The notes below the pieces were generated by a model. The model had not been told where the DNA came from. It made no database searches and was given only the letters and a program-made list of their open reading frames with translations. Positions 1 to 64,000 of a DNA stretch of 64,000 nt are shown one piece after another. Position 1 is the first letter of the stretch; each line of letters starts with the position of its first letter. The position numbers were made by a program, and so were the translations under genes. Source of the DNA: Mariniphaga sp. (GTDB lineage: Bacteria > Bacteroidota > Bacteroidia > Bacteroidales > Prolixibacteraceae). The stretch is from contig JAGXGA010000067.1 of NCBI GenBank assembly GCA_024636975.1, forward strand, positions 1 through 64,000. Reading direction: 5' to 3'.

Positions 1-585
1 TTGGCCGTGAACTTAGAACGGTTTGTTTCCTCCCCGCACCTCACAGCTGCTTCAGACTGAACGACAAATTGGTCTGTGTAATCCTTTCATATTACCAGGT
101 TTTTAATTATTATATAAACGTACGCTTCGTGGCGTACCCAAGCCCACAAAGGTTCACAAAGTACCCTGAGGTTTTTTTTACTTCAGTTATAATCATAAGA
201 TAATGTGTAAGTTAAGTAATTCTGTCACTGGTATCCCGACGCGCTACAAAAAGCAGACCCGCAGAATACACCAAGAACCTTCATTAAAGTACAATGCATA
301 CGCATACTAGCGGGCGGTCCTTCAGCTGACGGAAATCTCACGCTATTATGCAGAAGCTTTCAATTGAAACAATGATTAATTTACAATTGAAGTTATTCCT
401 TTTGAAGTTCAGTTGAATACCGAGGTAGGACTTATTACAGACATAATTACCGATTTCTCATCTTCAGAAAATCTGAAATGGGTTACCCAGAATACTGTTT
501 TGTACTGAAAGTGTTTTTTGTAGCGCCTTTGGCGGTTAAATTTGCAAGTATGAGATTTCAACCATTGAATCAATACAACTATAAA
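1..585. other. Intergenic stretch, no gene recognised
   Basis: I see no convincing coding region on either strand before the outer-membrane protein at 586. A reading frame in phase with that gene opens at 478, but it lacks a signal peptide there and passes through a promoter-like motif, so it is not the likely start. A weak 6-bp inverted repeat with a 6-nt loop lies at 120-137. Nothing else stands out. Confidence 0.5.
517..544 (+). promoter_or_regulatory. Bacteroidota-type promoter upstream of the outer-membrane protein gene
   Basis: TTTG at 517-520 and TAAATTTG at 537-544 match the Bacteroidota -33 (TTTG) and -7 (TAnnTTTG) elements. The spacer is 16 nt, slightly short. Transcription would begin near 550, about 35 nt before the ATG at 586, which supports that start over the ATG at 478. 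Confidence 0.45.
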
Positions 586-1293
586 ATGAAAATATATTTA
601 CTTCCATGTTTTGTAATACTCCTGTGTACTTCATTTCTTAACAGCTCTGCCCAGGATATTCCTGAGCCTGACCAGAAACCGAATCCTGTCAACAAAGGAT
701 TTTATGCCGGTGGACAGGCATCAACCAACGGGCTGGGATTCAATTTCAAGTACATTTTGAGCCGCAGATTTTCGTTAAGCGCAGGAATGGAAACCATGCA
801 CCTTGTGCGAAATTTTGAGATTCATGGGTACGGAGTACCTTTCAATGCAGAAGTTGATTATAAAACAGGCGGTTTATTTTTGCTGGGTGAACTGTTTTAT
901 GCCCGCTCCCTTTATCTGTCGGCAGGCATAATATCAAATAACTTTCAACCACAGGCAGAAGGAAGGGCACTGACCAGCTTCCGGTACGGGGATATAATTT
1001 TACAACCTTCTACAGTAGGAACAATAAACGTTGAGGTAGAACCGAAATACAGGTACTCACCTTATGCAGGTTTGGGTATCAGGCGATTCCTTGATAAAAA
1101 CCATGTATTTTCATGCAATTTTGAAACGGGTTTATTTTATCTGGGTGCTCCTGAAATGCATCTAGAGGCAACAGGGTTATTCAAACTAACAGCTGACCCT
1201 GCAAATGGAAAAGAAGAGTACCTGGAAGCACAATTTTCAGCCTATAAATACTATCCTGTAGTAAAAGCAGGAATAGCCGTCCGCTTATTTTAA
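586..1293 (+). CDS. Outer-membrane beta-barrel-like protein, function unknown
   Basis: The product has 235 residues. It starts at an internal ATG that gives a clean signal peptide (MKIYLLPCFVILLC..., predicted cleavage after SSAQ). The longer frame from 478 would bury that signal. The mature part alternates aromatic and polar residues, has many Gly/Tyr-rich strands and ends in a hydrophobic strand with terminal Phe (AVRLF), as beta-barrels do. Phrases such as YAGLGIRRFL resemble the OmpW/outer-membrane protein beta-barrel family, but I cannot name a subfamily. The next gene, 42 bp downstream, encodes a lipoprotein, so the two may form a small envelope operon. Substrate and role are unknown. 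Confidence 0.6.
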   Translation: MKIYLLPCFVILLCTSFLNSSAQDIPEPDQKPNPVNKGFYAGGQASTNGLGFNFKYILSRRFSLSAGMETMHLVRNFEIHGYGVPFNAEVDYKTGGLFLLGELFYARSLYLSAGIISNNFQPQAEGRALTSFRYGDIILQPSTVGTINVEVEPKYRYSPYAGLGIRRFLDKNHVFSCNFETGLFYLGAPEMHLEATGLFKLTADPANGKEEYLEAQFSAYKYYPVVKAGIAVRLF

Positions 1294-1335
1294 CAAAAAT
1301 CGACTGTTATTAATTATCATAAAAAATAAATCAGC

Positions 1336-1785
1336 ATGAACAACAAACTTAATATCCTGAAATTTTTAGTGTTAACTCTTGCTACACTAGTTACAGTCAG
1401 CTGTACCAGCTATCTTGAAAATCCGCTTAAAGACAAGGAAACAGGTGAAGACATCGATCTGCTTGTAATTGACTCTTCTGTATTTCCTGTCCGGCTCCAA
1501 ATCTCTTTAATCGATTCAATGGCCCTGTCGGCAGTTGTATCGCCGGTAACCATAAGTTTCTCAGGAAAAAATGATAATGACATCATTACCCTGGCGGGCA
1601 AAAAGCAATCGGAGTTTTATACCTCGAGTGGCTTTATTGAACTTGCCATTGATCCAAATGTAAATGTATCAAAAACCGAACCTCTGATTTTCACCATTCA
1701 TGTAATGTCCAAAGAATATCCTGAAACTGTGCAGGAATTCATTTTTGACAGCCAGGGGGTAAAAGAAATCACCCTCCAACTATAA
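1336..1785 (+). CDS. Predicted lipoprotein, unknown function
   Basis: The product has 149 residues with a type II signal peptide: a basic N-terminus, a hydrophobic stretch (LKFLVLTLATLVTV) and a lipobox ending at Cys-23 (TVSC). The mature part has no motif that I recognise. It looks beta-rich and short, compatible with a periplasmic or surface-exposed lipoprotein. It sits 42 bp after the outer-membrane protein gene on the same strand and is probably co-transcribed, so the two products may work together in the envelope. The large palindromic repeat begins about 30 bp after its stop. Confidence 0.5.
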   Translation: MNNKLNILKFLVLTLATLVTVSCTSYLENPLKDKETGEDIDLLVIDSSVFPVRLQISLIDSMALSAVVSPVTISFSGKNDNDIITLAGKKQSEFYTSSGFIELAIDPNVNVSKTEPLIFTIHVMSKEYPETVQEFIFDSQGVKEITLQL

Positions 1786-1813
1786 AAGCTACACCTAAGT
1801 GACCTTCTCCTGA

Positions 1814-1926
1814 TTAAACTCAATGTAAACTCAGTGTTATTTCAGTATTAACTCAATGTAAATTCAATTATAATTGAATTTACATTGAGTTAATACTGAG
1901 TTTATATTGAGTTTACATTGAGTTAA
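1814..1926. repeat. 11-bp-periodic palindromic repeat, copy 1
   Basis: This is an imperfect inverted repeat of about 113 bp centred between 1870 and 1871. Each arm has about five 11-bp units: AACTCAATGTA-like on the left and their complements (TACATTGAGTT-like) on the right. Pairing is near perfect in the outer and inner units, with wobbles and mismatches in the second and third. The rest of the spacer 1786-2246 is AT-rich and shows no gene. Related copies lie at 21875-21977 and 63295-63406. Confidence 0.9.
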
Positions 1927-2246
1927 CACCGCAGGAGGTAGCTACAGGGTATAGGGGAAAAGTCATTCGATTGTTCAAAAATGTTCCTCAAAACATTTAT
2001 TTTCCAGCCCGAATGAATACTTCTCGTAGTAATCATTTTGCTGCCGGTCTCAAACAATTTGCAATTTGTCATAAGTCGGCTTATAAGGCTCCTGTCTGTA
2101 TGGAAATTTAACTATATTTGAAAGTTAATCGATAAAACAACATATAATATATCAGTAAGTTACAACGACAATAAACAAAACTTTTATAAAAAATGTACAC
2201 TTGAGTTTACTAGTACCTGGATTGAGAAAATAAAAAGCTATAGGTT

Positions 2247-2564
2247 ATGGATAAAGGAATTAATAGGTTAATTAAAAACTATATTCTCTACTTAAAAGAA
2301 TCAAATATAGAATTTGAAAAAGTTTATCTTTTTGGGTCTTATGCCAAAAATAAGGAAGCAGCTTATAGTGATATTGATTTAGCTTTTATTTTTGATAAAC
2401 AAAATAAGATAGATTATTTTGATTTGCAGGTTCATATGTGGACATTAGCCAGTGATATTGACACAAGGATTGAACCTCATCAAATGAGTTCAGAAGATTT
2501 TATACCAGAAAATCCAATAGCTTTTGAAATCATGAATACAGGTAAAGAAATTCTTTTATACTAA
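2247..2564 (+). CDS. MNT-type nucleotidyltransferase domain protein
   Basis: The product has 105 residues. Residues about 29-45 carry the minimal nucleotidyltransferase signature GS-x10-DxD (LFGSYAKNKEAAYSDIDLAF), the polymerase-beta-like fold of MNT antitoxins and KNTase-like domains. Such proteins are usually paired with a HEPN-domain toxin and act by AMPylating it. No HEPN reading frame is adjacent here, so this copy looks like an orphan. The gene is clearly more AT-rich than its neighbours and sits alone between the palindromic repeat and an exported hydrolase cluster, which suggests horizontal acquisition. The domain assignment is firm; the biological role is inference. Confidence 0.75.
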   Translation: MDKGINRLIKNYILYLKESNIEFEKVYLFGSYAKNKEAAYSDIDLAFIFDKQNKIDYFDLQVHMWTLASDIDTRIEPHQMSSEDFIPENPIAFEIMNTGKEILLY

Positions 2565-2804
2565 CAACTTGCCACAATCTGGCAAATGGCCACCTTCCCG
2601 GAAAGGCAGGTTACGGCGGTTCGTAAATTAACCAGGCAAAACATCCCTGTTAGCATTTGTTTTCAATAAAGGAAAAACATTCTAAGAGAGCGCAGATATG
2701 ACAGCGCTGTAAAACCTGATGGGTCAACATACATTAGATTAATCATCCTTCTGTTCCACTAAATTTACTAAATTGCCCGCTAATACATTTAAATACTGAA
2801 ACCA

Positions 2805-3881
2805 ATGAGAAGATTGATTTCCATGCTTATTTTCCTCCTGGCACTTTCCAGTTACAGTCATAGTCAGGCACCCTACCCCGTTCGTGGGATGTGCATAGCT
2901 GCGCCTTCGGTTGACCAGGTGGATGAATTCTCTGAGTTCATCCGTAATGAACTGGCACCAGCCGGTTTGAACCTGCTCATATTGCGTGTCGACTGGAACT
3001 ATGAGTACCAATCACATCCGGAGTTAAGAGGAAATAACCCGCTCACAAAAGAGGATGTAAACAAACTTGTTGCAGCCTGCAGCGACAACAACATCCGGCT
3101 GATTCCGCAAATCAATCTGTTCGGTCACCAGTCGTGGCATAGTAGTCTTGGCAAATTGCTTGAGGTGTATCCTGAGTTTGATGAAACCCCGCAGGTTAAG
3201 TTACCCGAAAATTATGAGTGGCCTAATGACGATGGGTTATACTGCAAAAGCTATTGCCCAAAGCACCCCGATGTTCACAAGGTGGTTTTTGCATTGGTTG
3301 ATGAAATTGTGGCAGCTTTTGAAACTGACGGTTTCCATGCCGGACTTGATGAAGTGTTTTACATTGGACATGAACAGTGCGAGCGTTGTTATGGCCACGA
3401 CAAAGCTGAGTTGTTTGCCGGAGAAGTTACTAAAATAAGGGACCATCTGGCCCAAACAGGCACCGAGCTCTGGATGTGGGGCGACCGGCTTATTGACGGC
3501 AAAACCACAGGCATCGGGTTATGGGAAGGAAGCTACAACAATACACACCGCGCCATTGACCTGATACCTAAAGATGTGGTAATCTGCGACTGGCATTATG
3601 AAAGACCCGACCCGACAGCCTTCCTGTTTGCTTCAAAAGGATTTAATGTGGTTACCTGTCCGTGGAGAACTCCCGAAATTGCCGTTGAGCAGGAAAAAAT
3701 GTTGCGTATGTTCATCGAAACAGCTACAAAAACTATGCAGCCCCGATACCAGGGAATGCTGCAAACGGTATGGGGTTCAGCAAAAAATTTCATGGACAGC
3801 TACAATGGAACCATCGATTCTGAAAGGTTTGATAAATCAGCCGATAGCTTTAAGGAACTGAGTAAAGCCTGGAAGCTATAA
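2805..3881 (+). CDS. Exported GH20-like glycoside hydrolase
   Basis: The product has 358 residues with a signal peptide ending near SHSQA (residue 21). The remainder is a single TIM-barrel of the glycoside hydrolase family 20 type: an early strand ending in RVDW, PQINLFGHQS near residue 101, and HAGLDEVFYIG at about 178-188. The Asp182-Glu183 pair sits where the GH20 catalytic Asp-Glu dyad is found. In that family the 2-acetamido group of the substrate acts as nucleophile. It lacks the N-terminal GH20b domain of classical hexosaminidases, so it belongs to the shorter Bacteroidota subgroup and the substrate is uncertain. It starts a run of four exported proteins (GH20, GH5, ThuA, NIPSNAP). Confidence 0.75.
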   Translation: MRRLISMLIFLLALSSYSHSQAPYPVRGMCIAAPSVDQVDEFSEFIRNELAPAGLNLLILRVDWNYEYQSHPELRGNNPLTKEDVNKLVAACSDNNIRLIPQINLFGHQSWHSSLGKLLEVYPEFDETPQVKLPENYEWPNDDGLYCKSYCPKHPDVHKVVFALVDEIVAAFETDGFHAGLDEVFYIGHEQCERCYGHDKAELFAGEVTKIRDHLAQTGTELWMWGDRLIDGKTTGIGLWEGSYNNTHRAIDLIPKDVVICDWHYERPDPTAFLFASKGFNVVTCPWRTPEIAVEQEKMLRMFIETATKTMQPRYQGMLQTVWGSAKNFMDSYNGTIDSERFDKSADSFKELSKAWKL

Positions 3882-3935
3882 ATGAACCGGCTGAAGGATT
3901 AGTATAATAAAATGAAGAAATCAATACAATATAAT

Positions 3936-3966
3936 GGGATCATGGTGTTTAACCTGGTCCCTTTTT
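3936..3966 (+). terminator. Intrinsic terminator after the GH20-like gene
   Basis: GGGATCA (3936-3942) pairs with TGGTCCC (3955-3961) through one wobble. An inner GGT/ACC extends the stem, and TTTTT follows at 3962-3966. It lies between the GH20-like stop and the GH5 start, so the two genes may be partly uncoupled. Confidence 0.5.
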
Positions 3967-3985
3967 AATTTAAATCAGTGATACA

Positions 3986-4981
3986 ATGAAAACCATTTGT
4001 TATTTTTTAGTTTTAGCAACTATCATTCTTTTCTCCACGCATTCCAGCGCTAAAGAACTTCCTGGCATAAAGGTGGCGGGCAAAAACTTTGTAACCGAAT
4101 CGGGAGAAGTTATTCGTTTGGAAGGGGTCAGCTTCTCTGATCCCGATAAACTGGAGAAAGAAGGTCAGTGGAACCGTGATTATTTCGAGGAAGCCAGTAA
4201 TTGGGGATGCAATGTGGTACGGTTTGCAGTTCATCCCACACGGCTTAACGAGAGGGGCTGGGATGCCTACTTCGAACTAATGGATAAAGGAATAACATGG
4301 GCAACCGAACTGGGAATGTATGTAGTTATCGACTGGCATTCGATTGGCAACCTCAATACCGAAAAATGGTTTCGTCCGATGTATGTGACTTCGTGGGAAG
4401 AAACGGTCAAATTCTGGCAAACAACAGCAGAGCGGTATAAAGGAAATACAACTGTTGCCTTCTTTGAATTGTACAACGAACCTACATCGCAGGGCGGTGA
4501 ACTGGGCGAACTCTCATGGGCAACATGGAAACCCACAATGGAAAAGCTGATCGATGAAATTAACAAGGTGGACGACCAGAAAGTGTATCTTGTGGCCGGC
4601 ATGGATTGGGGATACTTTCTGGATGAAACTATGAAAAACCCGGTTAACCGGAAAAATGTGGCCTATGTTACCCATCCCTATCCGCAAAAACGAAATAAAC
4701 CGTGGGAACCACAGTGGGAAAAAGATTGGGGACATGTAGCCGACCACTACCCTATAATGGCCACTGAATTTGGATTTATGGGTCCCGATGAGCGCGGGGC
4801 ACACATGCCTTGCATCTCCGATGAACCATACGGAGAGGCTATCATGGACTATTTTTCCCGGAAAGGTATTTCCTATACCTTATGGTGCTTTGATCCGCAT
4901 TGGGCACCAACATTAATTACCGATTGGAATTTTACACCATCACGGCAGGGAAGGTTTTTCAAAAAGTTTTTGGCTGAATAG
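3986..4981 (+). CDS. Exported glycoside hydrolase family 5 (cellulase-like)
   Basis: The product has 331 residues with a signal peptide ending near HSSAK (residue 23). The TIM-barrel carries the GH5 signatures: NVVRFAV on an early strand, VVIDWHSIGN (His-118), LYNEP with acid/base Glu165, HPYP near 230, and ATEFG with nucleophile Glu261. These residues support a retaining endo-glycanase. The motif set resembles cellulase/endoglucanase subfamilies, but mannanases and other GH5 activities cannot be excluded. It is the second of four exported proteins in a row and probably works on polysaccharide in the periplasm or at the surface. Confidence 0.85.
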   Translation: MKTICYFLVLATIILFSTHSSAKELPGIKVAGKNFVTESGEVIRLEGVSFSDPDKLEKEGQWNRDYFEEASNWGCNVVRFAVHPTRLNERGWDAYFELMDKGITWATELGMYVVIDWHSIGNLNTEKWFRPMYVTSWEETVKFWQTTAERYKGNTTVAFFELYNEPTSQGGELGELSWATWKPTMEKLIDEINKVDDQKVYLVAGMDWGYFLDETMKNPVNRKNVAYVTHPYPQKRNKPWEPQWEKDWGHVADHYPIMATEFGFMGPDERGAHMPCISDEPYGEAIMDYFSRKGISYTLWCFDPHWAPTLITDWNFTPSRQGRFFKKFLAE

Positions 4982-5035
4982 TTAAAACTATTGTTATTTT
5001 TACTTTTCAATTTATTTCAAATAAAGAATTACGTG

Positions 5036-5866
5036 ATGATAAATAAGATTTATTCTGTCAGTTGCCAGTTAATGGTGCTAGCTTTTTTCTTTTTGTGTAC
5101 CGTAAACCCTGCAGCTGCATCTGTTCCCTCAGATCAAGCCGATGAATTACCCTCCCTCAAAGGGAAGAAAGTACTAATGGTATGGGGAGGCTGGGAAGGC
5201 CATGAACCACGTCAGTTTACCGAAAAAATTAAACCACACCTTGAAAAATTGGGAGCAATTGTAACCGTTTCCGATTCACTGGGCGTTTACACCAATGAAA
5301 AACTGATGGCTTCATTCGACCTGATCATTCAGTCATGGACAATGGGACAGATAAGTGGGGAACAGGAAAAAGGATTGCTTAATGCCGTTCGAAACGGTGC
5401 AGGCATAGCCGGTGTGCATGGTGGCCTGGGCGATTCGTTCCGCAATAACCCCGGATATCAATATATGGTTGGCGGTCAGTGGGTAGCTCATCCCGGTGGT
5501 GTTATTGACCATACTGTGGAAATCACCAACCAAAATGACCCGGTAACCCGTGGCATCAAAGATTTTAAAATAAAATCGGAACAATATTATCTGCATGTCG
5601 ATCCAAATATGAAAGTTCTTGCGACCACTACGTTTAATGCCGACCACGACGACTGGATTGACGGAGCAGTAATACCGGTAGTTTGGAAAAAAACATATGG
5701 AAAAGGACGGGTATTTTATTTTGCAGTCGGACACGTGGCAAAAGATTTTGACACTCCTGAAGCAATGGAAATACTGACCAGGGGAATACGCTGGGCCAGC
5801 GGCAGTAAATACCTTCCCAAAGAAGAATGGGTAAGCCCTGTTTATCCTGGTAAAAATTCAAAGTAA
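5036..5866 (+). CDS. ThuA-like domain protein, exported
   Basis: The product has 276 residues from an ATG giving the signal MINKIYSVSCQLMVLAFFFL...AAAS. A longer frame opens at 4991 but would prepend a second hydrophobic run. The rest is a class I glutamine-amidotransferase-like fold of the ThuA family: KVLMVWGGWEGHEPRQF at the start, VRNGAGIAGVHGGLGDSF in the middle, then YMVGGQWVAHPGG and VVWKKTYGKGRVFYFAVGH. ThuA-like proteins occur beside Gfo/Idh oxidoreductases and glycoside hydrolases in Bacteroidota, and many take part in keto-sugar metabolism. The precise reaction here is unknown. Confidence 0.8.
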   Translation: MINKIYSVSCQLMVLAFFFLCTVNPAAASVPSDQADELPSLKGKKVLMVWGGWEGHEPRQFTEKIKPHLEKLGAIVTVSDSLGVYTNEKLMASFDLIIQSWTMGQISGEQEKGLLNAVRNGAGIAGVHGGLGDSFRNNPGYQYMVGGQWVAHPGGVIDHTVEITNQNDPVTRGIKDFKIKSEQYYLHVDPNMKVLATTTFNADHDDWIDGAVIPVVWKKTYGKGRVFYFAVGHVAKDFDTPEAMEILTRGIRWASGSKYLPKEEWVSPVYPGKNSK

Positions 5867-5920
5867 TATACCAATTAAAAGCAATTCAATCAGTTATAAA
5901 TAACATAAAATAACATTAAA

Positions 5921-6712
5921 ATGAAATCATCAGCATTTCTCAAATCAGGTAGTTTGTTGCTTATTGTTTTTTTCTTTTTTATAACTTGTTCCCAGCAACT
6001 ATGGGCACGCGACTATTACCAGCTTAAAATCTATACCCTGAAGGATAAAAACCAGGAATCAATGGTTGAAAACTACCTTAAAAATGCCTGGTTGCCAGCA
6101 CTTCACCGGGCTGGAGTTAAAGAGGTGGGCGTATTTAAACCCCTGCAGGACGATACAGAAACCGGCAAGAAAATCATCGTTTTCATTCCGCTTAAAAAGC
6201 TTAACCAGTTAGAAAAAATTGAAAGCAAACTAAACGATGACATGGCTTATCAGAAGGAAGGGTCAGAATACATCGATGCAAAATGGGATAATCCTCCCTA
6301 CCAAAGAATAGAATCGGTGATACTAAAAGCATTCAGCCACATGCCATCTTATGGAGTTCCCTCCCACTCAACCCCTAAGTCGGATAGGGTTTATGAGTTA
6401 CGAAGCTACGAAGGCCCTACAGAAAAGTATTATCGCAAAAAAGTGGAAATGTTTAACGAAGGTGGTGAAGTGGATTTATTTGACCGCCTTGACTTTCAGG
6501 CATTGTTTTATGCCGAAGTTGTGTCAGGCAGCGACATGCCGAATTTAATGTACGTGACTACCTTTTCGGATATGAAATCACATGACGAACATTGGAATAC
6601 TTTTAGGAATCATCCGGAGTGGAAAGTAATGTCGGGGCTGGAAAAATATAAGAACACGGTATCGGGGTCAACTATCCAATTGCTGCATCCCACCGACTAC
6701 TCCGATTTGTAG
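5921..6712 (+). CDS. NIPSNAP family protein, exported
   Basis: The product has 263 residues with an N-terminal signal (LLLIVFFFFITC...LWARD). Two ferredoxin-like alpha/beta-barrel halves follow: DYYQLKIYTLKDKNQ early, and RVYELRSYEGPTEKYYRKKVEMFNEGGEV from about residue 150, which is the typical NIPSNAP opening. FRNHPEWKVM near the C-terminus is also characteristic. A Cys at the end of the hydrophobic stretch (FITC) could make it a lipoprotein. NIPSNAP proteins have no settled enzymatic role, but in Bacteroidota they often accompany ThuA and sugar-metabolism genes, as here. It is 54 bp downstream of the ThuA gene and likely in the same unit. Confidence 0.8.
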   Translation: MKSSAFLKSGSLLLIVFFFFITCSQQLWARDYYQLKIYTLKDKNQESMVENYLKNAWLPALHRAGVKEVGVFKPLQDDTETGKKIIVFIPLKKLNQLEKIESKLNDDMAYQKEGSEYIDAKWDNPPYQRIESVILKAFSHMPSYGVPSHSTPKSDRVYELRSYEGPTEKYYRKKVEMFNEGGEVDLFDRLDFQALFYAEVVSGSDMPNLMYVTTFSDMKSHDEHWNTFRNHPEWKVMSGLEKYKNTVSGSTIQLLHPTDYSDL

Positions 6713-6841
6713 CCTCTGCAAAGCAATAAGTTTACTTTTTTTTCCCTTGTTGCCGGAGGATTCGGCACATGAATTGTTATGAACGGGGTATAACACGACC
6801 GGTCATTTGCAGTTTTAATATAATTATCTAATTTTAGCCTG

Positions 6842-7621
6842 ATGTTATATCACAAAATATTTAATCATAAAACTTCCGACACCTGGGTTGTGTTTGTCCA
6901 TGGTGCAGGAGGCAGCAATGTGGTATGGTTCAAGCAATTGCGCGATTTTAAAAAGCACTTTAACGTGTTGCTTGTCGACCTTCGGGGACATGGCAAATCA
7001 AAAGCCCATTACTCGGAGGAAGAGATGTACCGGTTTGAAGAAATCGCTCTTGATGTCGTTAAAACCATGGATCATCTTCACATTGAAAAGGCACACTTTG
7101 TGGGTATATCTTTGGGGTGCATTATCATCAGGACTATCGACAAGCTTGCACCCGGCAGGGCGTCATCGATTATACTTGGAGGGGCAATCGTACAATTCAA
7201 TAAAAGAATCAACGTGCTGTTAAATACTGCCAAGCTTCTTAATTCCATTCTACCTTATATGTGGCTCTACAGGCTAAATGCATGGATACTTATTCCCTCA
7301 AAAAAGCATGTACAATCGCGAAAGCTTTTCATTCGTGAAGCAGTCAGGTTAGGGGAACGGGAGTTCAGAAAATGGCTGCGTATGTCGGATGAAATAAGGC
7401 ACAGCCTGAAAGAATTTATAATAAAGGAAGCTTCCGCACCTGTTCTATACCTGATGGGTGAGCACGATCATATGTTTTTACCCATGGTTTCTGATCTCGT
7501 AAAAAAGCATTTTAATTCAAAGCTCGAAGTAATCAGCAACAGCGGTCATGTCTGCAATTTAGACCAGCCCGATGTATTCAACCAGCACTCAATTCAATTT
7601 ATTAAAAGCATTCCGGATTAA
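6842..7621 (+). CDS. Alpha/beta-fold hydrolase
   Basis: The product has 259 residues and no signal peptide, so it is cytosolic. It shows the alpha/beta hydrolase order: oxyanion-hole HGAGGS near residue 20, VDLRGHGKS near 47, nucleophile elbow GISLGC near residue 95 (Ser), an acid residue in GEHD near 215, and the catalytic His in NSGHVCNLDQP near 240. Length and motif spacing are normal for the family. The substrate cannot be inferred. The next gene (PAP2 phosphatase) starts 11 bp after the stop, so the two are co-transcribed and this enzyme may act on lipids or esters. Confidence 0.8.
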   Translation: MLYHKIFNHKTSDTWVVFVHGAGGSNVVWFKQLRDFKKHFNVLLVDLRGHGKSKAHYSEEEMYRFEEIALDVVKTMDHLHIEKAHFVGISLGCIIIRTIDKLAPGRASSIILGGAIVQFNKRINVLLNTAKLLNSILPYMWLYRLNAWILIPSKKHVQSRKLFIREAVRLGEREFRKWLRMSDEIRHSLKEFIIKEASAPVLYLMGEHDHMFLPMVSDLVKKHFNSKLEVISNSGHVCNLDQPDVFNQHSIQFIKSIPD

Positions 7622-7632
7622 CAGGAAGATTT

Positions 7633-8451
7633 ATGCAGACATTTCGTTTTATAGTTGTAGTTTTCTTCCTGCTTTCAAGTTCAACATCCGGTTTTGCCCT
7701 GTATCCTTTTCCTGAAAAAGAAGGCGGTGACAATCCGGCATCTTCATTATTGTTTTCAACAGAAAAAAGGTATGCATTTCATGAAGATACCATCCACAGT
7801 CTTAATTTTCGCTATGCCGGCAAACAAAGAGAGTTAAAACCCTGGATTGCCCCTGCAGTTCTTGTTACAAGTGGCATTGGCACTCATTTTATGTCCGGGT
7901 TAAATGAGGGTGTCCGTGATTTTATGCAGGAAAATCTTGCCTATACCGGAAGCATAGATGATTACGGACAATATGCTCCACTGGCTGCGGTATATTTATT
8001 AAACCTGGCAGGTGTAAAAGGAAAAAACAACTTCGGGAACCGATCAGCTATTGTTTTTAAAAGCATTTTGTTGAGCAGTACCCTAACTTACAGATTAAAA
8101 GTATGGGTTAGTGCAACCCGGCCCGACGGAAGTGTGCATTCCTTTCCTTCAGGCCATACTTCAACGGCTTTTACCTTTGCCCAGTTTATGCACAGGGAAT
8201 ACGGCGATCGCAACCCCTGGTACAGTGTTGGTGCATATTCAGGTGCAGCAGCCGTTGGTATTATGCGGATGGCAAAAAATGCCCATTGGTTATCTGATGT
8301 ACTTATGGGGGCCGGTATTGGCATACTCTCAACGGAACTGGTATACCTCACCCACCAGTATAAATGGGATAACGAACACCTGAAACGGCTCGATATCTTC
8401 CCCTTTCAGCGTGGAGATCAAAAAGGGTTATCAATGGTATATACTTTTTGA
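7633..8451 (+). CDS. PAP2-family (type 2 phosphatidic acid) phosphatase
   Basis: The product has 272 residues with a signal peptide (FIVVVFFLLSSSTSGFA). The three-part PAP2 signature is complete: KVWVSATRP, PSGHTS with the catalytic His, and RMAKNAHWLSDV with the second His and Asp, between about residues 157 and 220. Members dephosphorylate lipid phosphates, lipid A or undecaprenyl pyrophosphate on the outer face of the inner membrane. Fewer membrane helices are visible than in the six-helix group, so it resembles the periplasmic acid-phosphatase-like Bacteroidota members. It follows the alpha/beta hydrolase gene closely. Confidence 0.85.
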   Translation: MQTFRFIVVVFFLLSSSTSGFALYPFPEKEGGDNPASSLLFSTEKRYAFHEDTIHSLNFRYAGKQRELKPWIAPAVLVTSGIGTHFMSGLNEGVRDFMQENLAYTGSIDDYGQYAPLAAVYLLNLAGVKGKNNFGNRSAIVFKSILLSSTLTYRLKVWVSATRPDGSVHSFPSGHTSTAFTFAQFMHREYGDRNPWYSVGAYSGAAAVGIMRMAKNAHWLSDVLMGAGIGILSTELVYLTHQYKWDNEHLKRLDIFPFQRGDQKGLSMVYTF

Positions 8452-8652
8452 AACAGAAAAGGCAGTCATTGGTCATTTGTCTTTAGCCATGAGGGAAAAG
8501 AATCTATTGCCTTATGCTACCCATATAGTGCTGCGATGCAGCATTCTGCAATATTTACACGGCCTTGAAAAACATTAACTGCCTGCTGCCAACTGCCGCT
8601 ATCTGCTCTTCTCCTCCTTTACCTCAGTATTTGCCACAGGCTGTAACTGCCA

Positions 8653-9000
8653 TTACTTTCTCCTTAAAAGAAAATCCTCCCTCAGCGGGGTAAAGCTGTC
8701 GATCAGCCGAACATTTTTGGTGAGCAGTTTTACTGTATGTTTTTTGTTAGGAGGAACGGCATACATATCTCCGGCCTTCAGGTGCTGGTCGGGCTCGTCT
8801 TCACAGTAAAATATGATCTCTCCCTCTGCTACATAAGATGTTTGCTCATGCGGATGGAAGTGCGGTGGCTCAGGCTCATCCCATGGACCGTTGCTGAAAT
8901 CAATGAGAACACACATGAGCTTATCGGTATGGATAATTTTTCGCCGAAGTCCTTCCTTTACTTTTTCATAGGGTACTTCATCGAATTTTAATACTGCCAT
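8653..9000 (-). CDS. Small single-domain cupin protein
   Basis: The product has 115 residues forming one cupin barrel. The first cupin motif, PHFHPHEQTSYVAEGE, supplies the HxH...E metal ligands, and GDMYAVPPNKKH supplies the second motif with its His. Such stand-alone cupins bind a divalent metal and range from isomerases to small-molecule sensors, so the function cannot be fixed. It is alone on the minus strand between two plus-strand units and probably has its own promoter in the 110-bp spacer before the next gene at 9110. Confidence 0.8.
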   Translation of the reverse strand: MAVLKFDEVPYEKVKEGLRRKIIHTDKLMCVLIDFSNGPWDEPEPPHFHPHEQTSYVAEGEIIFYCEDEPDQHLKAGDMYAVPPNKKHTVKLLTKNVRLIDSFTPLREDFLLRRK

Positions 9001-9109
9001 AATATCTGATTTTAATTTGTTCTTCGAATTTAAAAAGAAATTATTGAACCAACATCTTTTACCTGCTTACCAAATGATTTATTATTTTCGTCCTTGAAAA
9101 ACTGAACAA

Positions 9110-10087
9110 ATGAAGAAATTGCTTTACGTCCTTTTTGCTCTGTTGTCAATTAATGCAATTGCGCAAGACTTCGAATACCAGGTGTTGTTTGAAGGAATAG
9201 GCGATAATCGGGAGTATTTCAGCGGAAAAGCCAATTCGCAAACCATATTGGGCAGCCGTGGAGCTTTTGAAGTGGGACTTGATATGGATAACCATAAAGT
9301 TAGAGCCGGCTTAAGCCACCTGCATGAATTTGGCAGCGAAATAAACTATCATATGCCCAAACTGACCCTTTATTATAATTATTCCGATGAGCAAACAGAA
9401 TTTTTGTTTGGTGCATTCCCCCGTCGCGGTCGCATAAACTTTCCATTGGCAATGCTCACCGATACATTGCTTTATTACCGGCCCAACATCGAAGGGATGT
9501 TTGGTCAGGTGCAATGGGACTGGGGATGGCAAAATGGGTTTGTTGACTGGGTTAGCCGGCAAACCGATGTAAACCGGGAAAACTTTATGGCAGGCTTTTC
9601 CGGGGAGATTTTCTACAATAGCCTGTTTTTTGAAAACTATCTGCTGCTTTTCCACGATGCAGGGGCAGCTATAGATCTTCCGGATGACCACATCAGGGAT
9701 TACCTGGGTTTTGCCCTCCGGGGGGGCATAAGAACAACAGAGAATACAGTATTCACAGGCAATGTAAAAGCGGGTGTAATGGGTTCATCTTTTCGTGAGA
9801 GAAGCGTTACGAATGGCTTTGTAAATGCCCTCAGTCTTTTTGCTGAAACCAACGGACGCTGGCGTAACTACGGACTAAAATCAGTTCTGCACACTGGGGC
9901 AGGCCATCGATTCGCATATGGCGACAGGTTTTACCAACTCGACAACTACTGGCGCACCGATTTGATATGGTATTTCATTAACCACAAAAATGTGAAGGGA
10001 ACATTTAACCTGTCGTTTCATGTTATTGACTGGAACGATCTGGACCAGCAGCAGCAATTGTCGATTATATATGTATTTGGAGAATAG
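9110..10087 (+). CDS. Predicted outer-membrane protein, unknown function
   Basis: The product has 325 residues with a signal peptide (MKKLLYVLFALLSINAIAQ). The mature sequence is rich in alternating aromatic/polar strands and short turns (LTLYYNYSDEQTEFLFGAFPRRG, WRTDLIWYFIN), and its last strand is QQLSIIYVFGE, consistent with a beta-barrel. I recognise no catalytic motif. It lies 169 bp upstream of a TonB-dependent receptor on the same strand, and the pair may form one import system. Conserved proteins of this look are common in Bacteroidota and are annotated as hypothetical. Confidence 0.6.
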   Translation: MKKLLYVLFALLSINAIAQDFEYQVLFEGIGDNREYFSGKANSQTILGSRGAFEVGLDMDNHKVRAGLSHLHEFGSEINYHMPKLTLYYNYSDEQTEFLFGAFPRRGRINFPLAMLTDTLLYYRPNIEGMFGQVQWDWGWQNGFVDWVSRQTDVNRENFMAGFSGEIFYNSLFFENYLLLFHDAGAAIDLPDDHIRDYLGFALRGGIRTTENTVFTGNVKAGVMGSSFRERSVTNGFVNALSLFAETNGRWRNYGLKSVLHTGAGHRFAYGDRFYQLDNYWRTDLIWYFINHKNVKGTFNLSFHVIDWNDLDQQQQLSIIYVFGE

Positions 10088-10256
10088 ATACTTTTGTACA
10101 CTTTCTACACATTTATTAAAAAAATGCTCAAATCCGGTTCGTCGGCTATAATTACCATTCACCCATTAAATTCTACGATCGGTATCTTTTAAATTTTTAA
10201 AAATTAAAAACTCCCCGACTTTTGGTTCATGAAAACAATACATAAAACAGGAAATC

Positions 10257-12383
10257 ATGAAACCAATACTTTTAATTCTATTACAACTTGTATTTCTGTA
10301 TGCACAGGCGCAGGTAAAAATTTCAGGAACAGTAGTTACAAAACCAGGAAACCCGGTTTCGGGGGTTAACCTGTTTCTGCAAGGGACATACGACGGAGCT
10401 ACCTCCGACAGCCTCGGCAGGTTCAGTTTTACTACCGACATTTCGGGTACCCAAACTTTAATTGCCAGCTATGTAGGGTACGAAACCCAGGGAATTAATG
10501 TGGAGATTGAAAATGAGGACATCTCTTTGAATGTCGTATTGAAGGAGGAAATAAATGAATTAGACGAAGTCACCATTAATGCAGGTGCCTTTGAAGCCAG
10601 CGACACAAAGAAGTCGGTTATTCTCAAGCCGCTTGACATAGCTTTGACAGCCGGAACCAACGGAGATATATACGGAGCTTTCGGCACTCTGCCGGGTTCT
10701 CATCACGTTGGCGAAGAAGGGCGCCTATTCGTCAGGGGAGGCGAAAGTTATGAAACCAAATCATTTATGGACGGCATGCTCATAGGCACACCCTATTTTT
10801 CAAAAATGCCCGATTTGCCCACCCGGGGGCGCTTCTCTCCTATTCTTTTTAATGGTGCAGTATTCAGTACAGGTGGTTATTCTGCCGAATACGGGCAGGC
10901 ACTTTCTTCAATAGTTGCCTTAAACACTACTGCCCTGGAACCTGAAAGCAAAGCTTCTGTTTCATTGTTGTCAGTCGGAGTGCAGGGATCGCATGCCACA
11001 CGATGGAAAAACACATCCCTGGCGCTTACAGGTGAGTACCTCCACACCGGGCTAAGCAATAAGCTTTTCAGGCAAAACATCCAATGGCTTCAAACTCCTG
11101 TTATAACTGGTTCGACCCTCATGTTCAGACATAAAACGAGCGATACAGGTATGCTAAAGTCTTTTGGCAGTTTCAGCAACAACAACAGCAAATTACTGCA
11201 TCATAACTTTCAGGAGGCAACTTTGCAGGAAATAGGGCTTGGAAATACCAATTTCTACTTCAATACCACCTGGAACGAAATGCTGAACGATAACTGGATG
11301 ATGCATGCCGGAGCAGCATTAAATACCGATACAGAAAACCTTCACATAAATGAAGGACAACTCTTCACTTCAAAAAACACTTCACAGCTAAAAACAACTT
11401 TTACCCATTCCTCAGCAAAAAAGATCACCACCAAGATGGGAATTGACTGGATTTATTACGATTACAAACAGGAAATCAATCTTGGTGATAGTCATCTGCT
11501 GTCGTTTTTCAATAATCAGTTATCTGCATTTGCTGAGTCGGAACTGAAAGTATCAAGGCATCTGGCCCTGAAGGCTGGGGTGCGTGCCGAACAAAATTCC
11601 CTGTTGCAACAGACTAAGATAGTCCCACGTGTATCTGCGGCGGTAAGAACAGGTAAAAACAGCCAGCTCTCAGCAGCATATGGCGATTTCTTTCAAAATC
11701 CGGCTGATGATTATCTGAAGTTTTCTTCAAGGCTTGGACCGGAGCAATCGACCCATTCCATATTGACCTGGCAGTATATGGAAGGAACCTATACCTTCCG
11801 TATTGAAGCCTACCATAAGGATTATACCGATCTTGTGAAGTTTAAAAATGAGTTTTCGATGGAGCCGGGAAATTATACCAACGAAGGCAGCGGCTATTCA
11901 AAAGGTATTGATATCTTCTGGCGCAACCAGAAAAAATTCGGCAAAAGTGACTATTGGATTTCCTACTCATGGAATGATTCGGAGCGCAATTACAGGGATT
12001 TCAAGGTACAGGCAACACCCCATTATGTGTCGGCTCATAATTTCTCTGCAGTTTACAAGAAGTTTTTCATGCCTTTGAATTGCTTCTTGTCAGGCAGTTA
12101 CTCTTTTGCCAGCGGAAGGCCATATTATAATCCCAACAATGCCGATTTCATGTCTGACCGAACTAAAAATTACCACGATGCCAGTCTGGGTATCACACAT
12201 ATTACGTATCTTTTTAATACACAAACTGTGTTGCACCTGGTTGTCAACAATGTATTTGGATTCAATAATATATATGGATACAGTTACAGCAATTTACCTG
12301 ATGAATCAGGTACTTACATTGCCCAGCCCATTACCCCTGTGTCCAAAAGAATGGCAGTATTTTTAATTTCTTTTCAACTATAA
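10257..12383 (+). CDS. TonB-dependent receptor with N-terminal CarboxypepD_reg domain
   Basis: The product has 708 residues. After a signal peptide (LLILLQLVFLYAQAQ), residues about 20-105 form a carboxypeptidase-regulatory-like domain (VKISGTVVTKPGNPVSGVNLFL...LIASYVGYET). A plug region (FVRGGESYETKSFMDGMLI at about 160) and a long beta-barrel ending in MAVFLISFQL follow. No SusD-like lipoprotein is adjacent and the length is shorter than SusC proteins, so this is a non-SusC TonB-dependent transporter. The ligand is unknown. The neighbours (an outer-membrane protein upstream and a TPR-like exported protein 19 bp downstream) probably belong to the same unit. Confidence 0.85.
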   Translation: MKPILLILLQLVFLYAQAQVKISGTVVTKPGNPVSGVNLFLQGTYDGATSDSLGRFSFTTDISGTQTLIASYVGYETQGINVEIENEDISLNVVLKEEINELDEVTINAGAFEASDTKKSVILKPLDIALTAGTNGDIYGAFGTLPGSHHVGEEGRLFVRGGESYETKSFMDGMLIGTPYFSKMPDLPTRGRFSPILFNGAVFSTGGYSAEYGQALSSIVALNTTALEPESKASVSLLSVGVQGSHATRWKNTSLALTGEYLHTGLSNKLFRQNIQWLQTPVITGSTLMFRHKTSDTGMLKSFGSFSNNNSKLLHHNFQEATLQEIGLGNTNFYFNTTWNEMLNDNWMMHAGAALNTDTENLHINEGQLFTSKNTSQLKTTFTHSSAKKITTKMGIDWIYYDYKQEINLGDSHLLSFFNNQLSAFAESELKVSRHLALKAGVRAEQNSLLQQTKIVPRVSAAVRTGKNSQLSAAYGDFFQNPADDYLKFSSRLGPEQSTHSILTWQYMEGTYTFRIEAYHKDYTDLVKFKNEFSMEPGNYTNEGSGYSKGIDIFWRNQKKFGKSDYWISYSWNDSERNYRDFKVQATPHYVSAHNFSAVYKKFFMPLNCFLSGSYSFASGRPYYNPNNADFMSDRTKNYHDASLGITHITYLFNTQTVLHLVVNNVFGFNNIYGYSYSNLPDESGTYIAQPITPVSKRMAVFLISFQL

Positions 12384-12402
12384 ACAATTAAAATTTATAA
12401 CA

Positions 12403-13035
12403 ATGAAAACAGTGATTACAATTATTTTATCATTTATGCTTTTAATGGTACAGGCACAGGAAAGCCCGTATGAGAAAGCAATGCAAAGCGCTTACAATAA
12501 ACTGCAACAGGCACAGATGGCAGATGAGTTTATTGATGCAGCAAACACATTTGAACGCATCAGCCAGAATGAAACTTCGGAATGGCTGCCGCTCTACTAT
12601 GTTGCCTACTCGAACATTGTAACAAGTTACTCTATGGAAGATGCCATTCAAAAGGAAGCACTTCTCGAAAAAGCCCAGAAGCATATAGATGCAGCTCTTG
12701 AAAAGGCTCCTGAAGAATCGGAACTTCATGCCCTGCAGGCTTTCTTATACCCATCCCTGATCATGATTGATCCCATGACTAATGGACCGGTATACGTAGG
12801 AAAACTTTATGAGTCGTTGGATAAAGCAGAGCGACTGAACCCTGAGAATCCGCGCATTTACTTCCTCAGGGCAGTAACCTTATTAAATATGCCACCGGAA
12901 TTTGGCGGGGGATCAGAAGTTGCGAAACCTGTGTTTCTGAAGGCTAAAGAAAAGTTCGACAGCTTTGAGCCAGCATTGCCCTTCTCACCTCAATGGGGAA
13001 AAGAACTCACTGAAGAAGAACTAAGCAAACTCTGA
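12403..13035 (+). CDS. Exported TPR-like protein
   Basis: The product has 210 residues with a signal peptide (VITIILSFMLLMVQAQ). It is helix-rich with TPR-like periodicity (KALLEKAQKHIDAALEKAPEES-type helices, then LDKAERLNPENPRIYFLRAV), indicating a periplasmic interaction protein. It starts 19 bp after the TonB receptor and may assist it. The stop lies one base before the end of the convergent rimO gene, so its transcript must terminate inside rimO; a strong hairpin is present there at 13080. Confidence 0.65.
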   Translation: MKTVITIILSFMLLMVQAQESPYEKAMQSAYNKLQQAQMADEFIDAANTFERISQNETSEWLPLYYVAYSNIVTSYSMEDAIQKEALLEKAQKHIDAALEKAPEESELHALQAFLYPSLIMIDPMTNGPVYVGKLYESLDKAERLNPENPRIYFLRAVTLLNMPPEFGGGSEVAKPVFLKAKEKFDSFEPALPFSPQWGKELTEEELSKL

Positions 13036-13036
13036 A

Positions 13037-14338
13037 TCATTCAGGGATAAGCGTACCATAAAGATCGTAATCTTCAGAGCCGGTGATTTTAACATTATAA
13101 AAATCACCGGTCTTTAATTTTTGATCAGAGGATATAAAAACTTCGCCATCCACTTCGGGTGAATCAAACTCGGTGCGACCTATAAAGAAACCATCTTCTT
13201 CACGATCCACAAGTACGTTAAACATCTGTCCGATTTTATTGCGGTTCAGTTCCGCAGAAATCTGCTGCTGTAGTTCCATAATTTCATCGGCACGGGCCTG
13301 CTTTACTTCTTCAGGCACATCGTCAGTGAACTTTCGGGAAGCATAGGTTCCCTCCTCATGGGAATAGGGGAACACGCCCAGCCTTTCAAACTGTGTATCG
13401 GCAATGAACTGTTTCAGCTCTTCGAAATTGGCTTCTGTTTCACCAGGAAAGCCAACAAGCATAGTGGTTCTTAATATCACACCGGGAACCTCCTCTTTAA
13501 TTCTGCGGATAAGGGCTTCGGTTTCTTCACGTGTAACATGACGCAGCATATTCTTTAACACCGGATTGGCAATGTGTTGCAACGGCATATCAATGTACTT
13601 GCACACCTTTGGGTTTTCGCGCATCACCGGCAGAATTTCGTAGGGGAATTTTGTAGGATACAAATAATGGAGCCGGATCCATTCGATGCCCTCAATCGCT
13701 GAAATCTGCTCTATCAGCTCCGGCAACTGGTTTTTACCATAAATATCGATCCCATAGTACGATAGTTCCTGTGCAATAAGCAGAATTTCGCGCACTCCCT
13801 TTTTGGCAAGGTAGCGGGCCTCCTTCACAAGGCTTTCGAGGGTCCTGGAATTATGCCTGCCGGTCATCATAGGGATGGCACAAAACGAGCAGGACCGATT
13901 ACAGCCTTCAGCAATTTTAAGGTAAGCAAAGTGCGAAGGCGTAGTAATTTTACGTTCGTAAATGTATTCGGGCTGGTAGGTAACTTTCAATTCATCTACC
14001 ATGGCCTTTAAGTCGAACTTGCCAAAATACCTGTCAACTTCCGGAATCTCCTGCTCCAGATCTTTCTGATACCGTTCCGAGAGACAGCCCATCACATAGA
14101 GTTTGCCGATATCACCACGCTTCTTTGCCTCCACATAGTCGAGAATCATATCAACCGACTCCTGCTTGGCATCATGAATAAAGCCACAGGTATTAACAAA
14201 AACTGCATCAAAGCCAACCTCAGAAGAATCGTGCACTACTTCATACCTTCCCTTCTCCAATTGATTAAGCAATACTTCTGAATCAACCAGATTCTTCGAA
14301 CACCCCATAGTAATAACATTCACACGCTTCTTTTCCAT
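13037..14338 (-). CDS. Ribosomal protein S12 methylthiotransferase RimO
   Basis: The product has 433 residues, the normal RimO length. The N-terminal UPF0004 domain has the three auxiliary-cluster cysteines (MGCSKN, NTCGF, GCLSERY). The radical-SAM core carries CNRSCSFC (CxxxCxxC) near residue 150, followed by IPMMTGRHNSR, which is RimO-specific. A C-terminal TRAM domain ends in YDLYGTLIPE. The enzyme adds a methylthio group to the conserved Asp of ribosomal protein S12 using two [4Fe-4S] clusters and SAM. It is convergent with the upstream TPR-like gene, with a single base between the stops. Confidence 0.95.
   Translation of the reverse strand: MEKKRVNVITMGCSKNLVDSEVLLNQLEKGRYEVVHDSSEVGFDAVFVNTCGFIHDAKQESVDMILDYVEAKKRGDIGKLYVMGCLSERYQKDLEQEIPEVDRYFGKFDLKAMVDELKVTYQPEYIYERKITTPSHFAYLKIAEGCNRSCSFCAIPMMTGRHNSRTLESLVKEARYLAKKGVREILLIAQELSYYGIDIYGKNQLPELIEQISAIEGIEWIRLHYLYPTKFPYEILPVMRENPKVCKYIDMPLQHIANPVLKNMLRHVTREETEALIRRIKEEVPGVILRTTMLVGFPGETEANFEELKQFIADTQFERLGVFPYSHEEGTYASRKFTDDVPEEVKQARADEIMELQQQISAELNRNKIGQMFNVLVDREEDGFFIGRTEFDSPEVDGEVFISSDQKLKTGDFYNVKITGSEDYDLYGTLIPE
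13080..13122 (+). terminator. Intrinsic terminator embedded in the rimO coding region
   Basis: CCGGTGATTTT (13080-13090) and AAAATCACCGG (13100-13110) form a perfect 11-bp stem with a 9-nt loop, followed by TCTTTAATTTTT. It is 45 nt past the stop of the TPR-like gene and read in its direction, but lies within the last ~30 codons of the convergent rimO. Confidence 0.65.
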
Positions 14339-14474
14339 CCCAAATATATTTGGTGCAAAGAAAAGATTTTTTTGTCTGAATTTAATACAAGGGTTAGTGA
14401 AATCCTTTCTATCTTAACACTATTGTGTATTCCAACAGCTTAGTACGTTGCAAAGCAAGGAAAAGCATGAATCA

Positions 14475-14490
14475 GCGGTTCGGAAACCGC
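14475..14490. repeat. CGGA-loop hairpin, copy A
   Basis: GCGGTT - CGGA - AACCGC is a perfect 6-bp stem with a tetraloop, in the spacer between rimO and the creatininase gene. It is preceded by AATCA and followed by CGGGCCC. A second element at 22244-22259 has the same loop and flank pattern but different, still complementary, stem bases. Confidence 0.6.
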
Positions 14491-14501
14491 CGGGCCCAGA
14501 G

Positions 14502-15380
14502 CTACTGTTTTGTTTTTAACGGATTCTCTGCTTCGTTGAAAAACTGTTCCTGAAGGGCAGGCACAGTATCATCGGCTTTTACCTGGCGAATCATTTTTAC
14601 GAGTTGCTCAACTGTGTCGTTTATTAACAATTCACCTGCCTCAGCATTTGCCTTTGAACCAAATCCTCCATAATGGTTTGGAAAGTTGGCATACCACCAA
14701 ATGCCAGTGTATACGAAATCGAGGTGTTTCAAACGCTCCTGGTCTATTCCCGACTGCTGTTCCGAGCGCTCAGGATGTGTAACATCAGGCTGAGCAGCTT
14801 CCATCATTGAAGTCTCGCTGTTGCCTGCATGCGAATCGAAGCGGTCGGGCTGGGTAAGCTCAGTTGCCTTTTTAGCTGCCTCACTGCTTCTTTCAGGCCT
14901 GAACCAGTATAATGAGTAATTCCGCCGTTCCGACAACTGAGCCATGCCGAAATAATTCAGAAAAGCATTATTGCCACCGTGGCCATTTACAAGGATAATT
15001 TTTTCGAAGCCGTTACGGTTTAGTTCATCGAGTGTCTCCTGCAGCACCTTCCATATCAATTCCGGACTGTATGAGATCGTTCCCGGCTGATGACGGGCTT
15101 CATTAATCTGGCTGAAATAATACCATGGAAAAACAACAGTGTACTCTTCTTCAGCTGCCCTGAGAGCATACTCTCTTGACATGTATAAGTCGGTTCCCAA
15201 TGGCAGTTGTGGACCATGCTTTTCAAAAACCCCGATAGGAATAATACAGGTTTTTGAACTTTTCTCCACTGCTTCTATAAAATCAGGAGCTGTAAGCTCT
15301 TCCATGCGATAGGATAATTCCTGGGCAAAAGCACTGGGAATTAATAACAAGCACAATAATACTCCAATAATACTTTTCAT
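14502..15380 (-). CDS. Creatininase-family amidohydrolase, exported
   Basis: The product has 292 residues with a signal peptide (SIIGVLLCLLLIPSAFAQ). The creatininase/FAPy-deformylase fold is recognised by PIGVFEKHGPQLPLGTD (metal-binding Glu, His and Asp), LVNGHGGNNAF and DSHAGNSETSMM (third ligand set). Members are di-metal hydrolases that cleave cyclic amides or formamides, so the substrate here is open. Export is unusual for classical creatininase but frequent among Bacteroidota paralogues. The gene is divergent from the PafA-like gene at 15501 across a 120-bp promoter region. Confidence 0.85.
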   Translation of the reverse strand: MKSIIGVLLCLLLIPSAFAQELSYRMEELTAPDFIEAVEKSSKTCIIPIGVFEKHGPQLPLGTDLYMSREYALRAAEEEYTVVFPWYYFSQINEARHQPGTISYSPELIWKVLQETLDELNRNGFEKIILVNGHGGNNAFLNYFGMAQLSERRNYSLYWFRPERSSEAAKKATELTQPDRFDSHAGNSETSMMEAAQPDVTHPERSEQQSGIDQERLKHLDFVYTGIWWYANFPNHYGGFGSKANAEAGELLINDTVEQLVKMIRQVKADDTVPALQEQFFNEAENPLKTKQ

Positions 15381-15449
15381 TTTACTTTGGTTTTTATTTA
15401 AATGAGGCTTAAAAATAAGTAAAAAATATTTACAGCTGATTTGCGTTTA

Positions 15450-15481
15450 TTTGATTTAAGCATTTTACTTTATTAATTTCG
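15450..15481 (+). promoter_or_regulatory. Promoter of the PafA-like gene
   Basis: TTTG at 15450-15453 and TAATTTCG at 15474-15481 (one mismatch to TAnnTTTG) are separated by 20 nt, the expected Bacteroidota spacing. They precede the ATG at 15501. Confidence 0.45.
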
Positions 15482-15500
15482 GCAGCCAAATATTACATCT

Positions 15501-17138
15501 ATGCGCAGAAGTACAACCTTGTTGATTAGTTTATTTCTTACCGGTATTTTTTCAGCTACGGCCCAAATGCCATACGGTTCAGAGAAGCCGAAAGTAGTAA
15601 TAGGATTGTTGATTGAGAACATGCGTCCCGATTACATACAGCGTTACTGGAATAAATTTGAATCCGGCGGGTTCAAAAAGCTTTACTCAAACGGAGCGGT
15701 ATGTTCAAATGTAAACCTGACACAGCATAACCAGAACTATGCCAGCGGCACCGCCACTCTGTTTACAGGAGTTTCACCTTCCACGCATGGTATAATTGGC
15801 AAATCGTGGTACGACAGGCTGCGCAGAAAAGAAGTGGAAAGCACCCAGGATGATTATTATTTTACAGTTGGGGCTGATACCAAATTTGGTAACGCATCAC
15901 CAAAGAAACTGCTTACAAATACAATCACCGATAATCTGAAAATATTTTCCGGAGGGAAGGCCAGGGTCTACAGTGCTGCCATGAACCGTGAATCGGCAGT
16001 ATTCTCAGCAGGACATGCCGCCGACGGAGCTTACTGGTTGGATCCCGAATCAGGCCGAATGGTATCCAGTTCATTCTATATCAATAACTTTCCTGATTGG
16101 GTGCGTGATTTCAACAGTGAAAACTATCCCGAACGTTTCAGTTATCAAAACTGGGTAACAATGTATCCTGAGCCACATTATACGGAAAGCATGCCCGATT
16201 TATATGTGCATGAAAAGGGTTATTTCGATGAGTTTAACACCTTCCCCCATACAATTGGGCGCTATACCAAAAGGGCAGAAAACCTCACTCCTTTAAAAAC
16301 AACACCCTATGCCAATGAAATTATAAAAAACTTTGGCATTCAACTGATGGAGAAAGAAGCTGTAGGACAGGATGAATTCACTGATTTTATTACCCTTGTG
16401 TTCTCCTCTATGGATTATGCAAATAATTCATTCGGACCTCCCTCGCTGGAAATGCAGGATTCCTACCTGTATCTCGACAAGTATATAGCAGAAGTCATAA
16501 ACTATGCAGAAAATAAATTTGGAAAGCAGAATGTAATTTTTTTCCTTACAGCCAACACCTCGGCTTCCTACCCTGTAGGTTACCTGAAAGAAGAGTTTAA
16601 TTTACCTGTTGATTATTTTTCACCGGAAAGCGCTTTTGCCTTGTTGGCTTCATTCTTAAACGTAAGCTATGGACAGGAAAACTGGATAGAACATTACACA
16701 GATCACCAGGTTTATCTGAATCATGATTTGATAAAGAAAAATAAAATCGACCTTAATGAAATAAGGGAGACGGCCTCTAACTTTTTAAACCAGTATGAGG
16801 CGGTACAGCTTTCAATGACTGCTTCTCAGCTTGAAAACGGAAGTTCCACCGACGGCATGCTGTCGTTACTGTATAATTCTTATTCAAAAAACCGGTCAGG
16901 TGATTTTCTTTATATACTAAGAGAGGGATGGCAGCCGTCGTATAAATTTAAGAAAGTAAATTATACTGACCAGTCGCACATACCCATGGTATTTTATGGC
17001 GCAGGCGTTAAACCTCAAATTATAAGGGAAAAATACAATGCGGTTGACTTTGCACCTACCCTAAGTGAACTATTGCAAATTCCTCAACCCGATAAGAGCC
17101 AGGGAAGGCCAATTTCTCCTTTAATGAACGGTAACTGA
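15501..17138 (+). CDS. PafA-like alkaline phosphatase homologue, probably catalytically dead
   Basis: The product has 545 residues with a signal peptide ending at TATAQ. It aligns along its whole length with the single-subunit alkaline phosphatase PafA: PKVVIGLLIENMRPDYI, LFTGVSPSTHGIIG, SAGHAADGAYWLD, SSMDYANNSFGP, SHIPMVFYGAGVK. At the positions of known PafA catalytic residues (from memory) it has Glu39 for the metal Asp, Tyr80 for the Thr nucleophile, Lys101 for Asn, Asn162/Glu164 for Lys/Arg, Asn309 for His, and Asn352-Thr353 for the Asp-His pair. Only Asp305 and His493 are kept. The reading frame is intact, so it looks like a maintained pseudoenzyme, perhaps a binding or scaffold protein. 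The substrate or partner is unknown. Confidence 0.8.
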   Translation: MRRSTTLLISLFLTGIFSATAQMPYGSEKPKVVIGLLIENMRPDYIQRYWNKFESGGFKKLYSNGAVCSNVNLTQHNQNYASGTATLFTGVSPSTHGIIGKSWYDRLRRKEVESTQDDYYFTVGADTKFGNASPKKLLTNTITDNLKIFSGGKARVYSAAMNRESAVFSAGHAADGAYWLDPESGRMVSSSFYINNFPDWVRDFNSENYPERFSYQNWVTMYPEPHYTESMPDLYVHEKGYFDEFNTFPHTIGRYTKRAENLTPLKTTPYANEIIKNFGIQLMEKEAVGQDEFTDFITLVFSSMDYANNSFGPPSLEMQDSYLYLDKYIAEVINYAENKFGKQNVIFFLTANTSASYPVGYLKEEFNLPVDYFSPESAFALLASFLNVSYGQENWIEHYTDHQVYLNHDLIKKNKIDLNEIRETASNFLNQYEAVQLSMTASQLENGSSTDGMLSLLYNSYSKNRSGDFLYILREGWQPSYKFKKVNYTDQSHIPMVFYGAGVKPQIIREKYNAVDFAPTLSELLQIPQPDKSQGRPISPLMNGN

Positions 17139-17543
17139 TTATTTTGTAATGTTACCAATAGCCTTTCCTGTATCGGATGCAGCATACGGCTCAAATTTCA
17201 ATACTTTAGTACCTTCTGTTTTCTCCTGGGATAAATTATGCGGAGCAAGTTCCACTGATATAATTGTATCATTAACCAATTTGAATGTGGAAGAGTATGA
17301 ATCAAAACCCGAGCTTGAAATTTCAAGCTTTTGCTGCCCCTGATTTAATAACAGCCTGTAATAGCCTTCACTGTTTGTTATTGTACCTACTCCGGAAACC
17401 GACTCAAAAACAGAGGCATTTCCTTTCGCTTTTCCGGTCTGCTGACTTTTAACAAAACCAGATACCGATATCAACTGCGCCTGTCCCTGAAAAGGCAGAA
17501 TTAGGTTTATGCAAAACAGGAAAAAAATAAGATGTGCTTTCAT
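17139..17543 (-). CDS. Small exported CarboxypepD_reg-like protein
   Basis: The product has 134 residues with a signal peptide (LIFFLFCINLILPFQGQAQ), then one carboxypeptidase-regulatory-like beta-sandwich (SVSGFVKSQQTGKAKGNASVFE...GYYRLLLNQGQQKLEISSSGFDSY). This domain usually caps TonB receptors or surface proteins. Here it stands alone and stops after about 85 domain residues plus a short tail, so it is either a genuine small protein or the surviving N-terminus of a larger one. Its stop abuts that of the PafA-like gene with no spacer. Confidence 0.7.
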   Translation of the reverse strand: MKAHLIFFLFCINLILPFQGQAQLISVSGFVKSQQTGKAKGNASVFESVSGVGTITNSEGYYRLLLNQGQQKLEISSSGFDSYSSTFKLVNDTIISVELAPHNLSQEKTEGTKVLKFEPYAASDTGKAIGNITK

Positions 17544-17892
17544 GGTTTTTGATTCTAAAATTTAGTGAAAATCCGGTTGTAATTATTTAGATGCACTGCC
17601 GGTGAAAAAAGTTGCGTCACCGGTTTCAATTATTTCCCCTACAAAAACCATAGCAATCTTTAATAAAAACCATACAATTAAAGTTATTTAAAATTAATCT
17701 ACTTTAACATGCCAAAAGTATGCTGAAAAACAGGCATGTTACACAACACTCTATTCGTTTTTTATCAATCATCTGCTTATTTTTATGCACGGATGGATGA
17801 AGGTTTAATTCTTTAAATCTTTAAACGTTCCGAACCTTAAAAAGGTATTGTAAAAAATAAAATTAATCTATTTTATAACTTAAAGTTTTTCT
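17544..17892. other. Divergent intergenic region upstream of the hydrogenase operon
   Basis: There is no gene in these 349 bp. They contain a 7-bp inverted repeat CCGGTGA/TCACCGG (17599-17605 and 17617-17623), the 9-bp dyad listed separately, and a weak promoter-like pair: TTCG at 17754-17757, a 20-nt spacer, then TATTTTTA at 17778-17785. Confidence 0.4.
17705..17741. promoter_or_regulatory. 9-bp dyad upstream of hydCBA
   Basis: TAACATGCC (17705-17713) and GGCATGTTA (17733-17741) are perfect inverted copies separated by 19 nt. The dyad ends about 150 bp before the hydC start and about 35 bp before a candidate -7 element. It could be a regulator site or a leader hairpin. There is no poly-T, so it is not a terminator. 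Confidence 0.4.
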
Positions 17893-18363
17893 ATGAATCC
17901 TATACAATCATTAATCCGAAATCTTGCCAACCAATACGGCAGGAGCCGTGAAAATCTTCTGCCGGTAATGCAGGGGGTTATTCAACAGGAGAAGTTTCTA
18001 TCAGAATACTCTATGATTGAAATTGCCCGTGAGATGGATATTCCTGCAGCAGAGGTATTTGGTACGGCTACGTTTTATTCGTTCCTCGAAACAAAACCTG
18101 CAGGAAAGTACATCATCAGGGTGTGCAAAACAATCACCTGTGCAATGAAAGGCAAAAACCAGCTGCTGTTTGCCATTCAGGACATGCTTAAAATTAAAGT
18201 CGGCGAAACTTCACCCGACAAACGCTTTACTCTGCTGGAAACCAACTGTCTGGGCTGGTGCCATAAAGCTCCGGCTATGCTGGTAAACGATGAAGTTTAT
18301 ACTGAAGTAAGTCCGGAGAGAGTGAGGGAAATTCTTACCAAATACATGAACGAAAACAATTAA
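17893..18363 (+). CDS. NADH-dependent [FeFe] hydrogenase subunit HydC (NuoE-like)
   Basis: The product has 156 residues. The helical N-terminus is followed by a thioredoxin-like domain with the NuoE [2Fe-2S] ligands CKTITC (C-x4-C) near residue 78 and CLGWC (C-x3-C) near 118. It passes electrons between the flavin subunit HydB and the hydrogenase HydA. The three genes are tightly packed (10 and 18 bp gaps) in the order hydC-hydB-hydA, so this is a trimeric hydrogenase and not complex I: no other nuo genes are present. The maturases HydE, HydF and HydG are not in this window. Confidence 0.9.
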   Translation: MNPIQSLIRNLANQYGRSRENLLPVMQGVIQQEKFLSEYSMIEIAREMDIPAAEVFGTATFYSFLETKPAGKYIIRVCKTITCAMKGKNQLLFAIQDMLKIKVGETSPDKRFTLLETNCLGWCHKAPAMLVNDEVYTEVSPERVREILTKYMNENN

Positions 18364-18373
18364 ACTGTTCAAA

Positions 18374-19558
18374 ATGGCATATTCATATCAGTTAAAAAGA
18401 GTTGATTTCATTTTCAGAAATGAAAACGACTGGGAAAAAGTTCTTTCCGCAACCATTAAGAAAAAACCCGAAGAACTTATTAATGAGCTAATCAGTTCTG
18501 AACTCAAAGGCCGCGGTGGAGCCGGATTCCCTACCGGATTGAAATGGAAACTCACGGCCGAATCGAAAGCTCCTGAAAAGTATGTAATCTGCAATGCCGA
18601 TGAGGGGGAGCCCGGCACCTTTAAAGACCGGGAAATATTATCAAAAGTGCCCTATAAGGTGCTTACTGCAATGGCTGTTTGCGGATATGTAACCGGTGCA
18701 AAGCAGGGATTCATTTACCTTCGGGGGGAGTATAAATTTCTTGAAGCAGAACTCTACAAAGCTATAGATGAGTTTCAGTACTACTGTAAAGAAATAGACC
18801 TTGATTTCAAAATAAAGATATTCATGGGCAGCGGGGCATACATTTGCGGTGAAGAAACTGCCCTGATGGAATCGATGGAAGGCCGCAGGGGCGAACCACG
18901 CAATAAACCCCCCTTCCCCACCCAGGCCGGTTACATGGGTGTCCCAACTGTTATCAATAATGTGGAAACCCTGGTGCATACCTGGACCATTTTTAAATAT
19001 GGCGCCAAAAAATTCTACGACCTTGGAGTTCAGTATTCAAGAGGAACAAAATTATTCTCTGTCTCGGGTGATACTCCGAAACCCGGCATATATGAACTCG
19101 AACTTGGTATGAGCCTTCAGGATTTCGTGTATGAATTTGGAGACGGCGATACCAAGGCAGTTCAGGTTGGAGGCGCTTCCGGATTCCTTGTTCCGCGCAA
19201 AAAATTTAAAGACACAGCCATTGGCTACGAAGGAAAGCTGGTAGGAATTTCACTCCCAACAGGTGGGTCGATGATGCTTTTCAACAGCTCCCGATCCATG
19301 TTCAATGTTCTTGATAATTACCTTGAGTTCTTCCGTGAAGAGTGTTGCGGTCAATGTACTCCCTGCCGTGTGGGTTGTCAGCAACTTTTGCTGGGTATTA
19401 AAGCAGTTAAAAGAGGGGAAAAGCCGGCAAGTTATCTGAACAAGCTGCTGAAATTAACCGAAACCATGCAGCTAACCGCGAAATGTGGCTTAGGCCAGTC
19501 GGTGGCAAATTCGTTCTCTTCCATTGTCGAAAATTTCAGAGAAGAGATGATTTATTAA
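18374..19558 (+). CDS. NADH-dependent [FeFe] hydrogenase subunit HydB (NuoF-like, short form)
   Basis: The product has 394 residues. It contains the NuoF core: GRGGAGFPTG at about 46 and CNADEGEPGTFKDR (FMN/NADH site), GSGAYICGEETALMESMEGRRGEPR, an SLBB region around 220-300, and the [4Fe-4S] motif CCGQCTPCRVGC at about 324-335 with a further Cys in KCGLGQ. It is shorter than the HydB of well-known bifurcating enzymes. It lacks both the N-terminal thioredoxin-like [2Fe-2S] domain and the C-terminal 2x[4Fe-4S] domain. It therefore oxidises or reduces NAD(H), but how ferredoxin would couple, if at all, is open. Confidence 0.9.
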   Translation: MAYSYQLKRVDFIFRNENDWEKVLSATIKKKPEELINELISSELKGRGGAGFPTGLKWKLTAESKAPEKYVICNADEGEPGTFKDREILSKVPYKVLTAMAVCGYVTGAKQGFIYLRGEYKFLEAELYKAIDEFQYYCKEIDLDFKIKIFMGSGAYICGEETALMESMEGRRGEPRNKPPFPTQAGYMGVPTVINNVETLVHTWTIFKYGAKKFYDLGVQYSRGTKLFSVSGDTPKPGIYELELGMSLQDFVYEFGDGDTKAVQVGGASGFLVPRKKFKDTAIGYEGKLVGISLPTGGSMMLFNSSRSMFNVLDNYLEFFREECCGQCTPCRVGCQQLLLGIKAVKRGEKPASYLNKLLKLTETMQLTAKCGLGQSVANSFSSIVENFREEMIY

Positions 19559-19576
19559 AAATATAAATGAAAAACA

Positions 19577-21367
19577 ATGGATAATAAATTAAATATTACA
19601 ATAAATGGTCTGCCGGTAAAACTTGAGAAAGGAAAAACCATTTTGGAGGCAGCCGAAAAAACCGGAATTAAAATTCCCACCCTATGTTATCATAAGGATC
19701 TTTGTGTTGCAGGAAACTGCCGGGTATGTGTTGTTGAGGTGGTGGGCCAGAAGAGGCTTTCAGCCGCCTGTGCCACTCCCTGCGAGGAAGGCATGGAAAT
19801 TTTAACCAATAGCCTTAAGGTAAGAAATTCGAGGAAACACATTATTGAGTTGTTACTTGCCGAACACAATGCCGATTGCACTAAATGCTACCGCAACGGT
19901 AACTGCGAATTGCAGGAACTGGCTTCGGAATATAAAATAATGACACAGGATTTTATAGAACTGACCCCGCTTAAAAATTACACCATTGACATGTTCTCAC
20001 CTTCCATTATAAAGGATGACAGCAAATGTATCAGATGCCAGCGCTGTGTAAGAACCTGTGCCGAACTACAGGGAGTGAATGCACTTACAGTAGCATACAA
20101 GGGAGATCGGATGAAGATCACGACCTTCTTTGAAAAAGCCCTGAATGATGTGGTATGCACCAACTGCGGACAGTGTGTGAACCACTGTCCAACCGGTGCA
20201 CTGGTTGAGAAGAATTACATAGAAGAAGTATGGGAAGCCATATCCGATCCCAATAAGCATGTGGTAGTTCAAACCGCTCCGGCCGTACGTGTTGGCCTGG
20301 GTGAGGAAATGGGAATGAAGCCTGGCGAACGTGTAACAGGAAAAATGGTGGCTGCACTAAAAAGGCTGGGATTCGATTCAGTGCTCGATACCGACTTTAC
20401 TGCCGACCTTACCATTGTTGAAGAGGGAACCGAGCTGCTTACACGCCTTAAGAAAGCTATTGTAGAAAAGAACACGGAAATAAAATTGCCAATGATTACC
20501 TCCTGCTCGCCAGGTTGGATTAAATACATTGAACATCTGTACCCCGACAACCTGGGAAATTTATCAACCTGCAAGTCGCCGCAGCAAATGTTCGGGGCAC
20601 TGGTAAAGACCTATTATGCAAAAGCGCGCAACCTGGCACCTGAAAACATTGTTTCGGTATCGATTATGCCATGTACAGCTAAAAAGTTTGAGGCACACCG
20701 GCCTGAAATGCACGACAGCGGTTACCGCGATGTAGATTATGTTCTTACCACCAGGGAACTGGCCATCCTGATAAAACAGGCAGGGCTGGATTTTGATAAA
20801 CTTGAACCCGCCCGGTTCGACAGGCTGATGGGTGATTCTACCGGGGCAGGTGTAATATTCGGAGCCACAGGGGGCGTAATGGAAGCCGCCTTACGTACGG
20901 CCTACGAACTTGTTACAGGAAGGGAAGTTCCTTTCGAAAACCTGAACATCATGCCTGTAAGGGGAATAGAGGGAGTAAAAAAAGCCTCCATAAAAATTGA
21001 AAACCCACTCAAAGAATGGGCCTTTCTAGATGGAGTGGAGCTTAAATGTGCTGTTGCACATGGATTGGTGAATGCGAAAATAATTATGGAAGCCGTAAAA
21101 ACAGGCGAAGCTGATTTCCATTTTATTGAAATTATGGCTTGCCCAGGCGGTTGCCTTGGTGGCGGAGGGCAACCCATACCTACCAATCCCGAAATCAGGA
21201 AAAAACGCGCCGAAGCAATTTATGCAGAAGATTCTGGCCTGCCCCTGCGCAAATCGCATGAAAACCCTGAAGTGCAAAAACTCTATAAAGACTTCCTCAT
21301 TGAACCGCTTGGAGAAATTTCGCACCACTTACTGCATACAAACTATACAAAAAGGGAGCGTTTTTAA
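19577..21367 (+). CDS. [FeFe] hydrogenase catalytic subunit HydA
   Basis: The product has 596 residues. In order it has an N-terminal [2Fe-2S] domain (CYHKDLCVAGNCRVC), a His-ligated [4Fe-4S] motif (HNADCTKCYRNGNC), two ferredoxin clusters (CIRCQRCVRTC and CTNCGQCVNHC), and the H-cluster motifs L1 TSCSPGW from residue 308, L2 MPCTAKK from 364 and L3 MACPGGCLGGGG from 520, then a small-subunit-like tail. All H-cluster cysteines are present. The domain order is that of group A trimeric, NAD-linked hydrogenases. It evolves H2 from, or consumes H2 to, NADH and possibly ferredoxin, which fits a fermentative organism. Confidence 0.95.
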   Translation: MDNKLNITINGLPVKLEKGKTILEAAEKTGIKIPTLCYHKDLCVAGNCRVCVVEVVGQKRLSAACATPCEEGMEILTNSLKVRNSRKHIIELLLAEHNADCTKCYRNGNCELQELASEYKIMTQDFIELTPLKNYTIDMFSPSIIKDDSKCIRCQRCVRTCAELQGVNALTVAYKGDRMKITTFFEKALNDVVCTNCGQCVNHCPTGALVEKNYIEEVWEAISDPNKHVVVQTAPAVRVGLGEEMGMKPGERVTGKMVAALKRLGFDSVLDTDFTADLTIVEEGTELLTRLKKAIVEKNTEIKLPMITSCSPGWIKYIEHLYPDNLGNLSTCKSPQQMFGALVKTYYAKARNLAPENIVSVSIMPCTAKKFEAHRPEMHDSGYRDVDYVLTTRELAILIKQAGLDFDKLEPARFDRLMGDSTGAGVIFGATGGVMEAALRTAYELVTGREVPFENLNIMPVRGIEGVKKASIKIENPLKEWAFLDGVELKCAVAHGLVNAKIIMEAVKTGEADFHFIEIMACPGGCLGGGGQPIPTNPEIRKKRAEAIYAEDSGLPLRKSHENPEVQKLYKDFLIEPLGEISHHLLHTNYTKRERF

Positions 21368-21379
21368 TTAAGCTTGAAG

Positions 21380-21411
21380 ATCCGGTATTGCCCTGCAGTA
21401 CCGGATTTCTT
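21380..21411 (+). terminator. Hairpin terminator after hydA
   Basis: ATCCGGTA (21380-21387) pairs with TACCGGAT (21399-21406) around an 11-nt loop, followed by a short T-rich run. It lies 13 bp after the hydA stop. The weak T-tract makes it a moderate terminator. Confidence 0.5.
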
Positions 21412-21608
21412 CCCAAAAAAGCCTTAACTGTCCCATATTGAATTTACCGGAAAGTATTTTTATAACACAACTTCCAAAAAATGAGACATATAAAACTATG
21501 GAGTAGTGTTTGATGAAATCTATTTAAATCATTTTGTAAATTCTGGGAAGATAAAAGCTAAATACTTTTTGCGTAAAATTCTGTTTTAACAAGAAGCATT
21601 TAACTGGG

Positions 21609-21640
21609 GGTTGTCAGTATCTGACAACCTCTTTTTTTTT
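21609..21640 (+). terminator. Strong intrinsic terminator
   Basis: GGTTGTCAG (21609-21617) and CTGACAACC (21621-21629) form a perfect 9-bp stem with a 3-nt loop, followed by a nearly pure T-tract to 21640. No gene ends just before it; the nearest upstream stop is hydA, 240 bp away. Confidence 0.75.
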
Positions 21641-21874
21641 ATTAGAACTGCCGGTAAAATCACAACTCAGCTATTCAGCTGGCTTATTTACCACCTGCAC
21701 AGCTTCAAAAAAACAGCACAATCCGTCACCACTTTTTTAAAAGCACAATCCCTGCAGACACGTTTCAATAAAAATGAAAAACATACCCTATATCTTTTTT
21801 GCAGAATACAGGTTGTAGTGCTTTTGCTTTCACGGGCACCTAAAAATATTGTATCCCGACATACCTGCTACGGA

Positions 21875-21977
21875 TTAAACTCAATGTAAACTCAATATTA
21901 ATTCAGTATTAACTCAATGTAAATTCAATTATAATTGAATTTACATTGAGTTATATTTGAGTTTACATTGAGTTTAA
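21875..21977. repeat. 11-bp-periodic palindromic repeat, copy 2
   Basis: This has the same structure as copy 1: five AACTCAATGTA-type units on the left, the same AATTCAATTATAATTGAATT-type centre (between 21931 and 21932), and only four complementary units on the right, so one right-arm unit is missing. The flanks carry TACCTG at left (21862) and its complement CCAGGTA at right (21984-21990), which suggests short outer inverted ends. Confidence 0.9.
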
Positions 21978-22243
21978 CATGGTCCAGGTATCTCATATTC
22001 TTGTTTTATACAACCCTGGATGCAAAGAGTATATATTGAAAAATTTTTCTTAAAAACCTTATTTTCAATATTTAACCTTAGTAAAGCACTTGGTTTCTCA
22101 GATTTCTCAACCTTATTATTTTTTTAAATGCTTTTAATCCGGGAAATAAGGGAATAAGGTTTGGGTATAGTAGTTTCGGATAGATACTAAGAAAATAAAA
22201 CAACAGGATGGCGCAGTTTTCATTATGAGCATTATTTTAATCA

Positions 22244-22259
22244 GCGAATCGGAATTCGC
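22244..22259. repeat. CGGA-loop hairpin, copy B
   Basis: GCGAAT - CGGA - ATTCGC is a perfect 6-bp stem with the same CGGA tetraloop as the element at 14475-14490. It is preceded by AATCA and followed by a CCC-containing segment. Three base pairs of the stem differ between the copies, and each change is compensated on the other arm. Confidence 0.6.
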
Positions 22260-22359
22260 TGCTCCCGGTTCACCTGTTGTCTATGACAAATCAAAATTTA
22301 TTGGATGGTCAGCATAAAAAACAATGCTGCTTTTCAATAAAAAAATGCCTGTTTTCTTC

Positions 22360-22367
22360 TAAATTTG
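22360..22367 (+). promoter_or_regulatory. Promoter -7 element of the nuclease-fold gene
   Basis: TAAATTTG at 22360-22367 is a perfect match to TAnnTTTG, 33 bp before the ATG at 22400. No good -33 TTTG is seen at the expected distance. Confidence 0.4.
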
Positions 22368-22399
22368 CTGATATTGTAAAATATAATCAATAAAAACAG

Positions 22400-23236
22400 A
22401 TGAAAAAAATAATCTTCATGGCTTTGGTATTAATTCCATCGGTCTTATTTTCGCAACAAATGAACATTATTTCCTTCAATATCAGATACAATACCCCGAA
22501 TGACAGCATGAATGCATGGCCTAACAGGGTTGAAATGGCAACCGGGCTGCTTCGTTTTCATGAAGCAGATATATTTGGTTTGCAGGAGGCATTGCACGGA
22601 CAGATTTTGGATGTCCAGAAAGAGTTGCCGGATTACGCCTGGTTTGGTGTAGGCCGTGAAGACGGAGAAAAAGGAGGCGAATTTTCTCCCATATTTTATA
22701 AAAAGTCAGAATTCATTCTTCTAAAAAACGGAACCTTCTGGCTTTCGGAAACACCTGAAAAACCTAGTAAAGGATGGGATGCTGCACTGAACCGCATTAT
22801 AACCTGGGGCCAGTTTCAGTCGAAAGTTACAGGAAAACAGTTTTTGGTATTTAACACGCATTTCGATCATGTTGGAAAAGAAGCACGAAAAAACTCAGCT
22901 GATCTGATCGGGAAAAAGATTCAGGAGATGACCAGCAATAAAAACCTGCCTGTAATTGTAACCGGTGACTTCAATCTCGCACCCGACACAGAACCCATTC
23001 AGCGTTTGAAACGATTTGTAAAAGACAGCCGTGAAGTATCAGAAGAACCCCCTTACGGGCCGGTAGGGACATTTAACGGATTCAAACTGGAGGCTGATTT
23101 AAGCAGCAACCGGATTGATTACATTTTTGTTTATGGCGCCATTGACGTATTAAAATACGCAGCTTTAGCAGAAATCAAAGATCAGCGGTTTCCATCGGAC
23201 CACTTACCTGTATTTGCAAAAGTACAATTGAAATAA
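22400..23236 (+). CDS. Endonuclease/exonuclease/phosphatase family protein, exported
   Basis: The product has 278 residues with a short signal peptide (IIFMALVLIPSVLFSQ). The DNase I-like fold is complete: NIISFNIRY (metal Asn), FGLQEAL (Glu), FNTHFDHVG (His), VTGDFNLAP (Asp and Asn), RIDYIFV (Asp) and SDHLPVFA (catalytic His). Family members hydrolyse phosphodiesters, sphingolipids, inositol phosphates or extracellular DNA. Export and length fit the Bacteroidota group with unknown substrate. It is 17 bp upstream of an Na+:amino-acid symporter and may be co-transcribed with it. Confidence 0.85.
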   Translation: MKKIIFMALVLIPSVLFSQQMNIISFNIRYNTPNDSMNAWPNRVEMATGLLRFHEADIFGLQEALHGQILDVQKELPDYAWFGVGREDGEKGGEFSPIFYKKSEFILLKNGTFWLSETPEKPSKGWDAALNRIITWGQFQSKVTGKQFLVFNTHFDHVGKEARKNSADLIGKKIQEMTSNKNLPVIVTGDFNLAPDTEPIQRLKRFVKDSREVSEEPPYGPVGTFNGFKLEADLSSNRIDYIFVYGAIDVLKYAALAEIKDQRFPSDHLPVFAKVQLK

Positions 23237-23253
23237 CCCTGCAAAATTGATTC

Positions 23254-24618
23254 ATGATTGAGCAAGCAGGGAAATTAATCATCAATACTGCCGATTTTGT
23301 ATGGGGAATCCCTGTATTAGTCCTTCTGCTTGGCGGGGGATTTTATTTCCTGGTATATTCGCGCCTGGCACCGTTAAGGTATTTTGGCCATGCTTTAAAA
23401 ATACTTACAGGCAAATTCGACAATCCGGATGAGCCCGGGCAATTAAGGCATTATGAAGCCCTTTCGACTGCACTTGCAGGTACTGTGGGAATGGGTAATG
23501 TGAGCGGAGTTGCAGTAGCCATAACAATGGGCGGACCGGGAGCTATATTCTGGATGTGGATTTCTGCGTTGCTGGGCATCAGCACTAAATTCTTCACATG
23601 CACCCTTGCCGTTATGTTTCGTGGGAAAGACTCTGCCGGAGTAATACAGGGAGGGCCCATGTATTTTATCACAGAAGGATTGGGAAGCAAATGGCGGCCA
23701 ATGGCTGTTTTTTTCTCAATAGTTGGAATGATTGGTGTTTCTCCCCTTTTCCAGGCAAACCAACTTACACAAATAATTGGCGACACCCTGCTTGCACCTA
23801 ACAATGTGGAGACTTCATTTCAGACCAACCTCATAACCGGGATCGTCATATCATTAATAGTCGGAATTGTTGTAATTGGAGGAATAAATCGTATCGGAAG
23901 TGTAACCGGTAAATTGGTCCCGTTTATGGTTGTGGTTTATGTGGCAACGGTTTTGTTTATTATTTTCACAAATGCCGGGCAAATTATTCCGGCTTTCAAA
24001 ACTATTTTCACTGATGCATTTACCGGTGATGCAGTGTTGGGAGGTTCAATAGGTGCAGTTATCATTACAGGAGTGCGCAGGGCAGCTTTTTCGAATGAAG
24101 CAGGTTTGGGGACAGCGCCCATGGCACATGGTGCAGCCAAAACAAATGAGCCGGTCCGCGAAGGGCTGGTGGCTATGCTGGGCCCGGTAATTGATACACT
24201 GATCATATGCACTATGACAGCCCTTGCTATAATTGTCACCAGCACCTGGCTGGAAAGTTCAGCCGACGGGATTACCCTCACAGCACATGCATTCGAAGCA
24301 GCCATACCGGGTTATGGCCCTTACATATTAACAGGGGCGGTTACTTTTTTTGCCATGTCAACACTATTTGCATTTCCTTATTATGGGGCGAAATGCCTTG
24401 GATTTGTTGCCGGAGCAAAATATCAGCACCTGTACAATTATGCATTTGTAGTGGCAATCATAATCGGCTCTGTTTCCAACCTAAGGGTAATTATTGGGCT
24501 GGTTGATATTGCATTTGCCCTAATGGCATTCCCTACGGTAATTTCTGCATTGTTGCTTTCTCCACATGTCAAACAGGCTGCAAATAAATATTTTGCTGAG
24601 TTGAAAAAAACTTCATAA
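23254..24618 (+). CDS. Sodium:alanine/glycine symporter (AGCS family)
   Basis: The product has 454 residues with about ten hydrophobic helices. Family signatures are visible: GTVGMGNVSGVAVAI and GGPGAIFWMWISALLG near 80-100, FRGKDSAGVIQGGPMYFI, RRAAFSNEAGLGTAPMAHGAAKT near 280-300, and AFPYYGAKCLGFVAG. AGCS proteins import alanine or glycine with Na+ (or H+) across the inner membrane. Length is normal. The exact amino acid cannot be told. It lies 17 bp after the nuclease-fold gene. Confidence 0.9.
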   Translation: MIEQAGKLIINTADFVWGIPVLVLLLGGGFYFLVYSRLAPLRYFGHALKILTGKFDNPDEPGQLRHYEALSTALAGTVGMGNVSGVAVAITMGGPGAIFWMWISALLGISTKFFTCTLAVMFRGKDSAGVIQGGPMYFITEGLGSKWRPMAVFFSIVGMIGVSPLFQANQLTQIIGDTLLAPNNVETSFQTNLITGIVISLIVGIVVIGGINRIGSVTGKLVPFMVVVYVATVLFIIFTNAGQIIPAFKTIFTDAFTGDAVLGGSIGAVIITGVRRAAFSNEAGLGTAPMAHGAAKTNEPVREGLVAMLGPVIDTLIICTMTALAIIVTSTWLESSADGITLTAHAFEAAIPGYGPYILTGAVTFFAMSTLFAFPYYGAKCLGFVAGAKYQHLYNYAFVVAIIIGSVSNLRVIIGLVDIAFALMAFPTVISALLLSPHVKQAANKYFAELKKTS

Positions 24619-24741
24619 AGGGTTCACATTCTTAATGTTAATTTCATATTGAAAACTTAAATTGTATGCAATATAATTCTTCACATAAATTCGTGATATT
24701 TGTCATCAATACATTAAAAATATCAAATAAAAATAATACGG

Positions 24742-25914
24742 ATGTTTAAAATACAAACGTTGAATAAAATTGATACCGAGGGATTAAAACTTTTGCCTTT
24801 GGATCAATACGAGATTGCAAGCGACATACCGGCACCCGATGCCATAGTACTGCGCAGTTTTAATATGCACGATATGGAATTGCCCTCCTCCGTTAAAGCA
24901 GTTGCCCGGGCAGGCGCAGGTGTTAACAACATTCCACTGGAAAAATGCACTGAAAAAGGCATTGTTGTATTTAATACTCCGGGAGCCAATGCCAATGGAG
25001 TAAAGGAGCTGGTAATAGCCGGTTTGTTAATGGCATCAAGAGATATTACAGACGCAGTAATGTGGGCAAAAACCCTTTCAGACAAAGGTGAGGAAGTTCC
25101 TTCCCTGATAGAAAAAGGTAAAAATAATTTTGCCGGACAGGAAATTCAGGGGAAAACACTCGCGGTGGTAGGACTGGGTGCAATTGGCGTATTGGTTGCC
25201 AATGCAGCACATGCAATGGGGATGAAAGTGATTGGCTACGATCCTTATATGTCGGTAAAGCAAGCCCTGTTACTTAGCAACCAGGTAAAATTCGTAAAGG
25301 GGATACAGTCGCTTCTGAGCCAGGCTGATTACATTACGTTAAACATACCGCTTACACCCGAAACCAAAGGATATATTAATAAAGAGAAGTTTGGGATGAT
25401 GAGAACTGGTGTAAGGATTCTGAACTTTGCACGTGGTGGGCTGGTTGATCTGGATGCTCTTTCAGAAGCCATCGATTCGGGAAAAGTTGCACGCTATGTG
25501 ACTGATTTTCCGAATGAGAAAACGTTGCAGATGAAAAATGTGATTTCCATTCCACATCTTGGAGCTTCAACAAAAGAATCGGAAACCAATTGTGCTATAA
25601 TGGCCGTAAATCAGGTAAAAGATTTTCTCGAAGACGGCAATATTAAAAATTCAGTGAATTTTCCTGAGGCACAAATGGACAGAAACGGTGGAGTACGGAT
25701 ACTTATAGCCAATCAGAATATTCCAAATATGGTAAGCCAGATATCAAGCGTTCTGGCCTCGGAAGGATTAAACATCGACAATATGTTGAACAAGAAACAC
25801 GAAAACATAGCCTTCAACATTATTGATGTAGCACAACCCGGTGTGGATGAATCGCTGGAATCAAAGCTAAAGGCAATAAAAGGTGTGTTTATGGTTCGAA
25901 TTATTCCGGCTTGA
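24742..25914 (+). CDS. D-3-phosphoglycerate dehydrogenase SerA
   Basis: The product has 390 residues: a substrate domain, a Rossmann NAD domain (GLGAIGVLVANAAHAMGMKVIGYDPY near 145), the catalytic Arg in FARGGLVD near 230, His in PHLGAST near 275, and a C-terminal ACT domain (RILIANQNIPNMVSQISSVLASEGLNID) from about 315. It makes 3-phosphohydroxypyruvate, the first step of serine synthesis, and the ACT domain suggests serine feedback. serC is not adjacent. A terminator follows 19 bp after its stop. Confidence 0.9.
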   Translation: MFKIQTLNKIDTEGLKLLPLDQYEIASDIPAPDAIVLRSFNMHDMELPSSVKAVARAGAGVNNIPLEKCTEKGIVVFNTPGANANGVKELVIAGLLMASRDITDAVMWAKTLSDKGEEVPSLIEKGKNNFAGQEIQGKTLAVVGLGAIGVLVANAAHAMGMKVIGYDPYMSVKQALLLSNQVKFVKGIQSLLSQADYITLNIPLTPETKGYINKEKFGMMRTGVRILNFARGGLVDLDALSEAIDSGKVARYVTDFPNEKTLQMKNVISIPHLGASTKESETNCAIMAVNQVKDFLEDGNIKNSVNFPEAQMDRNGGVRILIANQNIPNMVSQISSVLASEGLNIDNMLNKKHENIAFNIIDVAQPGVDESLESKLKAIKGVFMVRIIPA

Positions 25915-25932
25915 AAGTTATATAGATAAAGC

Positions 25933-25960
25933 AGGAAGCAGGCCTTCCTCTTATTTTTTA
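25933..25960 (+). terminator. Intrinsic terminator after serA
   Basis: AGGAAG (25933-25938) and CTTCCT (25944-25949) form a 6-bp stem with a CAGGC loop, followed by CTTATTTTTTATT. It separates serA from transketolase. Confidence 0.6.
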
Positions 25961-25961
25961 T

Positions 25962-25969
25962 TATTTTTG
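25962..25969 (+). promoter_or_regulatory. Promoter -7 element upstream of transketolase
   Basis: TATTTTTG at 25962-25969 matches TAnnTTTG, 52 bp before the transketolase ATG and immediately after the serA terminator. No clear -33 TTTG is visible, and the T-tract makes a chance match possible. Confidence 0.35.
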
Positions 25970-26020
25970 ACTTTATCTCAGTAATTAATTATTAAAATTA
26001 ATCATTATAAGTAATAAAAC

Positions 26021-28048
26021 ATGGACAAACGAATAGAAACCAAAGCAGCCGATAATATAAGGATTTTATCGGCCTCAATGGTTGAGAAAGCAAAATCAGG
26101 ACATCCCGGAGGTGCCATGGGTGGGGCCGATTTCATACACATTCTTTATTCAGAATTTTTGAATTACGATCCCTCCGATTTAAGCTGGCACAATCGCGAC
26201 CGTTTTTTTTTAGATCCGGGGCACATGTCTCCAATGCTTTATTCTGCTCTGGCACTTGCCGGGTATTACAGTAAAGATGATCTGGCCAATTTCAGGCAAT
26301 GGGGAAGCGTAACCCCGGGACATCCTGAAAGAGACCTTGATCGCGGTATTGAAAACACTTCCGGTCCGCTTGGTCAGGGGCATTCAATGGCCGTTGGAGC
26401 AGCTATTGCTGAAAGGTTTCTTGTTGATCGTTTTGGCGACTGGATGGCACACAAAATCTTCACATATATTTCCGATGGTGGCATACAGGAGGAAGTATCA
26501 CAGGGAGCAGGTCGGATAGCAGGATTCCTGGGACTGAACAACCTTATCATGTTTTATGATTCAAACGACATTCAGCTCTCAACAGAAACAGATAAGGTAT
26601 CGCATGAAGATACAGCAAAGAAATACGAAGCCTGGGGCTGGAATGTAAAGTCAATCGATGGAAATGACCCTGACCAGATAAGAGGTGCGCTAAAAAATGC
26701 CGTTGCTGAAACCGAAAAACCAACATTGATTATCGGTAAAACTATAATGGGAAAAGGCGCTGTTGCTGATTCGGATGAACTATTTGAAAGAAAAGTTTCA
26801 ACGCATGGAATGCCATTAGGTGAGGCAGGAGCTTCTTTTGAAAAATCAATTAAGAACCTTGGCGGTGACCCGTCAGATCCGTTTGCTATCTTTGATGATG
26901 TAAGAGAGCTTTACGAAAAGCGGAAAGAAGATCTAAAAAAGTGCGTCGCTTCAAAGCGGGCAGAACAGAAAGAATGGGAAAAAGCTAATCCTGAACTGGC
27001 AGAAAAAAGAAACAGATTCTTTTCAACTGAGGCAACTGATTTTGATTTTTCAGCTGTGGAACAGAAAGCCAATACTGCTTCACGGGCAGCATCAGGGACG
27101 GTGCTGGCTGCAATGGCAGGCAAGGTAGAAAATCTTATTGTAGCCTCAGCCGATTTATCGAACTCTGATAAAACCGATGGATTCCTGAAAAAGACTACAG
27201 CCTTCAGCAAGGGCGACTTCAGCGGCTCTTTCCTGCAAGTTGGTGTGAGTGAACTTACCATGGCCTGTCTTGCAAATGGCATGGCCCTGCACGGTGGAGT
27301 AATCCCCGTTTGCGGAACCTTCTTCGTATTCTCCGATTATATGAAACCGGCAGTACGTCTTGCAGCTTTAATGGAACTGCCAGTAAAATATGTATGGACT
27401 CATGATGCCTTCCGCGTGGGAGAAGATGGACCAACCCATCAGCCGGTAGAGCAGGAAGCGCAAATCAGGTTAATGGAAAAACTGCAAAACCATAAGGGGC
27501 ATAACAGTATGCTGGTACTTCGCCCGGCCGATTCCAATGAAACTACTGTGGCATGGAAAATGGCGATGGAAAATACATCTACTCCAACAGCATTGATTTT
27601 ATCGCGTCAGAACATTCCGAACCTTCCGGTTGAAGGGAGCACATGGGAATCGGCATTGCAGACAGAAAAAGGAGCATATGTAGTTACCAGACCAGAAGGC
27701 ACCCCTGATGTGGTGCTGGTGGCTAGTGGCTCAGAAGTGGCAACCCTGGTTGCCGGTGCCGAAAAACTTAAGAAGGACGGCATTAAGGTTCAGATTGTTT
27801 CAGCTCCTTCAGAAGGATTGTTCCGCAATCAGCCGGAAGAATACCAGGAGAGCGTCCTGCCAACAGGTATTCCACGGTTCGGGCTTACTGCAGGTTTGCC
27901 CGATACATTATCCGGACTAATCAGAGATAACGGAAGAATTTGGGGAATGGCTTCATTTGGATTCTCGGCCCCTTACCAGGTACTTGATGAAAAGCTTGGC
28001 TTCACAGGAGAAAATGTATACAACCAGGTAAAAGATATGTTGAGCTAA
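26021..28048 (+). CDS. Transketolase
   Basis: The product has 675 residues, full length. It has the N-terminal TPP domain with KSGHPGGAMGGADF near 25-40 and GPLGQGHSMAVGAAIAERF near 115, the TPP motif around SDGGIQEEVSQ (a variant of GDGE...), and a transketolase-type DDSN-like FYDSNDIQLS. The pyrimidine domain has HDAFRVGEDGPTHQPVEQ near 465. It transfers two-carbon units between sugar phosphates in the non-oxidative pentose phosphate pathway, TPP- and Mg-dependent. Its last 4 bp overlap the convergent class IV aminotransferase gene, and its terminator lies inside that gene. Confidence 0.93.
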   Translation: MDKRIETKAADNIRILSASMVEKAKSGHPGGAMGGADFIHILYSEFLNYDPSDLSWHNRDRFFLDPGHMSPMLYSALALAGYYSKDDLANFRQWGSVTPGHPERDLDRGIENTSGPLGQGHSMAVGAAIAERFLVDRFGDWMAHKIFTYISDGGIQEEVSQGAGRIAGFLGLNNLIMFYDSNDIQLSTETDKVSHEDTAKKYEAWGWNVKSIDGNDPDQIRGALKNAVAETEKPTLIIGKTIMGKGAVADSDELFERKVSTHGMPLGEAGASFEKSIKNLGGDPSDPFAIFDDVRELYEKRKEDLKKCVASKRAEQKEWEKANPELAEKRNRFFSTEATDFDFSAVEQKANTASRAASGTVLAAMAGKVENLIVASADLSNSDKTDGFLKKTTAFSKGDFSGSFLQVGVSELTMACLANGMALHGGVIPVCGTFFVFSDYMKPAVRLAALMELPVKYVWTHDAFRVGEDGPTHQPVEQEAQIRLMEKLQNHKGHNSMLVLRPADSNETTVAWKMAMENTSTPTALILSRQNIPNLPVEGSTWESALQTEKGAYVVTRPEGTPDVVLVASGSEVATLVAGAEKLKKDGIKVQIVSAPSEGLFRNQPEEYQESVLPTGIPRFGLTAGLPDTLSGLIRDNGRIWGMASFGFSAPYQVLDEKLGFTGENVYNQVKDMLS

Positions 28049-28881
28049 GTTAATTCAAAAAACTTTTGCTGTAAAAACCGGGTAACTTCACCCGGTTTTT
28101 TATTTGCTACCGGATTATCATCAATTATAACAACAGGAGTTATTTCGCTTCCGGTGCCGGCTATCATCAGTTCGTCGAGTTTAAGAAGTTCATTTTCAGA
28201 AATCGCTCTTTCCTCAAATGGAATGTTATTGGCAGCACAAATTTCAAGAACAACCTTTCGGGTAATTCCCGGTAAGATTAAGTTTGACAAGGGATGAGTA
28301 ACAACAATTCCGTTTTTTACTGCCAATACACTTGAGTGGGTTGCTTCAGTAACCTTTTCGTCGCGGATGAGGATGCACTCCCCTGCCCCTGCTTCAACTG
28401 CCTGGTTGAAGAGCATGGTATTCGGAAGAAGGGAAACCGACTTTATATCGCAACGTAGCCACCGGATATCCTGGTGAGTGATAACTTTTATTCCTTGTTC
28501 AAGATTTTCTTTAGCAGACGGCATGGGAAAAGCAAAAGCATAAACAGTTGGTTTCGCATCAACCGGAAAATGGTGAATGCGTTTATGAGCCCCACGAGTT
28601 ATTTGAAGGTAAACACCGGCATGAATCCGGGTTAAATCATTCATCTCAAGGAGTTGGCGAAAAACATCCGCAAAAACATCAAGAGGGCCAACATCAATTT
28701 TAACTTCCCTCAGGTTTCTTTTAAGCCTTTCGATATGATCGGCATACCTTAAAGGGTTCCCGTTGTAGTATTTAATTACTTCATAAATTCCATCAGCGAA
28801 AATAAAACCCCGGTCGTTTGGTGAAACAGAGGCATTGTCAACTGGTACAAATTCCCCATTAAGATAAATCAGTTCTTTCAT
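28045..28881 (-). CDS. Class IV aminotransferase, D-amino-acid aminotransferase type
   Basis: The product has 278 residues with the PLP fold-type IV layout: [31 protein letters not shown] at the start, RLKRNLRE, a catalytic Lys in [10 protein letters not shown] near residue 145, VTEATHSSV near 180 and [11 protein letters not shown] near 208. It is close to D-alanine aminotransferases and related branched-chain or aminodeoxychorismate enzymes; D-amino-acid specificity is my best guess. The start overlaps the nfo stop by 4 bp (ATGA type), implying coupled translation. A terminator-like hairpin lies within its 3' end. Confidence 0.8.
28073..28102 (+). terminator. Bidirectional terminator embedded in the aminotransferase coding region
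   Basis: AAAAACCGGGT (28073-28083) and ACCCGGTTTTT (28090-28100) form a perfect 11-bp stem with a 6-nt loop, flanked by A-rich sequence on one side and T-rich on the other. It sits 25 bp after the transketolase stop but within the last codons of the convergent gene (encoding [10 protein letters not shown]). Confidence 0.75.
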
Positions 28882-29726
28882 CGGATTAAACTTTTAAGCA
28901 ATTCAACTTCTTCCGGCCAGAGTTCTTCATTCGGTGTTTCCAGTATCAGGGGAATTCCGTTAAACCGGTCATCGCTCATAATAGATTCAAACACTTCGAG
29001 CCCCAGGGTACCTTTTCCGATGCTATCATGCCTGTCGACCCGGCTGCCAAACTCTTTTTTCGAATCATTCAGATGCATTCCTTTCAGGTATTTGAAACCA
29101 ACAACTTCATCAAACTCCATGAATACTTTTTCAAAACCCTCCTTCGTTTTGATATCATAGCCTGCAGAAAAAGCGTGGCAGGTATCAATACAAACACCAA
29201 TCCTGCTTTGATCATTAACCTGATCAATTATTTTTTTAATCTGGTAGAAAGAGAATCCAAGGTTGGTTCCCTGCCCGGCTGTATTTTCAATAACTGCTGT
29301 TACCCCACTGGTATTTTCAAGCGCCAGGTTAATTGACCCGGCAATTGTTGCCAGACACTCTTCTTCACTAATTTTATTTAGGTGGCTGCCGGGATGGAAA
29401 TTCAGAAGATCGAGCCCCAGTTGCTCACAACGCTGCATTTCATCAAGAAACGCATCACGTGATTTCTGAAGCGGCTCCTTCTCCGGATGCCCCAGATTAA
29501 TCAGGTAACTGTCGTGAGGCAAAATCTGCCATGGATGATAGCCGTATTTTTCACAATTTAATTTAAATGTTTTTATTGAATCAGGTGTTAAAGATTTAGC
29601 TACCCATTGCCGCTGATTCTTTGTAAAAAGGGCAAATGCAGTTGCACCTGTTTTATATGCATTCGCCGGGGCATTTTCTACACCACCTCCTATGCTTACA
29701 TGCGGACCTATATATTTTCTGTTCAT
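28878..29726 (-). CDS. Deoxyribonuclease IV (endonuclease IV, Nfo)
   Basis: The product has 282 residues. AP endonuclease family 2 signatures run in order: [17 protein letters not shown] at the N-terminus, LNFHPGSHL near 112 (Zn-binding His), [14 protein letters not shown] near 147 (Glu), [16 protein letters not shown] near 178 (Asp and His), [23 protein letters not shown] near 220 (His, Asp, His) and LILETPNE near the end (Glu). It cleaves abasic sites in base-excision repair using three Zn ions. It overlaps the downstream aminotransferase gene by 4 bp. Confidence 0.95.
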
Positions 29727-29868
29727 AATAATTAAATTTATAAACTGCTGACAAATGTCGGAACAGTTTTTGCAAAAGCATTAGTTATCTGACAAATTCT
29801 CCCTGAATCTAAAATCGTTATGAAGATAAATGAATTTAAAGTTACAATTATATAAATTTTAAAAAACC

Positions 29869-30384
29869 ATGAAAAATATAATATTTACAAGTATGCTGGT
29901 TGTTGCATTTCTTTTTACAGCAAATGCTCAGGAGGAACAGAAAAGCCGGAAAGAGCGGCGGGAAGAAAAGCAGGAACAAAAAAAGGAAGAAATAAAAAAC
30001 CTGCTCGAAGAAAAATCATTTGTTTTTACACCTACACATGCACTGCCATTGGGTGGTGGCAGCATCTACTTAAGCCACTCATTTGATGCAGAGATTAAAG
30101 GCGATACCCTCTTTTCGTATCTGCCATTCTTTGGTGTAGCCTACCGTGTTGAATATGGCAGCAGACAAAGTGCTTTTGATTTTACACAGCCAATTGAAGA
30201 ATATGAATTTGAAAAAGATGACAATGGGTACCAGGTAAACCTGGAAGTTAAAAACACAATGGATTACCTGACATACAATTTTCATATTTCGGAATTGGGT
30301 TATGCCACATTGAATGTTACCAGCACAAACCGGCAGGCAATTTCATTCTACGGACATATAGAAGCACCTGAAGAAGACAAGTAA
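29869..30384 (+). CDS. DUF4251 domain protein, exported
   Basis: The product has 171 residues: a signal peptide (IIFTSMLVVAFLFTANAQ), a highly charged linker (EEQKSRKERREEKQEQKKEE) and a DUF4251 domain (FVFTPTHALPLGGGSIYLS...YLPFFGVAYRVEYG...INFTSTN-like end, here NVTSTNRQAISFYGHI). The domain is common in Bacteroidota and has no assigned function. The charged linker suggests a short coiled coil or envelope tether. It stands alone between the divergent nfo unit and the dehydrogenase gene. Confidence 0.8.
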   Translation: MKNIIFTSMLVVAFLFTANAQEEQKSRKERREEKQEQKKEEIKNLLEEKSFVFTPTHALPLGGGSIYLSHSFDAEIKGDTLFSYLPFFGVAYRVEYGSRQSAFDFTQPIEEYEFEKDDNGYQVNLEVKNTMDYLTYNFHISELGYATLNVTSTNRQAISFYGHIEAPEEDK

Positions 30385-30572
30385 CTTTTATTTTCTGCTT
30401 TTGGTAAACAACAGGAAAAGTTATGATCTGACAGGCTGAACTCATCATTTTAATTTCATTCATTGATTTTCAAAGATGGTTATCTTTAGAATCAATGAAA
30501 GTTTAAACATTTTATAGAATACAAATGTTATTTTTCCGGCTAAAAGACATAAATGTCTGAAATCAATTTCGC

Positions 30573-32978
30573 ATGTATATAGAAAAACCGGATATAACTA
30601 CTCGCCCACAAATGACTACTGAAGATTTTCTAAACGACTACTACCTGGCATTTTTAAGCCGTCAGCTTAGCATAATAGGCCGACGGGAGGTACATAATGG
30701 CCGGGCTCATTTTGGAATATTTGGTGAAGGAAAGGAAGTAGTCCAGGTAGCTTTAGCCAAAACATTCAAAAAAGGAGACTGGCGTTCGGGTTATTACCGC
30801 GATCAAACGTTCATGCTTGCATTGGGTTTATTGCAGCCGGAAGAATTTTTTGCCATGATTTATGGTGATATCGACGATCAACGAAATCCTTCCACCGGAG
30901 GCAGAAATTTCAATAACCATTTTACCACGTCAAATGTGGATGAAAATGGGGAGATTAAAAACCTTTCTAAAAAGTACAATTCGGCAGCTGATATTTCTTC
31001 AACCGGGGGACAGATGCCCCGCTTACTAGGTCTGGCACAGGCCTCGAAGGTGGTAAGAGATAACCCGGAGTTAAAAAAGCATCTCAATAACAATGTTACC
31101 GGCGATGAAGTTGCCTTTGGCACTATTGGAGATGCAAGCACATCGGAGGGAATGTTTTTTGAAACCATAAATGCAGCTGCTGTTATGCAGGTTCCTATGG
31201 CTGTAGTCGTTTATGACGATGGTTATGGAATAAGCGTTCCGGTGGAAAAACAAACGGCGAAAGCCAGCATTTCAGAAGCTCTTAAAGGTTTTCAGAAAGA
31301 AAAAGATACCAACGGCATTGAAATCATTTCATGTAAAGGTTGGGATTACCCGGCACTCATAAAAACATTTGAAAAGGGCATTTCTGCCTGCCGAAAGACG
31401 CAGGTCCCTGTGTTGTTTCATGTTCAGGAGCTTACCCAACCCCAGGGCCACTCCACATCGGGGTCGCACGAACGATATAAGAGTAAAGAACGGCTGGAAT
31501 GGGAAGAGCAATACGATGGACTTAATCGGTTTAAAAAGTGGTTGCTTGAAACCGGAAGGGCAGACATTGAAACCATTACACACATTGAAAATAAAGCTCA
31601 TAACAGAGCCAGGGACGCAAAGAAGAAAGCCTGGAATCATTACGAAAAATCTTTTAAACAGGAAATAAATCATCTTGAAAAGATTGTGGAAAACCTTAAA
31701 AGCCAAATAAACAAAACAGATGAGCTGAGTGAAATCAAACAACGAATATTTCCAACACGGCGAAAATACCTGAACTTTGCAAAGCGGCTGTATTTCGAAC
31801 TCCATCAAACAAGGGATCTAAATGCTGAGCAAAAAGAACTGAAACAGTGGATTTCAAATTTCGAAGCTAAAAGCCGTAAAGCTTATAACAAACAGCTTTA
31901 CCGGGAAGGATCAGGTTCTGTACTTAATGTTAAATCTGAACCAGCCAGGGTTAATGAAAACAGTTTTGAAATAAACGGCTCTGAAATACTTAGCCGCAAT
32001 TTTGATGTTTTATTCACAAAGTATCCAAATCTGGTAACATTCGGTCAGGATACCGGCAGGCTGGGAGATGTAAACCAGGGTATGAAAGGGATGCAGGAAA
32101 AGTTTGGGGAACACCGTGTATCGGATGCCGGAATCAGAGAGGCTACAATCATTGGTCAGGGAATAGGTATGGCCCTAAGGGGATTTCGCCCCATTGCCGA
32201 AATTCAATACCTCGACTACCTGATTTATGCCCACTCCACTCTCAGCGATGATTTGGCCAGTATGCAATACCGAACAAGGGGAAAGCAAATGGCACCGGTT
32301 ATTGTTCGCACCCGCGGGCATCAGTTACAAGGGATGTGGCATGCCGGGTCACCCATGCAGATGATTCTTGGTTCACTGCGCGGCATGCACCTGTGTTTGC
32401 CAAGAAACATGACAGAAGCGGCAGGGATGTACAATACATTAATGGAAGCCAGTGAGCCCGCTTTGGTGGTTGAACCACTTAAAGGGTACAACGTAAAGGA
32501 GAAACTTCCTGAAAATATAGGCGAATTTAAAGTGCCGTTGGGTGTTCCTGAAATTGTAAGAGAAGGCAAAGATATTACTTTTGTTACTTATGCCTGGAAT
32601 GTTCACCATGCAGTTAAAGCTGCCAGTCTGCTTGAGTTAAAAGGTATATCTGCCGAGGTAATTGATGTGCGTACTTTATTGCCGTTCGATGTTAACAGCG
32701 TCATTTTGGAATCGGTAAAGAAAACCAATAAAATACTTTTCATTGATGAAGATGTTCCCGGCGGAGCAACTGCCTACATGATGCAAAAAGTATTGGAAGA
32801 ACAAAAAGCATTTGACTACCTTGATACTGCTCCCCGTACAGTTCCTGCAAAAGAGCATCGCCCGGCATATGGCATCGACGGGGAATACTTTTCCAAACCG
32901 AACGTGGAGCTTATATATGAAGTGGTTTGGGAAATGATGAGAGAAACCGATATTAAACGATTTTCGAAATTATATTAA
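30573..32978 (+). CDS. Fused 2-oxoacid (branched-chain) dehydrogenase E1 alpha/beta
   Basis: The product has 801 residues: an E1-alpha half and an E1-beta half in one chain. The alpha half has GDWRSGYYRDQTFMLALGL near 70 and the TPP motif GDASTSEG...YDDGYGISV near 190-215. A charged linker (about 320-440) joins it to the beta half, with FGQDTGRLGDVNQG near 490, FRPIAEIQYLDYLIYA and the C-terminal DVRTLLPFDVNSV...DEDVPGGATAYMM. It decarboxylates branched-chain 2-oxoacids to feed a lipoyl E2, which is not in the window. The fused form is typical of Bacteroidota. Confidence 0.88.
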   Translation: MYIEKPDITTRPQMTTEDFLNDYYLAFLSRQLSIIGRREVHNGRAHFGIFGEGKEVVQVALAKTFKKGDWRSGYYRDQTFMLALGLLQPEEFFAMIYGDIDDQRNPSTGGRNFNNHFTTSNVDENGEIKNLSKKYNSAADISSTGGQMPRLLGLAQASKVVRDNPELKKHLNNNVTGDEVAFGTIGDASTSEGMFFETINAAAVMQVPMAVVVYDDGYGISVPVEKQTAKASISEALKGFQKEKDTNGIEIISCKGWDYPALIKTFEKGISACRKTQVPVLFHVQELTQPQGHSTSGSHERYKSKERLEWEEQYDGLNRFKKWLLETGRADIETITHIENKAHNRARDAKKKAWNHYEKSFKQEINHLEKIVENLKSQINKTDELSEIKQRIFPTRRKYLNFAKRLYFELHQTRDLNAEQKELKQWISNFEAKSRKAYNKQLYREGSGSVLNVKSEPARVNENSFEINGSEILSRNFDVLFTKYPNLVTFGQDTGRLGDVNQGMKGMQEKFGEHRVSDAGIREATIIGQGIGMALRGFRPIAEIQYLDYLIYAHSTLSDDLASMQYRTRGKQMAPVIVRTRGHQLQGMWHAGSPMQMILGSLRGMHLCLPRNMTEAAGMYNTLMEASEPALVVEPLKGYNVKEKLPENIGEFKVPLGVPEIVREGKDITFVTYAWNVHHAVKAASLLELKGISAEVIDVRTLLPFDVNSVILESVKKTNKILFIDEDVPGGATAYMMQKVLEEQKAFDYLDTAPRTVPAKEHRPAYGIDGEYFSKPNVELIYEVVWEMMRETDIKRFSKLY

Positions 32979-33032
32979 TTGTATAATCCACATAGAAGAT
33001 TCAAAGTTATTAAATAAGTGTTTTCGAATTGG

Positions 33033-34355
33033 TTAAATTCTTTCCTCCATATGTTCCAGAAGAATGCCTTTGGTTTCCGGCATAAAGAACAGAACCCAAA
33101 TCAATTGCAGAATCATCATTGTACAAAACAATCCAAATATATACTGAGGCAACATTGATTCTGCCATTAAAGGAAAAACCAAAGTGATTAAGGCTGCAAA
33201 AAACCAATGCGTAAAGCTTCCGAACGATTGCCCGAATGCACGTTGCCGGTTTGGAAATATTTCACTTATAAATACCCAGATTACCGTTCCCTGTCCAATG
33301 CCATGAGAAGCAATAAATCCAAAAATATATACAGGAACCATATCTAAATGCCCCGATGAAAATGACCATGCAATTAATCCAAGAGATACAATATACCCGA
33401 TTGAGCCAATAAACATTAGCGTACGGCGACCAAGTCGATCGATAAGCCATAAACCCACAAAAGTAAAAACAAGGTTTGTAATACCTATCCCCACCGATTG
33501 CAAGAGTGCTGCCTGGGATTCCAGGCCTGTCATTTCAAATATCCTTGGCGAAAAATATAGAATTGCATTTATTCCTGAAAGCTGATTGAAAAATGCAATA
33601 AAAAAAGCAAGCAGAATGGGTTTTAGCAGTCGTCTGGAAAAGAATGTACCGGTCTGTTTTTTATTATTACCAGTTGCTTCAATTTCGTTGACTAAATTAT
33701 TCAAATCCTCTTCCGGTAAATCGGGATTACCTTTAAGGAGCACAGCCCTTCCGCCTTCCCTGTCTTTCTTATGAATGATCAGCCACCGGGGGCTTTCCGG
33801 GAGCCCTATACAAAGAAGGGTAAATATTAAGGCAGGGAATGTTTCTACCCCAAGCATCCATCGCCATGCATTTTCACCGATTCCGCTCAATAGCGAATTA
33901 GATAAAAAAGCGATAAGAATACCAAAAACTATATTAAACTGGAACATCCCTGTTAATCGACCCCTGAATTGTGGCGGAGCGATTTCAGAAATAAACATAG
34001 GTGCTGCTACAGTAGATATTCCAACACCGAGTCCACCGATAAACCTAAAGAACATGAATGAGTTGATGCCTGGCGCCAATGCGGAACCAACAGCTGAAGC
34101 AAGATAAAGAATGCCAATCCACAGCAGGGTCTTTTTTCTACCAAAGTATTCAGCTGGCCATCCACCAACAATTGAGCCCAGAACTGTTCCCCATAAAGCC
34201 ATGCTAATGGCTAACCCATGAATTGTTCCTGATAATCCCCAAAGCGACTGAATGGTTTGTTCGGCACCTGAAATAACTACTGTGTCGAATCCAAATAAGA
34301 AACCTGCCAAAGAAGCAACAACAGCACTTCTGTACAAAAAGAATCTTTTATTCAT
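33033..34355 (-). CDS. Sugar porter family MFS transporter
   Basis: The product has 440 residues with twelve predicted helices and sugar-porter motifs: FGFDTVVISGAEQ in helix 1, EYFGRKKTLLWIG after helix 2, PESPRWL after helix 6, FFNQLSGINAILYFSP in helix 7, DRLGRRTLMFIGS in the second half and PETKGILLE at the C-terminus. These match the H+-coupled or facilitative hexose/xylose transporters of the inner membrane. The sugar is unknown. It stands alone, convergent with the dehydrogenase E1 gene. Confidence 0.92.
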   Translation of the reverse strand: MNKRFFLYRSAVVASLAGFLFGFDTVVISGAEQTIQSLWGLSGTIHGLAISMALWGTVLGSIVGGWPAEYFGRKKTLLWIGILYLASAVGSALAPGINSFMFFRFIGGLGVGISTVAAPMFISEIAPPQFRGRLTGMFQFNIVFGILIAFLSNSLLSGIGENAWRWMLGVETFPALIFTLLCIGLPESPRWLIIHKKDREGGRAVLLKGNPDLPEEDLNNLVNEIEATGNNKKQTGTFFSRRLLKPILLAFFIAFFNQLSGINAILYFSPRIFEMTGLESQAALLQSVGIGITNLVFTFVGLWLIDRLGRRTLMFIGSIGYIVSLGLIAWSFSSGHLDMVPVYIFGFIASHGIGQGTVIWVFISEIFPNRQRAFGQSFGSFTHWFFAALITLVFPLMAESMLPQYIFGLFCTMMILQLIWVLFFMPETKGILLEHMEERI

Positions 34356-34435
34356 TTTTGAAATTTAGATTTGTCAGGTAAATATAGTAGTTCTTTACAT
34401 TTTATTACTCGTTAAATTGAGTTGAATAAAAATAG

Positions 34436-36208
34436 CTAAAATGCGAGTATTGTAAATTCGGTTCTGCGGTTTTCAAGGTGTTCAGCTTCACTGCAGGGAA
34501 CACCATTTGCACAATGGTTAATTAGCTGACTTTCTCCATAACCCTTCGATACAATACGCTCCTTGGGAATGCCATTCTCGACCATGTAGTCTGTGGCAGA
34601 ATCGGACCGTTTCTGACTTAACCATTCATTATACTGTGCTTCTCCCCTGCTGTCGGTATGTGATGCCAATTCAACTTTTAAAGAAGGGTTGTCTTTCATT
34701 AATTTTATAAGTTTATCCAGTTGCCTTTCTGACTCAGGCAGGAGCCTCCATTTATCGAGAAAGAATATAATATTATCGATGAGATAGGATTTGTTCAATT
34801 CTTTTTCATAAAGCCTTACAGTATCTGTTATGTGATCGCCCGGACTAAAACGGTATGGGTCGGCTTCTATTACATAAGTGAAATACTCGTTGGCAGAGAT
34901 CCTTAAATCGCATGAACTTATAGTATCCGAATCAATAGTGGCGTATCCAAAACCATCAGTCAGCCATTGCAATTCATCACAATTAATGTCGGCCTCAGGT
35001 ATTGGCTCTTCATTTTCAATATCAACTACATAAATTTGATACCTGGTTTGTTGTTCTATATTTAACAAAACAGAATTTTCAAGGTAATACGGTTTTAAAT
35101 CGGAATCATAACCTGGTTTTGTAGCAACAGCCTGGTAGCATTGACCTTTCAACACCTCAAAGCGGAACCTGCCATCAGGGTCGGTTTGTGTGCTCTGTAA
35201 ATTATTTCCATTGCAATCCTGCAACTGAATGTTTGCGTCCGGAACAGGCATTTCCATAATATCCAATACAGTGCCTCTAATAGTTTCAAACAGCGAAACC
35301 AGCTCGATCCGATAAATGTCATCACTCCCCTTCCCCTGCCTGTTTGAGGAAAAATAACCATACTGATGGGATGAGTGAATGACAAGGCCGAAATCATCAT
35401 TCAGGGAATTAACCTGCTCTCCCAGATTAGTAACCTGAGAATTAATTCCCAGGGTGGTATAATATAAATCGAGTTGTCCAATATTCCCCTCGTGTGCATC
35501 TGAAGAAAAAATCAGCAGGTTGTCGGGACCAAAAGCAGGGAACATTTCATTTCCCGGACTGTTTATAATATCGCCCAAATTTTGAGGTTCGCTCCATGTT
35601 CCCTCTGTCCTTACCACCATATACAAATCAGAGTTTCCATATCCTCCATTCATATCACTTGAGAAGATTAATGTGTCGCCTGAAACACTAATGGCAGGAT
35701 GTGCAAAATTGTAATTATCCTGATTAAAGGGCAGATCTTCTACAACCGTCCACTCTTCATCTACTTCTCTCATTATTACAAGCCTCAGCTTTATGTTTTC
35801 GCGGCTAAGCTTTGGAAGGTATGAGTCTCCTTCAGGCAGTTGGCTTAAAGTAACAAACAGTTCTCCTGTAGCCTCGCACCAGGCGACCGGACCTTCATGA
35901 TATAAATTACCAAAACCTGGAACCAGTCTTCGCAGAACAAGCGGATAGCCTTTATCATCCGTTTCCGTGAAATATACATCATAAAATGACCTGTTTTTTT
36001 CCTTCAATTGCTCCCGGCCAATGAACTCATCGCGTACAGCAGAAAAGAACAATTCATTTTTCACTATAGCAGGTGAAATTTCACTTCCTGCTGAATTAAT
36101 TAATGGCAATAGTTCCACAGAAAATTCATTTCGTTCAAAAAATGTCTGGCCGATGGTACTATTTGAAAATAACATCAATAACAAATATATTTTGACAGCA
36201 TTTCTCAT
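34436..36208 (-). CDS. OmpA-family protein with PD40 repeats, T9SS-associated
   Basis: The product has 590 residues with a signal peptide. A PD40/beta-propeller region runs from about 40 to 300 (NFAHPAISVSGDTLIFSSDMNGGYGNSDLYMV and DNLLIFSSDAHEGNIGQLDLY repeats). A carboxypeptidase-regulatory domain (IRGTVLDIMEMPVPDANIQLQD) follows, and a C-terminal OmpA peptidoglycan-binding domain (VELASHTDSRGEAQYNEWLSQKRSDSATDYMVENG). This order resembles PorE-like proteins minus the TPR part. With PorP/SprF and the giant repeat protein upstream it forms a T9SS substrate locus: it probably anchors the outer-membrane complex to peptidoglycan. Confidence 0.88.
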   Translation of the reverse strand: MRNAVKIYLLLMLFSNSTIGQTFFERNEFSVELLPLINSAGSEISPAIVKNELFFSAVRDEFIGREQLKEKNRSFYDVYFTETDDKGYPLVLRRLVPGFGNLYHEGPVAWCEATGELFVTLSQLPEGDSYLPKLSRENIKLRLVIMREVDEEWTVVEDLPFNQDNYNFAHPAISVSGDTLIFSSDMNGGYGNSDLYMVVRTEGTWSEPQNLGDIINSPGNEMFPAFGPDNLLIFSSDAHEGNIGQLDLYYTTLGINSQVTNLGEQVNSLNDDFGLVIHSSHQYGYFSSNRQGKGSDDIYRIELVSLFETIRGTVLDIMEMPVPDANIQLQDCNGNNLQSTQTDPDGRFRFEVLKGQCYQAVATKPGYDSDLKPYYLENSVLLNIEQQTRYQIYVVDIENEEPIPEADINCDELQWLTDGFGYATIDSDTISSCDLRISANEYFTYVIEADPYRFSPGDHITDTVRLYEKELNKSYLIDNIIFFLDKWRLLPESERQLDKLIKLMKDNPSLKVELASHTDSRGEAQYNEWLSQKRSDSATDYMVENGIPKERIVSKGYGESQLINHCANGVPCSEAEHLENRRTEFTILAF

Positions 36209-36236
36209 AATTCTAAATCATTTTCAATTCAATGGC

Positions 36237-37181
36237 TTAAAACATCCTTGGTGAACTCCATTTTCGCCTGGAACTGAGTTCGTATGAAACCATAACTTCA
36301 TGCGTTCCAAAATTAAACGATCGCAGCCGGGCAGTAGTATATTCAACACCGTACCCTATTCTTAATTTATTATCGAAAATCCATTGGGCAACAAAACCAA
36401 ATGAATCGCCAAGCCGGTAATTAGCTCCCAACCATACTTTATTATTTAGCAAAAAATTGGCTGACAGATCGAAAATAGCAGGTGCCCCCCAAACAAAACG
36501 TGTTAAAGCAGTCGGTTTGAACTGAACAAAATCTGAAATTTGATATACATAACCTCCCATTAAATATACATGACGCAGTTCAGCTGAGGTCGAAAGGTAG
36601 TTATAATGTTCATTTTGTAATAATTTAGGAATTGAAAGCCCCACGTAATAATTCTCGCTTGAAAGAAAGGCCCCCACTCCGAAATTCGGCAACAATTTCT
36701 TATAAATATCTCGTGTAAACATTGGATCAGGAGGACCATCAGGATAACCTACATAATCAGCAAAATTCACTACATAATTTGTTATTCCGCCTTTTACTCC
36801 CAAACGAAGATGGTTATCGGCGTTTAATTGCACCCGGTAAGAATAATCCAGGTTAACCTGATCCCTTTTTTCAAACCCGGCTTTGTCTGAAATCACATTT
36901 AAACCAACGGCAACATTCTTAAATTTTAATGGGGTCTGAACTGAAAGTGTAAAAGTTCTTGGTGCTCCGTCCATGCCTGCCCATTGCTGTCTACCCAATA
37001 CCAAAAACCCGGGATTATCCCAGGTCCCGGCATAGGCTGGATTTATAACCTGTGTATTAAAATTATATTGTATAAATAATGGTTCCTGCTGGGCGTAGCC
37101 TATATTTGCCGACAGAATAAGAATAAGCATTCCCAGCCCGCCCTTAATGATTTTATGTAAAGAAAATTCCTTCATTTTCAT
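36237..37181 (-). CDS. PorP/SprF family type IX secretion membrane protein
   Basis: The product has 314 residues with a signal peptide ending near GYAQQ. It has the family opening EPLFIQYNFNTQVINPAYAGTWDNPGFLVLGRQQWAGMDGAPRTFTLSVQTPL and a beta-barrel with QVNLDYSYRVQLN and GYGVEYTTARL. PorP/SprF proteins anchor and present type B T9SS substrates on the cell surface. The gene lies 12 bp after the giant secreted protein gene (which encodes a type B C-terminal domain) and 28 bp before the OmpA gene, as in sprB-sprF type loci. Confidence 0.92.
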   Translation of the reverse strand: MKMKEFSLHKIIKGGLGMLILILSANIGYAQQEPLFIQYNFNTQVINPAYAGTWDNPGFLVLGRQQWAGMDGAPRTFTLSVQTPLKFKNVAVGLNVISDKAGFEKRDQVNLDYSYRVQLNADNHLRLGVKGGITNYVVNFADYVGYPDGPPDPMFTRDIYKKLLPNFGVGAFLSSENYYVGLSIPKLLQNEHYNYLSTSAELRHVYLMGGYVYQISDFVQFKPTALTRFVWGAPAIFDLSANFLLNNKVWLGANYRLGDSFGFVAQWIFDNKLRIGYGVEYTTARLRSFNFGTHEVMVSYELSSRRKWSSPRMF

Positions 37182-37193
37182 CTAAAAATAATT

Positions 37194-40100
37194 TTATCTG
37201 TTCAGGAAAATATACCCATTCACTGGTTCCAGTCCATCCTGTAAATAAAGAATGTAATAATAGGTACCGGCCGGTAGTTTTCCACTGCCGAATGTCCTTT
37301 GGCTGGTTGAATAGCCATCCCACCATGCATCTGCTATACCATGAACATCAGTATTCCCATAATTTCTCTTTTCATAGACCCGGTTCCCCCAGCGGTTAAA
37401 TATTTCAACTCTGGCATTAGGGTGCTTTTCCAGACATTTAATCCGCCATGTATCCTGAATGCCATCATCATTGGGAGAAAAGCCATTGGGGATTACCATT
37501 TCACATTGTTCTACTTCAACAACAACCGTGCTGCTGTCGATTACCTCACTGCCATCGGGAGCAATACCTGTTGCAATAGCCGTATTTTCAAATTCACCTC
37601 TTGTTTCATCTTCCGGCAGCACGATATACTCAGTAATGTAGTCTACTGAATTTCCAGGAAAAAGCTGCCCCACATCCTGTACAAAACCGGTTAATGGATC
37701 TTCAACCCTTACATCGTCCAGAATTACATTGCCGTTGTTGGTAACAATAATACTGAAAGTAACTGCCTCATTTAGTACCGCTTCAAGTGAAAATAATACA
37801 GCCTGTTTTTCAACTAAAACTGACGGAGCTTGAATTAAGGGGGTAACTGTTGGGGCATCGTCATTCACAGTACCTCCTGATATATCTTCAATACTTTCTC
37901 CATTTATAATTAAACCGGAGGCAAGAGCAGAATTTTCAACATTCCCTACATTCCTATCCGATTGGGTTACCTGGTAAGTGGCAGTTACTATACCTGCTTC
38001 GCCAGGTAGCAAAGTATCGGGAATTATCCGAAGATTAGTTATTCCGATCCGTTCATCAGTTATATCAATATGCCAGACAGGAAGATTTCCCGTATTAGTA
38101 ACTTCAAAAGAGTAATTAATAGTTTCATCATCGGAATTAAATATTCCTGTTTTAACCAGACCAATTGAAGCTGAAGAAGCATCCTGTTCATAATCGATAA
38201 CAACTTCTGCTTCACTGCACACCTCAGAATCCCAGATACTGCAAAGAGTATAGGAAACAGGTGAAGGATCGGCAAAGAATCCGGATTGTGGGGTAAAAAT
38301 CATCGTACCATTTACTTCATTATACATCCACCTGCCCTGTCCCTCAATATCAAGTTCATGTTGTAATCCCTCTGCCATTGGATCAAGGTCTACGGTTACT
38401 AAATCAGGTGATGCTGGTGTTCCATCACTTAGTACGTCATTATCCAGAATATTCACAGAGACTTCAGTGCCCGGCTGATTACCTGAACTACTGTCATCAA
38501 CAGCAACAGGCGCTTCATCATTATATACGATTGTGATTGTGCCATTATCACCCAAACCTGTCAGAATCTCCAAAAGCCGGTATGTTACAGGCTCAGTGGA
38601 ACCCGAAAATCCTGGTATGGGAGAAAAAGTTACATCGCCTGTTGAGGAATTCAGGCTCCAGCTTCCTTCCCCGGCCACATTCAGTTCATTCTGCACTCCT
38701 GCCCTGTTAAGGTTAATGTCAATAACTACCCGTACAGGCAAAGCCTGTGTACCATCACCCAATTCATCGTTTGTAAGTATGTTAACAGTAACTACATCTC
38801 CGGGAGAATGACCCGCACTTATATCGTCTTCAGCCAAAGGAGGCTGTTCATCATACCCAACTATTACAGTACCATCATCACTTAATCCAGTCAGATTTTC
38901 AATAAGAGTATAAATTAAAGGTGTAGGATTAGTCGAAAAACCAGGAAGAGGTGTAAAAACAACTTCACCTGTTTCGGAATTGAAAACCCAGTTCCCTTCT
39001 TCCGGCAAAGAATACTCCGATTGAATTCCCGACTGAGTGGAATCAAGATCAATAGTTATTGCTTCCGGAAATGCCGGTGAACCATCGCTCAATTTATCAT
39101 TCGCCACTATATCGATGGTTACAGCTTCCCCCGGAATGTTTCCCGTACTGTTATCATTAAAAGCAAAAGGTTCTCCCTCATTGTAATCAACCGTCACAGA
39201 AGCATTATCACTTAAGTCAGTTAAATCTTCTATAAGAAGATATGTAATTGGAGAAGGATCAGTGGTAAACCCTGACTGAGGTGTAAATGTAAGCTCACCT
39301 GACTGTATAATATAATTCCACACTCCCTCATTTTGTACAACCAATTCCGATTGAATTCCATCGGCTTCAAGATTCAGATCTACTGCAACCAGACTCGGCA
39401 AAGCCTGAGCTCCATCATTTAATAAGTCGTTTTCAAGTATTGCAATTTCCACTATATTACCAGAAATATGATCGGAACTGGTATCATCATTTGCGACAGG
39501 CGGAAACAAAGCGGCAACAACTGCTTCATCATCGGTTTCAACTGATTCATTACCATGATTTCCTGTTACTACCACTGTATTGATTACTGTCCCCTGATCC
39601 AAATCTGCCTGGGTGACAGAATAAAGAATGGAAATACTATGTGAATCTCCAGGATTCAGGCTTCCAATATTTTCATTCAGCTGCACAAGCGGATCATTAA
39701 CTGTAACATCTGTAATCGTGACATTCCCTGTATTTTCTGTCACAATTGTATAATTGATTTCATCACCTACAGCCTTATATGATTCCTGAAAAGCACTTTT
39801 GCCAACGGAAAGTCCAGGTCTTTGAACAGCTGTTACCGTTGCATCATCAGTAGCGTTCACCACAATGCTTGCCGAACCCAAACCTGTAACCGAAACGGTA
39901 TTCGTAATACTGCCTGAATTAAGATGAGATTGATTGATGATGAATGATTCGGTATAAGTGCGTATCTCTCCGGGAGCAAGAATTGCTATGTTATCGGTTA
40001 GTCCTATTAACTGGTCTGTTACTACAACACTTAGAAGAACTACATTTCCTGTATTCTCAACTTCAATGGTGTAAGTAATTTCATCGCCTACCGAATCATA

Positions 40101-42215
40101 GGTAAGCGGAGAAGCTGTTTTCCTTACTGCCAGGTTGGGATTCTGGCTGGCAGTAACAGTTACCTCATCACTGTCAGAGACAGGTTGACTGTCAGGATCG
40201 TTTCCTGCAACAGAAGCAGTATTACTAAGGCTACCATTATTCAAATCAACCTGGGAAATTGTATATGATTCTTCAATAGTCACTGATTCTCCGGAAGCCA
40301 GATTACCAATTGATTCTTCCAAATTAAGCAATTGATCTGATACAGTTACATCGGCAAGAATAACATTACCCGTATTCTCTACTACAATTGTATAAGCTAT
40401 AATATCACCTGCAGAATTATACGTTGCAGGAGAAGCTGTTTTGGTAATTGTAATACCGGGGCTTTGGGTGGCAGATATTGTAACATTATCACTCACATTA
40501 ATTGTATTCCCATCTGATGCTGTAGCTGTATTGGTAAGGGAGCCTGTATTAAGATCAGCCTGCGTAATTATATAAGTTTCGGTAAAAGATCGGGTACCTT
40601 CAGGTGCAAGATTTGGAATGGATTCACTTAAGTCAATAAGAGGGTCTGTAACAGTTATATTGGAAAGGGTAACATTACCTGTGTTTTCAACAGTAATTGT
40701 AAAATCGATCTCCTGGCCGACTGAACTATAGATAGTGGGCGATGCGGTTTTTATAATTGACAAATCCTGGCTGGTCTCTGCTTTTACTTCAGCTACAGCA
40801 CTGACTGTTTGTGAACCACCATACGTAGCAGTTGCTGTATTAGTAAGGCTGCCTGCATTAATATCACCCTGTTCAATTGTGTATATTTCAGTAAAATCTT
40901 CAGTATCACCAGGAGCAAGGCTGGGAATGGTTGTTGAAAGGCCTGTCAAAGGATCTTCTATACCTATATTGGTAAGGGTAACATTTCCTGTATTTTCTAC
41001 TACAATTGTATAAGTAATGTCATCTCCTACCTCATCATAAGTTGCAGGTAAAGCAGTTTTACTGATGGTAAGCGCCGGAGTTACATCGGCATTTACTGTT
41101 TCTTCAGCACTTTCATTAATTGAACCACCATTTTTAGCAGTAACCGTATTGGTAAAAGTACCGGCATTCAAATCGGCCTGAATTATTTCGTAAGTTGTAG
41201 TGAATGTTTGCTCAGCACCGGGAGCAAGGCTGGCAATAGTTTCATTCATGCCGGTCTTAAGGTCTTCTACAGCTATTCCTGTAAGGGTAACGTTCCCGCT
41301 ATTCTCAACTACAATGGTATAGGTTATTACATCGCCAACGGAATCATAGGTTGTTGGTGGTGAAGCAGTTTTACTGATGGTAAGCGCCGGAGTTACATCG
41401 GCATTTACTGTTTCTTCAGCACTTTCATTAATTGAACCACCATCTTTAGCAGTAACCGTATTGGTAAAAGTACTGGCATTCAAATCGGCCTGAATTATTT
41501 CGTAAGTTGTAGTGAATGTTTGCTGAGCACCGGGAGCAAGGCTGGCAATAGTTTCATTCATGCCGGTCTTAAGGTCTTCTACAGTTATTCCTGTAAGGGT
41601 AACGTTCCCGCTATTCTCAACTACAATGGTATAGGTTATTACATCGCCAACGGAATCATAGGTTGTTGGTGGTGAAACAGTTTTGGTAAGACTTAAAGCC
41701 GGCAGCTGATCTATTGTTACCACTACATATTGGGTATTCTCTATTCCTTCCGCAGTGGTTACCGTGGCATTATTTTCAATAGCAATGCCGGTATTTATAA
41801 TATCCTGGGAAACGGGATTATTATATGTACCAATTACAGACTCTCCGGGTGCTAAAGTTGTTAAATCCAAAAAAATGTCTCCAAATTCATTGTCATTAAC
41901 CTTTACCTCTGTTAATATTTCATCTCCGGTATTTGTTACAGTATAGGTATAAGTAACTTCTGTAGGAGCGGAGACTATTGCGGGATCGGCAGTAATTTCA
42001 AGTGACACAATTGCTGCCTGTGCAAATTTATTATCTATTTCTGTATTGAAATTCTCAGCAGTCGAACCATAAACCGGCACCAGAATACAAGCAATGTAAA
42101 TAAGAATCCTGAACGATTTAATAAATTTTCCTGCTACCCCTGATATACAGGAAGTAAATGACCGAAAATATAAATAAAGCTGTAAAACAGTTATATCAAA
42201 AAAGAATGATTTCAT
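37194..42215 (-). CDS. Giant T9SS-secreted repeat protein with gliding-type C-terminal domain
   Basis: The product has 1673 residues. An N-terminal hydrophobic export segment (SFRILIYIACILVPVYGSTA) lies unusually far in, near residues 35-53. About eight DUF11/DUF7507-type beta-sandwich repeats of about 105 residues follow (SLTKTVSPPTTYDSVGD...), then four cadherin/VCBS-like units of about 100 residues (VANDD... and AVDDS... openings), then two more DUF7507-like repeats. The last ~100 residues (CEMVIPNGFSPNDDGIQDTW ... WGNRVYEKRNYGN ... GTYYYILYLQDG) are a gliding-motility-associated type B T9SS C-terminal domain. Probably a surface adhesin, presented by the PorP/SprF protein encoded next to it. 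Confidence 0.88.
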   Translation of the reverse strand: MKSFFFDITVLQLYLYFRSFTSCISGVAGKFIKSFRILIYIACILVPVYGSTAENFNTEIDNKFAQAAIVSLEITADPAIVSAPTEVTYTYTVTNTGDEILTEVKVNDNEFGDIFLDLTTLAPGESVIGTYNNPVSQDIINTGIAIENNATVTTAEGIENTQYVVVTIDQLPALSLTKTVSPPTTYDSVGDVITYTIVVENSGNVTLTGITVEDLKTGMNETIASLAPGAQQTFTTTYEIIQADLNASTFTNTVTAKDGGSINESAEETVNADVTPALTISKTASPPTTYDSVGDVITYTIVVENSGNVTLTGIAVEDLKTGMNETIASLAPGAEQTFTTTYEIIQADLNAGTFTNTVTAKNGGSINESAEETVNADVTPALTISKTALPATYDEVGDDITYTIVVENTGNVTLTNIGIEDPLTGLSTTIPSLAPGDTEDFTEIYTIEQGDINAGSLTNTATATYGGSQTVSAVAEVKAETSQDLSIIKTASPTIYSSVGQEIDFTITVENTGNVTLSNITVTDPLIDLSESIPNLAPEGTRSFTETYIITQADLNTGSLTNTATASDGNTINVSDNVTISATQSPGITITKTASPATYNSAGDIIAYTIVVENTGNVILADVTVSDQLLNLEESIGNLASGESVTIEESYTISQVDLNNGSLSNTASVAGNDPDSQPVSDSDEVTVTASQNPNLAVRKTASPLTYDSVGDEITYTIEVENTGNVVLLSVVVTDQLIGLTDNIAILAPGEIRTYTESFIINQSHLNSGSITNTVSVTGLGSASIVVNATDDATVTAVQRPGLSVGKSAFQESYKAVGDEINYTIVTENTGNVTITDVTVNDPLVQLNENIGSLNPGDSHSISILYSVTQADLDQGTVINTVVVTGNHGNESVETDDEAVVAALFPPVANDDTSSDHISGNIVEIAILENDLLNDGAQALPSLVAVDLNLEADGIQSELVVQNEGVWNYIIQSGELTFTPQSGFTTDPSPITYLLIEDLTDLSDNASVTVDYNEGEPFAFNDNSTGNIPGEAVTIDIVANDKLSDGSPAFPEAITIDLDSTQSGIQSEYSLPEEGNWVFNSETGEVVFTPLPGFSTNPTPLIYTLIENLTGLSDDGTVIVGYDEQPPLAEDDISAGHSPGDVVTVNILTNDELGDGTQALPVRVVIDINLNRAGVQNELNVAGEGSWSLNSSTGDVTFSPIPGFSGSTEPVTYRLLEILTGLGDNGTITIVYNDEAPVAVDDSSSGNQPGTEVSVNILDNDVLSDGTPASPDLVTVDLDPMAEGLQHELDIEGQGRWMYNEVNGTMIFTPQSGFFADPSPVSYTLCSIWDSEVCSEAEVVIDYEQDASSASIGLVKTGIFNSDDETINYSFEVTNTGNLPVWHIDITDERIGITNLRIIPDTLLPGEAGIVTATYQVTQSDRNVGNVENSALASGLIINGESIEDISGGTVNDDAPTVTPLIQAPSVLVEKQAVLFSLEAVLNEAVTFSIIVTNNGNVILDDVRVEDPLTGFVQDVGQLFPGNSVDYITEYIVLPEDETRGEFENTAIATGIAPDGSEVIDSSTVVVEVEQCEMVIPNGFSPNDDGIQDTWRIKCLEKHPNARVEIFNRWGNRVYEKRNYGNTDVHGIADAWWDGYSTSQRTFGSGKLPAGTYYYILYLQDGLEPVNGYIFLNR
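41051..41674 (-). repeat. Tandem 312-bp repeat inside the giant adhesin gene
   Basis: Two adjacent 312-bp units (41051-41362 and 41363-41674) are nearly identical at the DNA level, differing in only a few bases, and each encodes one 104-residue DUF7507 repeat. Other repeats of the gene are clearly diverged. The pair looks like a recent duplication and a site where copy number may vary. Confidence 0.85.
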
Positions 42216-42478
42216 AATCTTTGGTTTTGTTATTATGATTATGCATGCTTTACCAAAGCTTCCACGCCAGAAAATTAGTCATTTATTTAAAACCCGCAGC
42301 AGGTTGGTAAGCATCTAACTTTATTAAAAGGTTCTCCTTCCCCAGGTTGTTCAAATTTTCTCCTAAAATAAGCAGAATTTTTTTTATTCAAATATTTAAT
42401 TACTTCTTTATAAAAGCACTAGGGTTTGTTTATAATAAAGTTTTGATTGGAGGCATATTCAGGCAGGGCTGCATTAAA

Positions 42479-43909
42479 TTAAACCTGCGAAGGTAAACTG
42501 TAAGGATGCCTGTACTCTTTTTGAAACATACTGTTTGCTTCATCATCATCCAATACAGACAATGTTTCCGGATTTAGATTCAAAGTTCTACCTGATTTAT
42601 AGGAAATATTGGCAAGGTGAATCAATGCACAGGAATAAAACCCTTCTTCAATCGGTGCTGTAAGTATACCAGGATCGTTGGCATGGATGGCGTCAATGAA
42701 ATTCTGATAATGGTTCCCTTGTCCTTTTCCTGATTCTCCGGGTTCTCTGCTTTTTCCCATAAAAGTCTGCCACCCATCTACATCTTTCAACATATATCCT
42801 TTTGAACCGTAAAAGATATTACCCACAACATTGGCAGAACCGGTCATATAGGTGTTGGTAAGACTTTCCCCTGAGCCTAAATGGTTTCCTTCAGGATTGC
42901 TCATCCAATGCCTGACTTCAAACTGCAGAATTTTCTTTTTATCACCACCACCTTCCTTATCCGAAAATTCAAACATAGCCATCAGCACATTGGGAGTTTG
43001 CTGATCATCGTTAAACATCATATGGCCTCCGACAGCACTTACCTTTGAAGGATACTTAACGCCAAGCCCCCAGCGGGCCACATCCAGTTCATGAACGCCC
43101 TGGTTACCCAAGTCACCATTGCCATAATCCCAGTGCCAGTGCCAGTTGTAATGAAAGCGATTGCGGTTGAAAGGCCTTAAGGGCGACGGACCTAACCACA
43201 TATCATAATCTACTTTTTCCATCTAACTTTTAGTAAAAGGGCCAATCCACGAATTACTGTCAACTGTGCTGGAATACTTTTCATCCTCCTTCATATAGCC
43301 GTCAGGATAACTGCCAATGGAATTGCGCCACTTATAACAGATTTCCTTTGCCAGATAAACTTCACCCAGCTTTCCATCCTGCATATATTGAACAGCCGAT
43401 TGGGCTGAAGGATTACTTCTTTGTTCGGCACCATCCTGAACTACCACTCCATATTTCTTTGCAGCTTTAAGTAGCATTCGTCCTTCTTCGATGGTATGAC
43501 AGCAGGGCTTTTCAATACTGGCATGTTTGCCCGACTGTATCGCCCAGATGCCTGCAAGGGAGTGCCAGTGATTTGGAGTTACAACCGATACTGCATCAAT
43601 TGATTGATCTTCGAAAAGTATGCGCATATCTTTATATATCTTAGGTTCACGCAAATCTTTATCGGAAAAATGTTTCTTTACCCGATCGGCAAACAGGTTT
43701 TCATCCACATCGCATAAGGCTGCAACCTCTACATTTTTTAATTTTTGGTATTCCTGAATATGCGACTGTCTCATTCCACGGATACCAATAACAGCTACAT
43801 TTATACGATCATTAGCACCCTTCCACCCTGTTCCTGAAAGAATAGTGGGAACTGTAATGATTCCTAAATTTCCCACAGCAGAAGTTTTAATAAATTTTCG
43901 TCTTTGCAT
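42479..43909 (-). pseudogene. Gfo/Idh/MocA oxidoreductase interrupted by an in-frame TAG
   Basis: Two consecutive frames in the same phase encode one oxidoreductase. The N-part (43223-43909) has a Tat-like start MQRRKFIKTSAVG and the Rossmann domain with EKPCCHT. The C-part (42479-43222) continues VDYDMWLGPSPLRPFN...HYNWHWHWDYGNGDLGNQG. A TAG at 43225-43223 is followed directly by ATG. Compared with relatives that run straight from the KWRNSIG region into the YDLWLGP motif, about 21 codons (63 bp) including the stop look inserted. TAG is an ordinary stop elsewhere in this window. It is probably inactivated, although stop-start re-initiation making two chains is possible. Confidence 0.65.
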
Positions 43910-44096
43910 TACTTCATCTTTTTAAAGACATATATGTTCTACATTTTACAAGTTTAAGAATTATACCAGTTTAAAATGGTTATCTTATAATAAAATTAAA
44001 TGATTACCGACTCTGGTATAAATTTAGTTAAAAAGTTTTGTAAGGGTTAAAGCATATCAACGACTAAAACTATGTTTTAATGAAAAATTAGCTAAA

Positions 44097-45092
44097 ATGA
44101 AAATAATATATTTAATAGTGATTATAACATTAGGATTTGCCTGTTCAGTAAATGAAATTGATAGTAAGCCGGAATACGATTCGCAATCTGAATTATGGCT
44201 TGTCGATACTACTAAAATGACGGGGACAAAAGTAACTGAGGCCTTTCCAATGGTTACCGAACCAGATTATGTAATTGCAAATAAAGCACCATTTGTGAAT
44301 TTTAACGAAGAAAAGGCCATAGTATTTAAAATCAAAAATGAAATTTATATTTATCCTATCTGGATGATGGGAGTAGAGGTTGTAAATGACATGCTTGATG
44401 ATGTTGGATTTGCTGTAACATATTGTCCTAAAACTAAAACTTCCTATGTCATTAACCGAAAATTAAATGATAATACTTACACATTTAAAGCTTCTGGCTT
44501 ATTGTACCAGGATAACCTTGTTTATTATGACACAGAATCAAATAGTTATTGGTCACAAATGCTTTTTAAAAGCATTCATGGTCCTCAAATTAAGCAAAAC
44601 CCTGTTTTTATACATTCCTTTGAAATGAACTATAATTCTGCCATACATATATTTCCAGATGCCAAAGTTTTCATAAATTATCCTTCAAATAAAGAAAATT
44701 TTAAATCATTTACCATCAACAAAAGCAATACTGAAGGTGAATTGGTAATAGGCATTTTTGATTTAAAAACTAAACCTGATGTTTTACCTGTATTAAATAT
44801 CGACAGGTTACCTGAAAAGGGAGTATACAGCTACAATGACTTGTTGGTGGTAATTAAAAAAGAATATCAATTTTTAAATGTGTTTAATCGTGTTGCAGGC
44901 AGAACATTTGAATTCCATGATGACTTTCCAAATATTTTAAAAGATAATGAAGGCAATATTTGGGATGTATTTGGCACGGCAATCAGTGGACCGGCCAAAG
45001 GTGAAAAAATGGAAAGGCCTGTTTCATTCATTGCTCAATGGTGGGCATGGATGGGGATATATAATTCTTTTGATCATCTGAATGATAAATAA
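44097..45092 (+). CDS. DUF3179 lipoprotein
   Basis: The product has 331 residues with a lipoprotein signal (IIYLIVIITLGFAC, lipobox Cys near residue 16). The rest is the DUF3179 domain: VTEPDYVIANKAPFVNF, YPIWMMGVEVVNDMLDDVGFAVTYCPKTKTSYVINR and YYDTESNSYWSQML, then a C-terminal segment ending FIAQWWAWMGIYNSF. The family function is unknown. The gene is noticeably more AT-rich than its neighbours and has no operon partner, so recent transfer is possible. Confidence 0.8.
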   Translation: MKIIYLIVIITLGFACSVNEIDSKPEYDSQSELWLVDTTKMTGTKVTEAFPMVTEPDYVIANKAPFVNFNEEKAIVFKIKNEIYIYPIWMMGVEVVNDMLDDVGFAVTYCPKTKTSYVINRKLNDNTYTFKASGLLYQDNLVYYDTESNSYWSQMLFKSIHGPQIKQNPVFIHSFEMNYNSAIHIFPDAKVFINYPSNKENFKSFTINKSNTEGELVIGIFDLKTKPDVLPVLNIDRLPEKGVYSYNDLLVVIKKEYQFLNVFNRVAGRTFEFHDDFPNILKDNEGNIWDVFGTAISGPAKGEKMERPVSFIAQWWAWMGIYNSFDHLNDK

Positions 45093-45263
45093 TTTTTCCA
45101 CCATAAACTATAATTATCTCAAACCAATATAATCCTCTTCTGCAAATAGTTCTGTCATAAAAACACTTTGTATAAAATCCACTCCTGTTCAAATCGCGGG
45201 GGATTTAATTTTTTGATGATCCTTTCTCTGTTTTTATCCTTGAAATGCTATGTAACATTTTTT

Positions 45264-45279
45264 CCGTGTACGAACACGG
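45264..45279. promoter_or_regulatory. 16-bp palindrome, candidate LacI operator
   Basis: CCGTGT-ACGA-ACACGG is a perfect 6+6 bp inverted repeat. It lies about 20 bp upstream of a perfect -7 element, where the -33 box would be, and directly before the LacI regulator gene. This suits an autorepression site. Confidence 0.5.
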
Positions 45280-45297
45280 CAAGTGAGAAATTTTCGT

Positions 45298-45305
45298 TAG
45301 TTTTG
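45298..45305 (+). promoter_or_regulatory. Promoter -7 element of the lacI-type gene
   Basis: TAGTTTTG at 45298-45305 is a perfect TAnnTTTG. No TTTG -33 box is found at the usual spacing; the candidate operator palindrome occupies that place. Transcription would start near 45312, about 16 nt before the ATG at 45328. Confidence 0.5.
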
Positions 45306-45327
45306 CATTTAAGTTCTTCAATAAAAA

Positions 45328-46426
45328 ATGTCAATTAATTAAAAATAAAACTGTTATAGAAACTAAAAAGCAAATACGGATAAAAGATATTGCAGAAAAA
45401 GCAAATGTTTCTATTGGTACTGTTGACAGGGTATTACATAACCGGGGCGAAGTGGCTGAAGATACAAAATCAAAGATACTTCAGATAGTAAAGGAGATGG
45501 ATTACCAGCCCAATATCCTGGCAAGTACATTAGCTTCAAAAAAATCTGCATTGTTTGCAACTCTTTTTCCTGAACCTCCGTCGCCAGAAGGTTACTGGAA
45601 TAAACCAGTAGTAGGTGTCAATAAAAGAATAGCGGAACTCCGGCAATATGGAGTACAGGTAGTACCTTTTTCCTTTAGCCAGAATGAACCGAAAAGCTTT
45701 GTAATAAATGCACTAAAAGTTCTTGAACTAAAACCTGATGGTGTTGTCTTTGCTCCTTTCTACAAAAAAGAAGCAACCGAATTTATCGGGCAGTTAAAAG
45801 AATTGAGTATCCCTTTTGTTTTTATCGATTCAGAGATAAAAGAAGCCGGGCAGGTTGGATACATAGGCCAGAATTCTTACCAAAGCGGATTGGTTTCAGG
45901 GAAACTGCTTGATTTAATTCTTCCCGAAGGGAATGTGCTTGTTATTCATTTTGCAAAGGAGATGGACAACCAAAACCACCTGGTGCAACGTGAAAAAGGT
46001 TTTTATGATTGGTATAATAATAACAACAGAGACATCCATCAACTCTACACAATTGAAATTCCAGATACCAATGGCGAGAAATGGATGGAACCGGTATTGG
46101 AAGCCATTCGCAAAAAGAACATCAAAGGGCTGTTTGTTACCAATTCGAAAGTATTTAATGTAGGCCGGCTGGTAGAAAAGTACAATCTTAATGGATTAAA
46201 AATAATCGGGCACGACCTGCTGAATGAAAACATTACTTTTTTAAAAAAAGATATCGTACAGTTTTTAATTTGTCAGCGCCCCGAAGAGCAGGGATACAAT
46301 GCCATTAATAAAATTTTCAGGCATGTTGTACAAAAAAGGGTAACTGCCAGGGAAAACTATACATCCATTGACATCGTAACAAAAGAAAATGTAGATTATT
46401 ATAAAGAATTTAAAAAGGATATATAA
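45328..46426 (+). CDS. LacI-family transcriptional regulator with a frame problem at its start
   Basis: The DNA-binding helix-turn-helix (RIKDIAEKANVSIGTVDRVLHNRGEV) is encoded in frame upstream of the first usable start, a GTG at 45452, which would cut the domain off. No ATG, GTG or TTG occurs in that frame between the TGA at 45284 and 45452. An ATG at 45328 fits if one base is skipped at the TAA at 45340 (giving M-S-I-N-K-N-K-T...). So there is an indel, a +1 shift or a rare start. The rest (about 300 residues) is a periplasmic-binding-like sensor (GYIGQNSYQSGLVSGKLLD). The stop overlaps the next ATG by one base, so it probably controls the sugar-acid genes. Confidence 0.8.
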
Positions 46427-47271
46427 TGGAGCCAATGTCGTTTAATGATTTAAAAGGAAAAGTAGCCGTATTTACCGGCGGAGCAGGTGTTTTAGGAAGC
46501 GCGATGGTAAAGGCCATGGCCTCGGTGGGTATGAAAATTGCCATTGCCGACATCGATAAGGAAACTGCAGCTAAGGTAGCGGAAGCAATTTCTGCCGAAA
46601 CAGGTTCACAGGTAATCGGAGTGGCAGCCAATGTGCTCGACAGGGAATCGCTGGAGCAGGCTAAAGCAGAGATAAATAATCAGTTAGGAGAAATTGACAT
46701 TCTCGTAAATGGTGCAGGTGGAAATAGTCCGCAGGCTACCACCAAACTGGAACAAATGCAGGAGTACGATGACTTGGCCGATACCTTTTACGGCCTTCAA
46801 ATGGAAGGTTTCGATAAGGTATTTGCCCTGAATTTTAAAGGTACTGTTCTTCCTACTATGGTTTTTACAACCGATATGCTTAAAAAGAAAAAAGGAGTAG
46901 TGCTTAATATTTCATCTATGAATTCATACAAGCCTCTCACTAAAATACCAGCTTACTCTGCTGCAAAAGCTTCCATAAATAACTTTACTGAATGGCTATC
47001 GGTGCACTTGGCAAAAATGGGAATCAGGGTAAATGCTATTGCTCCCGGTTTTTTCATTACCAATCAGAACCGCTTTCTGGTAACCGATGAAAAAACAGGA
47101 AACTGGTCGCCCCGCGGACAAAAGATTGTGGATAATACCCCAATGGGCAAATTTGGAGAACCAGACGATTTACAGGGAGCTACGCTATTCCTGCTTTCCG
47201 ATGTCTCCAGTTTCATCACCGGAATTGTAATCCCGGTTGATGGAGGATACAGTGCCTACGGAGGAGTTTAA
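46426..47271 (+). CDS. SDR-family dehydrogenase, D-mannonate oxidoreductase-like
   Basis: The product has 281 residues. Classical short-chain dehydrogenase motifs are present: FTGGAGVLGSAM (TGxxxGxG-like), NGAGGNSPQATT, the catalytic Ser in NISSMNS near 160, YSAAK near 172 (Tyr and Lys) and APGFFITNQNR. The two long insertions and NQNRFLV resemble the SDR-type fructuronate/mannonate oxidoreductases of Bacteroidota. Two genes further on lies uxuA, which uses D-mannonate, supporting an NAD(P)-dependent role between fructuronate and mannonate. It overlaps the LacI gene by one base. The exact substrate is inference. Confidence 0.78.
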   Translation: MEPMSFNDLKGKVAVFTGGAGVLGSAMVKAMASVGMKIAIADIDKETAAKVAEAISAETGSQVIGVAANVLDRESLEQAKAEINNQLGEIDILVNGAGGNSPQATTKLEQMQEYDDLADTFYGLQMEGFDKVFALNFKGTVLPTMVFTTDMLKKKKGVVLNISSMNSYKPLTKIPAYSAAKASINNFTEWLSVHLAKMGIRVNAIAPGFFITNQNRFLVTDEKTGNWSPRGQKIVDNTPMGKFGEPDDLQGATLFLLSDVSSFITGIVIPVDGGYSAYGGV

Positions 47272-47320
47272 CACTTCTCATAAAAAGTGAATTAAATTCA
47301 ATAATATTTAAACAATTATT

Positions 47321-48721
47321 ATGAAACGAAGAGATTTTCTAACCACTACAGCAGGAGTGGCAGCAGGAGCTTCCCTTATTTCAAATCCGGTTGGCGCAGC
47401 TGTAACCCGGCAATCTAAATTAAAGATTGCAATGGTAGGAACCGGAGTCAGGGGTATTGGCTTCTGGGGGAAAAGAGTTGTTGATAATTACAGCGATATT
47501 GTGGAATTCGTAGGGTTAAGCGATATCAACCCCGGCAGACTGGAACTGGCAAAAAAACATATGGGAATTAACTGTCCCGTCTTTACTGATTTCGATCAGA
47601 TGATGAAGGAAACCAAACCAGAAATGGTAATTGTTACCACCATGGATTCCACCCATCATGAATTTATTATTAAGGCGATGGAATACGGCGCCAATGTATT
47701 ATCGGAGAAGCCTATGACTACCGATGAAATAAAAAGCCAGGCCATTCTTGATGCCGAGAAACGAACCGGAAAAAAATGTACCATTGGGTTCAACTACCGT
47801 TACGCAACCCTCTTTTCAGCCATTAAAGAACAACTTGCAAAAAAGCCGTTAGGTGATGTTACCTCTGTCGACTTCCACTGGTACCTGAATACATATCACG
47901 GTGCATCCTATTTTAGACGCTGGCATGGTGAACGAGATAAAGGAGGTACACTTTGGGTGCATAAGGCCACGCACCATTTCGATCTGCTGAACTGGTTTAT
48001 CGATTCCGATCCGGTGGAAGTTACGGCTTATGGCGCACTGGAACATTATGGCACAAACAATCCATACAGAGGAGCTAACTGCCGCAACTGTGCTTATACC
48101 GACAAGTGCGAATACTACTGGGATATAACCAAAAGTCAGCACGACATGGATTTGTATGTAAAAAATGAAAAATACGACGGGTACATTAGGGATAACTGTC
48201 TTTGGCGTGAAGAAATAGATATTTACGATAAAATGTCGGCCCAGATAAAATATGCAAACAATGTAGTGGTAAATTATTCGCTCACCACTTACTCTCCCTA
48301 TGAAGGCTGGCGTATTGCATTTAATGGGAAAGAAGGCCGCCTTGAATCGTGGGAAGACATCCCATGGCGTGGTCAGGAAAAAATTAACCAGGCTCAGTTG
48401 CATGCTGTAGAGATGAACCAAAGCGGAGAAGAAAACATCCGGTACGATGAAATCTTTTTGATGAAGAATTTCAACCCCGATTATCAGATCATAAAAGTTG
48501 AATCAGCAAAAGGTGGTCATGGCGGCGGTGATTCCCGCCTGCAGGATAAAATCTTTCGGGATCCCGATATGGCCGACCCATTCAAACATTCAGCTGGCAC
48601 CCGCGATGGAGCCATGTCATGCCTGATTGGAGTTGCCGCACGAAAATCAATTGAGCAACAACGTCCGGTGCATATAGAAGAACTGACTGACCTAAAACCC
48701 CACCCTACCCGGGGTGCGTAA
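47321..48721 (+). CDS. Gfo/Idh/MocA oxidoreductase with Tat signal
   Basis: The product has 466 residues with a twin-arginine leader (MKRRDFLTTTAGVAAGASL). The NAD-binding domain has KIAMVGTGVRGIGFWG, then VIVTTMDSTHHEF and LSEKPMTTDE (EKP motif). The C-terminal domain has FNYRYATLF, GGTLWVHKATHHFDLLNWF and a cysteine-rich stretch NCRNCAYTDKCEYYW. That CxxC...C segment is characteristic of a subgroup and could bind metal. It acts outside the cytoplasm if exported. It lies between the SDR and uxuA genes, so a sugar or sugar-acid substrate is likely but not identified. Confidence 0.82.
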   Translation: MKRRDFLTTTAGVAAGASLISNPVGAAVTRQSKLKIAMVGTGVRGIGFWGKRVVDNYSDIVEFVGLSDINPGRLELAKKHMGINCPVFTDFDQMMKETKPEMVIVTTMDSTHHEFIIKAMEYGANVLSEKPMTTDEIKSQAILDAEKRTGKKCTIGFNYRYATLFSAIKEQLAKKPLGDVTSVDFHWYLNTYHGASYFRRWHGERDKGGTLWVHKATHHFDLLNWFIDSDPVEVTAYGALEHYGTNNPYRGANCRNCAYTDKCEYYWDITKSQHDMDLYVKNEKYDGYIRDNCLWREEIDIYDKMSAQIKYANNVVVNYSLTTYSPYEGWRIAFNGKEGRLESWEDIPWRGQEKINQAQLHAVEMNQSGEENIRYDEIFLMKNFNPDYQIIKVESAKGGHGGGDSRLQDKIFRDPDMADPFKHSAGTRDGAMSCLIGVAARKSIEQQRPVHIEELTDLKPHPTRGA

Positions 48722-48811
48722 AAAACAAAAAGGAGGTTAGTAATTCCTTATTATAGATTATTGCAATGAAAACATTCAACTCATTGTTGAATTAACAGGA
48801 CAGGAGGAAAT

Positions 48812-50035
48812 ATGGCACTTGAACAAACATGGAGATGGTATGGTCCCTCTGATCCGGTAACCCTGCAAGATATCCGGCAAGCCGGTGCTACTGGCATTGT
48901 AACCGCTCTGCATGAAATACAAAATGGAGAAGTGTGGGACATAAAATCAATAGAGAAACGAAAAAGGTTAATTGAATGGAACGACAACCAGCCAATTCCT
49001 GTAACAAGAGGGTTAACATGGTCGGTTGTTGAAAGTATACCTGTACATGAGGATATTAAGCAGGGAAAGAGCACACGCGATAATTACATCGATAATTATA
49101 TCCAAAGTATACGAAACATTGGTAAAGCCGGTATTCCTGTATTATGCTACAATTTTATGCCTGTGGTCGACTGGACCCGAACCAACCTGAATTTGCAACT
49201 CGAAGATGGTGCACGTGCCCTGGCTTTCGATATGGTTGACTTTGTGGTATTCGACCAGTTCATTCTTTGTCGTAACGGAGCAAAGGAAGCATATGACGGG
49301 AATCTGATCAAAAAGGCAGAGCAAAGATTTGAATCTATGAGCAGCGAGCAAAAATACGAACTGGAACATACAATTCTTGCCGGATTGCCAGGAGCAGAAG
49401 AATCATGGACCCTTTATCAGTTTCAGGAGAAGATCGATGAATATAAAAACATTGATGATAACACGTACCGCAAAAACCTTGAATATTTCCTAAAGAAAGT
49501 CGCTCCCGTTGCAGCCGAAAGCGGAGTAAAACTGGCAATTCATCCCGATGATCCTCCCTTTTCGTTGTTTGGGTTACCGCGGGTTGTAAGTACCGAAAAG
49601 GACATAGAATTTATACTGAACATTTACGATTCCATATACAACGGGTTCACCCTCTGCACAGGCTCATTAGGAGTAAGACCCGATAACGATCTGGAGGGAA
49701 TTGTAAAGAAACACGGATCTAAACTCAATTTCGCCCACTTAAGAAGCACACAGCGCGACGAATACAATGGTTTTCATGAAGCCGGCCACCTGAGAGGCGA
49801 CGTGGATATGTACAGTGTAATGCTGGCCATTCTGAAAGAGCAGCGCAAAAGACAAGGTGTTTACCGTCCCGATCATACAATACCCATGCGCGCCGACCAC
49901 GGGCACACAATTCTTGATGATTTAACAAAAAATACCAATCCGGGGTACTCGGCCATCGGATTACTCAGGGGGATGGCAGAACTTCGAGGACTGGAATTGG
50001 GAATTGAAAGAAGCGGAGCTGTATTTAGCAATTAG
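48812..50035 (+). CDS. Mannonate dehydratase UxuA
   Basis: The product has 407 residues, normal length. Typical features are the start MALEQTWRWYGPSDPVTLQDIRQAGATGIVTALH, ENDNQP-like WNDNQPIPVTRGLTWSVVES, CYNFMPVVDWTRT near 111, KLAIHPDDPPFSLFGLPRVV near 235 (metal His), CTGSLGVRPDND near 270, NFAHLRST and PMRADHGHT near 355. It dehydrates D-mannonate to 2-keto-3-deoxy-D-gluconate with Mn2+/Fe2+. The next gene (26 bp on) encodes the kinase for that product. Confidence 0.95.
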   Translation: MALEQTWRWYGPSDPVTLQDIRQAGATGIVTALHEIQNGEVWDIKSIEKRKRLIEWNDNQPIPVTRGLTWSVVESIPVHEDIKQGKSTRDNYIDNYIQSIRNIGKAGIPVLCYNFMPVVDWTRTNLNLQLEDGARALAFDMVDFVVFDQFILCRNGAKEAYDGNLIKKAEQRFESMSSEQKYELEHTILAGLPGAEESWTLYQFQEKIDEYKNIDDNTYRKNLEYFLKKVAPVAAESGVKLAIHPDDPPFSLFGLPRVVSTEKDIEFILNIYDSIYNGFTLCTGSLGVRPDNDLEGIVKKHGSKLNFAHLRSTQRDEYNGFHEAGHLRGDVDMYSVMLAILKEQRKRQGVYRPDHTIPMRADHGHTILDDLTKNTNPGYSAIGLLRGMAELRGLELGIERSGAVFSN

Positions 50036-50061
50036 TATCAACAAAAATAAAATTAAATAAA

Positions 50062-51141
50062 ATGAGTCTGGAAATAAAAAAAGAATGTAAATATTCCTTA
50101 TTAGTGCCTACCAGTATGGGCGTCAGATTAACACCCGTTAACGGCCAGCCGGTGCACAGCAGCGATACCTATACCATGTATGCAACAAGTGCTGAAACAA
50201 ACGTAGCCAGTATTTCTTCCTACCTTGGATTGCCGGTAAAGGTTTTAACCACTTTCGTTAAGGGAAGTCCGGTGGCACAGTTCATAAAAAACAACCTAAA
50301 GTCCAGGTTTATGGATTTCGAAGGTCCTGAAGTGGAACAGGGAGACCCCTGGGGCTTCCGCCACCAGTTCAACATTGCCGACAGCGGATATGGGTCACGC
50401 GGACCACGGGTCCATAACGACCGGGCCGGAGAAGTAGGCCGCACACTGAATGCAGGTGATTTCGACCTGGAACGAATATTTGGGAAAGAAGGTGTGCAGG
50501 TAGTGCATCTTTCAGGATTAATAGCCGCCCTCTCAGCCGATACCAGTCGTTTTTGCCTTGAAATAGCAAGGGCAGCTAAAAAACACGGCACACGCATTTC
50601 TTTTGACTTAAATTACCGTGCTTCATTCTGGAAAGGTCGCGAAGAGGAACTTAGACAGAACTTTACTGAAATAGCCTCTGTTTCCGACATCCTTATAGGA
50701 AATGAAGAGGATTTCCAGCTGTGCTTTGGCATTGAAGGACCACCAGCCGGAGGTGAAGGAATAAAAGCAAAAATAGATGGTTTTAAAGGCTTGATAGAAC
50801 GGGTAAAAGAATCCTTTCCCAATGCATCGGTTTTTGCCACTACCCTTCGTGAAGTGGTTAGTGTTAATGAACACCTGTGGGGGGCTATTATGCTTGAAGG
50901 AGAAAACTGGCATGTGATTGAGCCACGCACTATTCATGTTCTCGACCGCATTGGTGGAGGCGATGGGTTTGTTGGGGGCATGCTCTATGGTATCCTAAGG
51001 GAGTGGAATCCCGAAAAATGGCCACAGTTTGGCTGGGCTACCGGAGCTATGGCTGCAACCTTCCTTACCGACTATGCCCAACCTGCCGACGAGGAAATGG
51101 TCTGGAGTATCTGGAAAGGAAATGCCCGGGTCAAGAGATAG
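50062..51141 (+). CDS. 2-keto-3-deoxygluconate kinase (PfkB family)
   Basis: The product has 359 residues of the ribokinase/PfkB fold: YTMYATSAETNVASISSYLGLPV near 35 (substrate lid), SFDLNYRASFW near 180, ILIGNEEDFQLCFG near 210 and the anion-hole DRIGGGDGFVGGMLYGI near 297 with catalytic Asp. The position directly after uxuA indicates 2-keto-3-deoxy-D-gluconate as substrate, giving KDPG. The KDPG aldolase gene is not in this window. A 209-bp spacer with iterated short words follows. Confidence 0.88.
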   Translation: MSLEIKKECKYSLLVPTSMGVRLTPVNGQPVHSSDTYTMYATSAETNVASISSYLGLPVKVLTTFVKGSPVAQFIKNNLKSRFMDFEGPEVEQGDPWGFRHQFNIADSGYGSRGPRVHNDRAGEVGRTLNAGDFDLERIFGKEGVQVVHLSGLIAALSADTSRFCLEIARAAKKHGTRISFDLNYRASFWKGREEELRQNFTEIASVSDILIGNEEDFQLCFGIEGPPAGGEGIKAKIDGFKGLIERVKESFPNASVFATTLREVVSVNEHLWGAIMLEGENWHVIEPRTIHVLDRIGGGDGFVGGMLYGILREWNPEKWPQFGWATGAMAATFLTDYAQPADEEMVWSIWKGNARVKR

Positions 51142-51170
51142 TCGTTAGTTGATAGCAGCAGCAGGCAATG

Positions 51171-51234
51171 AAACTGTGAACAGTAAAAAGTGAACAGTAA
51201 AAAGTAAATAGTAGATAGCGACAGTAAGCTACAG
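51171..51234. repeat. Short-word tandem repeat spacer 1
   Basis: The unit GTGAACAGTAAAAA occurs twice perfectly (51176-51189 and 51190-51203), followed by degenerate versions (GTAAATAGTAGATAG, GACAGTAAG) in the kdgK to LarA-like spacer. It has no coding potential. Confidence 0.6.
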
Positions 51235-51350
51235 GCAGTCCGATCTCTTGTAATGATGGTTATAATAGTTTTAAAACAAAAATTGCGGATAAAGTGCCTG
51301 CTACCGACTGTCGATATATACTAAAATATTAATAATTAAAACACTACCAC

Positions 51351-52637
51351 ATGCTATACTACGAAAATGGTTCAAAAAGTACGAACCTCATAGCCGATGA
51401 CCTGAAAGTGGGACTATTTCAGGCGTTGGAGAAGTTAGGGAAAAGAAATAAGGTACTGGCTATTCCGCCTGATTATACGCGACTGCCGTCACGGGCAGGA
51501 GAGCTGACAGAGTTTAGCTGGCAATTTTACCAGGATACACTTACCGATGTATTACCGGCTTTGGGGACCCATTCTCCAATGACCGATGTACAGATCAAGC
51601 ACATGTTTGGTAATACTCCACGCAGTCTGTTCCGCGATCACGACTGGCGCAACGATGTAGTTACCCTCGGTACAGTACCTTCCGATTTTGTAAAGGAAGT
51701 ATCTGGTGGTGCAGTTGATTATTCCTGGCCGGTGCAGGTAAATAAATTGCTGGTAGAGGGCGATTTCGATCTAATACTTTCAATTGGCCAGGTAGTGCCA
51801 CATGAAGTGGTGGGAATGGCTAATTACAACAAGAATGTATTTGTTGGCACCGGCGGTTCGGAAGGCATCAATAAAAGCCACTTCATTGGGGCAGCCTATG
51901 GTATGGAAAAGATGATGGGACGGGCCGATACCCCGGTACGAAGAATTTTTAATTATGCCTCTGATCATTTTGCAACTCACCTGCCCATTGTATATGTGCA
52001 AACGGTTGTTGGACTGAATGAAAACGGAAAGCTGCAAACATATGGACTTTTCATTGGCGACGATTTTGAAGTCTTTGATAAGGCAGCAAGCCTCTCGCTT
52101 CAGGTTAACTTTAAAATGGTTGACAAACCATTGAAAAAGGTTGTCGTGTGGCTCGATCCTACTGAATTTAAAAGCACCTGGCTTGGTAATAAAAGCATCT
52201 ACCGTACACGTATGGCTCTGGCTGACGACGGCGAACTGATCGTTCTGGCGCCTGCCCTGGTTGAATTTGGCGAAGACAAACAAATCGACAAGCTCATTAG
52301 AAAATACGGGTATTACGGAACCCCGCACACATTAAAGATGGTTGCAGAAAATGAAGACCTGCGTTCCAATCTGGGAGCTGCAGCTCATCTCATTCATGGT
52401 TCTTCTGAAGGAAGGTTCAGCATTACATATTGCCCCGGTAAAGAGACAAGAAACCTAACACGTGAAGAAATTGAAGGAGTGGGGTTTCAGTATGCCGATT
52501 TTGATGAAATCACAGAAAAATACAATCCTGCCCTGCTAAAAGATGGTTTTAATACACTTCCCGATGGGGAAGAAATATTTTACATTTCAAATCCTGCCAT
52601 TGGATTGTGGGCTTATAAAGATAGATTTGATTATTAG
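51351..52637 (+). CDS. LarA-family nickel-pincer racemase/epimerase homologue
   Basis: The product has 428 residues. It aligns with lactate racemase LarA at all key positions I recall: Asp41 in PPDYTR, His74 in GTHSPMT, His151 in VVPHEVVG, Lys161 (which ties the nickel-pincer cofactor) in NYNKNVFVG, and His177 in NKSHFIG. LarA relatives include D-gluconate 2-epimerases that interconvert D-gluconate and D-mannonate. With uxuA and kdgK directly upstream and gnd downstream, that is the best-fitting reaction here. The cofactor genes larB/C/E are not in this window. The family assignment is strong; the substrate is inference. Confidence 0.82.
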   Translation: MLYYENGSKSTNLIADDLKVGLFQALEKLGKRNKVLAIPPDYTRLPSRAGELTEFSWQFYQDTLTDVLPALGTHSPMTDVQIKHMFGNTPRSLFRDHDWRNDVVTLGTVPSDFVKEVSGGAVDYSWPVQVNKLLVEGDFDLILSIGQVVPHEVVGMANYNKNVFVGTGGSEGINKSHFIGAAYGMEKMMGRADTPVRRIFNYASDHFATHLPIVYVQTVVGLNENGKLQTYGLFIGDDFEVFDKAASLSLQVNFKMVDKPLKKVVVWLDPTEFKSTWLGNKSIYRTRMALADDGELIVLAPALVEFGEDKQIDKLIRKYGYYGTPHTLKMVAENEDLRSNLGAAAHLIHGSSEGRFSITYCPGKETRNLTREEIEGVGFQYADFDEITEKYNPALLKDGFNTLPDGEEIFYISNPAIGLWAYKDRFDY

Positions 52638-52640
52638 GAT

Positions 52641-52750
52641 CAGAGCAAAGGGCTCAAAGCACAGAGCAGAGGGTACAGGGCAAAGGGCTAAGGGCTAAGA
52701 GCTAAGAGTTATGAGCAGAGTGCAGGGAACTAAGAGCTAAGCACAGGAAA
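52641..52750. repeat. Short-word purine-rich repeat spacer 2
   Basis: The spacer between the LarA-like and Gfo/Idh genes is filled with degenerate copies of AAGGGCT, AAGAGCT and AGAGCAGAG, almost free of pyrimidine runs. It differs in word from the neighbouring spacers. No gene or terminator is visible. Confidence 0.6.
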
Positions 52751-52788
52751 GGTCAAGGAATTGAATTGGTTAAATTGCATTTCAGAAA

Positions 52789-53829
52789 ATGGATAAAAAC
52801 ATGAAAAGATTCGAAACAGTGCGCTGGGGAATTATCGGAGTAGGAAATGTTACCGAAAAGAAGAGCGGACCGGCATTTTACAAAACGGAGCATTCAGAAC
52901 TTGTTGCTGTTATGCGAAGGAATGCAGATAAAGCTGCTGATTATGCAAAAAGACACAACGTGCCTAAATGGTATACCGAAGCTGCCGATCTAATTAACGA
53001 TCCGGAGGTGGATGCAATATATGTTGCTACCCCACCCGATTCGCACGCACATTATGCCATTGAATCGATGCGTGCCGGCAAACCGGTTTATGTTGAAAAA
53101 CCAATGGCCCGCAACTATGCCGAATGCCTTGAAATGCTTAAAGTTTCAGAAGAAACCGGCATACCCCTGTGGGTTGCCTATTACCGGCGAACACTGCCTG
53201 CATTCCTTAAAGTAAAGGAACTGATTGAAGAAGGTGCCATCGGAAAACCATTGCTGATAAATGTTAAACTTATTAAGGTGCGGCCTGAACGAAATCAAAA
53301 GCCCGATGAAATGCACTGGCATGTTTTCCCTGAAATCAGCGGAGGAGGATATTTCTTTGATCTGGGTTCCCATCAGTTCGATTACCTCGACCTTCTGTTT
53401 GGACCAGTAAAGGAAGTATCCGGAATGGCCTCAAACAGGGCAGGTCTTTACCCAGCCGAAGATACTGTAGTGGGAACATGGAAACATGAATCAGGGATTA
53501 CAGGTAACGGCAGCTGGTGTTTTGTTGGCGATGAATCAACGGAAGCAGATGAAATTACAATTATCGGTGAAAAGGGCGAAATAATTATACCCTCATTTAC
53601 CCATGGCCCTGTAAAGGTAAAAACCAACGACGGAATCGTAAAAATGAAGTACAATAACCCGGATCACATTTCGCATTACCTGATTCAACAGGTTGTAGCT
53701 GAATTGCGCGGTGATGGGAAATGTGTCAGCACAGGGGTTTCTGCTGCACGTACCAGCCGGGTGCTGGATGAGATAGTAAAGAACTACTATCCGGGAAAGA
53801 ATGAAGTGGGTAAAATGGAGGTTAGTTAG
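52789..53829 (+). CDS. Gfo/Idh/MocA oxidoreductase
   Basis: The product has 346 residues, cytosolic (no leader). The N-terminal Rossmann domain has RWGIIGVGNVTEKKSGPAF and VDAIYVATPPDSHAHYAIESMRAGKPVYVEKPM with the EKP motif near residue 104. The C-terminal alpha/beta domain has GGGYFFDLGSHQFDYLDLLFG near 185, with the family's catalytic His region. It belongs to a dehydrogenase subgroup of unknown sugar substrate. A second in-frame ATG is at 52801. It follows the LarA-like gene and precedes pdxB, likely one unit. Confidence 0.85.
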   Translation: MDKNMKRFETVRWGIIGVGNVTEKKSGPAFYKTEHSELVAVMRRNADKAADYAKRHNVPKWYTEAADLINDPEVDAIYVATPPDSHAHYAIESMRAGKPVYVEKPMARNYAECLEMLKVSEETGIPLWVAYYRRTLPAFLKVKELIEEGAIGKPLLINVKLIKVRPERNQKPDEMHWHVFPEISGGGYFFDLGSHQFDYLDLLFGPVKEVSGMASNRAGLYPAEDTVVGTWKHESGITGNGSWCFVGDESTEADEITIIGEKGEIIIPSFTHGPVKVKTNDGIVKMKYNNPDHISHYLIQQVVAELRGDGKCVSTGVSAARTSRVLDEIVKNYYPGKNEVGKMEVS

Positions 53830-54008
53830 AAACTGGGGGGAGATTGGTGGTGATTAAGTAGATATTTGTTAGAGATTGAAGAGAGTTTTGATGGTGGTTA
53901 GGTTATAATTATATAAAAAACACCTGATAAAAAGCACCTGCACCGCTAACAACAAATCTCATCCTAATCTCAATAAATCACTACCGCATATAAACAGGAA
54001 GTAACAAC
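53830..54008. repeat. Short-word repeat spacer 3, quasi-inverted
   Basis: The left half is G/T-rich with GGTGGTGATTAAG and TTAGAGATTGAAGAG words. The right half carries roughly complementary words (CTAATCTCAATAAATCACTACCGC region), so the 179-bp spacer could fold as one long imperfect hairpin. No coding potential is seen. Confidence 0.5.
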
Positions 54009-55139
54009 ATGAAGATAGTTATCGACGATAAAATCCCATACATCAGGGGGGCTTTTGAGCCCTGTGCCGAAGTGGTGTACCTGCCGGGTAGCAAAACCAC
54101 AGCCGAATTGGTAAAAGATGCCGACGCACTGGTTACCCGTACCCGTACCCGCTGCAACAAAGACCTGCTGGAAGGATCAAAGGTGCGGTTCATTGCCACA
54201 GCCACCATCGGTTACGACCACATCGACACCGATTACTGCCGCAATGCAGGAATTGAATGGGTAAATGCCAAAGGCTGCAATGCCGAAAGCGTTAACCAGT
54301 ACATTGCTTCTGCCTTGTTTTCCTGGTCGATGAAAAACAGGATTGACCTTAAAGAAAAAACGATTGGGATTGTAGGTGTCGGGGAAGTGGGATCACGTGT
54401 GGAGAAATTGTGCAGGACTATCGGAATGAAGGTGCTGTTGAATGACCCGCCCCGCGAAAGAAAGGAAGGAAGAGAACATTTTGTTCCGCTTGAACAAATT
54501 CAGCAGCAAGCCGATATCGTTACCTTTCATGTACCTCTGAACATGAAGGGTGAAGATGCCACCTTCCACCTTATTGATGACAAATTTCTAAATAGCCTGC
54601 AAAAAAAACCTTTGCTGATCAACTCTTGCAGGGGCGAAGTAACAAGAACCGATGCTGTAAAAAATGCTATTAAAGAAAGCACAATAGCCGGATATATTGC
54701 CGATTGCTGGGAAAACGAACCCGATATCGACCTGGAGCTGCTGAATCGTGTTGATTACGGTACACCCCACATCGCGGGATACTCAAGAGACGGCAAAGCC
54801 AACGGAACAACAATGAGTGTAAGGGCCATCAGCCGTTTTTTTAACCTGGGCATCGATAACTGGGAACCGGCTAATGTAGAGCTTCCGGAAAATACAATTA
54901 TTGATATAAATGGGAACCAGCGAAGGGAATATTCAATCCTTGCTGAAGCCATACTTTCAACATACGATATCGAATCGGATAATGAAGCCTTACGCAATGC
55001 CCCATACTTATTTGAGCAGCTTAGAGGCGATTACCCGTTGCGAAGGGAGTTTGATTCGTACACAGTTAAAGTAAGGAATGTGGAAGCAAAGACGATGAGC
55101 AAGCTTAGAAAGTTGGGGTTTAAGGTAGAAGAAGGGTGA
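54009..55139 (+). CDS. 4-phosphoerythronate dehydrogenase PdxB
   Basis: The product has 376 residues. PdxB features are the start MKIVIDDKIPYIRGAF, TRTRTRCNKDLL, ATIGYDHIDTDYC, the Rossmann motif GIVGVGEVGSRVEKL near 121, catalytic Arg in NSCRGEVTRTD near 210, Glu in WENEPDIDLELL and His in TPHIAGYS near 257, plus the C-terminal PdxB dimerisation domain. It oxidises 4-phosphoerythronate in the DXP-dependent pyridoxal phosphate pathway. Its place among sugar-acid genes is unusual but logical, as its substrate is itself an aldonic acid phosphate. Confidence 0.92.
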   Translation: MKIVIDDKIPYIRGAFEPCAEVVYLPGSKTTAELVKDADALVTRTRTRCNKDLLEGSKVRFIATATIGYDHIDTDYCRNAGIEWVNAKGCNAESVNQYIASALFSWSMKNRIDLKEKTIGIVGVGEVGSRVEKLCRTIGMKVLLNDPPRERKEGREHFVPLEQIQQQADIVTFHVPLNMKGEDATFHLIDDKFLNSLQKKPLLINSCRGEVTRTDAVKNAIKESTIAGYIADCWENEPDIDLELLNRVDYGTPHIAGYSRDGKANGTTMSVRAISRFFNLGIDNWEPANVELPENTIIDINGNQRREYSILAEAILSTYDIESDNEALRNAPYLFEQLRGDYPLRREFDSYTVKVRNVEAKTMSKLRKLGFKVEEG

Positions 55140-55352
55140 AGAGGGTTAGGTAGTATTTTGGTGATATTTGGTAGAAGTTACCACCAATTCACCAAAGGCT
55201 CTAAAAAATCCATATGGTGAGGTTTGGTGAATTTGGTGACTTGGTGGTAAAGAAAAAGAGGCATAAACCAGTAAAATACCTAAGAAAAAATAAAGAGAGC
55301 TAAACACCAAAACACCAAAGGCACTAAGGTGAGTTAGGTGACCTGGAAATTA
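55140..55352. repeat. Short-word repeat spacer 4 (TTTGGTGA/TCACCAAA)
   Basis: TTTGGTGA-type words and their complements TCACCAAA occur many times in both orientations (about 55155-55200, 55215-55255, 55307-55345), forming nested hairpins between pdxB and gnd. The words differ from those in the other three spacers. Confidence 0.65.
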
Positions 55353-55415
55353 GGTAATGATTAGGTGGTAGTTGGAAGATATTAAATTATAAACAAACTA
55401 TATAAATTACAAAGA

Positions 55416-56870
<1,455 letters not shown>

Positions 56871-56890
56871 CCAACTGCGTTTATATTTAC

Positions 56891-56924
56891 AAAAAGGGAG
56901 AGGCATTTGCCTTTCCCTTTTTAT
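56891..56924 (+). terminator. Intrinsic terminator after gnd
   Basis: AAAAAGGGAGAGGCA (56891-56905) and TGCCTTTCCCTTTTT (56908-56922) form a 15-bp stem with one wobble and a 2-nt loop, ending in T-rich sequence. It marks the end of the sugar-acid transcription unit. Confidence 0.8.
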
Positions 56925-57004
56925 ATATTACCTCCTGACTTTGTATATGCAAGTCGATTAATGGAATGTTGTCGTGTTAAATTATGAAGCGAAAATCTAT
57001 CAGT

Positions 57005-57805
57005 TTAAACTGATGTACCATTATTACCCTGGTCATCAATCCCCTTTATAGTCATTAATAAAAAATCCAGGCATTGTGAATAATCCAATTCATCATACTC
57101 TAATCCAAGCTTTCTGATATTTGCATAATAGTCCTTGATTTTTATATAATAGTTCTTTTCTAATTGGACGGATGCTGCTTTTTGTCCAATTTTCTCCATC
57201 AAAAACCATTTCTCAATAAGTCGTGCAACACGTCCATTGCCATCCTGGAAAGGATGGATTTTCACAAAAATAAAATGGATTAATGATGCATAATAAAAAA
57301 CCTCAAACGGATTTAATTCAGTATGCTGTAACAATTCAATATCATGAAATAATTTATCAAGCTCTGATTTTACTATTGTGGGGATGGCAGCAACATATTC
57401 TATCCTGTCTTCATCATTGATCACAAACATGGGATTATTGCGAATCAATCCTTGCTGACTCTTAGGTAAAAGATTTTCACTTAAAATCGAGTGTACCTTT
57501 TGCACATTTTCCACGGTCAGTTTATTATTATCAATAAAATCATAGGCTGAATACAAATCATCAGCTCTTTGGGTATAGTCAGGTTTATATTTTACTTTTA
57601 AGAATTTGTGCTTGAAATAACTGTCATAATCAATATCCTCACCCTCGATCTTAGAAGAATAAACAGAAGAAACAGATTTATAGAACTGAAAATAATCAAC
57701 AGGCACATCAACCTTTTTAATCTTGTTAATTTTATCCAAAGGCGATTCTGATACACATTTCGTATATTCATTAAGAAGCTTATCTGTCAGAATCTTAAAG
57801 TCCAT
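57005..57805 (-). CDS. Fic-domain AMPylase-like protein
   Basis: The product has 266 residues from the ATG at 57805. The frame extends upstream but without sense. The Fic core motif HPFQDGNGRVAR is at residues 184-195, a perfect HxFx(D/E)GNGRxxR, so it should transfer AMP (or a similar group) to target proteins. An inhibitory helix motif S-x3-E-G lies near residues 50-55 (SSKIEG), the class II autoinhibited arrangement. It is AT-rich compared with its neighbours and stands in a patch with a decayed toxin-antitoxin pair and a recombinase remnant. Targets are unknown. Confidence 0.88.
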   Translation of the reverse strand: MDFKILTDKLLNEYTKCVSESPLDKINKIKKVDVPVDYFQFYKSVSSVYSSKIEGEDIDYDSYFKHKFLKVKYKPDYTQRADDLYSAYDFIDNNKLTVENVQKVHSILSENLLPKSQQGLIRNNPMFVINDEDRIEYVAAIPTIVKSELDKLFHDIELLQHTELNPFEVFYYASLIHFIFVKIHPFQDGNGRVARLIEKWFLMEKIGQKAASVQLEKNYYIKIKDYYANIRKLGLEYDELDYSQCLDFLLMTIKGIDDQGNNGTSV

Positions 57806-57938
57806 TAACAACAATTTCCACAAAGATACATTTTTTAGTACCCGATATAAATTAACGGGCAATAGGGTATTGAAAACCACAACAAGAGATAAAACGGGCA
57901 GATCGTTGGGCAGATAACATGAGGTGGCAGAGGATGAA

Positions 57939-58042
57939 CTACAAAATATTATAAGACTCTAGATCCCTCTTACTTTCATACCAAAGCATTGGTAAGAATA
58001 TCCTGATGCGCTTCGAGGCTTTATGTCTACTTGATAGATCAT
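57939..58042 (-). pseudogene. Remnant of a ParE/RelE-type toxin
   Basis: Starting with an ATG that overlaps the antitoxin stop by 4 bp, three frames successively give MIYQVDIKPR, then EAHQDILTNAL, then WYESKRDLESYNIL followed by TAG. These fit the start of ParE/RelE-family toxins, so the gene has at least two frameshifts and is truncated after about 40 codons. Confidence 0.65.
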
Positions 58043-58281
58043 AAATATTTCTTTAACAATCGGTTTGACTCTTCCCAACTAATTACATTGTCGGGATTTT
58101 TTTCATAATCGTCTAACCTTTCATCAATCAAATCTTTATGTGCCTGGGTCAATGTAAAATCCTTACTGCGCACAAAATAATCCTGAAACATTGCATATAA
58201 AGCCTCCAATGACTTTTCATCAAGGTGGTCTATTTGGTTATGTAAGTCTTTTCTTAATTCTGGTGCATTCATAATATCCAT
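58039..58281 (-). CDS. Antitoxin-like addiction module protein
   Basis: The product has 80 residues. The C-terminal half, DLIDERLDDYEKNPDNVISWEESNRLLKKYL, matches the pattern of antitoxins from the addiction-module family paired with ParE/RelE toxins (DERLxxYxxNPxxxISWEE). Such antitoxins bind and neutralise the toxin and repress the operon. The partner directly downstream, starting in the 4-bp overlap, is destroyed by frameshifts, so this is an orphan antitoxin. It may still neutralise a related toxin elsewhere. An alternative start is the fourth codon (ATG). Confidence 0.7.
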   Translation of the reverse strand: MDIMNAPELRKDLHNQIDHLDEKSLEALYAMFQDYFVRSKDFTLTQAHKDLIDERLDDYEKNPDNVISWEESNRLLKKYL

Positions 58282-58327
58282 TGCTTTTAACTCCTACATA
58301 GTTAACGATTAATATTCATTTTTAGTT

Positions 58328-58627
58328 TTATTTCAACGGATGAAACAATTCCAACTGTATTACTAAGTCTGTTAAATCCTCTGTCATGTGCTGCATTTGT
58401 CAGACATTATTGAATTTTAGCCAGTACATTTTTACGCTTGCTCTTATTTGTCGGCTGTCGATTATTTCAAGGTTTAGTTTCTTTGTCTGGCTAATGATAT
58501 TACAAATCACATCGCCTTGCTTTTTTGACGGGAACAAGTAAGGCTTTGGTTTTTTAAACTTTTCTATGATAATTATACTTTCCAATACTTTCCCGAATTC
58601 ATATCTTGGCCTCCCATTTAAAATACG
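58328..58627 (-). pseudogene. C-terminal remnant of a tyrosine recombinase (integrase)
   Basis: Read on the minus strand from about 58627, without a proper start, the frame includes YLFPSKKQGD, then SRQIRASVKMYWLK, resembling the RQIRASVxxxWLK segment around the catalytic Arg of Bacteroidota tyrosine recombinases. An in-frame TGA (58402-58400) follows where an Arg codon is expected. QMQHM resembles the VQYMAGH motif, then after an apparent deletion the frame ends in LFHPLK. It is clearly broken and lies just upstream of the Tricorn-type gene. Confidence 0.55.
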
Positions 58628-58639
58628 TTATTAACAAAT

Positions 58640-61600
58640 TTGAATTATATGATAAAATTAAATCAACTTGCTGCTGTTATTTTTATTCTGGCAGCAATTA
58701 CCCTTACTTCAACTGCAGCAACCGACTCACGGCTGATGCGTTTTCCCGATATCAATGGCGATCTGGTTGCATTTGTGTATGCGGGCGACATCTGGACTGT
58801 CAGCTCCAATGGCGGGGATGCCAGGCGGCTTACCTCGCATGAAGGCATGGAGCTGTTTCCAAAGATCTCACCCGATGGAAAATGGATTTCCTTTTCGGGA
58901 GAATATGCCGGCAACCGACAGGTGTTTGTGATGCCGGCCGAAGGAGGTATTCCCAAACAACTGACCTGGTACAACTCAGTGGGTGTAATGCCCCCTCGGG
59001 GAGGTTTCGACAATGTGGTACTGGGATGGACACCCGACAGCAAAAACATCCTGTTCCGGTCAAACCGGACCGAATTTGGGGAACGAAATGGAAAGTACTT
59101 TACAGTGAGCATCAATGGCGGAATGGAAAATTCGTTGCCCATTGTCAATGGCGGAATGGCAACCTTCTCACCCGATGCAAAAAAGATCTGCTTCACTCCT
59201 GTCGACCGCGAATTCCGTACCTGGAAACGTTATAAAGGGGGCCGTGCTACCGACCTCTGGATTTATGACCTTGAACTAAATACCTCGGAACAGATTACCG
59301 ATTTTGCAGGCTCCGACCAGTGGCCGGTATGGTATGAAAACAAGATATACTTTGCTTCCGACAAAGAATTAAAACTGAATATTTACAGTTACGATACCCA
59401 AACAAAAATTGTAAATCAAATCACCCGGTTTACTGAAATGGATGTACTGTGGCCTTCAGGTCAAAACGGGCAACTCGTATTCGAAAACGATGGGTACCTT
59501 CATAAACTGAACCTTGAAACAGGGGAAACCGAAAAGCTGACCGTTAACATACATTTCGACAATCCAAACCGGGTATCCTACTTCAAAAACGTGAAAGACA
59601 ATATTCACAGCAATACCATCTCCCCCACCGGAAAACGTGCATTGTTCGATGCACGTGGCGACATCTTTTCTGTACCCGCCGAGAACGGCTCCATTGAAAA
59701 CCTGACGCAGACACAAGGCATCCGCGAGATTTACCCCAGCTGGTCGCCCGATGGAAAATACATCGCCTATTACTCCGACACCACCGGTGAATATGAAATT
59801 TACCTGCTTGAAAACAGAAAAGGGGCAACACCTGTACAGCTTACATCCGGCTCATCGGCATGGAAATACCAAAGCGACTGGTCGCCCGACAGCCGTTTCC
59901 TGGTATACTTCGACCGGACACTGAACTTAAAGCTACTCGATGTCGAATCAAAAAAAGAGATTATTGTCGACCGTGCAGCCAATTCTGAAATAAGCGATTA
60001 CAAGTTTTCTCCCGATTCAAAGTGGATCGTTTATTCTAAAGAATCATCAAACGGGCAACCATCGGTTTGGGTATATAACATTCAGGAGGCCACCACCAGT
60101 CAGCTTACCGACGATACCTTCAGCGATTTCTCACCGGTATTTTCTGAAGACGGAAATTACATATTCTTCCTTTCAAACAGGGATTTTAATCTTAATTTCT
60201 CCGCTTTTGAATTCGATTACATGTACGATAATGCCACCCGGATTTTCGCAATGATTTTAAAAGCCGACGGGCCGGAGCTATTTAAAGATAAAAATGATGT
60301 TGAACCCGTGAAGGAAAATGGTTCAGATGAAAAGAAGAAAGAAGACAACAAAAAAGAAAAAACTGAAAAGGAGGCCGTATTGGTTCAGATTGATCCTGGT
60401 GGAATAAGCAACCGTATAGTAGCTTTACCAATGAATCCCGGCAGTTACAGAAACCTTGAACCAGTAGAAGGCGGCTTGCTTTTTATAAGTGACGGCAAAC
60501 TTGAAAAATACGATATTGCAGAAGAAAAAAGTAAAAAGCTTTTAGACAAGGTCTCCCGCGTTCAGGTTTCGGCCGACAAAAAAAGAATGTTATACCATGC
60601 TGGTGGTGAATATGCCATTTCTGAAATAAAAACCGATCTAAAAGAGGATGAAGGTAAGCTGAACCTCGATAACCTGGAGATGAAGATTGATCCTGAAAAG
60701 GAATGGGCACAAATATTTAAGGATGGCTGGCGCATATACAGAGACTATTTTTATGTTGAAAACCTTCATGGCATCGATTGGGAGAATTTAAAGGACAATT
60801 ACGAAAAATGGGTGCCTTATATAGGTCATCGTGCCGATCTGGACCATATCCTCAATGAAATGGTTTCGGAAGCAAATGTCGGACATGCTTATGTGAACTG
60901 GGGCGATTTTGAAAATGTAAAACGTATTGACGGAGGGTTACTGGGAGCAAAACTGGAGCCTGATGAAAAGGCAGATAAATTCAGAATTTCAGAGATATAC
61001 GACAGTGAAAACTGGAACAGCTCACGTCGCTCCCCCTTAACGGCACCGGGGGTGGATGTGAATGAAGGCGATTACCTGGTTTCGATTAACGGAAAGCAAA
61101 TTACAACTGGTCAGAATCCCTATGCTTTCCTTGAGAACCTGGGCGGCAAACGAACCGAAATTACAGTTTCATCAGAAGCAAATGGCAGCAATCCGCGTAC
61201 ATCAGTTATTGAACCCATAAAAAGTGAGCTGGAGTTGATGTACCTTACGTGGGTAAACCAGCGCCGCGAAATGGTTGATAAACTTTCCAACGGAAGGATC
61301 GGTTACATTCATGTGCCCAATACTTCTACCGACGGAAACCGGGAACTTTTCAGGGGAATGTATGCTTACCACGATAAGGAGGCGCTTATAATCGACGACC
61401 GGTACAACGGGGGTGGTTTCATTCCCGATGTAATGACAAGCCTGCTTGAACGCACTACATTGAGCTACTGGAAAAGGGGAGGACTTGATCCCATGCGCAC
61501 GCCCGGAGTGGCGCATGACGGACCTAAGGTGATGCTTATTAACGGCTATTCTTCATCAGGTGGGGATGCATTTCCATACTATTTTAAGAAAAAAGGCCTG

Positions 61601-61918
61601 GGAACCCTCATCGGCACCCGAACCTGGGGCGGCCTGGTGGGTATTTCGGGAAATGCATCCCTGGTGGATGGCGGGAGCATTTCAGTACCACGGTTTGGCA
61701 TTTACGATGAAAATGAAAAGTGGATAATTGAAGGCATTGGCGTTTATCCTGATATCCGCGTGGTGGATCGTCCCGAGCAACTGGCAAAGGGGCAGGATCC
61801 TTCAATTGAAAAAGCAGTGGAAGTATTGCTGCAACAACTGGAAGAAACCCCGGCGAAAAAAATTAATGCACCTGCACCACCTGACCGTTCAGGCTGGATT
61901 GAACAGGATGTCGAATAA
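58640..61918 (+). CDS. Tricorn-type S41 peptidase
   Basis: The product has 1092 residues with a signal peptide (LAAVIFILAAITLTSTAA). The N-terminal half is two beta-propellers with TolB/PD40-like blades (SPDGKWISFSG, SWSPDGKYIAYYSD, KFSPDSKWIVYSK). A charged insert lies at about 555-580. The C-terminal half has a Tricorn helical domain (GWRIYRDYFYVENLHGIDW), a PDZ domain near 770-840 and the S41 core, with the probable nucleophile Ser973 in SSSGGDAFPYYF and the acid in EGIGVYPDI near 1053. It degrades oligopeptides; export places it in the periplasm. It has its own promoter and terminator. Confidence 0.9.
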   Translation: MNYMIKLNQLAAVIFILAAITLTSTAATDSRLMRFPDINGDLVAFVYAGDIWTVSSNGGDARRLTSHEGMELFPKISPDGKWISFSGEYAGNRQVFVMPAEGGIPKQLTWYNSVGVMPPRGGFDNVVLGWTPDSKNILFRSNRTEFGERNGKYFTVSINGGMENSLPIVNGGMATFSPDAKKICFTPVDREFRTWKRYKGGRATDLWIYDLELNTSEQITDFAGSDQWPVWYENKIYFASDKELKLNIYSYDTQTKIVNQITRFTEMDVLWPSGQNGQLVFENDGYLHKLNLETGETEKLTVNIHFDNPNRVSYFKNVKDNIHSNTISPTGKRALFDARGDIFSVPAENGSIENLTQTQGIREIYPSWSPDGKYIAYYSDTTGEYEIYLLENRKGATPVQLTSGSSAWKYQSDWSPDSRFLVYFDRTLNLKLLDVESKKEIIVDRAANSEISDYKFSPDSKWIVYSKESSNGQPSVWVYNIQEATTSQLTDDTFSDFSPVFSEDGNYIFFLSNRDFNLNFSAFEFDYMYDNATRIFAMILKADGPELFKDKNDVEPVKENGSDEKKKEDNKKEKTEKEAVLVQIDPGGISNRIVALPMNPGSYRNLEPVEGGLLFISDGKLEKYDIAEEKSKKLLDKVSRVQVSADKKRMLYHAGGEYAISEIKTDLKEDEGKLNLDNLEMKIDPEKEWAQIFKDGWRIYRDYFYVENLHGIDWENLKDNYEKWVPYIGHRADLDHILNEMVSEANVGHAYVNWGDFENVKRIDGGLLGAKLEPDEKADKFRISEIYDSENWNSSRRSPLTAPGVDVNEGDYLVSINGKQITTGQNPYAFLENLGGKRTEITVSSEANGSNPRTSVIEPIKSELELMYLTWVNQRREMVDKLSNGRIGYIHVPNTSTDGNRELFRGMYAYHDKEALIIDDRYNGGGFIPDVMTSLLERTTLSYWKRGGLDPMRTPGVAHDGPKVMLINGYSSSGGDAFPYYFKKKGLGTLIGTRTWGGLVGISGNASLVDGGSISVPRFGIYDENEKWIIEGIGVYPDIRVVDRPEQLAKGQDPSIEKAVEVLLQQLEETPAKKINAPAPPDRSGWIEQDVE

Positions 61919-61940
61919 TACAAGTTAAACCATCACCTTG

Positions 61941-61992
61941 AATGCACCGTCTTTGCAGTGTCTGCCAGCACCAAAGACGGTGCATTTATTAT
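61941..61992 (+). terminator. Hairpin terminator after the Tricorn-type gene
   Basis: AATGCACCGTCTTT (61941-61954) and AAAGACGGTGCATT (61973-61986) are perfectly complementary over 14 bp with an 18-nt loop, followed by a short T/A-rich run. Confidence 0.7.
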
Positions 61993-62128
61993 ATCAGTCT
62001 AATAAAACCAAATCCGTTAATAATCGTTCACCGAAAAAGAAAATTGCCTTTCCTGGCTTTACAGGTTACATCCTGATAATTAAAAATTTAATAGAAAAAA
62101 TCATTGCATAGTTCCTAAAAATAAATTA

Positions 62129-62145
62129 AGTTTGTAATACAAACT
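62129..62145. promoter_or_regulatory. 17-bp palindrome, candidate operator of the regulator pair
   Basis: AGTTTGTA-A-TACAAACT is a perfect palindrome 25 bp before the membrane-protein start. Its TTTG coincides with a possible -33 element. A winged-helix regulator is encoded as the second gene of the unit, so autoregulation is plausible. Confidence 0.55.
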
Positions 62146-62170
62146 AGTTCTCATATTAAAACTTTATGCC

Positions 62171-62791
62171 ATGGATACAGCAATAAAAAATTCCAACCTT
62201 CAGGATGAAGCACAATCACTCCAACTCATTCGTGAAATGATAGCAACATCACGGAACAAGCTAAACAAAGACGGCATTTTGTTTATTGTATGGGGATGGA
62301 TATCCTTCATCAACTATTTCCTGTTAAATTATCTTCCCGAACAAATTTTACTGTCCAATCGGGTTATGCAGCTAACCAGAAGTCTTCGGGTCATACTTCC
62401 TTTGCTGGGACTGACTTATACGCTTTATTATATTTTGAAACAACGAAGCAGAGTACAAACGTATATGGGCATATCTCTCAGGTACGTCTGGGGTTCGCTG
62501 CTGGTCAGTCTTGTGCTGGTAAACCTTATCCAGATGAATGTCCTGCACAGTATCAATTTTGAATTACAGCATCCGATTTTTATGGTTTTAATCGCATTTG
62601 CGATAACTGTCACAGGAGGCATTTTGCGTTATAAACTTTTAATTGCCGGCGGAATTATTTTCGGCCTGCTGGCATTTATAGCTTCCTATTTACAACTCCA
62701 TGACCAGTTATTGTTGGAAGCCATTGCATGGCTGGTTGCATTTATCATTCCCGGACATATTATGTATGCAAACCGAAATTTAAAAAAATGA
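62171..62791 (+). CDS. Predicted multi-spanning membrane protein
   Basis: The product has 206 residues. The first 35 residues are soluble (LQLIREMIATSRNKLNKDG), then about five to six hydrophobic helices follow (GILFIVWGWISFINYFLL, VILPLLGLTYTLYYIL, YVWGSLLVSLVLVNLI, PIFMVLIAFAITVTGGIL, IIFGLLAFIASYLQL, AIAWLVAFIIPGHI). No known motif is seen. It overlaps the downstream regulator by 4 bp, so the two are co-translated. Such pairs of membrane protein and small winged-helix regulator are frequent in Bacteroidota; the role is unknown. Confidence 0.65.
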   Translation: MDTAIKNSNLQDEAQSLQLIREMIATSRNKLNKDGILFIVWGWISFINYFLLNYLPEQILLSNRVMQLTRSLRVILPLLGLTYTLYYILKQRSRVQTYMGISLRYVWGSLLVSLVLVNLIQMNVLHSINFELQHPIFMVLIAFAITVTGGILRYKLLIAGGIIFGLLAFIASYLQLHDQLLLEAIAWLVAFIIPGHIMYANRNLKK

Positions 62792-63105
62792 CATTTAAAG
62801 ATCTTGATCCTTTATTGCATTCTCAGGTCCGGTTGGCTATTATGTCTATACTTGTTATGGTTAAATCGGCTGAATTTGGATTTCTTCTCGAAAGCATAAA
62901 TACCACCAAAGGGAATCTTAGTTTTCAGCTTAAAAAACTTAGTGAAGCAGATTATATCGCGATTAAAAAATCATTCAAAGGAAACTACCCATTGACCACC
63001 TGTAAAATAACTCCCATTGGGTTAGATGCGTATGAAGCGTATGTAAATTCTATAGGTGAATATTTTTCCGGGTTTAAAAATAGTGCTGATTCCACTCAAA
63101 AATGA
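62788..63105 (+). CDS. Small winged-helix transcriptional regulator
   Basis: The product has 105 residues from the ATG overlapping the upstream stop (ATGA). A longer frame starts at 62728 inside the previous gene and is not credible. The sequence has the winged-helix pattern of the one-domain MarR/PadR-like family: LDPLLHSQVRLAIMSILV, FGFLLESINTTKGNLSFQLKKLSEADYIAIKKSFKGNYPLTTCKITPIGLDAYEAYV, i.e. recognition helix then wing. It probably binds the palindrome at 62129 and controls its own operon. Confidence 0.8.
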   Translation: MTFKDLDPLLHSQVRLAIMSILVMVKSAEFGFLLESINTTKGNLSFQLKKLSEADYIAIKKSFKGNYPLTTCKITPIGLDAYEAYVNSIGEYFSGFKNSADSTQK

Positions 63106-63294
63106 GATAAAGCAATTACATTGAAAAAACCTGGAATTTTGCCCAATTCATAATTACACAAGAGATTTTTAATAATACTCATTTCATATTGAATGGTTGC
63201 TGTTATTATGCCCTACAAACAAATCAAATTTTTGATTTTGACAATCATTGTAAATCCATGTACCGGATAATACATTCATGCTACCTTCTCCTTA

Positions 63295-63406
63295 TTAAAC
63301 TCAATGTTAACTCAGTTATAATTCAGTATTAACTCAATATAAACTCAATTAAAATTGAATTTACATTGAGTTTGTATTGAGTTAATATTGAGTTTACATT
63401 GAGTTT
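63295..63406. repeat. 11-bp-periodic palindromic repeat, copy 3
   Basis: This is the same architecture as copies 1 and 2: left-arm units AACTCAATGTT, AACTCAGTTAT, AATTCAGTATT, AACTCAATATA, then an AACTCAATT/AATTGAATT centre and four TGAGTT-type right units. The flank TACCTTCTCC on the left resembles copy 1, and GGTCCAGGT on the right resembles copy 2. It fills most of the gene-free spacer 63106-63508 between convergent genes. Confidence 0.9.
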
Positions 63407-63508
63407 GGTACGGTCCAGGTGTATACAAACCATTACCTATACATACCAAACCTTTCCGTGGTAAAGGTAAAATCAGCTCACTAATAAGGGTTGCACTCAG
63501 CTCACGGG

Positions 63509-63973
63509 TCATGGTTTAAAATCCACTTTGGAAGACAGTTGCTCAAGGATTGGAATTTGTCCTTTGTGGATTTTCTGGCGGGCGATATCTAAAGGAAACC
63601 AGGCTGCCTTGTCGATTTCAGGTACATCTATTGTTTTTCCTGAACGGGGCGGCCATTCGAGGGGGAATGTATTGCTTTTTATATCAGCAGGATTTAAATC
63701 AGCTTCAACTGCCCAAACAAATACCAGTTTACCGCCGGGTTGTTTTACTGGTTCGAGCTTAATGAATTCTCCGCTTATCTGAATACCGGTTTCTTCCCAG
63801 AACTCCCTTTTGGCGGCTTCTAATGGTATTTCATCATCCGTGAATTCACCTTTTGGAACCGACCAGGCATGTTCATCCTTGTTCTTCCAGAATGGTCCGC
63901 CGGGATGTGCCAAAAACACTTCAATGTTCTTTCCGGCTTTACGACAGGCCAGTATTCCGGCGCTCTTTTTCAT
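63509..63973 (-). CDS. NUDIX hydrolase
   Basis: The product has 154 residues. The NUDIX box GEFTDDEIPLEAAKREFWEETGI (G-x5-E-x7-REUxEExGU) lies near 42-64. The start MKKSAGILACRKAGKNIEVFLAHPGGPFWKNKDEHAWSVPKGE is typical of a Bacteroidota/actinobacterial group annotated as (di)nucleotide polyphosphate or MutT-like. It hydrolyses nucleoside diphosphates linked to another group, and the exact substrate is unknown. The start is 27 bp from the window edge. It is convergent with the regulator pair, with palindromic repeat copy 3 between them. Confidence 0.9.
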   Translation of the reverse strand: MKKSAGILACRKAGKNIEVFLAHPGGPFWKNKDEHAWSVPKGEFTDDEIPLEAAKREFWEETGIQISGEFIKLEPVKQPGGKLVFVWAVEADLNPADIKSNTFPLEWPPRSGKTIDVPEIDKAAWFPLDIARQKIHKGQIPILEQLSSKVDFKP

Positions 63974-64000
63974 TTTTACAGATAAGTCATCAACCGCCTT

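Follow-up and report, generated by a model that had tools for sequence, protein, structure and literature searches.

The draft genome of Mariniphaga sp. (G000; 5.76 Mb in 67 contigs) contains at least 65 intergenic palindromes, each built of 11-bp units repeated outward in both directions from a conserved center, and no two copies located on the same contig lie closer together than 18.4 kb. The constraint on the units, the two-way symmetry, the outward decay in 11-bp steps, the intergenic position and the spacing of the located copies were all observed, as were the restriction of the sequence to one lineage in the genomes searched and the occurrence, in two genomes from another genus, of 11-bp arrays whose units differ and many of which have dyad form. 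The palindromes are tentatively interpreted, with a confidence that stays short of even, as loading sites for a DNA-binding protein that would assemble symmetrically, with one subunit per helical turn, on dyads kept apart from one another; we infer the protein as reader, its multimerization and a role in chromosome organization or segregation. The first-pass annotation had offered a protein array, a mobile element and a structured RNA as possible mechanisms: the first fits best, the second is the main rival, in the form of an old mini-element mobilized in trans and endowed with target immunity, and the third is disfavored.

The window, that is, the whole stretch of 64,000 nt that was analyzed, holds three of the copies. 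Direct reading and a repeat search recovered all three where they had been annotated, with 11-bp unit spacing and a AATTCAATTATAATTGAATT-type center. A 17-mer spanning 1.5 units matched the window 17 times at up to three mismatches, always within the three copies (mean of 0.29 and maximum of 2 matches in 100 shuffled windows), and the palindromes with 50-nt arms matching at ≥78% numbered three in the window, exactly copies 1, 2 and 3. With their ACCT...AGGT ends, the elements measure 138, 127 and 138 bp, so that the full length of 130–150 bp suggested earlier was about right. Copy 1 (1802–1939) has its dyad center at 1870/1871 and five 11-bp units per arm; on the + strand, its left arm (1816–1870) comprises five units reading inward, and its right arm (1871–1925) reads outward as TAATTGAATTT ACATTGAGTTA ATACTGAGTTT ATATTGAGTTT ACATTGAGTTA, while the ends are ACCTTCTCC at 1802–1810 and GGAGGT up to 1939. 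Copy 2 (21863–21989; center 21931/21932) is bounded by ACCTGCTACGG and TGGTCCAGGT and has five units on the left and four on the right, in line with the right-arm loss first reported for it. Copy 3 (63283–63420; center 63351/63352) again has five units per arm, between ends ACCTTCTCC and GGTCCAGGT. No strand is assigned to the three copies as wholes. All three centers lie in spacers, as had been claimed; a 92-aa ORF with a TTG start (21611–21889), which is taken to be spurious, extends into the left end of copy 2. Two polarity measures give different answers on the proposal that the three copies share one orientation: the end score points left in all of them (left versus right, 13 v 11, 13 v 9 and 13 v 11 for copies 1, 2 and 3), but the unit model points right, left and right, so that the conserved arm of copy 2 is the left one by both polarity measures and the measures disagree for copies 1 and 3.

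Other features adjoin the copies. The gene for an HTH_34 winged-helix DNA-binding protein (window 62728–63105, + strand) ends 178 bp before copy 3, a link of position only. A repeat with ACCTTATTTTC / ACTAAGGTTAA motifs lies next to copy 2 (window 22050–22160) and occurs several times in a congener, G001 (L160–L163). In three congeners, the counterpart of the copy 2 spacer (window 21368–22399) seems to contain another gene, and gene loss may have taken place at copy 2. Further intergenic repeat families were found near several copies elsewhere in the genome, in the left flanks of L027, L025 and L103 and in the right flanks of L055, L108 and L029.

A first similarity search of the genome gave 40 distinct places from 40 scored candidates, and pattern searches together with retrieved stretches raised the count to 65 distinct copies, which is a lower bound. 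The center pattern matched the genome 126 times, and all 126 matches fall inside the 65 copies. For the three-unit pattern, 252 of the 257 exact matches lie inside the copies, as do 483 of the 492 matches at up to two mismatches (66 matches for the reversed control). The set is therefore close to complete for this assembly. Five exact three-unit matches fall outside all located copies, so that one or two more arrays exist, perhaps as solitary arms or as copies with an altered center; detached arms and remnants of the palindrome are rare in this genome, rather than proven absent, because these five matches have not been placed. Over 110 bp of core, identity between copies has a median of 83% and a maximum of 93.6%, so that no near-identical pair exists among the 65, and no common flanks were found in the ten closest pairs. 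The view of the first-pass annotation that the three copies belong to a dispersed family with units of about one helical turn, unlike a REP element or a terminator, is thus upheld and extended to at least 65 copies, and the family retains its center and its unit length throughout the genome.

Read outward, a unit has the form NNAYTGARTTN, and the arms end in sequences of the AGTCMGGMGAAGGTAT type (consensus GGMGAAGGTAT over 92 arms, the base after GGTA being T at 0.51, A at 0.21 and G at 0.16). A motif-based count found five units in 108 of the 130 arms and two to six in the rest; unit frequencies from that count are biased, the units being selected by motif, and an unselected alignment of all 65 copies was preferred for measuring conservation. 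In this alignment, the T, G and A of units 3–4 are conserved at 97–100% in both arms, and unit positions 0, 1 and 10 are far more variable than the T-G-A core. A two-profile model of the 65 copies distinguishes two arms, A being conserved and B variable; positions 3 and 7 of the unit vary mainly between T and C and between A and G, respectively, with other letters reaching 11% in arm B. Conservation peaks at the center and declines outward to the ends, which are the least conserved part and are degenerate in arm B.

Weak base preferences persist past the last conserved GGT, in columns 14–36. Over columns 14–47 of the 92 arms these preferences correlate at a lag of 11 (0.58; 0 of 5000 permutations as high), and the correlation is only 0.14 at lag 10 and 0.23 at lag 12. 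A sequence-dependent 11-bp ruler therefore runs for about 22 bp beyond the recognizable end. In copy 1 the corresponding outer zones, given without strand, are 1780–1801 on the left and 1940–1961 on the right, each covering about 22 bp beyond GGT; the 11-bp preference is a statistical property of the 92 arms genome-wide and is not evident in a single copy.

None of the 65 centers falls inside a predicted gene, and in four copies (window copy 2, L023, L027 and L108) one end overlaps a predicted short ORF. According to a simple ORF caller, the flanking genes are in tandem at 31 copies, convergent at 16 and divergent at 16, with two contexts undetermined. The 35 within-contig intervals between located copies range from 18.4 to 157 kb. 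No interval below 18 kb was seen, against about 10.3 expected under uniform placement with the same counts per contig, and a minimum as large as 18.4 kb was reached in 0 of 20,000 simulations; a genome-wide null, with the other 37 contigs treated as equal in length, agrees. One or two unplaced arrays could add short intervals, yet with two of them the total would still fall far short of ten. The intervals fit random placement beyond an exclusion of 18 kb (CV P 0.19, minimum P 0.67), which indicates a minimum distance and not a periodic spacing. Exclusions of 15 kb (CV P 0.08, minimum P 0.03) and 10 kb (CV P 0.02, minimum P 0.0002) fit less well and poorly, respectively. Such an exclusion distance can be a functional spacing or the effect of target immunity; both would look alike.

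The second of these possibilities corresponds to a quiescent mini-transposon, non-autonomous and dependent on a transposase acting in trans, which would bind the arrays of 11-bp sites at its ends and show target immunity over about 18 kb, an account that is possible, if less than likely. The copies are dispersed, restricted to one lineage and set in mostly unrelated flanks, and their intervals fit a hard exclusion of 15–18 kb with random placement (CV P of 0.08 and 0.19 at the two bounds). The absence of a second copy within a fixed distance, as in the target immunity of Mu, Tn7 and Tn3, holds here with a minimum of 18.4 kb. According to the accessible text of one source, the cis-immunity of Mu peaks near 5 kb and weakens out to 25 kb, and the immunity of Tn3 and Tn7 extends much further; early-stage data from that source itself reach the bulk level at about 7 kb (PMC7350765). 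In addition, GGAGAAGG-like ends recur, by eye, in three arrays of a genome from another genus (G062). On the other hand, target-site duplications showed no consistent excess over re-paired controls in the 48 of 65 copies with both ends recognizable, though old flanks could have lost one (k-mers of 1–10 at offsets −4 to +7, a 2-bp TA being beyond the power of the test); the largest signal was 2 observed vs 0.3, in two cells. The flanks of the copies are unrelated to each other except for a few other repeat families and the pair L109/L110, which has 46 bp in common. The most conserved part of the element is its center and not its termini, young identical copies are missing, and decayed copies or solitary arms are few if any, five three-unit matches being unplaced.

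Searches with the ends gave a similar picture. In this genome, 35 of 38 end-pattern matches lie at the copies, and among the 99 matches to an end plus a unit at up to two mismatches, three lie outside and were found on inspection to be without units. Outside matches to an end plus a unit came to 23 in all; one of the 20 with three mismatches was inspected, and it too was without units. A longer, gene-carrying relative was not seen in the 67-contig draft, in which the five three-unit matches are not placed. The copies look old, given the lack of a consistent target-site duplication, the mostly unrelated flanks and the Y1 transposase loci without the unit described below.

The sequence is restricted to this genome almost entirely. 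Among 60 genomes (this one and 59 relatives), it was found here and otherwise as one 45-bp match of 80% identity in the congener G002. The three-unit pattern occurred in two of 140 family genomes (257 times here and once in G062) and in one of 395 phylum genomes, the present one. Palindromes with 50-nt arms at ≥78% were absent from 400 kb each of G002 and of another congener, G003, and a window copy found no match among plasmid and phage records. A 20-mer had 0 matches in viral contigs; the three-unit pattern had two, both short direct arrays and neither of them a dyad (L215 and L216, phage-like contigs of IMG/VR with four to five copies of the 11-bp TATTATTGAGT). In a collection of genome contigs the 20-mer had ten exact matches, each single and isolated within the 100 bp inspected per side, and these were rejected as members of the family. 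Both flanks of five of the 65 copies could be matched in congener stretches (eight copy-by-genome pairs). The comparison of empty with filled spacers, which the first-pass annotation had called for, showed the element to be absent in all eight aligned pairs and gave no clean junction: the orthologous congener spacers differ over more than the element.

Arrays with the same 11-bp geometry and other units were found in two genomes of another genus of the family, G061 and G062. The dyad that holds the single three-unit match of G062 has NNACCTATTNN as its inner units and ATTGARTT units farther out. A search with this inner unit gave 21 matches on ten G062 contigs and a single one in G010, the remaining 138 family genomes having no match; ends that look GGAGAAGG- or ACCTTCTCC-like by eye are present in three G062 arrays. 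Sampled stretches of related genomes were scanned for 11-bp periodicity irrespective of sequence. In the 227 kb of G062 sampled, 17 runs were detected, a count that includes separate halves of an array interrupted by N gaps; 10 of the 20 contigs in this sample had been chosen for their matches (four runs in 82 kb on the ten unselected contigs). In G061 the scan detected three runs in 80 kb, or five distinct ones in 140 kb with a further 60 kb added. Control periods other than 11 gave 0–4 runs in G062 and 0–3 in the 80-kb G061 stretch. Arms of 40 nt matching at 31 or more positions were present at 9 of the 17 G062 runs and at two of the first three G061 sites, and ORFs of ≥300 nt were overlapped by 0 of 17 and 0 of 3 runs, respectively. 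By eye, the 80 kb of one G061 contig hold four sites with four unit types, three as dyads and one as a direct run. Because the dyads of G061 and G062 carry other units, the geometry is common to these genomes and the unit sequence is not. No 11-bp runs were found in G060 (20 kb + 400 kb), G002 and G003 (400 kb each) or G001 (9 kb), and G063 gave one in 172 kb, a direct array overlapping a predicted ORF (L258:3822-4043, about fifteen GGTCATTCART units of 11 bp). One G062 array compared with plasmids and phages and one G061 array compared with plasmids had no match. One G062 contig carries two arrays separated by about 10 kb. The 18-kb rule therefore does not extend to all 11-bp arrays and may be limited to one unit type or to the Mariniphaga genome.

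Direct 11-bp arrays and a dyad of another type also occur beside the palindromes in the Mariniphaga genome itself. A direct array of GGAGATTGAGT-like units (L029:1868-1979) begins about 300 bp from one palindrome copy, another has about eleven units of the TAATCWCYACY-like form (L115:323-457), and about 1.3 kb separates a AATACGAATTT-type dyad (L135:41-172) from a Y1 transposase gene. Units of the AATTCG type, as in this last dyad, are also present in G061 and G062.

In another account, the arrays would have arisen by mutation alone, through slippage in steps of 11 nt and templated correction from arm to arm at short palindromes, free of selection. In its favor, the four sites in 80 kb of G061 each differ in unit, with arms that are alike, by eye, where both are present, and unit number varies from 2 to 6 per arm in the palindromes. 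This origin is nevertheless improbable: one unit type with constraint on each position is common to 65 copies, the spacing of the copies is not random, and direct 11-bp arrays occur without a palindrome.

Whether the constraint acts on a folded strand or on double-stranded DNA bears on the relation between the arms, since a hairpin that was itself the selected object should have arms that covary. With columns treated as independent, units 1–2 do covary between arms (z +3.9), but units 3–5 anti-covary (z −5.0 to −6.4), and no excess is seen in the end regions (z −1.4 and −0.6). Of the 58 copies that could be oriented (seven of the 65 were ambiguous), 48 receive the same polarity from the end score as from the unit model, and polarity is not shared between neighbors (19 same, 16 opposite). 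With the better end used to orient the copies, positions 3 and 7 differ as 143 G-U versus 70 A-C mismatches (37 versus 13 by copy, P 0.0009), an excess that would also be expected if arm A were simply nearer the consensus. On the presumed transcribed strand of the 31 tandem-gene contexts, no pairing preference appears (91 G-U versus 114 A-C). On balance, the covariation and mismatch data favor, as far as sequence comparison can indicate, double-stranded DNA that would be read outward alike on both arms.

A structured RNA or single-stranded DNA hairpin, that is, a long folded stem acting as a terminator, processing or sponge element, is accordingly placed among the quite improbable accounts. 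Its predicted RNA hairpin is strong (−77.6 kcal/mol, z −16), as it would be for any such palindrome, the A-form RNA turn is likewise 11 bp, and the covariation of units 1–2 and the 143 to 70 excess agree with it, the latter subject to the reservation about arm A. The window has 0 matches to Rfam families at the gathering score, the gene contexts (31 tandem, 16 convergent, 16 divergent) show no bias toward gene ends, the anti-covarying units 3–5 and the ends without covariation count against a selected stem, and an exclusion of 18 kb is not expected from an RNA function.

REPINs, with a RAYT transposase as mover, provide a very improbable explanation. They lack a target-site duplication, as the palindromes do. 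They are also described, in the text available, as extragenic palindromes present in tens to hundreds of copies and often lineage-specific (PMC3116915, PMC3733652), and the present elements are likewise extragenic palindromes in tens of copies. However, the conserved GTAG or CGTC tag is absent beside the hairpin (92 arms), and the combination of variable ends with a conserved center is the reverse of what is described for a REPIN (PMC3116915). Association with RAYT was rejected, as the retrieved flanks of all seven Y1_Tnp matches in this genome are without a two-unit run; one of these seven loci, L135, has the different 11-bp dyad mentioned above about 1.3 kb away. In contrast to REPIN and REP-RAYT systems, the palindromes usually have 5+5 units of 11 bp, a minimum spacing of 18 kb between the located copies and few if any singlet remnants. 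MITEs and ERIC-, Correia- or RUP-like elements are short, dispersed, palindromic and non-coding too, but membership among MITEs (as DDE derivatives) was rejected on the lack of a consistent target-site duplication and on terminal inverted repeats that are not conserved, the arm ends varying independently, and the 11-bp unit architecture, the lack of near-identical copies and the lack of conserved termini set the palindromes apart from all of these groups.

A loading protein is the simplest account of the palindromes because it joins the unit-wise constraint, the two-way symmetry, the 11-bp decay and the mostly independent outer arms. Each palindrome would be a chromosomal loading site, a dyad for a putative sequence-specific DNA-binding protein that would assemble outward in both directions from the center with one contact per 11-bp unit, which is roughly the helical turn of negatively supercoiled DNA. 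The inner five units would be contacted strictly and the GGMGAAGGT-like units that follow more loosely, and contacts would fade about two units further on. Selection would maintain the sites in intergenic DNA, with a minimum of about 18 kb from one to the next, and centromere-like, anchoring or domain-organizing roles would be expected of them. Their dispersal would presumably go back to some copying event long ago, a step outside this reading.

Several observations count against loading sites. Any function is dispensable within the genus, since the three congeners are without the sequence apart from the weak 45-bp match in G002, and the 400-kb samples of G002 and G003 contain neither a palindrome nor an 11-bp array as a replacement. 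The spread to 65 places needs the copying step just mentioned, and unplaced arrays might be less than 18 kb from a copy. The covariation of units 1–2 (z +3.9) and the G-U excess of 143 v 70 would fit a folded strand as well; neighboring copies disagree in polarity, and G062 has arrays about 10 kb apart.

The nearest known systems share some of these features. The parC repeats of plasmid R1 are 11 bp long and form two sets of five. ParB- and Noc-type sites number tens across a chromosome and are short, single palindromes conserved across genera; the palindromes studied here are instead dyads of about 138 bp that are not conserved within the genus. The ParMRC centromere parC of R1 is described as ten direct repeats in two blocks, and plasmid centromeres offer a precedent for iterated sites on helically phased DNA that a multimer reads (PMC5016525), with binding specificities that differ between relatives (PMC9426499), in the portions of these sources available. 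The palindromes resemble parC as an iteron array of about one helical turn per unit (here 11 bp, five units per arm in 108 of 130 arms), and differ from its direct repeats beside a par operon in being inverted around a center at no fewer than 65 chromosomal sites. No par families were detected among eight window neighbors scanned, six of which had Pfam matches. TAACTGA repeats are described, in the text consulted, as intergenic, iterated, with an ACTGA core, sporadic in distribution (Bacteroidetes included) and, in the genome examined in most detail, located for the most part directly ahead of start codons (PMC4679880); they are direct heptamers, whereas the palindromes are composed of inverted 11-bp units. 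Dyads of 11-bp units or evenly spaced palindromes were not found described in the accessible parts of open-licence papers, which is weak evidence of absence.

The palindromes are rated as a new kind of element because the REPIN and MITE tests fail on defining features and no matching described class was found. A broader proposal, which we regard as doubtful, is that they represent an undescribed class of chromosome-wide loading sites in which the geometry (an 11-bp-period dyad, intergenic and kept apart) would be invariant and the unit sequence would be rewritten between genomes, and in G061 even between sites, by co-evolution with a modular DNA-binding protein, the sites dividing the chromosome into domains. 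Bacterial intergenic repeats are usually regarded as selfish or as terminators; in contrast to the usual repeats, those of Mariniphaga combine conservation of each unit over 65 copies, a ruler that continues past their own ends and, for the located copies, a hard minimum distance. If they were mini-transposons, they would belong to a known kind of element instead, and a chromosome-wide record of target immunity would have been preserved. If the protein-loading reading is true, they would represent a type of chromosomal site that is so far undescribed, and the same architecture with other sequences in another genus would provide a natural experiment in the co-evolution of sites and their reader.
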